Below are positions 1 to 31,834 of a stretch of DNA of 31,834 nt, in pieces (within the stretch, counting starts at the first letter, position 1; the number at the start of each line of letters is the position of its first letter). The DNA is from a virus, in IMG/VR virus record IMGVR_UViG_3300023109_000077, positions 1-31,834 of that record; one strand, 5' to 3'. Made by a program: the position numbers and the translations under genes. The notes beneath the pieces were generated by a model that was not told the DNA's origin, did no database searches, and worked only from the letters and a program-made list of their open reading frames with translations.

Positions 1-34
1 CGTTCTTGATCATTGCACCGTATGGTAGTAGCAT
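1..34 (-). CDS. 5' end of an unidentified gene running off the window
   Basis: An ATG at 34-32 opens a frame reading MLLPYGAMIKN before the window ends. A purine-rich GAGAGAGAT lies about 7 bases upstream as a plausible ribosome site, and the promoter at 69-97 points into it. Only 11 codons are visible, so no function is assigned. The gene is inferred from promoter, ribosome site and open frame together. Confidence 0.5.
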   Translation of the reverse strand, partial: MLLPYGAMIKN

Positions 35-68
35 ATTTTTATCTCTCTCTTGATTACCTTATACAAAC

Positions 69-97
69 AACATAGCATATGCAGACAAAGAAGTCAA
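69..97 (-). promoter_or_regulatory. sigma70-type promoter P1
   Basis: On the minus strand a -35 TTGACT (97-92) is separated by exactly 17 bases from a -10 TATGTT (74-69). It is preceded by GGGG and A-rich DNA. It matches the promoter at 8354-8382, which has the same -10, spacer length and GGGGTTGAC context. It should fire into the gene starting at 34, with a start site near 62. Confidence 0.75.
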
Positions 98-116
98 CCC
101 CTAATTTACATTTTTT

Positions 117-335
117 TCATCTTTTTTCATCTTTTTCATCTTTTTCAAACTGGACGGGGGAGATATATTCCTCGCCATTTTCTCCGATTTCTACTTCTAG
201 AATTCCTTCTTTGGTTAAGAGGTCGATACAGCTTTCAGCACCACGTGTCAAACCCTCATACTCACCTCTTTTATAGCTGAAGTGCGCACACGCAAAAATG
301 AATACTGTAGCAACAAGGTAAAATTCGAATGTCAT
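117..335 (-). CDS. small single-pass membrane protein with acidic/lysine-rich tail
   Basis: 72 aa, no family recognised. Residues about 4-18 form a hydrophobic segment (FYLVATVFIFACAHF), followed by a soluble, mostly acidic part, so it is probably anchored in the inner membrane. The C-terminus is a KDE repeat (KDEKDEKR) encoded by A-tracts spaced 9-10 bases apart. Those tracts double as the A-rich DNA upstream of promoter P1. The ATG has AAGGA 6 bases upstream. It follows the gene at 344-910 by 8 bases and is likely co-transcribed with it. Confidence 0.7.
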   Translation of the reverse strand: MTFEFYLVATVFIFACAHFSYKRGEYEGLTRGAESCIDLLTKEGILEVEIGENGEEYISPVQFEKDEKDEKR

Positions 336-343
336 TTAATTCC

Positions 344-910
344 TTACAATTTATTTTTGAATGTTGAAGTTTCCATCGCAACGACATTACCAATACTTTC
401 AATTGGTTTAAACGTGGCACCATCTGGTACAACAAAAACGAACTGTGTGTCTGAGAAACGATTCGTGAACCACTCGAGATACTTTACTCGGTTGTAGTTG
501 TCTGAGACATTTGATCTCGTTTCAGGACCATAGTTCTTGCTTCCCTTGTATATATTATCTACTGACACATCACCCTCAAGTAGAAAGTCAAAACCAAGAC
601 AATAGAGAATATTGTGGTTTGATTTGATAGCTTCATACATAGCATTCATACCAGCATTTGAGCGACGTCTCTGCGTTGGGTTGTATTCAGAGCTTTCGTA
701 TCTTTCTTCTACAGGGGGAATTATAGCTTTCGGGTCACCTTTAATCTCTTCAATCATACCATCATCAATGGCTACAAGGTGGTCATATGACTCAAAGTCA
801 CGATACAGAGCATTACACCCATATATCGTACCTTGGTCCACCAATTCATTTAAATCGATTTCTTGTCTGCTGGTCCCGTTACCAACGATAATCGCCACTT
901 TGTTCTTCAT
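344..910 (-). CDS. conserved phage protein, possible MptE/DUF115-like Rossmann fold
   Basis: 188 aa. It starts with a beta strand and a NGTSR turn (residues 11-15), followed by YGCNALYRDF and DHLVAIDD. This layout is reminiscent of DUF115/MptE-like proteins linked to glycan or pterin-type transfer, and similar proteins occur in marine T4-like phages. Later ILYCLGFDFLL and FVFVVPDG look like further strands of the fold. The start overlaps the preceding gene by 32 bases. The fold assignment is inferred from pattern only. Substrate unknown. Confidence 0.7.
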   Translation of the reverse strand: MKNKVAIIVGNGTSRQEIDLNELVDQGTIYGCNALYRDFESYDHLVAIDDGMIEEIKGDPKAIIPPVEERYESSEYNPTQRRRSNAGMNAMYEAIKSNHNILYCLGFDFLLEGDVSVDNIYKGSKNYGPETRSNVSDNYNRVKYLEWFTNRFSDTQFVFVVPDGATFKPIESIGNVVAMETSTFKNKL

Positions 911-1067
911 CTAAATCATCCTCAAAATCTGACCAGTCTCCAGTCTTAACAACATTTCTCAATAACGTTTTGTCTGAGCTCCGAACTTGTTTTCTCTGTT
1001 CACGAATGCGACGTCCTTCCTCTTCATCGCCATAATGTTCACGGAACTTCTTTATTTTCTTTGACAT
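879..1067 (-). CDS. small charged hypothetical protein
   Basis: 62 aa, highly charged. A basic N-terminal half (KKIKKFREHYGDEEEGRRIR) is followed by an acidic tail rich in D and E. No cysteine pairs, membrane segment or recognised domain. It sits 2 bases after the DUF6433-like gene and overlaps the next gene by 32 bases, so translation is probably coupled. A nucleic-acid or protein-binding adaptor is possible, but nothing in the sequence proves it. Confidence 0.65.
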   Translation of the reverse strand: MSKKIKKFREHYGDEEEGRRIREQRKQVRSSDKTLLRNVVKTGDWSDFEDDLDEEQSGDYRW

Positions 1068-1069
1068 TT

Positions 1070-1504
1070 TTAATTCCAGTTTTCAGCCAATTTAGGGAAT
1101 GCTTCTTTAACAAGTTTTATGGTCAGCCCATTGTACGGTAGCTTTCGATCTTTCATGGCAATAAGAACCTTTGCATCATCAGGGTGTAGAGACTCAAGCA
1201 TTTCGATAAAAATCGTTTCACGTTTTACCTGATTCAAATTCTTCTGTGCATCTGTTGGACCATCAACAAATAGATATAGCTTTCTGATTGATGAATAGAA
1301 TACATTCTCCCCATCAATTGCATCCGCCTCTTTATATGGAGGCACACCGTCTGGAAGAAGCCACCTCACCGTTGGGTCAAATGTGTACCCCAATACAGCT
1401 TTGAGTGCTGGACTAGAGTATTTATGTAAAATTGCAATTTTATCTTTTCTTGCTTTCGCTTCACCGACTTGTTTCAAAACCGAGTGCATAGTTTCTTTGG
1501 GCAT
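1070..1504 (-). CDS. DUF6433-like conserved T4-like phage protein
   Basis: 144 aa. The pattern (HSVLKQVGEAKARKDKIAIL, LKAVLGYTFDP, VRWLLPDGVPPYK, then an all-helical half ending LVKEAFPKLAENWN) matches a family widespread in marine T4-like phages, usually beside replication genes. I recall it as DUF6433 (established knowledge, not searched). Its ATG overlaps the RNase H stop by one base (TAATG), so the two are translationally coupled. Its role is unknown, but the constant pairing with the exonuclease suggests DNA replication or repair. Confidence 0.75.
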   Translation of the reverse strand: MPKETMHSVLKQVGEAKARKDKIAILHKYSSPALKAVLGYTFDPTVRWLLPDGVPPYKEADAIDGENVFYSSIRKLYLFVDGPTDAQKNLNQVKRETIFIEMLESLHPDDAKVLIAMKDRKLPYNGLTIKLVKEAFPKLAENWN

Positions 1505-2370
1505 TAAAAATCACCTATATGTTCAATTAAATATTTAAGCTTTTTCTTGATAAAGTAATTGATCAAACCCTTGCGTGGTGCAGGAGTCCAGTTCTCATAC
1601 GTCTCAAGAACCTTATCACTTATATAGTCAGGCACGAATTCCAAGTCAACTAGAACCTCGTTGCGGCGGTAGTTGCGCAACATAACCTCATTACAGAAGT
1701 CAGCTGGATCCTTGTCGATCCAGTCAGAAAGTTTCTTGCTAGACAGAGGCTTCTGGCGCTCCTTTGCAATGATCACATTATCACCGGACAAAAAGTTGGG
1801 AACACCGTCTCCACGATCGCCTCGCATGATGTGCTCTTTAAGGAACGTCTCAGGATTATCGCAGGTTATCCACTTTTTAAGGACAGGCGAGAACTGAGAA
1901 ACATTCACATATTTCTGCAGCTGAGCAAAGTCTTTATCTCCAGAGAGAATGAGCACCTTTTCAGTATCAGAGTTGTTAAGCTGAACGCCTTTGTGTTTAC
2001 ATAGGACTCCAATAACGTCGTCAGCCTCAGCACGGGCGACCTGAATGACTTTATATGGGAAGAATTCTTTTAAGTCGCTTCGAATATCATTCAAGCATTC
2101 AAACACGCTGCTCCAGTTAATCGTGGATTTCTCACGATCTTCTTTGCGGTGGGCTTTGTAATATGGGAAATGGTCTTTGCGCCAAACGTTAGTGTCATCG
2201 CAACAAATAACCATTTCCCCATACTCGTCACGGAACTTTGAGTTGTATGAGCGAATGCTGTTGAGAACCATATGGCGGATCAAATCAACATCAACCTCTG
2301 TGGTTTTGCTCATAGCAAGCTGTTTCATCATATTACTGATCATAACTTGGTTTAGATCTAAAAGTATCAT
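1504..2370 (-). CDS. rnh: RNase H / 5'-3' exonuclease (T4 Rnh, FEN-1 family)
   Basis: 288 aa, close to the T4 protein (305 aa). It carries the FEN-1/RNase H metal-site pattern: D5 in MILLDLN, CCDD at 57-60, the AEADD cluster at 114-118, SGDKD at 143-147, and the helix-hairpin-helix type GDRGDGVPN at 184-192. The enzyme would remove RNA primers from lagging-strand fragments and chew 5' ends at the replication fork. It starts just after the 124-codon-class gene and ends in a TAATG junction with the DUF6433-like gene. Confidence 0.93.
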   Translation of the reverse strand: MILLDLNQVMISNMMKQLAMSKTTEVDVDLIRHMVLNSIRSYNSKFRDEYGEMVICCDDTNVWRKDHFPYYKAHRKEDREKSTINWSSVFECLNDIRSDLKEFFPYKVIQVARAEADDVIGVLCKHKGVQLNNSDTEKVLILSGDKDFAQLQKYVNVSQFSPVLKKWITCDNPETFLKEHIMRGDRGDGVPNFLSGDNVIIAKERQKPLSSKKLSDWIDKDPADFCNEVMLRNYRRNEVLVDLEFVPDYISDKVLETYENWTPAPRKGLINYFIKKKLKYLIEHIGDF

Positions 2371-2373
2371 CTT

Positions 2374-2724
2374 CTATCTTTCATTGTCAAAATTAGATGT
2401 ATCGAACCACTCAGCTAATGCTTTGCCGTCTTTGATTGTGACGGATATTGATTCATCTACATAAGTTTGTAGTGGGTGGGGGATCTTATTCTGTCTGTAT
2501 AGAAGAGACCGAATACACTCCCCAATCATGTGTATATCCTTATAATACTCTTTATCTCGCACAATGTCAAGGTATTCTTCAAGTAAATCGTCGAGCGTGA
2601 ATGTCACCTGATCTGACATATCATCTAGGTAATCAACATTATAATTAAATTGGTCGTCGAGGACTGCGTTTGTATTCGCAGCCCCCTCGTTTCTTGGTTT
2701 AAATTGTATTACGTTATCAGTCAT
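2374..2724 (-). CDS. hypothetical phage protein
   Basis: 116 aa from the chosen ATG at 2724, where AGGA lies about 10 bases upstream. An ATG 24 bases further up lies deeper inside the preceding gene and has no clear ribosome site. It begins MTDNVIQFKPR, a beginning seen in many small phage proteins. The middle is acidic and helical (FTLDDLLEEYLDIVRDKEYYKDIHMIG). It overlaps the preceding gene by 8 bases and ends 3 bases before RNase H. No function assigned. Confidence 0.75.
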   Translation of the reverse strand: MTDNVIQFKPRNEGAANTNAVLDDQFNYNVDYLDDMSDQVTFTLDDLLEEYLDIVRDKEYYKDIHMIGECIRSLLYRQNKIPHPLQTYVDESISVTIKDGKALAEWFDTSNFDNER

Positions 2725-3226
2725 ATTCTGGTTCCTGCCCATACACATAACCTAAGTCTTGGTAAAATACGCCATAGGTGCGGGTGGGATTACCGTTTTT
2801 ATCATATGATGGATGGACGCATCGATATTTAATTTTGGTTTCTCCATACTCCCCATAAAACATGTCAATATAAACACCATCACGAATATATCGGTTTATG
2901 TTTCGAATGTAAGCTTCTGCATTTGATAGCTGGGCATTAACCTTATTGATTTCTTTGTCAGAAGCCTTTGAGATTTTGAGCTGCCGAAGTTTTTTACTAT
3001 ACTCAGACTTCAATTCTGTCTGCGTTTTTATCCAGCTACGGACATTTTTTAGAGAGAAGGTATCGCTATCATCAAGAGCAAGAACCTCTGGGGAGATGCC
3101 TTTATTTTGAGCTGGGTTCGCTGCCTGCCGTGCAGCACGAGCTTTGGCCAACCGTTCGGCAGCTGCAGCCTTTTGCTCTGGTGTCATCGGCTTGCGTTTC
3201 TTACGGGGTTTCACATATTTAGACAT
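2717..3226 (-). CDS. conserved phage protein with basic N-terminus and coiled coil
   Basis: 169 aa. A very basic N-terminus (KPRKKRKPMTPEQKAAAAER) leads into an alanine/arginine helix. Residues about 55-110 form a heptad-like helical region (TQTELKSEYSKKLRQLK). The C-terminal third is a compact aromatic-rich domain with KYRCVHPSYDKNG and YGVFYQDLGYVYG. The basic tail suggests nucleic acid binding (inference). Similar proteins occur in marine T4-like phages without a known role. It is the second gene after promoter P2. Confidence 0.8.
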   Translation of the reverse strand: MSKYVKPRKKRKPMTPEQKAAAAERLAKARAARQAANPAQNKGISPEVLALDDSDTFSLKNVRSWIKTQTELKSEYSKKLRQLKISKASDKEINKVNAQLSNAEAYIRNINRYIRDGVYIDMFYGEYGETKIKYRCVHPSYDKNGNPTRTYGVFYQDLGYVYGQEPEYD

Positions 3227-3237
3227 ATTATATTCCT

Positions 3238-3618
3238 TTAAGCAGCCATTTTAGGGTTGTGGGAGAAAGCAACAAATCCAATCGGGGCGATCACTACTAC
3301 TGTGCCATCATCAGCGACAAGTACATCACCAACTGAGAGTGAAGACATACGAACTGTAATACGCTCGATCTGATCATCTGGACCAACGTTACCAACTTCG
3401 AAGCAATCGTTGTAATCTTCAGCTTCGATGTTAGCAACATGTGTATAGTAGCCAGCATCAAATGCATCAGAAGCGAGACCACCAATCTTATTACCAGAGA
3501 AGTCCATCTCCATGTTCAGTTTAGCAGCCATAGCTGGGACAGAGTTGAAATCACCTGTCTCGTTGACTGTGTTACGCTGCGCTTCTGTGAGCTCGATTTG
3601 GTAAACGGAGAATTTCAT
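3238..3618 (-). CDS. hypothetical protein, first gene after promoter P2
   Basis: 126 aa from ATG 3618. A GTG 27 bases upstream (3645) keeps the frame open but lies before the predicted transcription start near 3641, so it cannot be used from P2. AAAGG precedes the chosen ATG. The protein has an N-terminal MKFSVYQIELT strand, an alanine-rich middle, and a beta-rich C-terminus with SVGDVLVADDGTVVVIAPIG that resembles a small SH3-like barrel. No catalytic motif seen. Probably an early-expressed host-interaction or accessory protein (inference). Confidence 0.75.
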   Translation of the reverse strand: MKFSVYQIELTEAQRNTVNETGDFNSVPAMAAKLNMEMDFSGNKIGGLASDAFDAGYYTHVANIEAEDYNDCFEVGNVGPDDQIERITVRMSSLSVGDVLVADDGTVVVIAPIGFVAFSHNPKMAA

Positions 3619-3647
3619 TGCAAGACCTTTCATTAACTTACACACTA

Positions 3648-3676
3648 CACATATAGTATAGCAGCAAGTTTGTCAA
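3648..3676 (-). promoter_or_regulatory. sigma70-type promoter P2
   Basis: Minus-strand -35 TTGACA (3676-3671), 17-base spacer, -10 TATGTG (3653-3648). Upstream are a run of five G and A-tracts (3677-3707) that nearly copy those of the promoter at 8354-8382. The TGA inside the -35 hexamer (3675-3673) is the stop codon of the preceding gene. An alternative TATACT at 3660-3655 would leave only a 10-base spacer. Confidence 0.75.
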
Positions 3677-3707
3677 CCCCCTTTTTTAACTTTTTTTGAT
3701 TTTTTTA
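3671..3707 (-). repeat. copy B of the promoter-linked A-tract repeat
   Basis: Same element as at 8377-8414, with small changes in homopolymer length. Here the A-tracts are inside a gene and encode its lysine-rich tail. The related but shorter element at P1 keeps only part of this layout. Confidence 0.8.
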
Positions 3708-4002
3708 CATATCCTGTAGCAACGGCAACTATCTTCAAAGATTCTAGTCCGCCTTCTACTCGGCTTGGATACTCGCCCAAAAACGAACCAGCCTTCAAAT
3801 CATCAGAGTTGATATATTCTTTATTCCAATGTTCAATGCTATCCCAGTTCTCTAACATAGTCTTGGCCATATTATCAAAGAACGCATCGCTGAGGATAGG
3901 ATCGTCTTGCTTATAGTAAGCGAATGATGCCATAAGATACCATGGCACCATCATGTTTATATTGTTTTCAAATATTCCCGACGCCCAGTCGTCCAGTATC
4001 AT
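3673..4002 (-). CDS. conserved phage hypothetical protein; tail encoded by promoter A-tracts
   Basis: 109 aa, no domain recognised. The N-terminal half is helical and aromatic (MMVPWYLMASFAYYK), then NMAKTMLENWDSIEHWN. A short beta/glycine part (YPSRVEGGLESLKIVAVATGY) is followed by a lysine tail, KKSKKVKKGG. The tail is encoded by the A-tract element of promoter P2, and the TGA stop lies in the -35 hexamer. The start overlaps the nucleotidyltransferase stop as ATGA. The tail may therefore be dictated by promoter DNA rather than by protein function. Confidence 0.75.
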   Translation of the reverse strand: MILDDWASGIFENNINMMVPWYLMASFAYYKQDDPILSDAFFDNMAKTMLENWDSIEHWNKEYINSDDLKAGSFLGEYPSRVEGGLESLKIVAVATGYVKKSKKVKKGG

Positions 4003-4409
4003 AGCTCACCTTTTGCTCTCATTTCCGCCCGAACCTTTGTTGCCGAAATACTGTGGATCTCTTCACCAAGATCGTGTTCAGTGAATGTATAACCTACGCC
4101 TCTGCCGTAGCTAATGTCCACGATGTTTGGAACCCTCATAATAACATACTTGTCGCCCAGCGTAAACCCTGCGGCTTGCAATCCATCTTTAATAGAATCA
4201 CGAACATAATCGTAATAAAATGGATTGTCGTCTTGCGCTGCAGTTCGACCACCACCAGCATCTTCACCGACAATGCCTTCGACGTTACGCACCATAATAA
4301 TAACTTGGCCAGTCTCAGCAAGTGCTTTTTTAAACAGTGCGGTATGCCCATCGTGCCAAGGTTGCCATCTTCCAAGCATCTGTGCTGTGGGTTTCTTCCA
4401 ATCAAACAT
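3999..4409 (-). CDS. nucleotidyltransferase (HxGH cytidylyl/adenylyltransferase superfamily)
   Basis: 136 aa. GRWQPWHDGH (residues 13-22) contains the HxGH nucleotide-binding signature as H19-D-G-H22. ISATKVRAEM near the C-terminus is the ISxTxxR-type motif that closes over the triphosphate. The family transfers AMP or CMP to phosphate, sulfate or sugar-phosphate acceptors. The acceptor cannot be told here. Its ATG lies within the end of the APS-kinase-like gene (8-base overlap), so the two probably work in one pathway. A sulfurylase-like role is possible but unproven. Confidence 0.85.
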   Translation of the reverse strand: MFDWKKPTAQMLGRWQPWHDGHTALFKKALAETGQVIIMVRNVEGIVGEDAGGGRTAAQDDNPFYYDYVRDSIKDGLQAAGFTLGDKYVIMRVPNIVDISYGRGVGYTFTEHDLGEEIHSISATKVRAEMRAKGEL

Positions 4410-4830
4410 TATGTTGCATCCTTATGTGGCGCTCAATCGCATTAGTTAGTGTTACGTCTGTGTCATCATACCACTCAGTGACATGATAGTCTACTTTGGT
4501 TGGCTTTTCAAATATTTTATTTGTATTTTTGAATCTACCCTCTTTGATAGTATCCATCCATACTGTATAGTCAGCCTCAAAGATATCTCGTGTTTCTTCA
4601 AGAGGGCATACGAAATCGCAAATAACTGTTCTTTTCATAGAGTGTTCAAAGTCAGCAACAGACTTCATACGATAAGCTTGTCGAATCCTTGCCGCTTCGC
4701 TAAACTCCCAATCGTTTGCCATCTCTCGGATCTTGTCTGCGTTGTACCATGCACAGTTGAGACGCAGCTGCAGCTTTTCTGCCAACCACGTCTTTCCCGC
4801 TCCAGGTAATCCCATAATTAATATTTTCAT
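4402..4830 (-). CDS. adenylylsulfate (APS) kinase-like P-loop kinase
   Basis: 142 aa, slightly shorter than bacterial CysC (about 200 aa). Walker A GLPGAGKT is at residues 7-14. YNADKIREM and WEFSEAARIRQAYRM match the APS kinase signature around the substrate loop (GDNxR and GFSxxxR types), and ICDFVCPLEETRDIF matches its ICP/R helix. An APS kinase makes PAPS, the universal sulfate donor. Together with the sulfotransferase at 12057 this suggests glycan sulfation (inference). Other small-molecule kinases of the same fold remain possible. ATGA overlap with the gene upstream. Confidence 0.8.
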   Translation of the reverse strand: MKILIMGLPGAGKTWLAEKLQLRLNCAWYNADKIREMANDWEFSEAARIRQAYRMKSVADFEHSMKRTVICDFVCPLEETRDIFEADYTVWMDTIKEGRFKNTNKIFEKPTKVDYHVTEWYDDTDVTLTNAIERHIRMQHNV

Positions 4831-5246
4831 ACTTCCTCAAACTTTCCATTTCTTATGATAAATGTGCACGTGGGAACTTCTAGATCTCCAGAACGTTTAA
4901 AATATGCACGACCGCCATCAACGGCTGTGATGCCAACTGACCGATAGTCGTGGCGATGTTGAGAATATTCCCAACCCCTTGGTCCTTGAATCATATTAAA
5001 CTCAAGGTCTTCGATGTTATCAACGTTGGTGATCGTGATATCGGTATTTGTTGGGTTCACATATATTCCGAAGTAGTGATTGCCATGCTCTGGGTGGGGA
5101 GTTTCACGATAGAAGATGTCTGCTGCATATGTCGCATTTAGATTAGGCGCAGAAGTGCAAACATATTTAACAGGTACACCATCCTTCTCTGAATAGTGTT
5201 TCTCAATCTTTTTAATATCCAAGAGAGGATGGTGTTTAATATTCAT
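4827..5246 (-). CDS. conserved hypothetical phage protein
   Basis: 139 aa, mostly beta. Features are VKYVCTSAPNLNATYAADIFYRETPHPEHGN at 26-56, NTDITITNVDNIEDL, and RGWEYSQHRHDYRS. No catalytic triad or membrane segment is evident. The histidine-rich stretches could bind metal, but this is speculation. It lies between the glycosyltransferase and the APS-kinase-like gene, joined to the latter by an ATGA overlap, so it may belong to the same glycan pathway. Confidence 0.75.
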   Translation of the reverse strand: MNIKHHPLLDIKKIEKHYSEKDGVPVKYVCTSAPNLNATYAADIFYRETPHPEHGNHYFGIYVNPTNTDITITNVDNIEDLEFNMIQGPRGWEYSQHRHDYRSVGITAVDGGRAYFKRSGDLEVPTCTFIIRNGKFEEV

Positions 5247-5247
5247 A

Positions 5248-6219
5248 TTAACCTCTAGCCAAGTTTTTCAAAAGCATTTCCCATTCTGCCGCACGGAAGT
5301 CCCAGTTGTATGTCATGTCGATCATATTCTTCTGGTTCTTTAGTTTAGCAATCATACCATCATCAAAGCGTTGTTGGATAGCTGCCATAAGAAGGTTGAC
5401 AAATACGTTACCGTGGACATTCATATCTTCACTATACTGATACATGCGAGCATAGCCCATAGTGGTTTCTGGTAAAGCAGCTAGATTAGGGCAAACCACC
5501 TCACAACCAGCACTCATAGCCTCGATAGCGGCGATACAAGAAGTCTCCTGCCAGACCGAAGGGTATGCGAAGATATGCGCTTCCTTCAGAGCCTCACGAA
5601 CAACTGGGTTTGGTTGGAACCCATGATATGTCATTTGAGGATGCTCTTTGATTTTCTCGTAAAGAGGTTTGTATGGCTCATCACGTTCTGGCCAACCATA
5701 TGCCTCGAAGGAAGAATACACATCAAGGTGAATCTGATCGCCTAGCTGCGCCGCTATAGCTTCAACAGCAGCATAGACAATATTCAAACCACGGTGTGGT
5801 GTGGTATGGTAGATAAGGCGAACCTGATCCATAGGTTTTGCGTGATCTTCAATAGGTTCAATAGCATTCTTCAGAACAATACTTTCAGAGTATGGTACAC
5901 CCAAACCCATGTTGTACGTCGATAACTGATAGTTTGACACAAAGACGAGTTTAGAGAAACGCTTACGCTGTTCTTCATCACGCAGGTGTTGAGCCTCTGG
6001 GTCATTCCAGAGATCATGCAACCAAAGAACGTTTTGCTTATCACTATCTACATGACGAACACGAGACTTAATAATATTGAATTGCTCAAGCAAGTCATTA
6101 TCAACACGCTGATACAGAGCTGAATTCATCAACTCTGTACCGCCTTGTGCTTTATTGTAAGTCCCGTCTTTGTTCATCATAGAAACAGTTTCGGATTTAT
6201 CAATAATAGAAAGACCCAT
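5248..6219 (-). CDS. glycosyltransferase, GT4/GT1 GT-B type
   Basis: 323 aa. AQGGTEL near residues 24-30 is a typical donor-side loop. RLIYHTTPHRGLNIVYAAVE matches the start of the GT-B C-terminal domain. FAYPSVWQETSCIAAIEAMSAG carries the E-x7-E motif (ETSCIAAIE) that binds the nucleotide sugar. The N-terminal domain is short compared with usual GT4 enzymes (350-400 aa). It probably adds a sugar to a phage or host glycan, or to DNA. Its ATG shares TAATG with the preceding DUF2693-like gene. Confidence 0.88.
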   Translation of the reverse strand: MGLSIIDKSETVSMMNKDGTYNKAQGGTELMNSALYQRVDNDLLEQFNIIKSRVRHVDSDKQNVLWLHDLWNDPEAQHLRDEEQRKRFSKLVFVSNYQLSTYNMGLGVPYSESIVLKNAIEPIEDHAKPMDQVRLIYHTTPHRGLNIVYAAVEAIAAQLGDQIHLDVYSSFEAYGWPERDEPYKPLYEKIKEHPQMTYHGFQPNPVVREALKEAHIFAYPSVWQETSCIAAIEAMSAGCEVVCPNLAALPETTMGYARMYQYSEDMNVHGNVFVNLLMAAIQQRFDDGMIAKLKNQKNMIDMTYNWDFRAAEWEMLLKNLARG

Positions 6220-6479
6220 TACGTGCCTGCCTGTACCATAGACTGCACTCGATCAAGGCGAAATGATCTCCAAGCTTCTTTCTCTAAGTCCCAAACAGCA
6301 ATAACCTCTTTATTAGGTTCTTTTTCTTGGATAACTTCTTCTACATCTTTTTGTTGTGGAAGGTACTTTTCATTTAATGTACACATCATATCACGAATAG
6401 AACCATCAGCCTTCTCGAACTTCACATTAACGATGTTCGCACGAAGGTATTCCATCAATGAGTAATAATCTTTATTCAT
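6219..6479 (-). CDS. small SH3-like beta-barrel protein (DUF2693-like)
   Basis: 86 aa. The sequence VNVKFEKADGSIRDMMCTLN followed by a variable loop and VIAVWDLEKEAWRSFRLDRV is the pattern of a small phage family known as DUF2693/SH3-fold, common in T4-like phages. The role is unknown, and binding of DNA or a host protein is assumed for such barrels. It overlaps the peroxiredoxin by 8 bases and the glycosyltransferase by one base. Confidence 0.8.
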   Translation of the reverse strand: MNKDYYSLMEYLRANIVNVKFEKADGSIRDMMCTLNEKYLPQQKDVEEVIQEKEPNKEVIAVWDLEKEAWRSFRLDRVQSMVQAGT

Positions 6480-7008
6480 CTTTCAATTTCCTCATAATAT
6501 TTTCGGGGGAAGATACATCATACGGGTCTGTTTCGCAGTTGTCAATTTTACCCTCTTCTACAAAGAGTTCTTCAACTACCATATCATTCACAATCATAGC
6601 ATACCGCCAAGATCGTGCTGCAAAACCTAAATTTTCTTTGTTAACCAACATACCAATAGCTGCATTAAATTCTCCATTGCCATCTGGAATAACTTTAACG
6701 TTCTCGAGGTTTTGCGATCTAGCCCATGAATTCATCACAAAAGAATCATTTACTGACATACAATAAATGTCTTCAATGCCCATTTCTTCAAATTCCTTAG
6801 CCATTGCTTCAAATCCAGGAAGCTGGTATGTTGAGCAAGTTGGGGTGAAGGCTCCAGGTAAAGAAAATAGAATTACTCGCTTTCCTGTAAAATAATCTTC
6901 AGTTGTCATATCTTGCCATCTGAATGGATTATCACCAGAAATACTATCGTCACGAACCCGTGTTCTAAACGTAACATCGGGCAATCGCATCCCTACTTGA
7001 ATACTCAT
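6472..7008 (-). CDS. peroxiredoxin (Prx5/redoxin family)
   Basis: 178 aa, the normal length for a Prx5-type enzyme. PGAFTPTC at residues 51-58 is the PxxxTxxC active site with peroxidatic C58. YCMSVNDSFVMNSWARSQ and IPDGNGEFNAAIGML are the other family signatures. It would reduce hydrogen or alkyl peroxides in the cytoplasm using glutaredoxin or thioredoxin thiols. A glutaredoxin domain is encoded at 13975-15174. Phage peroxiredoxins are uncommon. With the alternative oxidase nearby it suggests oxidative-stress control during infection (inference). Confidence 0.92.
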   Translation of the reverse strand: MSIQVGMRLPDVTFRTRVRDDSISGDNPFRWQDMTTEDYFTGKRVILFSLPGAFTPTCSTYQLPGFEAMAKEFEEMGIEDIYCMSVNDSFVMNSWARSQNLENVKVIPDGNGEFNAAIGMLVNKENLGFAARSWRYAMIVNDMVVEELFVEEGKIDNCETDPYDVSSPENIMRKLKDE

Positions 7009-7151
7009 TATCCTTGCCCTCTATTTTTCTTGTAACTACGTTTCTTAGACTTATTCATAGACGACATCTTAATATTGCGACGCCCAACAGAAGTCTTCTT
7101 GTTGTTCTTCATCGAGGCGCTGCTACCAGCACCAACTATAATTTTAGACAT
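7008..7151 (-). CDS. 47-aa strongly basic small protein
   Basis: ATG at 7151 to TAA at 7010-7008. The peptide begins MSKIIVGAGSSASMKNN and continues as a K/R/S/N-rich chain ending SYKKNRGQG. It fills the whole 142-base gap between two genes, with TAATG junctions at both ends, so it is very likely translated by coupling. The composition resembles ribosomal or RNA/DNA-binding tails. No family recognised. Confidence 0.75.
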   Translation of the reverse strand: MSKIIVGAGSSASMKNNKKTSVGRRNIKMSSMNKSKKRSYKKNRGQG

Positions 7152-7384
7152 TAATTAAAAACTCCATCCATGTCATATTGCTTATTAAACTCACCAATAC
7201 CGAATACAAAATTCTCAGCCGTGTTCTCAGCAAAAATCTCAGCCTTGCCACGACAAGATCGAAACTCAACTAACTGGTCACCAACGAACATCCCAACATA
7301 ATAGACATCTAAGATTTTATAAACCTCTGCCTTTCGGTCTTTATCGAAATAACGAGAGATTGCCTCAAACAGAGCTTTAGTCAT
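7151..7384 (-). CDS. hypothetical protein, first gene after promoter P3
   Basis: 77 aa from the ATG at 7384, which has GGAG 7 bases upstream. A TTG 18 bases upstream is in frame but lies only 4 bases from the predicted transcription start. The protein begins MTKALFEAISRYFDKDRKAE, then shows a small beta region (VYYVGMFVGDQLVEFRS). No family recognised. Its stop overlaps the basic small protein as TAATG. Confidence 0.75.
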   Translation of the reverse strand: MTKALFEAISRYFDKDRKAEVYKILDVYYVGMFVGDQLVEFRSCRGKAEIFAENTAENFVFGIGEFNKQYDMDGVFN

Positions 7385-7412
7385 TTGTATTCTCCATATC
7401 AATTATTTACCC

Positions 7413-7441
7413 ATTATATAGTAGTTTTTTTCTGATGTCAA
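7413..7441 (-). promoter_or_regulatory. consensus sigma70 promoter P3
   Basis: Minus-strand -35 TTGACA (7441-7436), 17-base spacer, -10 TATAAT (7418-7413). Both hexamers match the bacterial housekeeping consensus exactly. The start site would be near 7406, giving a 22-base leader to the gene at 7384. The TGA in the -35 box (7440-7438) is the stop of the gene at 7438-7674. Confidence 0.85.
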
Positions 7442-7674
7442 GTATTTTCTTGTCTGCTGAATGTGAACGCACCATCTTGTTGGTCACGAGAAGCTAGAAA
7501 TTCTTTGAACATTTGATGCGTAAAATCTATAACATCATACTCATCACGCTCTTCATTAAATTGTCTGATTATAATTCCATCATCATGAGAAATCACTTCA
7601 ATATCATCCGCCTCATCACCTTCATCTATGATCACAGTCTTATTGTATGCAAATTCAGTTTCATTTGTAAACAT
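7438..7674 (-). CDS. small acidic hypothetical protein
   Basis: 78 aa, strongly acidic (TVIIDEGDEADDIEVISHDD, then RQFNEERDEYDVIDF). No cysteine or membrane segment. The acidity could suit a DNA mimic or an inhibitor of a host DNA-binding protein (speculation). The stop codon TGA is part of promoter P3. It follows the zincin with one base between them. Confidence 0.7.
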   Translation of the reverse strand: MFTNETEFAYNKTVIIDEGDEADDIEVISHDDGIIIRQFNEERDEYDVIDFTHQMFKEFLASRDQQDGAFTFSRQENT

Positions 7675-7675
7675 C

Positions 7676-8086
7676 TTAATCCTTTACCGTTGCTTGTGTC
7701 CACTTTAAATGGCCGATACGCTCTTTCTCACACCAACGAATAAACAACCCGACCTCACGACCATTCGCTTCGATCTCGCTGGGTTTGTCCCAGTAGTCTA
7801 TGCCTGCTTCGCTGTCTTGTGTCAGTTCACCCAGTTCGTACTGTTTCACATGCACCATTTCATGGGCAAGAGTACATAACATCGTGCGCAGGTTGAGAGT
7901 TCTTTTGATATCCACTTCATATTCACCATCCTCAAGTTCCATGCAATATCCGTAGTTTTCATCTTTACTCATACGACGAAAGTTTATTTCTACATCGGGA
8001 TCCACACCAAACTTTTCGCAAACAAATGCTGCCATACTGATTGCGTACATTCGTTGAGACTTAGAACCACCATTTACAGAGATCAT
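7676..8086 (-). CDS. zincin-type metallopeptidase-like protein (HExxH)
   Basis: 136 aa. HEMVH at residues 75-79, in LAHEMVHVKQYE, is the HExxH zinc site. A downstream E (E104 or E106 in KPSEIEANGRE) is a likely third ligand. The domain matches small SprT/gluzincin-like proteins often found in marine T4-like phages. The substrate is unknown; host protein cleavage and inactive structural roles are both possible. It overlaps the preceding gene by 4 bases (ATGA). Confidence 0.82.
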   Translation of the reverse strand: MISVNGGSKSQRMYAISMAAFVCEKFGVDPDVEINFRRMSKDENYGYCMELEDGEYEVDIKRTLNLRTMLCTLAHEMVHVKQYELGELTQDSEAGIDYWDKPSEIEANGREVGLFIRWCEKERIGHLKWTQATVKD

Positions 8087-8319
8087 ATCAGCTGGCTCAT
8101 CTGAGAGAACACAACATTATATGCATTCACTTCGGCTTCATAACACTCATAAAAGTCACTGTCATCTGCAAAGCGATCACTACCACTCGCATGTTCATCC
8201 CAAACACGATCAAGTGCCTCCATACCCTCAAGCAGATCGCCTCGACCATATGACCTCATCACTTTAGTTGCCTCAATAATATTCATCTCAAACATGTAGA
8301 CGTTAGGAATGCGAAACAT
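8083..8319 (-). CDS. hypothetical protein, first gene after promoter P4
   Basis: 78 aa, mostly helical and acidic (MFEMNIIEATKVMRSYGRGDL, then DDSDFYECYEAEVNAYN). AAGGAG lies about 7 bases before the ATG, a strong site. No family recognised. It opens the operon driven by P4 and overlaps the zincin gene by 4 bases. Confidence 0.75.
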   Translation of the reverse strand: MFRIPNVYMFEMNIIEATKVMRSYGRGDLLEGMEALDRVWDEHASGSDRFADDSDFYECYEAEVNAYNVVFSQMSQLI

Positions 8320-8353
8320 TTGGATCTCCTTACCATAATCAACCTATACCTAT

Positions 8354-8382
8354 AACATAATGAAAGGGGCGACAAATGTCAA
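8354..8382 (-). promoter_or_regulatory. sigma70-type promoter P4
   Basis: Minus-strand -35 TTGACA (8382-8377), 17-base spacer, -10 TATGTT (8359-8354). Upstream 8383-8414 holds GGGG and three A-tracts nearly identical to those of the promoter at 3648-3676. It directs transcription into the gene at 8319. The start site would be near 8347. Confidence 0.8.
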
Positions 8383-8414
8383 CCCCTTTTTTAACTTTTT
8401 TTTGATTTTTTTTA
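8377..8414 (-). repeat. copy A of a promoter-linked A-tract repeat
   Basis: From left to right on the minus strand this reads A8, TC, A8, GTT, A6, GGGG, then TTGACA. The copy at 3671-3707 reads A7, TC, A7, GTT, A6, GGGGG, TTGACA. The match over about 36 bases differs only in homopolymer length. This copy is non-coding and lies just after the alternative oxidase stop. Confidence 0.8.
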
Positions 8415-8418
8415 TAAT

Positions 8419-9018
8419 TTATTCGAAGCTGTCAGCCATTTCGTGGTTTACTGTGGCGTGTCCCTGCTCATCTTGCCTCACCTTAACGATAACATCTCTT
8501 AACGTAGCATCATAAGGCAAATTGTAATAAATTCTTGCGATATTTGGCGCTGGTGTATTCTCTATTCTGCCAGAATCAATTTCTTCCAGATATTGTGTGT
8601 AGCTCACAACAGCTTGGTCCTCGAAGTATCCAACCATGCGATGCGCTGTTTGAGGAAAGAAAACATACAATATGAAGTAGAAGTGCCAGAATACAAACTG
8701 GGCGAGTAATATAACCATTCTCTCTAGCCAGTTGGGCTTTGCAACCTCAATAAAGATCATAAGATGCATACGCTCATTCTCTGCTTCTTCCAGTAGAGTC
8801 TTGATCCAGCCTCTATCATCAGGCTCCATTCTTCTGAGACTGCGCAAGTGATTCCACATGCCAGCTACCATCCCAGGAACCCCTGCTACAGTTTCTAGTA
8901 CAACGGCTCTATGCCCATAACGCTTGGCAAAGAACGTGTCCGCAAACCAGCGAAAGGAAATAGTTAAACCGTATGCTACTTTATCAGAAAGACGGGTACA
9001 TTTCACGTTTATATTCAC
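8419..9018 (-). CDS. alternative oxidase (AOX, di-iron ubiquinol oxidase)
   Basis: 199 aa from a GTG start, a full-length bacterial-size AOX. Di-iron ligands are all visible: E42 (LETVAGVPGM), E82 and H85 (ENERMHL), E133 (GYFEDQAV), E184 and H187 (RQDEQGHATVNH). Two hydrophobic helices, about residues 44-55 and 101-121, fit interfacial membrane binding. AOX oxidises ubiquinol with oxygen, bypassing proton-pumping complexes. Cyanophages carry the related PTOX, but the RxDExxH...VNH end here is the AOX type. No in-frame ATG precedes the first ligand, and GTG at 9006 is an alternative start. Confidence 0.93.
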   Translation of the reverse strand: MNINVKCTRLSDKVAYGLTISFRWFADTFFAKRYGHRAVVLETVAGVPGMVAGMWNHLRSLRRMEPDDRGWIKTLLEEAENERMHLMIFIEVAKPNWLERMVILLAQFVFWHFYFILYVFFPQTAHRMVGYFEDQAVVSYTQYLEEIDSGRIENTPAPNIARIYYNLPYDATLRDVIVKVRQDEQGHATVNHEMADSFE

Positions 9019-9118
9019 TCACTTTTTGGGCTTCTTTGTATAAACCTTGTTGGCGCAGTTGATGGATAGCCATACAGTATGAGCGATATTCCATTGCTTT
9101 CATAAATCTCTTAAACAT
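8984..9118 (-). CDS. 44-aa small helical protein related to its upstream neighbour
   Basis: ATG at 9118-9116, stop TGA at 8986-8984. The peptide starts MFKRFMKAMEYRSYCMAIHQ and ends SEYKREMYPSF. The pattern A..QL....G...EA matches A.ELARLG...EA in the gene just upstream, suggesting duplication. TAATG junction with that gene, and it overlaps the AOX start by 35 bases. It fills a gap that otherwise has no gene. Confidence 0.72.
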   Translation of the reverse strand: MFKRFMKAMEYRSYCMAIHQLRQQGLYKEAQKVSEYKREMYPSF

Positions 9119-9306
9119 TATTTGTTCTCCAACATCAAACGTTTTGCTTCCTCATGGTAGCCTAGACGTGCTAGTTCAGCAGCGGCTCTTGCTTTGCCCA
9201 TTGACTCCATGAAGTTCCATGTGCCACGGCCAAATGCCTTCAGCGCTGTAAAGATTCTATGATGAGGTTTTTGATTACCAATTACGACTGTTTCAGTATA
9301 AAACAT
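9118..9306 (-). CDS. 62-aa small helical protein of the DUF1127 cassette
   Basis: ATG at 9306 (GTG at 9315 is in frame but lacks a better ribosome site). The start forms TAATG with the stop of the DUF1127 gene. The C-terminal half (MGKARAAAELARLGYHEEAK) is an alanine-rich helical hairpin resembling small alphaproteobacterial proteins that often accompany DUF1127 domains (recalled, not searched). No catalytic residue seen. Confidence 0.78.
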   Translation of the reverse strand: MFYTETVVIGNQKPHHRIFTALKAFGRGTWNFMESMGKARAAAELARLGYHEEAKRLMLENK

Positions 9307-9560
9307 TACACCCACCCCTTGAGGTTTTTGTTGGTATCATAAACTCTATCTGCAGTTTGTTGGGCGATTGTATAAATCTCACCACGATAAATTCCCAAAT
9401 CGTTCAGCTCACGGTTTGATAGAGACGAAAGTTCTTTTATCGTAGCTCTTATATCACGGGCTTTCTTTCTATTCTGTTTGATTCTCTTGACCAGATCAAT
9501 CAGACCCTCAATAACTGGCATCATAAAGTTGTGGTGGATAGTTAAGATATGCTGTGACAT
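9306..9560 (-). CDS. DUF1127 (YjiS-like) domain protein
   Basis: 84 aa. The C-terminal part at 41-66 (IKELSSLSNRELNDLGIYRG then EIYTIA) is the DUF1127 pattern, with the conserved L..LS..EL.DLGI.R.EI core. DUF1127 proteins are small bacterial regulators, abundant in alphaproteobacteria, and some bind RNA and adjust carbon, phosphate or respiration genes. The N-terminus (residues 1-40) is basic. AGAGGT lies about 7 bases before the ATG. A viral copy next to an oxidase suggests a host-derived control cassette (inference). Confidence 0.85.
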   Translation of the reverse strand: MSQHILTIHHNFMMPVIEGLIDLVKRIKQNRKKARDIRATIKELSSLSNRELNDLGIYRGEIYTIAQQTADRVYDTNKNLKGWV

Positions 9561-9671
9561 TTTTTACCTCTTGGAATGAATATATGCAGAGCCTTTCCTA
9601 AGACCCCGCATATATTTAGCTGCGGCGCAGAGATTTTAAGGCGTTTTAGCTACCCTAATTAGGAAACCCCG
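9561..9671. other. non-coding gap with palindrome and weak hairpin
   Basis: No reading frame fits these 111 bases. They contain the perfect palindrome CCTAATTAGG (9654-9663) and a 5-bp inverted repeat CCGCA...TGCGG (9606-9625, 10-base loop). GCATATAT also occurs twice here. I saw no good -35/-10 pair. The gap separates the glycan genes from the DUF1127/AOX cassette and may hold a promoter or processing site. Confidence 0.45.
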
Positions 9672-11345
9672 TTATCTAACTGAGGAATAGGTCAATCTTC
9701 CATACCAATCATACCAACGACGATACATCTGTTTGCGTTCCCAGTAGTTGTCCTCCTGCAGAACACGCCAAGTATTGTCGAGGTTATTTAAATCTCCTTG
9801 GATGACAGCCGCATTATATTCAGCATCTGCAAAAACAACAACCTTCTTGTCTAGTAACATAGCTTCTTGGCCACTACCACCATTTTGTACAAAGACACAT
9901 TCAGCTTCCTCCAGCATTTGTTGGAAGTTTCCTTCGCTTGTATAGTAGCAATTACTGTACTTATCAATGATAGCTTTAAGGGGCTTCATAGCAGCTAAGT
10001 TGACGGGGTGCCCCTTGAATACAAGAGGGATACTCTGTTCTTGCCCCCACCGACAAAGCTTTTCAACAAACTCTTCTGTTGAGAATTTACTGTGCCATTT
10101 AATAGTTTCGTCATGCGGGAGTTGCAAAGGAATCATAATATATTTAGAATAGAAACCTAAGTCTTTGCGGTTCGGTTGCAGGTGATTAAACTTGCTTCCG
10201 CCAGCTTTGATATATGAAGACAACTCATCAAACGTTTCTTCGCTGTAGTTTGAGTTTGGATTAAAAGTTTCGAGAGCCGCCATTCCGCCACTCCAACCTT
10301 TTCCGTCAATTGTAAATAACCACGGAAATACTGTCTGCATGTAGTACAGAGTCTCTGCATTCCCCCTCCAGTTATGTTCTTCCACATGAGGAACATAGGT
10401 AACGACTCCATCATCAAACCACCTTTGGATTGTGTTATTAAACATCCAACGTGGAGAAGTGCATACGAGGGCTCTATCTCCATTTTCTTTAGCATTATAG
10501 ATAATTTTGTCTGTAAAGTTTTGCCAATGAGCACGGATAGGCTCAGTGACGCTGTTGGCCAAAACCAAACCCATCTTCTTGAAGGGGATGTCGAGGCGTG
10601 GGCGCAACATAACCATTTGGGCGTTCATAATCTCAAACCGCAAACGAGAAAGCTTTCTCTTCTGTTCGAGGTATTTTGGATTGTCATGCTTGCGTGGACC
10701 TTTACCTGTCCAGATCTTGGTGTCAGATTTAAATTCCCAGTCCATAAACTGCGAATCAAAAATAGCGATTTTAGAAAAATCTGAAAGCTCAGGGCGGGAG
10801 AAAACTCGAGACAAAGCAATCTGATCGGCAAACCACCGCAGCGGTTGCTTTTTAATTTCAGCTGCGATCATCTCTGCGATTCGAAGTTCTGCAACATAAA
10901 CAGCACCTGCTGCAACCCTTGTGCCTTCAGCTTCCCACCCTGTAGTTCCTGCTAACGGTTCTCTTGGGAAATAGCCTGCAACCGCTCTATCGTTTATATT
11001 GAAGTCTCTCATGATATAGCCGTCAATATCTAGAACAAGAACTTTCTTTGCGGTTCGGATAATAGTTGGTAAAACAAGAAACCTGAGACATGCATAATAC
11101 GTTCGTGTTTCTTCAGCAGAACCATTCAACTCTACATCGTTGAAAGAGAATGTCGTCCCCACCTTTGTTGTGGCATTTAGAAGAACAGCAAGTGATAGTG
11201 CCTCGTCTGTGGGGTTCACGATATGGACGTGAGTGTTTTTGCCTACATCATTAGCAGAATAGACAAAAGCTTGACCATGTTCTAGGAAGTATTTGCTATC
11301 ACAAGCAGCAAATACAACTTCTGTTTTGGGTAATTCACCATACAT
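9672..11345 (-). CDS. two-domain glycan enzyme: GT8-like plus KpsC/KpsS-like
   Basis: 557 aa. The N-terminal part (about 1-230) resembles GT8 glycosyltransferases: VVFAACDSKYFLEHGQA opening, and DID at 106-108 in place of the usual DxD. The C-terminal half carries FKGHP at 443-447 and NGGSGQEAMLLDKKVVVFAD from 488, the pattern of capsular polysaccharide Kdo transferases (PF05159 type). It may build or modify a surface glycan. The middle (230-290) is charged and unassigned. The fusion is seen in the sequence; the donor sugars are unknown. Confidence 0.85.
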   Translation of the reverse strand: MYGELPKTEVVFAACDSKYFLEHGQAFVYSANDVGKNTHVHIVNPTDEALSLAVLLNATTKVGTTFSFNDVELNGSAEETRTYYACLRFLVLPTIIRTAKKVLVLDIDGYIMRDFNINDRAVAGYFPREPLAGTTGWEAEGTRVAAGAVYVAELRIAEMIAAEIKKQPLRWFADQIALSRVFSRPELSDFSKIAIFDSQFMDWEFKSDTKIWTGKGPRKHDNPKYLEQKRKLSRLRFEIMNAQMVMLRPRLDIPFKKMGLVLANSVTEPIRAHWQNFTDKIIYNAKENGDRALVCTSPRWMFNNTIQRWFDDGVVTYVPHVEEHNWRGNAETLYYMQTVFPWLFTIDGKGWSGGMAALETFNPNSNYSEETFDELSSYIKAGGSKFNHLQPNRKDLGFYSKYIMIPLQLPHDETIKWHSKFSTEEFVEKLCRWGQEQSIPLVFKGHPVNLAAMKPLKAIIDKYSNCYYTSEGNFQQMLEEAECVFVQNGGSGQEAMLLDKKVVVFADAEYNAAVIQGDLNNLDNTWRVLQEDNYWERKQMYRRWYDWYGRLTYSSVR

Positions 11346-11353
11346 TATTTAAT

Positions 11354-12073
11354 TCACTTTCCGATGATTCCATACTTAACTCCTCTGTCAATATTATACT
11401 CATCAATATTATACCCTGCAGCGACTGCTTCGTCAAGCGTATTTTTATAAATTTCCACAAGATCTGGACGAGGGTGATCCTTTGCTTTACCAGTAAACCA
11501 TGCTGGTTGCCATGGTTGTGTGGGCATATGGGTGTAGTGTAATTGCCAGATTTCATCTGTGTCACCATCATGGCTATTCCACCTTGGATCGAGAGAACCG
11601 ACAGCTTCCATTTGAATAAACTGTTGGATGAAAGCGTGGTGCGCTTCGGGCGCAGCTTTCCAATCTTTTACTAGCGGCATCTTATCTTTAAACTTTGCAT
11701 TGTCAAAGAGAATTACACAGAATTCCTTACCCCCAAACCTTGAACCGTCTCGAGCGAGCATCCATTTGTCCTCTGGCACCTCGAGATCAAATAAATCGCC
11801 GATGTCCCTAAGATTGATCATATCGACATCGGTGTAGATAGCTTTACCTTCGAAGTTACAATACTCTGGGATACCCCAACGATAACCACTAAATGGTGTT
11901 GACCAGCGCTGATCTGCCCAACCTTCCCAATACGGCTCTCCGCCTTGCCGCATCCATACGATATCTACTTCTCTATCAGTATTTTTGCGAATAGAGTACT
12001 CATACGCCATTTCAATATTAGCATCTTCTCCGTTTGACGAAGTTCCGATAAAGAGTTTAATTGGATTGTTCAT
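11354..12073 (-). CDS. GT8-like glycosyltransferase
   Basis: 239 aa from ATG 12073, where AGG is 8 bases upstream; another ATG at 12079 leaves only 2 bases. GKAIYTDVDMINLRDIGDLF holds D82-V-D84, the DxD metal and nucleotide-sugar site. KLFIGTSSNGEDANIEMAYEYS at the N-terminus matches GT8-type nucleotide binding. GVKYGIIGK at the end is rather like the lost KDW/H-type GT8 ending. Its start overlaps the sulfotransferase gene, so the enzymes likely act together. Confidence 0.82.
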   Translation of the reverse strand: MNNPIKLFIGTSSNGEDANIEMAYEYSIRKNTDREVDIVWMRQGGEPYWEGWADQRWSTPFSGYRWGIPEYCNFEGKAIYTDVDMINLRDIGDLFDLEVPEDKWMLARDGSRFGGKEFCVILFDNAKFKDKMPLVKDWKAAPEAHHAFIQQFIQMEAVGSLDPRWNSHDGDTDEIWQLHYTHMPTQPWQPAWFTGKAKDHPRPDLVEIYKNTLDEAVAAGYNIDEYNIDRGVKYGIIGK

Positions 12074-12671
12074 ATTCATAACCTAACATGTATATTTCTT
12101 GTTTAAACGTTTTGGCCACTGACTGTCTAGTTTGTGGAGTATACATCTCACTATAATGCCCAGACTTACGGACGCCACTTTTCATTCTTGTATTTTGGTA
12201 TTGGTCTTCTGTGATACTAAAATTGTATCTCTCATTCAAGAACATGTACATACTCCCCATATCTTCATATCGGAAAATACGGTCAGTTGCATTCTTTCCT
12301 TGAATTGTATATTTGTTCCAATCTCTGGGAATATATGGACAACCCATATACTTATCAAACGACTGAACCCAATCCCACTCAGGTTTTGTCTGTTTGTGCC
12401 ACCAATAACCACTCACCATTTTATCCCATGGATTTCGCTCAATTGTGAAAACGAAATATTCATCAGGGTTGGTGACATATTTCATCGCCTCAGAGTATGA
12501 CGCATGGCCATTATCATCTGGCGTATTGAGCCTTGGTGTCCCATCACGGGGAGAGCCTGTGCATATGTCAGTTTCTTTATTGAGGTATGGAAACAACAGA
12601 GCCTCTAAAGTAGACCCTGCCGTTTTTCTTGTTTTGATAAAAACAAACTTATGTTCATGAGATATGATCAT
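12057..12671 (-). CDS. PAPS-dependent sulfotransferase (family 2 type)
   Basis: 204 aa from ATG 12671, which shares ATGA with the methyltransferase stop. The longer frame to 12749 lacks support. FIKTRKTAGSTLEALL (KTRKTAGST at 13-21) is the 5'-phosphosulfate binding loop, and ERNPWDKMVSGYWW (RNPWDKMVSGY at 79-89) is the 3'-phosphate binding motif. These enzymes move sulfate from PAPS to sugar or other hydroxyls. Adjacent glycosyltransferases suggest a sugar acceptor, and the APS-kinase-like gene at 4402 could supply PAPS. Confidence 0.88.
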   Translation of the reverse strand: MIISHEHKFVFIKTRKTAGSTLEALLFPYLNKETDICTGSPRDGTPRLNTPDDNGHASYSEAMKYVTNPDEYFVFTIERNPWDKMVSGYWWHKQTKPEWDWVQSFDKYMGCPYIPRDWNKYTIQGKNATDRIFRYEDMGSMYMFLNERYNFSITEDQYQNTRMKSGVRKSGHYSEMYTPQTRQSVAKTFKQEIYMLGYEYEQSN

Positions 12672-13321
12672 TGGGTCACAACCACCGTACCCCCTTGGAA
12701 CCAATTGCGGCATAGAGGAACAACCTTGCGATTGTATGTTTCCATCCACTCAAGTAGAGCTTTCCACTCATGATCTTTCCAAGTTTTATACTTCACCCTC
12801 CGCACAGCCTTGGGGGAAGCCTCACCAAATACCAGCCTCCAACAGCACAACTCATCAAAGCGAATAATTGTTCCTGGAACGATAAGGTGATTAAGTTCAT
12901 CTAATACAGTTTTTGTGGAGGAATATAAGTCTGCATCTGCATGAAGAAACCCAATATTGCCGAGATCTTTCTTGTAATCGGGAAGAGTATCTTCGAAGAA
13001 GCCTTTAACTAAAGTGACGTTTTCTGGTACATCAGGCATCACACCGCCTCGATCGAAAGCTTCTTTCTTGGTGTATTTCTCGCCCATATCCCAATCTTCA
13101 GGCAAACCCTCGAAAGAATCAAACCCAACAATTTTTCGGTTCGGGAGCTTTTCAGCAAGGCGGTTGATTGTCACACCTTTAAATACACCAAATTCTAGAA
13201 TCTCGCCTTCTGGAATTTTATCAGCAAGCCAATCAATTTCACGAAGTCGTACAGCCATCGTATCATTATCATCTGAGGAAAACTTAAACTTCTGTACGTT
13301 TTCCCAATCTGTAATTTTCAT
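12668..13321 (-). CDS. SAM-dependent O-methyltransferase (TylF/MycF-like)
   Basis: 217 aa. ILEFGVFKGVTINRLAEKLP (motif I around 42-50) and IVGFDSFEGLPEDW (65-77) are the signature of the TylF/MycF macrocin O-methyltransferase family. GFLHADADLYSSTK gives the acidic metal-binding residues, and IIRFDELC follows as the second site. Family members methylate sugar hydroxyls, which fits the glycan neighbours. It overlaps the GIY-YIG gene by 38 bases. Confidence 0.88.
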   Translation of the reverse strand: MKITDWENVQKFKFSSDDNDTMAVRLREIDWLADKIPEGEILEFGVFKGVTINRLAEKLPNRKIVGFDSFEGLPEDWDMGEKYTKKEAFDRGGVMPDVPENVTLVKGFFEDTLPDYKKDLGNIGFLHADADLYSSTKTVLDELNHLIVPGTIIRFDELCCWRLVFGEASPKAVRRVKYKTWKDHEWKALLEWMETYNRKVVPLCRNWFQGGTVVVTQ

Positions 13322-13745
13322 TCAACATTCTTCCTTCAACTATGTGCGCAGGTTTCCTGTGCCACTTTCCATTAATATTCTCATTTAAGAATCTATCATC
13401 TTCTAAAACATTATTTAGAAATTGTTGCTTTACCTCTTCATAGTTTACATCACCTTTGGTAGAATGTAAAGATAAAATTACACGTTTGAAATTATTTTTT
13501 CCGTGTTCCAAAATAAGAGACTTTAGCTCATCACTTGATCCATAATATGTTTTCCAATCAGACTCTTTACGTTGTCGGCGAGCCTTACCTTTCACTTTTC
13601 TGATTGAATGAAAATACTTTCTTCCAATATATAATTTACCGTCGACGAGAGATTCAATCACATATACAAACCCAACTGATTTAGCTATATCATCGCTAGT
13701 GAAGGGTTTGTCATTAAATGTCCATGGATTATCATACTCACTCAT
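13284..13745 (-). CDS. GIY-YIG-like endonuclease
   Basis: 153 aa from ATG 13745, within the stop region of the zinc-ribbon gene; an ATG 18 bases earlier is less likely. GFVYVIES (25-32) and KLYIGRKYF (37-45) are the GIY and YIG strands, followed by ESDWKTYYGSS. The E and N in NVLEDDRFLNENI are candidate catalytic residues. Small proteins of this type are frequent in T4-like phages and some are homing endonucleases. Here there is no intron or duplicated flank to suggest homing. Confidence 0.85.
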   Translation of the reverse strand: MSEYDNPWTFNDKPFTSDDIAKSVGFVYVIESLVDGKLYIGRKYFHSIRKVKGKARRQRKESDWKTYYGSSDELKSLILEHGKNNFKRVILSLHSTKGDVNYEEVKQQFLNNVLEDDRFLNENINGKWHRKPAHIVEGRMLNENYRLGKRTEV

Positions 13746-13932
13746 TGTAATCTTCGAGTTCATCTAACCAATCATCTTGGACACCATATTCTTCTTCTAA
13801 GTCAGCTAGATCTAAATCGACTCCACAAAATGGGCAGTAAATGGGTTGATTTGGCATACCTTCGTCAGTACCCTTAATCTCCCATTCACTGCCGCAAGAA
13901 TCGCAGTCTAGCTCAAAAAACACTTTTGCCAT
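13738..13932 (-). CDS. small zinc-ribbon protein
   Basis: 64 aa. C10, C13, C33 and C36 (CDSC and CPFC) form two CxxC knuckles of a zinc ribbon. The C-terminus is acidic. It could bind nucleic acid or RNA polymerase, but no partner is visible. The start ATG lies in the right arm of an inverted repeat with the ribosome site AAAGGA in its loop. It follows nrdB by 42 bases. Confidence 0.8.
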   Translation of the reverse strand: MAKVFFELDCDSCGSEWEIKGTDEGMPNQPIYCPFCGVDLDLADLEEEYGVQDDWLDELEDYNE

Positions 13933-13964
13933 TGATGCATTCCTTTTCTAATTGACATCAATGG
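13929..13964 (-). promoter_or_regulatory. inverted repeat around a start codon
   Basis: CCATTGATG and CATCAATGG (13929-13937, 13956-13964) are perfect 9-bp inverted repeats with an 18-base loop. On the transcript the loop exposes AAAGGA, while the start codon of the zinc-ribbon gene is in the 3' arm. This could control its translation. A short chance repeat is possible. Confidence 0.4.
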
Positions 13965-13974
13965 TATATAGTAT

Positions 13975-15174
13975 CTAAGAAACGTAGGCATCGCTCCAAG
14001 AACCCTCAAGACCTGCAACCTCATATTCAGTCACACGTGTCTCGAAGAAATTTGAGTGGTCCGCACCGTTCAAGACCCAATCGAGCCAAGGTAGTGGGTT
14101 CTCTTTCACTTTGAAGTTTGTCTTCATTCCGAGCTGCAGCAAACGGCGATCAGTAATGTAGCGAACATACTGTTTCACTTCTGCAGCCTCTAGACCTTGC
14201 ACTTCACCGAGTTTGTAAGCCAAATCTGTAAACTTATCTTCAAGCTTCACTGACTGACGAGCCATCTCATAGATTTCCGCTTTAAACTCATCATCAACAA
14301 TACGTGGATGTTCTGCGCAGAACGCTTTAAACAGACGAGCCACACCCTCAACGTGAACAGTCTCGTCACGAATAGACCACTCAACAACTTTACCCATACC
14401 CTTCATCTTACCATACCGCTGGAAGTTGAGGAGCATAACGAATGAGGCAAACAAAGCAACCCCTTCATTCATCACAGACTTAGCCAACGACAATCCAAGT
14501 CCACGCATAGTGTTTGGATCTGACTCCATCATAAACTCGATCTTGTCAGCCATTTCTGTATACTCAAGGAATGCGTGATATTCTGCATCAGAAAGACCAA
14601 GTGTCTCGTTCAGCAGAGCATACGCACGTTGGTGAATACCCTCACGTGTAGCGAACGAACCAAGCATATTACGGACTTCGTTATTCTTAAACTTGGGGAT
14701 AAACTGATCAAAATAGTTTTGGCCAACAGCAACGTCAGACTGAGTGAAAAGTCGAAGGATGTTCGTGACGTATTCTTTCTCCACGTTGTCCATCTTACCG
14801 TTTTTCCAGTCAGTTACGTCTTCTGAAAGATCAATCTCGTCTTCGATCCAGTGCATCTTCTCATGGCGAGTTGTGATCTCGACAGCCCAAGGATAGTGGA
14901 AAGGTTTATAAGTTTCTGAAAACTCCAGCAGCCCACCCTTCTTCTTATTAATTTTATCTTCCTTTGCCATCAAGTCATCATATGTGCCGATGTGTTCACC
15001 GTCGATAAAAATCTGGGGCACTGAACGTGCTCCAGGAATTGTTTGATAGAATGCCAGTCGCTGCTCTTCATTGTCTAGGCGGTGTTCTGTATAGCTGTGA
15101 CCACGTTCAGAAAACCATTGTTTGGCTTTATCACAAAAGGGGCAATCAGATTTTGAATAAATTACTACTTCCAT
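13975..15174 (-). CDS. nrdB: glutaredoxin-NrdB fusion, class I ribonucleotide reductase beta subunit
   Basis: 399 aa. Residues 1-75 are a glutaredoxin (CPFC at 11-14, SVPQIFIDG, IGTYDDL). The rest is NrdB: D147, E178, H181, E237, E271 and H274 are the di-iron ligands, and Y185 sits where the radical tyrosine of E. coli NrdB lies (7 after E178). The fusion could deliver reducing power directly to the NrdA C-terminal cysteines. It would make deoxynucleotides for replication with NrdA, the gene 9 bases upstream. Confidence 0.94.
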   Translation of the reverse strand: MEVVIYSKSDCPFCDKAKQWFSERGHSYTEHRLDNEEQRLAFYQTIPGARSVPQIFIDGEHIGTYDDLMAKEDKINKKKGGLLEFSETYKPFHYPWAVEITTRHEKMHWIEDEIDLSEDVTDWKNGKMDNVEKEYVTNILRLFTQSDVAVGQNYFDQFIPKFKNNEVRNMLGSFATREGIHQRAYALLNETLGLSDAEYHAFLEYTEMADKIEFMMESDPNTMRGLGLSLAKSVMNEGVALFASFVMLLNFQRYGKMKGMGKVVEWSIRDETVHVEGVARLFKAFCAEHPRIVDDEFKAEIYEMARQSVKLEDKFTDLAYKLGEVQGLEAAEVKQYVRYITDRRLLQLGMKTNFKVKENPLPWLDWVLNGADHSNFFETRVTEYEVAGLEGSWSDAYVS

Positions 15175-15183
15175 TTTCTTTCC

Positions 15184-16974
15184 TTATCCTTGACATGCCA
15201 CACAATCATCTTGGCTTTCGCCCATAGATGTTGGTGCAACGATTTCCGACAGAGCTTGACGCTCGACTTTTGCAGACACGTTTTCAGGACGTGCTGTAGC
15301 TTCTGTTCTTAGGTAATACATACCCTTCGTACCCTGCTCCCAAGCTTGGAAGTGGACATCGTGTAGATACTTCTTATCAGCCCCTGCAGGGAAAAACACA
15401 TTGAGGGACTGCCCTTGACATAGGTGTTTCTGGCGATTAGCAGCAAGGCGAACCACCCAACGCTGATCAAGTTCGATAGCAGTTTTGAACACATTCTTCT
15501 CATGGTCTGTCAAGAAATCTAGATGCTGAACGCTACCACCACTTGTAATGATCGAGCTCCAAATTGCATCATCATTCTTGCCATACGCTTCCAATACTTT
15601 AACTAAATGTCTATTGGTAGTCAAGTGAGAACCTGCTCTTGTGCGTGAAGTATATGCATTTGCTTTCCATGGCTCAATCGAAGGTGATGTTCCGCCAATC
15701 AAAGAACTGTTTGCATTCGGGGCGATAGCCAACAGATGAGCATTTCGACGCCCAGTGCCCTTCATATCAGGTGCTACACCCTTCGTACGACCAAGTTCCC
15801 TTGATCTCCAGTCAGCTTTCTCCTTCATATCAGAGAAGATTTCTTCATCAATAGCTACAGCCTCTTCACTCTCGAAAGCAACATTCATCTTCTGTAAATA
15901 TGCATGGAAGCCCATAGCGCCCAAACCAAGAGAACGTTCTTGCTTCGCTGAATAGCGTGCTCGGCTGATCTCATCGCCAGCATGGTCGATAAAATATTGA
16001 AGAACGTTATCCAAAAACTCCGTCAAGTCACCGATCATGTCAGAGTCTTTCCACTCATCATACTTCTCGAGATTCACTGAAGACAGGCAACATACCGCTG
16101 AACGGAATTCATTTGTTGGCAAGTGAATCTCATTACACAAGTTTGAACCGTTGATGCGCAGACCAAGCTGTTTCTGAGTTTCAGGCATCGCACGGTTAGC
16201 TGTGTCAATGAAGTTGAGATAAGGCTCACCTGTGCGGTATCGTGTCTCAAGAAGAAGTTCCCAAAGCTTACGTGCTGGCATAGAATCACGCACATCTTCT
16301 GGATCAGCTGGATCAACTAAATCCCACATCTCACCTTTGCGGACAGCTTCCATGAAGTCGTCAGTCAAGTTTACTGCATGGTGCAGATTGAGATTCTTAC
16401 GATTGACGTCACCAGTTGGGACACGCATATTAATAAACTCAATAATATCTGGGTGGCTGATGTCGATATATGCAGCATAACTACCTTTACGAGTGCGTCC
16501 TTGGCGATATGCAACCATATCACTATCTACTGTATGTAGAAATGGCATTGGTCCAGGAGCTTTATCTGATACGGAACGGACACCATTCCAGTGGCCACCG
16601 ACGCCTCCGCCCTTGACGGACAACCAACGCAATTCGGAAGAGTGGTCAATCAAACCTTCGAGTGAGTCTGGAACGTATGTCAAGAAACAAGAGATAGGCA
16701 GAGCCTTCGGAGTTTTTCCTGGTTCTGGAGCATTTGATAGAACTGGAGAGGCAAACATAAACCACCCCTTGGAAACATAATCATAAATTCGTTGCGCCAG
16801 TTTCATATCACCATAGCAATATGCGACAGCTGCACGTGCAAAAGCTTGTTGCGGAGAAGTCTCTTCTGTGCTGCAATAGTAGTCTTTCAGAAGCTTTAGC
16901 CCCTGTTCTGATAATTCATTATCACGATCGTAATTGACACGGATGCCAAGGTGTTTTTCACCTAATCCAAACAT
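15184..16974 (-). CDS. nrdA: class I ribonucleotide reductase alpha subunit
   Basis: 596 aa. Active-site C96 (PISCFL), the thiyl region NLCNE (278-282, C280) and C295/C296 (AVCCLSS), the YY pair in KGMYYLRTEA (553-554), and the reducing C-terminal pair C591/C594 (CVACQG) are all present. The N-terminus starts right at the barrel lead-in and lacks an ATP-cone, so activity-site control by dATP is probably lost, a common feature of phage enzymes. AGGGGG before the ATG is a very strong ribosome site. Confidence 0.94.
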   Translation of the reverse strand: MFGLGEKHLGIRVNYDRDNELSEQGLKLLKDYYCSTEETSPQQAFARAAVAYCYGDMKLAQRIYDYVSKGWFMFASPVLSNAPEPGKTPKALPISCFLTYVPDSLEGLIDHSSELRWLSVKGGGVGGHWNGVRSVSDKAPGPMPFLHTVDSDMVAYRQGRTRKGSYAAYIDISHPDIIEFINMRVPTGDVNRKNLNLHHAVNLTDDFMEAVRKGEMWDLVDPADPEDVRDSMPARKLWELLLETRYRTGEPYLNFIDTANRAMPETQKQLGLRINGSNLCNEIHLPTNEFRSAVCCLSSVNLEKYDEWKDSDMIGDLTEFLDNVLQYFIDHAGDEISRARYSAKQERSLGLGAMGFHAYLQKMNVAFESEEAVAIDEEIFSDMKEKADWRSRELGRTKGVAPDMKGTGRRNAHLLAIAPNANSSLIGGTSPSIEPWKANAYTSRTRAGSHLTTNRHLVKVLEAYGKNDDAIWSSIITSGGSVQHLDFLTDHEKNVFKTAIELDQRWVVRLAANRQKHLCQGQSLNVFFPAGADKKYLHDVHFQAWEQGTKGMYYLRTEATARPENVSAKVERQALSEIVAPTSMGESQDDCVACQG

Positions 16975-16990
16975 GGTATTCCCCCTATTT

Positions 16991-17647
16991 TTATGTTATT
17001 TCTTCTGTCATCGGAAAGATTTTTGAAATTACTTCACCGCAAGCTTTAGCGATTTCAATATGCTCTTTTTGTGTACCATTACCTGAGCGAAGGTCAATAT
17101 AGTGGATCCAAGAACGCAGAGACCCTTGCATGTACATACGTGATACTGTGTTACCTTCTGGCAAAACTGCACGTGCTTGTTCTTTAGCAATACCATTTTC
17201 AATAGCCCACTCATATGCATTTGTAGCAGCCTTAATGATAGCATCCTGCCTCAAAGCCCATTGAAGTTGCAGACTCTCATCATCAACTTCGATACTGTTT
17301 TGGCGATTCTTTGTATCCTGTAAACGTGCTTCACGAACCACAAAGTCCAAGTCTTTAGTTGGATCTGCGTATCGCTGACTAAATTCTTGAAAAGAAAACG
17401 AGCGGTGACGTAGCATCTGACGTGCAATATCCCGTGTTGTTTCAATTTCCATAGTCGCCGAAACCATTTCCAACGGCGACCAATGCTTGTGTTTGATTAG
17501 GTACTTAACAAGCTTCTCTGCTGTTTCACTATTCATTTGTCCAGAAGGGTTTGATACTCTTGCGCAGTACGCCACCAAGTCTAAGACATTATCAAGTCCA
17601 ATAAATTCGGGAGTTGCTTGTGTGTACCCGATCAATCTAATATTCAT
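16991..17647 (-). CDS. thyX: flavin-dependent thymidylate synthase
   Basis: 218 aa, normal for ThyX. RHRSFSFQEFSQR at 80-92 is the RHRxxSxQxxSxR motif that binds FAD and dUMP. HWSPLEMVSATMEIETTR fits the N-terminal helix. It converts dUMP to dTMP with methylene-tetrahydrofolate and NADPH. It follows the primase directly and precedes nrdA and nrdB, making a dNTP-supply operon. Confidence 0.94.
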   Translation of the reverse strand: MNIRLIGYTQATPEFIGLDNVLDLVAYCARVSNPSGQMNSETAEKLVKYLIKHKHWSPLEMVSATMEIETTRDIARQMLRHRSFSFQEFSQRYADPTKDLDFVVREARLQDTKNRQNSIEVDDESLQLQWALRQDAIIKAATNAYEWAIENGIAKEQARAVLPEGNTVSRMYMQGSLRSWIHYIDLRSGNGTQKEHIEIAKACGEVISKIFPMTEEIT

Positions 17648-18664
17648 TTAGCATTTTCTCCATTTACTAAGCATAGCTTTTGCTTCAAGTCCATTAAAGG
17701 TGTTATTACTTATAATATCTAAAACTCCCTGCAGAGGTGTTCCAGCCATAATCATGTCATTTATATCTTTTTCTTCAATATAATTTGGGAACAGAACAAT
17801 TTTATTCCCAGCCGCAATAGTCTTTTCTATCCTACCCACAATCTCCTTTGAGCGTGGTTCATTATCATAAACAAACACAAATTCAGTCCCAGAGTATCGC
17901 TGCAAGCCGCTGACATCGGCACCAGCCATCGCAATTGAATTGGGGATAAACATACTATCAATTGGACCCTCTAAAACATAGACAGGTTTTGTTAAGTCTG
18001 TAGTATCTAACCCGTATATCTTTGGATTACCTTCCTCCATCATAATGGTTATGTATTTGTTCTTAGAAGATCCGAAAGCCCTTCCTTGGAACCCCAACAG
18101 TTTATTATCGGAGTCCAGTAATGGTATGATAAGCCGAGGCTCATCTTTGCCAATATTGGGTATTTTATTAGGGACCATCTGATTAACAAATGCATAGAAT
18201 TTAGGTGAATAGAAAAGTTTACCATGCCTCGAGGGGGGTATTTTTCTGTTCTCAATATATTTTTTTACTGGATGATCGTATTTTAATTGAGATATTCTCT
18301 TGAGTTTACCCAACGCAGTTTTGAGGTAATCTTCTTTCTTCTGGAACTTCTTGTAAGTGTCTGTCTTTGGGGCAACAGGCTTACGTTCTCGATCACCGAA
18401 GCGCTCGAGAGAATATTCTTTATGCATTTGGGGATTTACGTGGCGGATTAGATTACCTACAGAGGCACCCTTTCCGCAGTTGTGACACTTGAAGATATAA
18501 TTGCCCTCTTTGAGAAACATATATCCACGTGCTTTGTTTTTGTCAGTCTGAGAGTCCCCGCAGTACGGGCACCGGAAGTTGTAAACTGTATCGTTCTTTC
18601 GCTTGAATTGATCAAGCTGAGAAGATAGGAGGTGTAGGTATTTTGTGTCTATAAAATTGCTCAT
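17648..18664 (-). CDS. DNA primase, gp61/DnaG-like
   Basis: 338 aa, the size of T4 gp61. Zinc site C32, C35, C60, C63 (RCPYCGDSQ and FKCHNCGKG), then a linker, and a TOPRIM region YVLEGPIDSMFIPNSIAMAG (the E in LEG and the DNE in VYDNEPR are metal-binding candidates). It makes RNA primers for the lagging strand with the gp41 helicase (not in this window). The start ATG lies only 7 bases after a -10 box, so the message may be leaderless. Confidence 0.9.
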   Translation of the reverse strand: MSNFIDTKYLHLLSSQLDQFKRKNDTVYNFRCPYCGDSQTDKNKARGYMFLKEGNYIFKCHNCGKGASVGNLIRHVNPQMHKEYSLERFGDRERKPVAPKTDTYKKFQKKEDYLKTALGKLKRISQLKYDHPVKKYIENRKIPPSRHGKLFYSPKFYAFVNQMVPNKIPNIGKDEPRLIIPLLDSDNKLLGFQGRAFGSSKNKYITIMMEEGNPKIYGLDTTDLTKPVYVLEGPIDSMFIPNSIAMAGADVSGLQRYSGTEFVFVYDNEPRSKEIVGRIEKTIAAGNKIVLFPNYIEEKDINDMIMAGTPLQGVLDIISNNTFNGLEAKAMLSKWRKC

Positions 18665-18708
18665 AGAAGTCAGTATACATCAAGACTTCTAAAATAGCAA
18701 GAACTATT
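18665..18708 (-). promoter_or_regulatory. sigma70-like promoter before the primase
   Basis: On the minus strand TTGCTA, 17 bases, then TATACT. The -10 ends 7 bases before the primase ATG, so the transcript could start at or near the A of the ATG. No Shine-Dalgarno sequence is visible in this stretch. The -35 is weaker (4 of 6) than in P2-P4. Confidence 0.5.
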
Positions 18709-19011
18709 TTATATAATGTTCGAAATGAGTTCTAGCCCACCAGCTAGGATAAACCCAAGAACCGCAGCGCCGCCCATCAGCAGCCAACGCCAACGCTCTA
18801 GTGAGGAAACTCTCTGTGACATTTCTTTTGCATGAAGCTGCTGTTCTTTACGCAGTTCTTTAATTTCATGCATAATTTCTCTATGGGAGTCGTCCATTTT
18901 ATTGGCCATTTCGTCACGGAGCTCCCCGATTCTTTTGTGGAGAATATCTGATCTCTTCTCAGATTCGATTCTTCTATCCTCTAAGAGCTGAAATAGGTCT
19001 ATATCGTTCAT
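18709..19011 (-). CDS. coiled coil plus C-terminal membrane segment, holin/XhlA-like
   Basis: 100 aa. Residues 10-72 form a charged coiled coil (EKRSDILHKRIGELRDEM). Residues 75-97 (RWLLMGGAAVLGFILAGGLEL) are a single membrane span at the end. This layout fits XhlA/hemolysin-type phage membrane proteins and may mean a holin or lysis regulator. It could also be a structural anchor. A weak late-type octamer (AATAAATA) lies at 19047-19040. Strong ribosome site: GGGAAGAAACC. Confidence 0.7.
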   Translation of the reverse strand: MNDIDLFQLLEDRRIESEKRSDILHKRIGELRDEMANKMDDSHREIMHEIKELRKEQQLHAKEMSQRVSSLERWRWLLMGGAAVLGFILAGGLELISNII

Positions 19012-19039
19012 GGTTTCTTCCCAAATTCAGACGCAATAT

Positions 19040-19047
19040 TATTTATT
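19040..19047 (-). promoter_or_regulatory. weak T4-late-type octamer
   Basis: Minus strand AATAAATA, 7 of 8 to the T4 gp55-type late box TATAAATA, 29 bases before the holin-like gene. Weaker than the boxes at 21079 and 30740. Confidence 0.35.
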
Positions 19048-19052
19048 AAAAT

Positions 19053-21053
19053 CTATAATTGAGTAAAGTCTGTATTTGATGTGACATCAAACGCATAATT
19101 GTAATCTGTTGTGATCACATTAAAATAATTTTGGTCTCCACCATATGACGTTGAATGATTACCATATACATCCTCTGGGGTGTATGTAGATTGACTCATG
19201 CTCGGACCAGAACCCTTACTCGCCGTAAACGTAGATGTCCCTGAATCCACCCAAGTTGTTGCTGTCGCAGACCCAAAAATGTCTGATAGATTTTCTAATG
19301 GCCAAGAGTCGAGCGTTCCTGTATGTGTAAACTCATTTGTTCCACGATCAACACTAAACACAAATTTACCAGCCTTGGAGCTTGTTCCAGGGATCCCCGC
19401 CGTAGTGATGCCACTACCGCAAATATAAGGTACACCAGAGTCTGTTAAATCACTAGAATCAAATTTACCAATAGCAAACTGGTCATATTGCGTGTTGTGA
19501 AAAATTACAACAAAGTCACCATCATCAGCGACTTCGATCAAATTGGGAGACCACACACTGGTGGTGCCAGACTTGCCATTCGGATATATTTGCCTTTTAT
19601 AAAGAACTGTCATACTACTATTAAACAGAACAAGCTGGGCTGATGGCCTATAACTACTGGAGGAATTAGCATCATAACCAACCATAAGAATATTTCCGTT
19701 GGTTGCTTGCTTTATCATTTTGGGCAAGAAGCCGTTTGTATATGATGTGCCTGCATATGGATTATTTTTATATGATTGTGAAGAATTATATGTTCCGTCG
19801 TTGTTAAATTTTAATACATATGCTGTGTACCCAAAGTAATAGTTTGGAGCCCCAGACGTCACCCAAGAGTTACCAATAGTTATAATAGACCCATCTGACA
19901 ATTCGCAAGCCCCATCAACTGCAGTGCCGCCACTACCCCATCCTGACATACTATGAGCTTTATAGAAATTTGTATTTCCGCTGTTGATCGTATCCCCAGA
20001 TGTGTACATGTTATGGGGTGATCTCGCAATACAGATCGTATTTGTTCCACCGTTTGACCCTCCAGCAAACCAATTACCGCCACTAGCCACGCTCGAAGAA
20101 CCCGCACTAAACGGGGGATATGGTCTATAGAATCCATATGGAATAGCAACTGCCTTTAGGGGTGCGCCGCTATTTGAGTCCATTCTCCAAAACATAGGTG
20201 AGTAACGTATCGATCCACCTATCACATGCGGAAATTGGCCCACAGCGATTGGTTGATTGTTTGAGCTTGCCACTCGGTGTGCATCATGACTTGAATTATA
20301 ACTACTCATATCAGCTTGGAGGTAAGTTGTCCAAGCATACTCAGCAAGTTCTCCGTCTATTTTATGGACTAGGGTGACATTGACATTAGTGTCAGCTCCC
20401 GCACTAAAATTAACCTCTGAACTACTATTTAACCAGTATAGGTGTTCATCTTCAGTTAAGTGTGCATAATCCGGTATGCCATAAGTATCTTTCACCCAAA
20501 AGGGGTCTGGTGAAAATGTGACTTGAATCGTCACGGTATCTGTGTCGAAGCTGATTCCATCAGAACCAGTTAGAGTAATTGTGGCAGAATAAGGCTGCGC
20601 TGAGAAATTATTAACCTCAACGGTATTATTTGCGGTATACAAAACAACATTACCGACGCTGCTATCCGCAAAGCCGCTGTTCGCAACAGTTACTGTTGGG
20701 GTCATCCCGTCAGGATCGGAAACGCTGTATGTGAACATTATCGTGTTACCAGACTTACCCATAAGAGCAGATTCAATACTGGCAGTAATAGATGGGGTTT
20801 GGTTTACTAGAGCAATTTTATACCAACCTGATCCATTCGTCATAAACAGAGTATTATTGTTATTAGCAAAGGCAAAGCTTCCAGGAGTTAAACCTGATGT
20901 CGGGAAGAATGTTGTATTGGCATATACTTCTGCGCCGCCTGTTCCACCCGATAGTGGTTCGTCGTTTACCGTGACACCTGTTCCTGTGATGACAGTATTA
21001 CCCACTGTTAGGCTATCACCTGTCAAATTTGTCATGCTAAGTTTTTGGACCAT
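19053..21053 (-). CDS. tail fibre-like protein with Ig-like region and propeller-like repeats
   Basis: 666 aa. The N-terminus (MTNLTGDSLTVGNTVITG) is a collar-like binding start common in phage fibres. Residues about 95-180 (SYSVSDPDG, DSSVGNV, TITLTGSDGISFDTDTVTI) resemble a cadherin or Ig-like domain. The rest is rich in G, S, N and aromatic residues and shows repeated short beta motifs, as in a beta-propeller or receptor-binding head. It is likely on the tail and binds the host surface. A late-type octamer lies 26 bases before its ATG. Confidence 0.8.
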   Translation of the reverse strand: MVQKLSMTNLTGDSLTVGNTVITGTGVTVNDEPLSGGTGGAEVYANTTFFPTSGLTPGSFAFANNNNTLFMTNGSGWYKIALVNQTPSITASIESALMGKSGNTIMFTYSVSDPDGMTPTVTVANSGFADSSVGNVVLYTANNTVEVNNFSAQPYSATITLTGSDGISFDTDTVTIQVTFSPDPFWVKDTYGIPDYAHLTEDEHLYWLNSSSEVNFSAGADTNVNVTLVHKIDGELAEYAWTTYLQADMSSYNSSHDAHRVASSNNQPIAVGQFPHVIGGSIRYSPMFWRMDSNSGAPLKAVAIPYGFYRPYPPFSAGSSSVASGGNWFAGGSNGGTNTICIARSPHNMYTSGDTINSGNTNFYKAHSMSGWGSGGTAVDGACELSDGSIITIGNSWVTSGAPNYYFGYTAYVLKFNNDGTYNSSQSYKNNPYAGTSYTNGFLPKMIKQATNGNILMVGYDANSSSSYRPSAQLVLFNSSMTVLYKRQIYPNGKSGTTSVWSPNLIEVADDGDFVVIFHNTQYDQFAIGKFDSSDLTDSGVPYICGSGITTAGIPGTSSKAGKFVFSVDRGTNEFTHTGTLDSWPLENLSDIFGSATATTWVDSGTSTFTASKGSGPSMSQSTYTPEDVYGNHSTSYGGDQNYFNVITTDYNYAFDVTSNTDFTQL

Positions 21054-21078
21054 CTGAATATTCCTAAGAAGTTTTAGA

Positions 21079-21086
21079 TATTTATA
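21079..21086 (-). promoter_or_regulatory. T4-type late promoter before the fibre gene
   Basis: Minus strand TATAAATA, an exact match to the T4 late box, 26 bases before the fibre ATG. It is followed by TTAGGAATATTCAG as ribosome region. Confidence 0.65.
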
Positions 21087-21096
21087 ATCATATAGA

Positions 21097-21453
21097 TTAA
21101 ATATATTGCTGCATGTGTTTTAAAGCTCGCTTTTCATCTATAACATATGTGAGCAATTCTGGTATTTTATTTTCTTTAGCTTTAAGAATCCTGTGCCGCC
21201 CATCAATCATTCTATACGGTTTATTTAAGGGGTTCTGCATTCCCCTCACCACAATCGCAGGGAGGTTTAGATTTGCATTCAAATACCTAATATCTTCCTT
21301 ATCAATGAGATCAATTGGTTTGTGTCCAATATCTTTTATTGATATCAATTGGGGAACAGCACCCTCGTATTTTAAAAGGCTATAAATTTCTTGACAGTTT
21401 ATAGCCATAGGAATACCCAAGATAGACCATTCTTTATCTAAAACATGTATCAC
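21097..21453 (-). CDS. ParB/sulfiredoxin-like domain protein
   Basis: 118 aa. YRMIDGRHRILKAKENKIPEL carries the DGRHR loop of the ParB/Srx fold (nuclease or NTP-binding). NLPAIVVRG fits the strand before it. There is no second DNA-binding domain, so a partition role is unlikely. It overlaps the oxygenase-like gene by 4 bases (ATGA) and precedes the fibre gene. Confidence 0.72.
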   Translation of the reverse strand: MIHVLDKEWSILGIPMAINCQEIYSLLKYEGAVPQLISIKDIGHKPIDLIDKEDIRYLNANLNLPAIVVRGMQNPLNKPYRMIDGRHRILKAKENKIPELLTYVIDEKRALKHMQQYI

Positions 21454-21980
21454 ACTATTGAAAACCCGAAGCTTATTCGATCTGTCTCACTACCAACACA
21501 ATGCCAAAACAATTCATCTTTCTTGATGTCAAAAAGTCTTGTAGTAATGCCTGCATCATCATAATCAGTGATCATTTCTTCACCTTTCATGTATCTAAAG
21601 AAAGATTTATTTGCTTCTTTTGTATAAGTTATATACAAGCGTTGACATGGATAATCACTATTAGTGTGCCAACCCATAAACCCTGTTGGCGGGTAATGGA
21701 AATACCCGCTCGAATGAACCAATTTAGAAGGAAATATTTTCTGTATAGAATATACCATCTTTTGAGATATTCCCAAATTCATAAAGTCTATTAAATTATC
21801 TTTAACGCTTATAGAATTGTCACCTTGCGATATTTTATCTTTTGTAAGATTTTCAGCCCAATCTGGGACAGTTCGAATTCCAGTCAACCGAGAATTTACA
21901 ATTATATCTTTATGGCGTTTGTCAATTATCTCTTTTATTCTATTTTGGCTATCTTCAGGTAATTCAAACCTTATACTCAC
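21450..21980 (-). CDS. 2OG-Fe(II) oxygenase-like protein
   Basis: 176 aa. GYFHYPPTGFMGWHTNSD (H105, with N107 or D109 as second ligand), KSFFRYMKGEE, and FWHCVGSETDRISFGF (H160, R168) match the double-stranded beta-helix oxygenases found in marine phages. The usual HxD reads HxN here, so iron binding needs proof. Possible role: hydroxylation of a phage fibre or host protein. It overlaps the upstream gene by 4 bases. Confidence 0.8.
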   Translation of the reverse strand: MSIRFELPEDSQNRIKEIIDKRHKDIIVNSRLTGIRTVPDWAENLTKDKISQGDNSISVKDNLIDFMNLGISQKMVYSIQKIFPSKLVHSSGYFHYPPTGFMGWHTNSDYPCQRLYITYTKEANKSFFRYMKGEEMITDYDDAGITTRLFDIKKDELFWHCVGSETDRISFGFSIV

Positions 21981-22477
21981 AACAACCTTTCTCTATACTT
22001 CTCCTCAAGGTCTTCACCAAGAGTTTGACGAGGTAATGCTGAGAAAGCATCAGAATAATTATTTGCTGAATTGAAATTAATGTTGTCTGGTAAGTTTCTC
22101 ATAATTTCTTTATCTGCTTCAATATCTGCAACGACATCGGTAAGCCCCTTTGCCATAGCTCTCAATTGAAGGTTGTCTAGTTTCTGCAGCTGCTGCGCTC
22201 TAGCGCCTCTGGCATCTTGCAGGAGTTCCGCATAAAGCAAATCTCTATCAAACTTCACAAGCGTTGGGTTTTCGATATTATCAAATTTAATTCTATCGAC
22301 GAAAACATATAATGGTCTTGTGTTGTGGTCTGAATTCTCATCAATAAGGTCATATACTACAGTAACAGCATTATTTGGAATGATACCCTCGGCTTTAAGT
22401 TCTTCAACAGAATTATTTGAATGAGTTGCTGCAACTTTTTCTGTTCCAACAGGATAGTTATAAAAAATAGTTTTCAT
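21977..22477 (-). CDS. fibre-neighbour protein of unknown function
   Basis: 166 aa from ATG 22477, preceded by GGAGG; a TTG 15 bases upstream also lies in frame. The N-terminal half is beta-rich (NAVTVVYDLIDENSDHNT, PLYVFVDRI), and the C-terminal half is helical (LLQDARGARAQQLQKLDNLQ). The shape suits a tail-fibre chaperone or assembly factor, but nothing proves it. Confidence 0.7.
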   Translation of the reverse strand: MKTIFYNYPVGTEKVAATHSNNSVEELKAEGIIPNNAVTVVYDLIDENSDHNTRPLYVFVDRIKFDNIENPTLVKFDRDLLYAELLQDARGARAQQLQKLDNLQLRAMAKGLTDVVADIEADKEIMRNLPDNINFNSANNYSDAFSALPRQTLGEDLEEKYRERLL

Positions 22478-22494
22478 TTGTACAGCCTCCAAAT

Positions 22495-22992
22495 TTAAGT
22501 TTTATATGTAACGCATGAAATGTAAGGTGGGTCGACCGCATCATATCGGAACGTCATGGATGTGTTGTTATCATTCCCACCAAAATGTTGATAATCATTA
22601 AAAACTTTATTAGTGTAAAATGTTATAGCCATTGAGCTTCGCCCACCGACAGAAATACTATGGTTGTCGATCTGTCCGTCGGTGCCGATGAGTGATCCAG
22701 TCGGAGCGGCTTTTGTATAGCGAACGGGTCCAGACATAGAAAACACCGCAGTATAATCAGACGTTCTTGCACTACCAGATAGATTGATTCGATAATAGCC
22801 AACGCCAAACCGTGACAATGACATGTTTTTACTATTAATTAGAGAGCCAGTCCCTGTAAAAGAAATCCAACCTAATGCACCGCCACCAGAATCGGGAAGG
22901 TTGGTGAGAAATCGCCCATCTCCGTAGACGTATCTAAAAATTCCATCTGTACTATTGTTTATTACGGTTGAACCGCCGATTTTTACAGCCAT
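22495..22992 (-). CDS. small fibre-type structural protein
   Basis: 165 aa. MAVKIGGSTVINNSTDGIFR is the typical opening of phage fibre and short tail-fibre proteins, which bind their partners with this part. The C-terminus is beta-rich with many G, S and N. It may be a small fibre or cap protein working with the 666-aa fibre. Confidence 0.75.
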   Translation of the reverse strand: MAVKIGGSTVINNSTDGIFRYVYGDGRFLTNLPDSGGGALGWISFTGTGSLINSKNMSLSRFGVGYYRINLSGSARTSDYTAVFSMSGPVRYTKAAPTGSLIGTDGQIDNHSISVGGRSSMAITFYTNKVFNDYQHFGGNDNNTSMTFRYDAVDPPYISCVTYKT

Positions 22993-23009
22993 CTTCGTAT
23001 CTCCTACTA

Positions 23010-23399
23010 TTAGCTTTCAGGTTTTTGGTTTTCTGTCAGAGCATCTTCATAATACAAAATAACTTGTTTTTGTTGATCTATATATCGTTTCATTTCAGCT
23101 ATATTTAGGCTCATGTTTTCATAGTCTTTAATACTGATTGCAACAAAAACTACCTCGCCATGTATCTTTCTGAATGTTTCTTTGAATTCATTTATGTTCT
23201 CATCTTCACTCACAACATATATACGAATGTTCTCCAGTCGCATATCCTTTGGAGGAGTTATCTTTGGTATTACAACGGGAACTGTTTCTGTTACTGTTAC
23301 AATCTCTGGTTCAGGTGTTCTTAGATTACCTATAACACCACAGCTACTCAGTAACAGCCCTGCTGCTGAGATCATCAAAAAGTTTATTGGTCGCATCAT
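23010..23399 (-). CDS. outer-membrane lipoprotein, candidate o-spanin (Rz1-like)
   Basis: 129 aa. LLLSSC ending at C20 is a lipobox after a short hydrophobic signal, so signal peptidase II would leave an acylated cysteine. A proline-rich spacer (VIPKITPPK) follows. The C-terminal half (about 55-120) folds as a helix-strand mix. The start is inside the i-spanin candidate gene (56-base overlap). This layout fits spanins that fuse inner and outer membranes at lysis. Confidence 0.75.
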   Translation of the reverse strand: MMRPINFLMISAAGLLLSSCGVIGNLRTPEPEIVTVTETVPVVIPKITPPKDMRLENIRIYVVSEDENINEFKETFRKIHGEVVFVAISIKDYENMSLNIAEMKRYIDQQKQVILYYEDALTENQKPES

Positions 23400-23724
23400 T
23401 CATCCTCTTTTCTATCAATCCTGGCTTTTTTGCCGCAAGGTTTGTAAGATTATGTTTCTGGAAAGTTGAACGAAGTCCATCGATATAACCTTCGGCTTCT
23501 TGTAACGAAGACTGCAGATTAGACATACGTTCTTGATTTGCTTTTGCCTGTTCCTCAAGAGCATTAATTCTTTTATCTTTAGACTCAACCGCTATAGAAA
23601 GTTTAGTATTGTCTGAAGAAAGTTTTTGAATTCTATCTTGAGTGTCTTGGTAAAATGTATAAGCCCCGAAGCCAGCAGCTCCGAGACTCCCCAGAATAAA
23701 CAACATTAAATATACACGTATCAT
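23344..23724 (-). CDS. inner-membrane coiled-coil protein, candidate i-spanin (Rz-like)
   Basis: 126 aa. Residues 4-24 (VYLMLFILGSLGAAGFGAYTF) are an N-terminal membrane anchor. Residues 28-90 form a coiled coil (QDRIQKLSSDNTKLSIAVES). Overlap with the lipoprotein gene is as in lambda Rz/Rz1. Membrane anchor plus periplasmic coil is the expected i-spanin topology. ATGA overlap with the preceding gene. Confidence 0.75.
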   Translation of the reverse strand: MIRVYLMLFILGSLGAAGFGAYTFYQDTQDRIQKLSSDNTKLSIAVESKDKRINALEEQAKANQERMSNLQSSLQEAEGYIDGLRSTFQKHNLTNLAAKKPGLIEKRMNDATNKLFDDLSSRAVTE

Positions 23725-24119
23725 TTGTATTGAATCACCTGATTTGGTGTCTTAAAGTTTTTCTTGCGCATGATGGTTTTAGCCACCACATCAAACTCAT
23801 CGTTCTTTTGATCATACTTAACAACTACAGGGATGTTGAGATCTGACTGCATATCTTTAATGACAGCCTCAGCACCAGCCACACCCTTCAAGTTCTTACC
23901 TTGTTGATTATATATCTTTTTTACAAAATCGGCAAGCTCTTTCATCTTAATATTTGGTTTATTTCTTTCATCAGACATACGCTCACCGAAATGTTTGGTA
24001 AATTCAAAGTCAATCTTAAACCGCTCAAACATACGATCAACAAACTTCTCAAACGCTTTCATCTGAGATAGAGTAATTTCTTCTTGTTCTTGCAAGTATT
24101 CTTTAAAATTAAGCATCAC
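23721..24119 (-). CDS. conserved T4-like phage protein, possible BECR/RelE-like fold
   Basis: 132 aa. MLNFKEYLQEQEE resembles the N-terminal leader of T4-type head-core proteins. FEFTKHFGERMSDERNKPN, then IPVVVKYDQKNDEFDVVAKTI, is a repeating pattern in marine T4-like phages, loosely like RelE/BECR ribonucleases (His-Arg and beta-sheet). This fold is an inference. ATGA overlap with the gene upstream, and a spanin pair follows. Confidence 0.7.
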   Translation of the reverse strand: MMLNFKEYLQEQEEITLSQMKAFEKFVDRMFERFKIDFEFTKHFGERMSDERNKPNIKMKELADFVKKIYNQQGKNLKGVAGAEAVIKDMQSDLNIPVVVKYDQKNDEFDVVAKTIMRKKNFKTPNQVIQYK

Positions 24120-24664
24120 AAACCCATTCTCTTCATGAAGTCTTTACGGGTTTTGATTGCCTCACGCTTTGTCTTGTTTTCCATATAGCGGCGAAGAAAT
24201 GCTTTCATCTCTTTCTTTCGAGCGTCTGGCTTCTTCCAAGTAATGTCGTCGTTCGTGCCTGCTACAGCTGGACCAGTTGCATTTGTTGGTGCATCTTCGA
24301 ACAGCTCGGTAAGCTTCTTATTTGTTCTTTCATCTATTTCGTCCATAGCCTCATACAACCCTGTTGCTATTTCTTGATCTGTATATTCTCTATCAATCTT
24401 ACCTTCTTTAATCAACCACAAAGCCGCACCATATGATGCGATACGGGATGAACCTCCTGGAAGGCGCTCGATCAGCCGCTTAACGTTAAATACGAGGCGA
24501 TCGAAGTACCCCATAGCCTTTTTCTCTTCTGAGGTTTGAGCCTTTTTAAGTCTCTTACCCTTTTCGTCAATAAGACCAAGGTTATATGCTTCAGTCTTAT
24601 CAAAAGGTGTTGTAAGCCTTTTAATGAATTGATAGATTAACACTAAGTCTGCTACGTCTGCCAT
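24116..24664 (-). CDS. conserved T4-like phage structural-block protein
   Basis: 182 aa, all-helical. LVLIYQFIKRLTTPFDKTEA, LVFNVKRLIERLPGGSSRIA and SYGAALWLIKEGKI form a recognisable block conserved in marine T4-like phages beside structural genes. The C-terminus is basic (FMKRMGL). No domain name is certain. It ends in ATGA with the next gene, so the two are translationally coupled. Confidence 0.8.
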   Translation of the reverse strand: MADVADLVLIYQFIKRLTTPFDKTEAYNLGLIDEKGKRLKKAQTSEEKKAMGYFDRLVFNVKRLIERLPGGSSRIASYGAALWLIKEGKIDREYTDQEIATGLYEAMDEIDERTNKKLTELFEDAPTNATGPAVAGTNDDITWKKPDARKKEMKAFLRRYMENKTKREAIKTRKDFMKRMGL

Positions 24665-25051
24665 TTAAATGTTCCTTAACACTTTTACTATATTTGGGTC
24701 GAGACTAATGTCAGAGTCTACAATCTTTTTATTATTTATTCTTCCGACATCAACAGTCCAATAATTTAGAAGCATAAGAAACGGTTTGAGGCAATCATGA
24801 TACCCATCAAGTTTTAATAGTAGCATTCGAGTCATAGCTCTACCTTCAAACATATTGTAAAGAACGACCAAATGGTTTATTATCAATCGTTCTTTCAGCT
24901 CATCCGCATTTTTATATTTCTTCAGCAACCGCTTGATATAGCGGATACGTTTTAAATCATCATGAAATTCTAACAAATCCATACAGTGGGGATTTTGATA
25001 ATGTTTCATAGCGAAAAGCTGGAAATTTTCCTCAGTCAAATTATCAATCAT
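24665..25051 (-). CDS. conserved phage protein (DUF7207-like)
   Basis: 128 aa. ENFQLFAMKHYQNPHCMDLLEF, DDLKRIRYIKRLLKKY and RLIINHLVVLYNMFE form a pattern repeated in many marine T4-like phages, recalled as DUF7207. It is helical and contains no catalytic site. Its start shares a base with the stop of the fibre-like gene. Role unknown, but it lies in the structural block. Confidence 0.8.
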   Translation of the reverse strand: MIDNLTEENFQLFAMKHYQNPHCMDLLEFHDDLKRIRYIKRLLKKYKNADELKERLIINHLVVLYNMFEGRAMTRMLLLKLDGYHDCLKPFLMLLNYWTVDVGRINNKKIVDSDISLDPNIVKVLRNI

Positions 25052-26334
25052 TATCTAATTACAATCGTCCCATAAGTTGCTGAATTTGCTGAATCCATAT
25101 AATAGAGGTTAGCTTCTTGTGCCATAGGAATAGTCAATTCAGTTCTTGCAGTCACGCCAAGACCGTTTGCATAAGCTCGACCAGTATTAGCAGTATAAAC
25201 TCCATTAGCAAACACAGAAGAAATGTCATTCGGATCATTCACAATTAGAATATTTCTATCTTGTGTCAGCCAGGCTGGATAGAAAGTGTATGTAAAGCCT
25301 TTATATGCATAGATAGTCTCGTTGACAGAACCAACAACCCCTGGACCACTATCAAAAAAGAACCCTAATGCGGCATTGGCATCAACTTGATAATCGTCGA
25401 CTGTGAACCCGAGTGAGGGGGAAGGTTTAGGAACCCAAAGTCCTGACTCTAAAGCCACTGCATATCCGTTCGATTGGGGCGCAACGTCACCGTGGTTTAC
25501 AGCATCCCAAGTGGAAGAAACTTTATGATTCAATATCCCGATATACGAGGCATCTATAGAATCATCATATAGCCTCGCTGCAGAATTCCCTAATGGAATA
25601 TAATTTTCTGATACGAATACCGCAGATTGAGCAGAGGCAGTTGCAACTGCATTCGCAAATGCAACATTAAAACCATTCGCTGTCAAGGATTCTTGATTTG
25701 CAACTTTAGTTTCTAGAGTAGCAACCCTTGCAAGACTATCGTCTAGATTTGTCGTAGAATTTGCTGCAAATGATTGGTAAGTTGTATTTGCAACATAAGT
25801 ATTGATAACATGAGAGTTAGAAGCCAGCTGGCCATATGCCTCTAAACCTTGCAGCCTCGAGTTGGTATTTGCCAGATCAGTATTGTATGTTGTATTCGCA
25901 ACAGCAAACGCACCATTGGGTAGCAAGAAAGTGCCATCCGCCTGCAGCGTTTGAATAAACAAGTTAGTGTTTGCAACAAACGCCTGAAACTCAGCATTCC
26001 CGATTGGTGGATTTGATCCGCTATACGTTCTTCCATATGCTTCGATAGAAGATGTGTTCGAGATTGTTAAGTTACTGGTGAAGTGTACATTACTATTAAA
26101 GCGGTTGTCATTCCCAGTATACAAAGTGTTCGACTGGAAATGAGAGTTTGCCTTAAAGGTAGTATTGGCATAGAAAACAGCTTCCGCACCCACATCATTA
26201 TATAGATTTTTAATTGTGATTGTTCTTGTGGAAGGTGTTCCATTAGGGTCATTCACAAGTAGCAATAGGTCATCTGTACCCGCACGTGAGATGCGAGCAA
26301 ATTCAGAAACCTTTTTAGTTCTGTCGATAGCCAT
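25051..26334 (-). CDS. fibre-like virion protein with ANTT repeats
   Basis: 427 aa. KVSEFARISRAGTDDLLLLV at the start looks like a structural binding domain. Residues about 45-240 hold many YANTT, VANTN and ANTT repeats, likely a beta or coiled fibrous shaft. The end (NLYYMDSANSATYGTIVIR) is a compact tip. It may be a neck, whisker or tail fibre. Confidence 0.75.
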   Translation of the reverse strand: MAIDRTKKVSEFARISRAGTDDLLLLVNDPNGTPSTRTITIKNLYNDVGAEAVFYANTTFKANSHFQSNTLYTGNDNRFNSNVHFTSNLTISNTSSIEAYGRTYSGSNPPIGNAEFQAFVANTNLFIQTLQADGTFLLPNGAFAVANTTYNTDLANTNSRLQGLEAYGQLASNSHVINTYVANTTYQSFAANSTTNLDDSLARVATLETKVANQESLTANGFNVAFANAVATASAQSAVFVSENYIPLGNSAARLYDDSIDASYIGILNHKVSSTWDAVNHGDVAPQSNGYAVALESGLWVPKPSPSLGFTVDDYQVDANAALGFFFDSGPGVVGSVNETIYAYKGFTYTFYPAWLTQDRNILIVNDPNDISSVFANGVYTANTGRAYANGLGVTARTELTIPMAQEANLYYMDSANSATYGTIVIR

Positions 26335-26354
26335 TCTCTAGCCCCTACCTTTAA

Positions 26355-26684
26355 TTATTCTGGAAGTTGTGTATCGTCTGCACCATCACCAGTCATAGAG
26401 CCAGCAGCTACCAAAACTTCGTATTGTACACGACCCGCACGACCACCAGTACCTTCTGTACGAAGTGTCCAGCCAGCATGAGCTACACCAGTAGCTTCTG
26501 AAGATGCGTTAGCTGAATTCATTTCGTCTGCCGATACACCAAATACACCCACAGCTACGTTAGCAACAAATGCTTCTGCTGTAGTGTTTCCGTATAGACC
26601 TGTCGATGGTCCTGCCACATTCAGAATGTTGTTAGCATATGTTGGCATACCATTAGCAGCATCTGTCATTTTCCATTGTGCCAT
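26355..26684 (-). CDS. conserved small virion protein
   Basis: 109 aa. GWTLRTEGTGGRAGRVQYEV is a block found in many marine T4-like phages, usually in structural regions. It has no membrane segment or cysteine. AAAGGAGAAA lies before the ATG, a very strong site that suggests high output, as for a decoration protein. Confidence 0.8.
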   Translation of the reverse strand: MAQWKMTDAANGMPTYANNILNVAGPSTGLYGNTTAEAFVANVAVGVFGVSADEMNSANASSEATGVAHAGWTLRTEGTGGRAGRVQYEVLVAAGSMTGDGADDTQLPE

Positions 26685-26721
26685 AGGTTTTCTCCTTTAG
26701 AGTTTACTTTAAGTATTTAGT

Positions 26722-28437
26722 TTATTTTTTCATAGCCATTTTGGTGGCAGTAGCATACATAATCTTTTCTGCTCTGTCACCATATTTCTTCTTAAATTCA
26801 TCCATGCGGCTCTTCAATTTCATAACATACTTCTCACGCATTTTCTCTTGCTCGGGAGTCATTTCAGATGCTTCGTCCAAGGTTGGTTCTACATCAATCT
26901 CTTCGCCGCTTTTGTTCTTGGGATCTTTTTTCGGATCTTTTTTCTTTTTACCAGTTTCTACAGGCATCTCATCTTCAACTTCTTCGTTTTTATCCCAAGG
27001 AGCTTTCTTCAAAGAAACTTTATCTTTACCCTTTGCCTTTGCCTTATCAGAAGCCAAAGCTTTTCGAATTTGATCAGGGTTTATTTTTTTCTTCTCGTCA
27101 AGTTCAAGTTCAACAGCTTCATCAACATTTGATTCTCTTATTGAAGCTTTATACAATTCTAAACCTTTAGCATATGCTGGGTTCTTCATCATTCGCTTTG
27201 CTTCAGCACTAGCAGGATTTTGATAAGCCATGTAAACTGTTGGTTCGTCTAATTTATTGTCTTTCATATGCTTTTTATATACATTAAACTTTTTAGAATC
27301 TACTGCTGGACCAAATCTGTTTCTCATCGGCGACATTATTTCATTAACAGATTCAGCAAGTCTCCAACCTTTTGCAAGATATTCTTTTTGCTTAGTCTTA
27401 TCAATAACAATAGTTTTACCACCTTTATCTACAACCATAACTTCGGTTTTAGGATTTTTTAACTGACGAGCCTCCTCAACAGCTTCTTCGCCACGCATTG
27501 ACTTTTGATATGCATTATATTCTTTACGTCTTGCATTATCAGCATCTCTTGCTCCAGGAGTAAGTTTGCTGTTTGCTTTGCCATGTGCCATAACCTTCTT
27601 ACCCATAGGAGTAAGGTTGCCTTTCTTATCATACATTTGATTGATAAGTTTCTTTTCAGCAGCCGTCAGTTCTTCGATCTGTTCAACTTCTTCTTTACGA
27701 AGTGATGCAAGTGCTTTCTGTGTAGAAGTCATTGTGCGGACTGGTTTCTTACGTCCAGTCTTTGTGCGACCGAGGGCTTTATTAAGTTCTGCATCTTTTG
27801 CACGTTGAATTTTAATGCTGTCACCTTTCAGCTTAGGCGCTCGTTTGCGGCGTGGTGCTTCGTCAAGTTCTACTTCTTCTTTGAAGATGCCCTTGCGCTT
27901 TGCATCACCAATGATTTTTGCCATCTGGTCACGAGAAATTCTCTTATACTTCGGCATAGAGCCAATGTAGTCAAGAATATTGTGATCCTTTTTGCCTTGT
28001 GCCTTCATATCTTGATAGATTTTAATGATGGCTTTATTTTCATCAATTTCTTCTTCTTCTTTTACTGCTTTTGAAACTGTTTTACGGCGATTATGGAGAT
28101 ACTCATCAGATTCATCTTCGTCACCATCATTGTCGATGTCTTTGTCTTTACGATCGTCAAACTTTTTCTTCAGAGCTTTAGGTTGGACTTTATCCATACC
28201 CTCTCCATCGTCGGACTTATCGTTAGTGTTGTCTTCACCCATGCAGCTGCCTTCGTGCACTTTACCGCACTCTTTGCACATCTTGCCTTCTTCTTCTTTC
28301 ATAACAGCATCGATCTGTTTGAACCTTTCTTTATCAGAAAGTTTATTATCTTTTTCGATTGCAGCGATTTTCTTTTTTTGAGCTGCTGAAATTGCTTCAG
28401 CTTGCATCATTCTCACCGTTTCTACTAAACTTGGCAT
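26722..28437 (-). CDS. large charged head-internal/scaffold-like protein with EF-hand-like and zinc-like motifs
   Basis: 571 aa, rich in K and E. C54, C57, H61 and C65 make a CxxC-x3-H-x3-C zinc-knuckle-like site. DIDNDGDEDESDE at 101-113 is EF-hand-like, though E replaces the usual V/I/L at position 8. ELDEAP, ELDEKK, TLDEAS and EIDENK are many L/I-x-E sites of the T4 prohead-protease type. Taken together, it is probably a core or internal protein cut during head maturation (inference). Confidence 0.75.
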   Translation of the reverse strand: MPSLVETVRMMQAEAISAAQKKKIAAIEKDNKLSDKERFKQIDAVMKEEEGKMCKECGKVHEGSCMGEDNTNDKSDDGEGMDKVQPKALKKKFDDRKDKDIDNDGDEDESDEYLHNRRKTVSKAVKEEEEIDENKAIIKIYQDMKAQGKKDHNILDYIGSMPKYKRISRDQMAKIIGDAKRKGIFKEEVELDEAPRRKRAPKLKGDSIKIQRAKDAELNKALGRTKTGRKKPVRTMTSTQKALASLRKEEVEQIEELTAAEKKLINQMYDKKGNLTPMGKKVMAHGKANSKLTPGARDADNARRKEYNAYQKSMRGEEAVEEARQLKNPKTEVMVVDKGGKTIVIDKTKQKEYLAKGWRLAESVNEIMSPMRNRFGPAVDSKKFNVYKKHMKDNKLDEPTVYMAYQNPASAEAKRMMKNPAYAKGLELYKASIRESNVDEAVELELDEKKKINPDQIRKALASDKAKAKGKDKVSLKKAPWDKNEEVEDEMPVETGKKKKDPKKDPKNKSGEEIDVEPTLDEASEMTPEQEKMREKYVMKLKSRMDEFKKKYGDRAEKIMYATATKMAMKK

Positions 28438-28448
28438 TGAGGTTCTCC

Positions 28449-28802
28449 TTAGTTATCTACTTTTGATCCTGAGCGCCATTGGTAGCAGCTCCAGTAACGG
28501 GCTTTCCATTTTGGTCCAGGGGTGTCGCATTTATGGCGGGCACGGAAAGACTTTCTGCGAGCGGGGTCGTCTCGTTTGATTTCCATGTTTGGGTCTCCAA
28601 AGTTGACCTTAACGACATTACCTTTATCATTGCGAACATAAACACTAAACTTACTATTACCGTCACTGTTCCTAAACGGGTCATTCAACTTTACCTTTCT
28701 ACCTTGATACTCAGAGGCTTCCACCACAAGATCTTGATATAGATCGCAGTCTTCACAAATTGAATCAATAGCTTCTTCGGTTTGTTCTTTAAAAGATTTC
28801 AT
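28449..28802 (-). CDS. conserved T4-like phage protein of the head block
   Basis: 117 aa from ATG 28802 (a GTG 12 bases upstream overlaps the preceding stop). MKSFKEQTEEAID resembles the leader of T4 core-type proteins. VYVRNDKGNVVKVNFGDPNM and KRDDPARRKSFRARHKCDTP form a pattern common in marine T4-like phages. Four cysteines sit in CEDC, KCDT and SCYQ. It lies between two head-type genes. Role unknown. Confidence 0.8.
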   Translation of the reverse strand: MKSFKEQTEEAIDSICEDCDLYQDLVVEASEYQGRKVKLNDPFRNSDGNSKFSVYVRNDKGNVVKVNFGDPNMEIKRDDPARRKSFRARHKCDTPGPKWKARYWSCYQWRSGSKVDN

Positions 28803-28810
28803 GTTTATTC

Positions 28811-30670
28811 TCACTTATACTTTTCTTTATATGCACGTTCAAGTTCTCTAGCAGACAAACCATTAAAAGATCTGGCCACATCGTACGCATAACCACCAAT
28901 TGTCTCTTTGTCACCCTTTGATTGAGCACGGCGATGTAAAGCTTCTACAGCTTTGTTCATCATAGCTTCTTTTGGGTCTCGGTTAATAGCAGTTCTTTCC
29001 TGCATTGGCGTTTCCTTTGAATATTTCTTACGCAATTTCGTAGTTCCATATTCACCTGCGCCGTTTACTTCATTGATAGACTCTTTACGAACTTTAGAAG
29101 CCAGATCTTTATCAGCTTTACCCCAAGTTCCAGAACCTTTAGTTATAAACGAATTTACTCTAGCGAGCGCCCATTGTTCTTGGGATGCACCAGGACGGTG
29201 TCCTGTTCTCCAAGCAGCCATTCCTCTATCATAAACTTTCTTCAGAATACCATATGATATTCCAGACTTTTCGGATTTTTTCTTCAGAGCTGCAACAGAT
29301 TCATTGATCTCAAATTCTTCATTTTTTGGAACGCAGTCGGGGACCATCTTGCCACCCTTCTCTTTCATTCCAACCTGCTTGTGTGTATCCCAACAAGCTT
29401 CATCAGTTCTTTCTTCAGCTCTGTTCTTTGTATTTGTATCTTTCGTTCTAGCACGATCCATCATCTTATCATGCTTTTGCTTATCAGATTCTTTTTCTTT
29501 TCTTATAAGTTCTCTTGCTCTTTCCTGAGATGCATTTTCACCAAACATGTCGTTGTATTTTTTGGTGTGCTTAGAAGTTTTGGTCTTCACTTTTTCATCT
29601 CCTGAATGCTTTTCTGGATACGCCGAAGGATCACTATGGTGCTTTTTAGCCGCCTTCTTGAATTGGCTGTCTCTCTTTTCTTTAGTAGATTTAGACAAAC
29701 CAGAATGATACTTTGCAGGTTGAGAACCCTTTTTATCACCAATATCGCTATCTTCTCTCGCTTCGATAACATATTCTTCGTTCTTATTTGATCTTGCTTT
29801 CGAGAGCCTCTCGCTTTCACCCTTACGAACTTTATTGATCAGCTTCTTAGACAAACGATCGATTTGAGCTTTCTTCTTGGAAACAAGCTTATCAATTGTT
29901 GACTTCTCAGCAGCACCCAATGAAGCGTAATTTGAACCACGGTCGCCAGCAACTTTCTTGCGGACCAACTGAATTGCCATCTTGCGTGCACGCTTTTTAA
30001 GTGTGTCTTGATCAGCCCTTTTCTTAGACTTAATCTTCCGCATACGAGCAATCTTCTTTGCATTTCGCTTCATGGTTCTGCCACGTGCCAATCTCTGTTG
30101 AATTGATAGCGCTTCGTTTTCCATTTCTTCTTTCAACTCTTTATTGATTGCATCAAAAATCTGTTTAGCATCTCTATCCGACAACCTCTTTGGGAGACCA
30201 GTCTTAAATGTTTCGAAGTCACCTGCCTTTGCTATACCACGCAATTTAGAGGCAGACATCCCCTCCACACCCTCTGCATCGGGGTCTCTAGCTCCAGCAG
30301 AAACAACCTTGATACTTTGGAACTTATATTCCTTGTTATTATATTTATCCAACAAACCCTGAAATTCTGTTACACGATCAGATCCAACAACGAGGACGAT
30401 TTCTTCGTATCCAGCCTTTTCGAGTTCTTGTACGATTTGGATAATAGTCTTTGATTGCGATTTATGGACTGACTTTCCAAACGCCTTTGACGCAAATCTA
30501 AATTTTGTTTGGTAGTCCAATGGATCTTTTCTACTATTCTGTGTGTGGGATAAGTAGATCCTAGCATCAGCTTTCTCGCTCTTTGCTACAGCTGCAACTT
30601 TGTTAGCCAACTTTTCATGACCAATAGTTGGAGGATTCATCCTCCCAAATGTAAATACAATTTTTTTCAT
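28811..30670 (-). CDS. nucleotidyltransferase fused to a basic head-type region and DUF5824-like domain
   Basis: 619 aa. Residues 1-160 are a HxGH-class transferase, with T-I-G-H at 15-18, VGSDR at 95-99 and MSASKLR at 138-144. Residues 190-300 are very basic (ARGRTMKRNAKKIARMRK). Residues 464-530 (ISYGILKKVYDRGMAAWRTG) match a DUF5824-type domain. INESVAAL and INEVNGAG are head-protease-like sites. The enzyme may be packed in the head and cleaved free (inference). Late-type octamer at 30740-30747. Confidence 0.85.
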   Translation of the reverse strand: MKKIVFTFGRMNPPTIGHEKLANKVAAVAKSEKADARIYLSHTQNSRKDPLDYQTKFRFASKAFGKSVHKSQSKTIIQIVQELEKAGYEEIVLVVGSDRVTEFQGLLDKYNNKEYKFQSIKVVSAGARDPDAEGVEGMSASKLRGIAKAGDFETFKTGLPKRLSDRDAKQIFDAINKELKEEMENEALSIQQRLARGRTMKRNAKKIARMRKIKSKKRADQDTLKKRARKMAIQLVRKKVAGDRGSNYASLGAAEKSTIDKLVSKKKAQIDRLSKKLINKVRKGESERLSKARSNKNEEYVIEAREDSDIGDKKGSQPAKYHSGLSKSTKEKRDSQFKKAAKKHHSDPSAYPEKHSGDEKVKTKTSKHTKKYNDMFGENASQERARELIRKEKESDKQKHDKMMDRARTKDTNTKNRAEERTDEACWDTHKQVGMKEKGGKMVPDCVPKNEEFEINESVAALKKKSEKSGISYGILKKVYDRGMAAWRTGHRPGASQEQWALARVNSFITKGSGTWGKADKDLASKVRKESINEVNGAGEYGTTKLRKKYSKETPMQERTAINRDPKEAMMNKAVEALHRRAQSKGDKETIGGYAYDVARSFNGLSARELERAYKEKYK

Positions 30671-30709
30671 CGATTCCTCAAAAAGTAGTTGACTATATTG
30701 CTATGCCGT

Positions 30710-30715
30710 ATTATA
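30710..30715 (-). promoter_or_regulatory. isolated TATAAT box
   Basis: Minus strand TATAAT, 40 bases before the fusion gene. No good -35 at 17 bases (TATATC). Possibly part of a middle or early promoter, or chance. Confidence 0.25.
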
Positions 30716-30739
30716 ATAGACTTGTAGTCTTTGATATAG

Positions 30740-30747
30740 TATTTATA
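30740..30747 (-). promoter_or_regulatory. T4-type late promoter
   Basis: Minus strand TATAAATA (followed by C), an exact T4 late box in the 89-base gap before the fusion gene at 30670. Confidence 0.6.
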
Positions 30748-30759
30748 ATGGTTTAGCTT

Positions 30760-31834
30760 TTACCTTTGCCACCCTTTAATAATGTCTGGACTGAAGTTAG
30801 CTTTTGAGAATTCGAGTCGATCGACAAGCTTTAAGGCAGAACCAATCTTGTCAATGGCAACATAACCTTCTGGGGCAGTAACACGCATACCATTATTGGT
30901 TCTCAGGAACGTTCCCATTGAAGATGCTGCGTCCATTTTCTTGATTACAATCAACTTCGCTTCAATAATAAGGTTCATTAAGTCAAAGACTTTAGCTATG
31001 TCAGCTTTACTATTTTGAGTAAAGAACTTCATTGCTTCAACTTTCTTTGCTCTCCATGTTTCTTTGCCCTTTTCAGACTTCTTACTGGCAATCTCTTTAT
31101 CAAAGTATCCATCTATATAGTTGAGAAGACCAGTTACAACTGCAGAACCTTTAGGAACCTTCTGACCCGCACGCACGAGGGTGTTCATGTAAGTTTTGGT
31201 TCTCAGTAAGATAAAGTCATCATCCGAGATCCCATTAAGAGTTGCTGCGTTGATAGTATTAAACAGCTTGCCTGCTCTTGAAAGAACTGATGTGATCTCT
31301 GCAGTTTCTTTTGCTGTGAATGTAGCCTTACCTGACACATCACGGAAGTTGGCATCTGTCGAGAAAACTGTCTTGGTCTTTTTCAGCTTTGTAGCGATAT
31401 CTTTACCGAACGAAGCTTTCATCGTTTCAAATGATTTTCCTTCGTATGTTGTGTGCCAAACAATCCCCAGTTTCGCCGCTCTGATTTCTCTCGCAAGAGG
31501 GGAAGATGACGGAACAGCATAAACAATCGTATTAGGTTGGAAGGTGACACATTTTTCTCCGTCAATAGTTTCTGTTCTTAGGTCTGACTTTGAATACAAA
31601 AAGTCTCCCTGAACGACACCTTTAATACCCAGCGCTGGTAAATACTTCAATGCCTCTTTGAGCTTTGTTGCTAAATCACCTTTGGTGTCTGCATCAATAT
31701 CTGCAGGAGTCTTGTATACCTTTGGGTTCTTATTGAAGATACCTTTCTTTGCAACAAAGAACTTACCGTCCGATGGGTCAAGACCTGCAAAGATAGCAGG
31801 AGCTCCGTCCCATTTAACAGTAGAGTTTACGGCA
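30760..31834 (-). CDS. DUF6267-like protein with ligase-type KxDG motif (partial at window edge)
   Basis: The frame is open from 31833 down, 357 codons visible; the true start is outside. A TTG at 31650 is only an internal codon. VKWDGAPAIFAG (K at 31815) is the KxDG motif I of covalent nucleotidyltransferases. FFVAKKGIFNKNP, GVVQGDFLYS and GIVWHTTYEGK follow in an order like ligase motifs III-IV. The match to phage DUF6267 is recalled. A real ligase activity would be inference. Confidence 0.8.
   Translation of the reverse strand, partial: AVNSTVKWDGAPAIFAGLDPSDGKFFVAKKGIFNKNPKVYKTPADIDADTKGDLATKLKEALKYLPALGIKGVVQGDFLYSKSDLRTETIDGEKCVTFQPNTIVYAVPSSSPLAREIRAAKLGIVWHTTYEGKSFETMKASFGKDIATKLKKTKTVFSTDANFRDVSGKATFTAKETAEITSVLSRAGKLFNTINAATLNGISDDDFILLRTKTYMNTLVRAGQKVPKGSAVVTGLLNYIDGYFDKEIASKKSEKGKETWRAKKVEAMKFFTQNSKADIAKVFDLMNLIIEAKLIVIKKMDAASSMGTFLRTNNGMRVTAPEGYVAIDKIGSALKLVDRLEFSKANFSPDIIKGWQR

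What the first reader, a model, noticed from the sequence alone, without database searches (positions are those of the whole stretch)
30760..31834. Ligase-like KxDG motif in a DUF6267-type protein
KWDGAPA plus the order of later motifs suggests a cryptic covalent nucleotidyltransferase. If true, many phages carry an unrecognised ligase or capping enzyme.
Basis: partly seen in the sequence, partly recalled or inferred. Interest (0 to 1): 0.6.

Follow-up and report, generated by a model that had tools for sequence, protein, structure and literature searches.

The report
Hidden ligase-like enzyme in marine phages
A protein of unknown function that almost all T4-like cyanobacterial phages carry looks, from its invariant residues and predicted fold, like a heavily disguised DNA/RNA ligase-type enzyme, which could explain how these phages join DNA (or RNA) although most have no recognisable ligase; its activity is untested.

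Summary
Window 30760-31833, minus strand, is the C-terminal 357 aa of a DUF6267 (PF19782) protein; its first ~50 residues are cut off by the contig end. The KxDG lysine and the later motif residues (III, IV, V) are identical in 320 of 320 relatives fetched without selecting for them. AlphaFold gives a confident model (pLDDT 89). For the shortest family members, 36 of the 50 best PDB matches, including the first 13, are DNA ligases, RNA ligases or mRNA guanylyltransferases. No single match is significant (best E 0.086), and sequence profiles do not detect the link. Best reading: a nucleotidyltransferase-only covalent enzyme (about 0.85), most likely a polynucleotide ligase (about 0.55). It lies in the replication cluster of phages that mostly lack any recognised ligase. 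These phages also carry a stand-alone ligase DNA-binding domain (DUF6433); in this window it directly follows T4-type RNase H. I propose DUF6267 as the missing catalytic half; exceptions (phages Mosig, DLP6, S-CRM01) keep that partnership tentative. The fused or adjacent NMNAT-like gene, nuclease-like upstream genes and a leader resembling T4's capsid-targeting sequence leave other roles open. Catalysis is untested.

The parts
30760..31833 (-). DUF6267 ORF, C-terminal 357 aa; N-terminus beyond the contig end
31804..31815 (-). Motif I KWDG (predicted nucleotide-accepting lysine at 31815-31813)
   Evidence: K, D, G each identical in 320/320
31744..31746 (-). Invariant Lys in FFVAKKG, candidate motif Ia
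   Evidence: invariant in A1 and A2
31603..31611 (-). QGD, candidate motif III (Asp instead of the usual Glu)
   Evidence: Asp identical in 320/320
31444..31455 (-). HTTY, candidate motif IIIa (His as in RLIG1; alternatively Y of TIVY)
   Evidence: His 320/320; RLIG1 motif IIIa His, PMC11494293
30859..30870 (-). EGYV, motif IV
   Evidence: E and G 320/320; aligns with motif IV of T4 Rnl1
30817..30831 (-). KLVDR, motif V (Lys 13 residues after the motif IV Glu in this protein)
   Evidence: K and R 320/320; spacing 13 in 19 of the 20 Rnl1 relatives where both motif patterns were found
28811..30670 (-). HxGH-superfamily NMNAT/cytidylyltransferase-like protein with K/R-rich C-terminal region and DUF5824; next gene downstream, fused to DUF6267 in S-PM2
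   Evidence: PHROG 455 profile spans both proteins; fusion protein A0A0M6VVW4 of S-PM2
1070..1504 (-). DUF6433: stand-alone DNA-binding domain of the ATP-dependent DNA-ligase type, proposed partner
   Evidence: PF20025 E 1.3e-30; phrog_114 'ATP-dependent DNA ligase' E 2.9e-5; family versus T4 gp30 residues 2-47 score 42.6, decoys <=18.6
1504..2370 (-). T4-type RNase H / 5'-3' exonuclease, one base overlap with DUF6433
   Evidence: PF02739 and PF09293, phrog_107

Best explanation
DUF6267 is a divergent member of the covalent nucleotidyltransferase (ligase/capping) superfamily reduced to the nucleotidyltransferase domain, with an all-helical insert between motifs IIIa and IV. The motif I lysine is predicted to take NMP (probably AMP) from a nucleotide cofactor and pass it to a 5'-phosphate end, after which a 3'-OH attacks, as in a polynucleotide ligase. 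The most likely role is sealing DNA ends during replication, recombination or repair. In most of these phages it would be the catalytic module missing from T4-like cyanophages that lack gene 30, possibly acting with DUF6433, a stand-alone ligase DNA-binding domain beside RNase H. Shown: motif invariance, collective fold resemblance, genomic setting, co-distribution. Inferred: catalysis, cofactor, substrate, partnership.
For: Nine motif residues identical in 320/320 relatives, unselected. Confident models, pLDDT 89.0 and 89.3, pTM 0.85. [quoted passage not shown] ligases also among weak matches of the full-length model. Motif IV-V spacing as in T4 Rnl1 and in RLIG1 (E240-K253, PMC11494293). Gene lies downstream of DNA polymerase, UvsX and gp41 helicase-primase. 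No PF01068, PF01653 or PF09414 match in 10 of 12 DUF6267 genomes; a review states that g30 homologues are not found in cyanomyoviruses (PMC2984593), and Iyer et al. 2021 that jumbo subgroup 2.1 phages mostly lack any known ligase but have a stand-alone ligase DNA-binding domain (PMC7824862). That domain (DUF6433) is confirmed against T4 gp30, is found in all 12 genomes (11 by protein search; the twelfth only by a sub-threshold PF04675 match), has a similar phage distribution (475 versus 471 records), and follows RNase H in HTVC008M and in this window. PhiM12 and S-CRM01 pair DUF6433 with ligases that lack the helical domain.
Against: No individual PDB match is significant (best E 0.086, TM 0.28). 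No sequence-profile match beyond the motif IV-V segment, and that is hardly above decoys. Motif III is D, not E; motif Ia is K, not R. No OB domain or motif VI. DLP6 and S-CRM01 carry an ordinary ligase as well as DUF6267. Pelagiphage Mosig has DUF6433 but no DUF6267, PF01068 or PF01653 match. Co-distribution is largely shared ancestry of Kyanoviridae, not independent events. Host ligase could suffice.
Confidence: 0.55

Rival explanations
1. It is an RNA-repair ligase of the T4 Rnl1/Rnl2 type that reseals tRNA or other RNA cut by host defences; the replication-cluster position is incidental.
For: Best fold matches are the Naegleria RNA ligase and a tRNA ligase; motif IV-V resembles Rnl1 most; lack of an OB domain fits RNA ligases; in pelagiphages a P-loop kinase (AAA_33/Zeta toxin type) lies two genes downstream; explains why DLP6 and S-CRM01 keep a DNA ligase too.
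Against: No phosphatase/kinase partner in most genomes; near-universal presence in one phage group and location with DNA polymerase, UvsX and helicase are unusual for tRNA repair; no PNKP-type enzyme seen beside it in this window.
Confidence: 0.2
2. It is a covalent nucleotidyltransferase that is not a ligase: it caps or blocks nucleic-acid ends, or modifies a protein, together with the NMNAT-like protein to which it is fused in S-PM2.
For: Fusion and adjacency with an HxGH nucleotidyltransferase (in 184 of ~310 loci a protein of the cluster containing this family lies 1-4 genes downstream); that partner has been found in virions by mass spectrometry (PMC10665884, PMC9146016, PMC9602691); capping enzymes are among the fold matches.
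Against: Bacterial hosts have no known need for a GMP cap; DUF6267 itself is not in the S-SZBM1 virion table; no substrate evidence.
Confidence: 0.15
3. It has the fold but lost or never had ligase chemistry: a binding protein, or a differently acting enzyme, that kept KxDG for nucleotide binding.
For: D in motif III, missing motif VI, extra invariant residues (N-terminal HxxHxED, HTxY) not typical of ligases.
Against: A catalytic lysine and all main motif residues invariant in 320/320 is not what decay looks like.
Confidence: 0.1

Closest known systems
T4 RNA ligase 1 (Rnl1) / RLIG1 RNA ligases
   Same: KxDG, a basic residue some 16-23 residues after it, EG..V and a Lys 12-14 residues further on (13 in T4 Rnl1 and RLIG1); RLIG1 has His in motif IIIa (PMC11494293), as HTxY could be
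   Different: No significant profile match; D in motif III; a helical insert of roughly 130 residues between motifs IIIa and IV; no Rnl1 C-terminal domain recognised
ATP-dependent DNA ligase, T4 gp30 type
   Same: Same motif order, fold matches to several DNA ligases, position in the replication cluster, and a stand-alone gp30-type DNA-binding domain (DUF6433) in the same phages
   Different: No OB domain, no motif VI, DNA-binding domain not in the same chain; PF01068 does not match
mRNA guanylyltransferase (RNGTT) and NAD-dependent ligase adenylation domain
   Same: Among the fold matches
   Different: No OB domain, no NAD-ligase Ia domain recognised; PF01653 does not match
PF19782 / DUF6267, PHROG 455, T4-GC 71
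   Same: It is a member of this family (E 1.9e-100)
   Different: Family has no function assigned; no paper in the searched library names it

Membership tests
DUF6267 (PF19782) | Profile match above the curated cut-off | tested here: met
   337 bits against a cut-off of 27
Covalent nucleotidyltransferase (ligase/capping) superfamily | Motif I KxDG with invariant lysine | tested here: met
   320/320
Covalent nucleotidyltransferase (ligase/capping) superfamily | Motif IV EG and motif V lysine in order and spacing | tested here: met
   320/320 each; spacing 12-14 versus 13 in Rnl1
Covalent nucleotidyltransferase (ligase/capping) superfamily | Motif III acidic residue (Glu) | tested here: inconclusive
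   An invariant acidic residue is there but it is Asp (QGD), assignment by order only
Covalent nucleotidyltransferase (ligase/capping) superfamily | Motif Ia and IIIa | tested here: inconclusive
   Invariant K in FFVxxK and H in HTxY are candidates; no superposition possible
Covalent nucleotidyltransferase (ligase/capping) superfamily | Nucleotidyltransferase fold | tested here: inconclusive
   36 of 50 best PDB matches of the compact model belong to the superfamily, but none significant alone, TM <=0.28
Covalent nucleotidyltransferase (ligase/capping) superfamily | Lysyl-NMP intermediate | not testable with these tools
   Needs biochemistry
ATP-dependent DNA ligase (PF01068, gp30 type) | Profile match, OB domain with motif VI, own DNA-binding domain | tested here: not met
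   No Pfam match; chain ends shortly after motif V
RNA ligase (PF09414) / Rnl1 | Profile match | tested here: not met
   No Pfam match; hhalign only in motif IV-V
NAD-dependent DNA ligase (PF01653) | Profile match and Ia domain | tested here: not met
Split ligase with DUF6433 | Both halves always together | tested here: not met
   Together in 12 of 12 DUF6267 genomes tested, one of them only by a sub-threshold match, and in this window, but Mosig has DUF6433 alone and phiM12 has it with an ordinary ligase

The most novel reading that the evidence does not exclude
T4-like marine phages use a two-protein DNA ligase: DUF6267 is a free-standing catalytic nucleotidyltransferase without an OB domain, and DUF6433, encoded next to RNase H, is its DNA-binding subunit. 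Together they replace gene 30 in one of the most abundant phage groups in the sea.
Probability: 0.28. Interest if true: 0.85.

Novelty: new variant of a known kind. Interest (0 to 1): 0.64.

Why it matters
How T4-like cyanophages seal Okazaki fragments and recombination breaks without a recognisable gene 30 ligase has been left at 'an unrecognised homologue or the host enzyme' (PMC2984593) or 'recruits a host ligase' (PMC7824862). This gives a named, near-universal candidate with a predicted catalytic lysine, so the question can be settled with one purified protein and a labelled nucleotide. It would also assign a function to one of the hypothetical genes shared by the cyanophage group, and might add an enzyme to the ligase toolbox.

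Tried and rejected
Sequence-only detection: phmmer/hmmsearch against PDB sequences with the window protein, A1 and A2 found no ligase; Pfam gave only chance matches; hhalign to Rnl1, Rnl2 and gp30 gave motif IV-V only, not clearly above 20 decoy families. First conservation count was circular because the extraction pattern required KxDG; redone without it. The idea that DUF6267 strictly replaces gp30 was weakened by DLP6 and S-CRM01, which have both. The idea that DUF6433 and DUF6267 are obligate partners was weakened by Mosig. The idea that DUF6267 is a virion protein: leader statistics fit in one clade, but the one virion table checked lists its neighbours 140, 139 and 136 and not DUF6267 (SSZBM1_141). 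NAD recycling between an NMNAT-like partner and an NAD-dependent ligase was considered; no evidence for or against. An attempt to build a further ligase profile through the genome search by phylum failed because virus records have no such handle.

Full report
WHAT IS THERE. The finding lies on the minus strand. The ORF at 30760-31833 is open at the contig end, so the window shows the last 357 residues of a protein of about 408. It is DUF6267 (PF19782, E 1.9e-100), PHROG 455, T4-GC 71. Neither Pfam nor PHROGs assigns a function, and no paper in the library searched names it. Relatives occur in 464-471 of 50,697 phage records, nearly all T4-like Synechococcus and Prochlorococcus phages, plus HTVC008M, Melnitz, DLP6, C48C1 and a few others. 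The window is itself a 31.8-kb virus fragment.

IS THE MOTIF REAL. An alignment of 78 full-length relatives (A1) and one including the compact P-SSM2 type (A2; 25-34% identity between the types) keep the same invariant residues: K-x-D-G-x-P; F-F-x-x-x-K; Q-x-D; H-T-x-Y; E-G-x-V; K-x-x-x-R; and an N-terminal H-x-x-H-x-E-D. Because my first extraction had required KxDG, I recounted by tblastn without it: each of nine motif residues is identical in 320 of 320 loci. The search words that fetched those loci do not contain KxDG (one word does contain motif IV).

FOLD. AlphaFold2 gives pLDDT 89.0 and pTM 0.85 for a full-length relative, with residues 1-14 disordered, and 89.3 and 0.85 for the compact type. 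The secondary structure follows the ligase order: strand ending at the motif I lysine, strand, helices, strands with III and IIIa, an all-helical insert (about 225-352 in the long form), then strands carrying IV and V. For the compact model, 36 of the 50 best PDB matches and all of ranks 1-13 are ligases or guanylyltransferases: Naegleria RNA ligase, tRNA ligase, human DNA ligases 1, 3 and 4, archaeal ligases, several LigA, T4 Rnl2 and RNGTT. The remainder are mainly carbonic anhydrases, proteasome and a CRISPR complex. By my own estimate ligase-superfamily chains are well under 1% of the library, so this is strong as a group, although no match is significant alone (best E 0.086, TM 0.28). The full-length model shows the same more weakly: NAD-ligase adenylation domains and RNA ligases among ranks 16-45, and RNA ligases right behind the family itself in BFVD. 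Sequence profiles do not see the link; the only local alignment is motif IV-V with Rnl1, where 0 of 60 column shuffles reach the score but real decoy families come close. The Glu-to-Lys distance from IV to V is 13-14 in A1, 12 in the compact type, 13 in Rnl1 and 13 in RLIG1 (E240, K253; PMC11494293).

WHAT IS DIFFERENT. Motif III has Asp. There is no OB domain and hence no motif VI; the chain ends shortly after motif V. RNA ligases such as Rnl1/Rnl2 also lack the OB domain (from general knowledge). The helical insert and the HxxHxED and HTxY residues are peculiar to this family.

GENOMIC SETTING. In annotated phages the gene follows DNA polymerase, UvsX, gp41 and often MazG. Downstream lies an HxGH NMNAT/cytidylyltransferase-like protein (here 28811-30670). 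PHROG 455 spans both proteins, and S-PM2 has them as one 591-aa chain (split in the older S-PM2 record). The gene directly upstream in many loci has what I read by eye as a PD-(D/E)XK nuclease pattern, in about ten unrelated sequence families without Pfam matches; this is inference.

LIGASE INVENTORY. Of 12 genomes or long records with DUF6267, PF01068 is found only in DLP6 and S-CRM01, and PF01653 and PF09414 in none. PMC2984593 notes that g30 homologues are not found in cyanomyoviruses. PMC7824862 notes that the jumbo cyanophage group lacks any known ligase but codes for a stand-alone ligase DNA-binding domain, AAX44695.1 of P-SSM2. I confirm that assignment: this family is DUF6433, it aligns with residues 2-47 of T4 gp30 with score 42.6 (E 1.8e-5 pairwise), and 22 other profiles score at most 18.6. 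It occurs in all 12 genomes (11; the twelfth rests on a sub-threshold PF04675 match) and in 475 phage records with nearly the same organism tally as DUF6267. In the window itself DUF6433 is at 1070-1504, overlapping T4-type RNase H (1504-2370) by one base, the same order as in HTVC008M. PhiM12 and S-CRM01 combine DUF6433 with ligases that lack the helical domain, consistent with that domain acting in trans. Against obligate pairing: Mosig has DUF6433 and neither DUF6267 nor PF01068/PF01653. The shared distribution is mostly common descent.

MECHANISM. Step 1, lysine + ATP to lysine-AMP: predicted from motifs and fold, not shown. Step 2, transfer to a 5'-phosphate, and step 3, sealing: inferred from superfamily membership. 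DNA is favoured over RNA by position, by the missing gene 30 and by DUF6433 beside RNase H; RNA is favoured by the closest fold matches, by the missing OB domain, by a P-loop kinase two genes downstream in pelagiphages and by coexistence with DNA ligases in two phages. I put covalent nucleotidyltransferase at about 0.85, ligase at about 0.55 for DNA or mixed substrate plus 0.2 for RNA only, and the two-protein ligase at 0.28.

A SECOND PATTERN. In one clade (L001-L080, the window's own clade) 73 of 79 DUF6267 proteins and 42 of 75 of the upstream genes start with M..F..[FY][LI].E, expected about 0.1 by chance for the upstream genes. The same pattern finds IPII and IPIII at their N-termini in 48 kb of T4, plus one internal match. 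In T4 this is the capsid targeting sequence, residues 4 and 7 for targeting, 8 and 10 for processing (PMC9026906). The cyanophage clade of P-HM2 has none (0 of 79). NMNAT-like proteins are repeatedly found in cyanophage virions (PMC10665884, PMC9602691, PMC9146016), but DUF6267 of S-SZBM1 is not in its virion table. Packaging of DUF6267 in the leader-bearing clade is therefore an open, testable idea.

Noticed in passing
window 1070-2370: DUF6433 (stand-alone ligase DNA-binding domain) overlaps T4-type RNase H by one base, an apparent Okazaki-fragment processing pair at the far end of the window from DUF6267.
   Followed up: yes
L001-L080, N-termini of DUF6267 and of the gene directly upstream: A shared leader M..F..[FY][LI].E resembling the T4 IPIII capsid targeting sequence, on otherwise unrelated proteins, common in this clade, partly present upstream in the pelagiphage clade and absent in the P-HM2 clade.
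   Followed up: partly
gene -1 of DUF6267 in many loci (e.g. L001:5066-5848, L046:1760-2548, L179:2451-3530, L029:4719-5831): About ten unrelated protein families, each with a PD-(D/E)XK-nuclease-like pattern and no Pfam match, occupy the same place upstream of DUF6267: a swappable nuclease slot?
   Followed up: partly
window 23721-24119: Protein with the same leader (MLNFKEYLQEQ); homologous to the C-terminal part of PHROG 23027, whose N-terminal part matches the NMNAT-like protein of this window.
   Followed up: no
HTVC008M 106562-107224 (L165:13598-14260): P-loop kinase of AAA_33/Zeta-toxin type two genes downstream of DUF6267 in pelagiphages.
   Followed up: partly
window 8419-9018: Alternative oxidase gene (PF01786, E 2.4e-78) in the phage, alongside ribonucleotide reductase genes.
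   Followed up: no
window 28811-30670: NMNAT-like protein has TxGH instead of HxGH, a long K/R-rich tail and DUF5824; related tails recur in other proteins of these phages.
   Followed up: no
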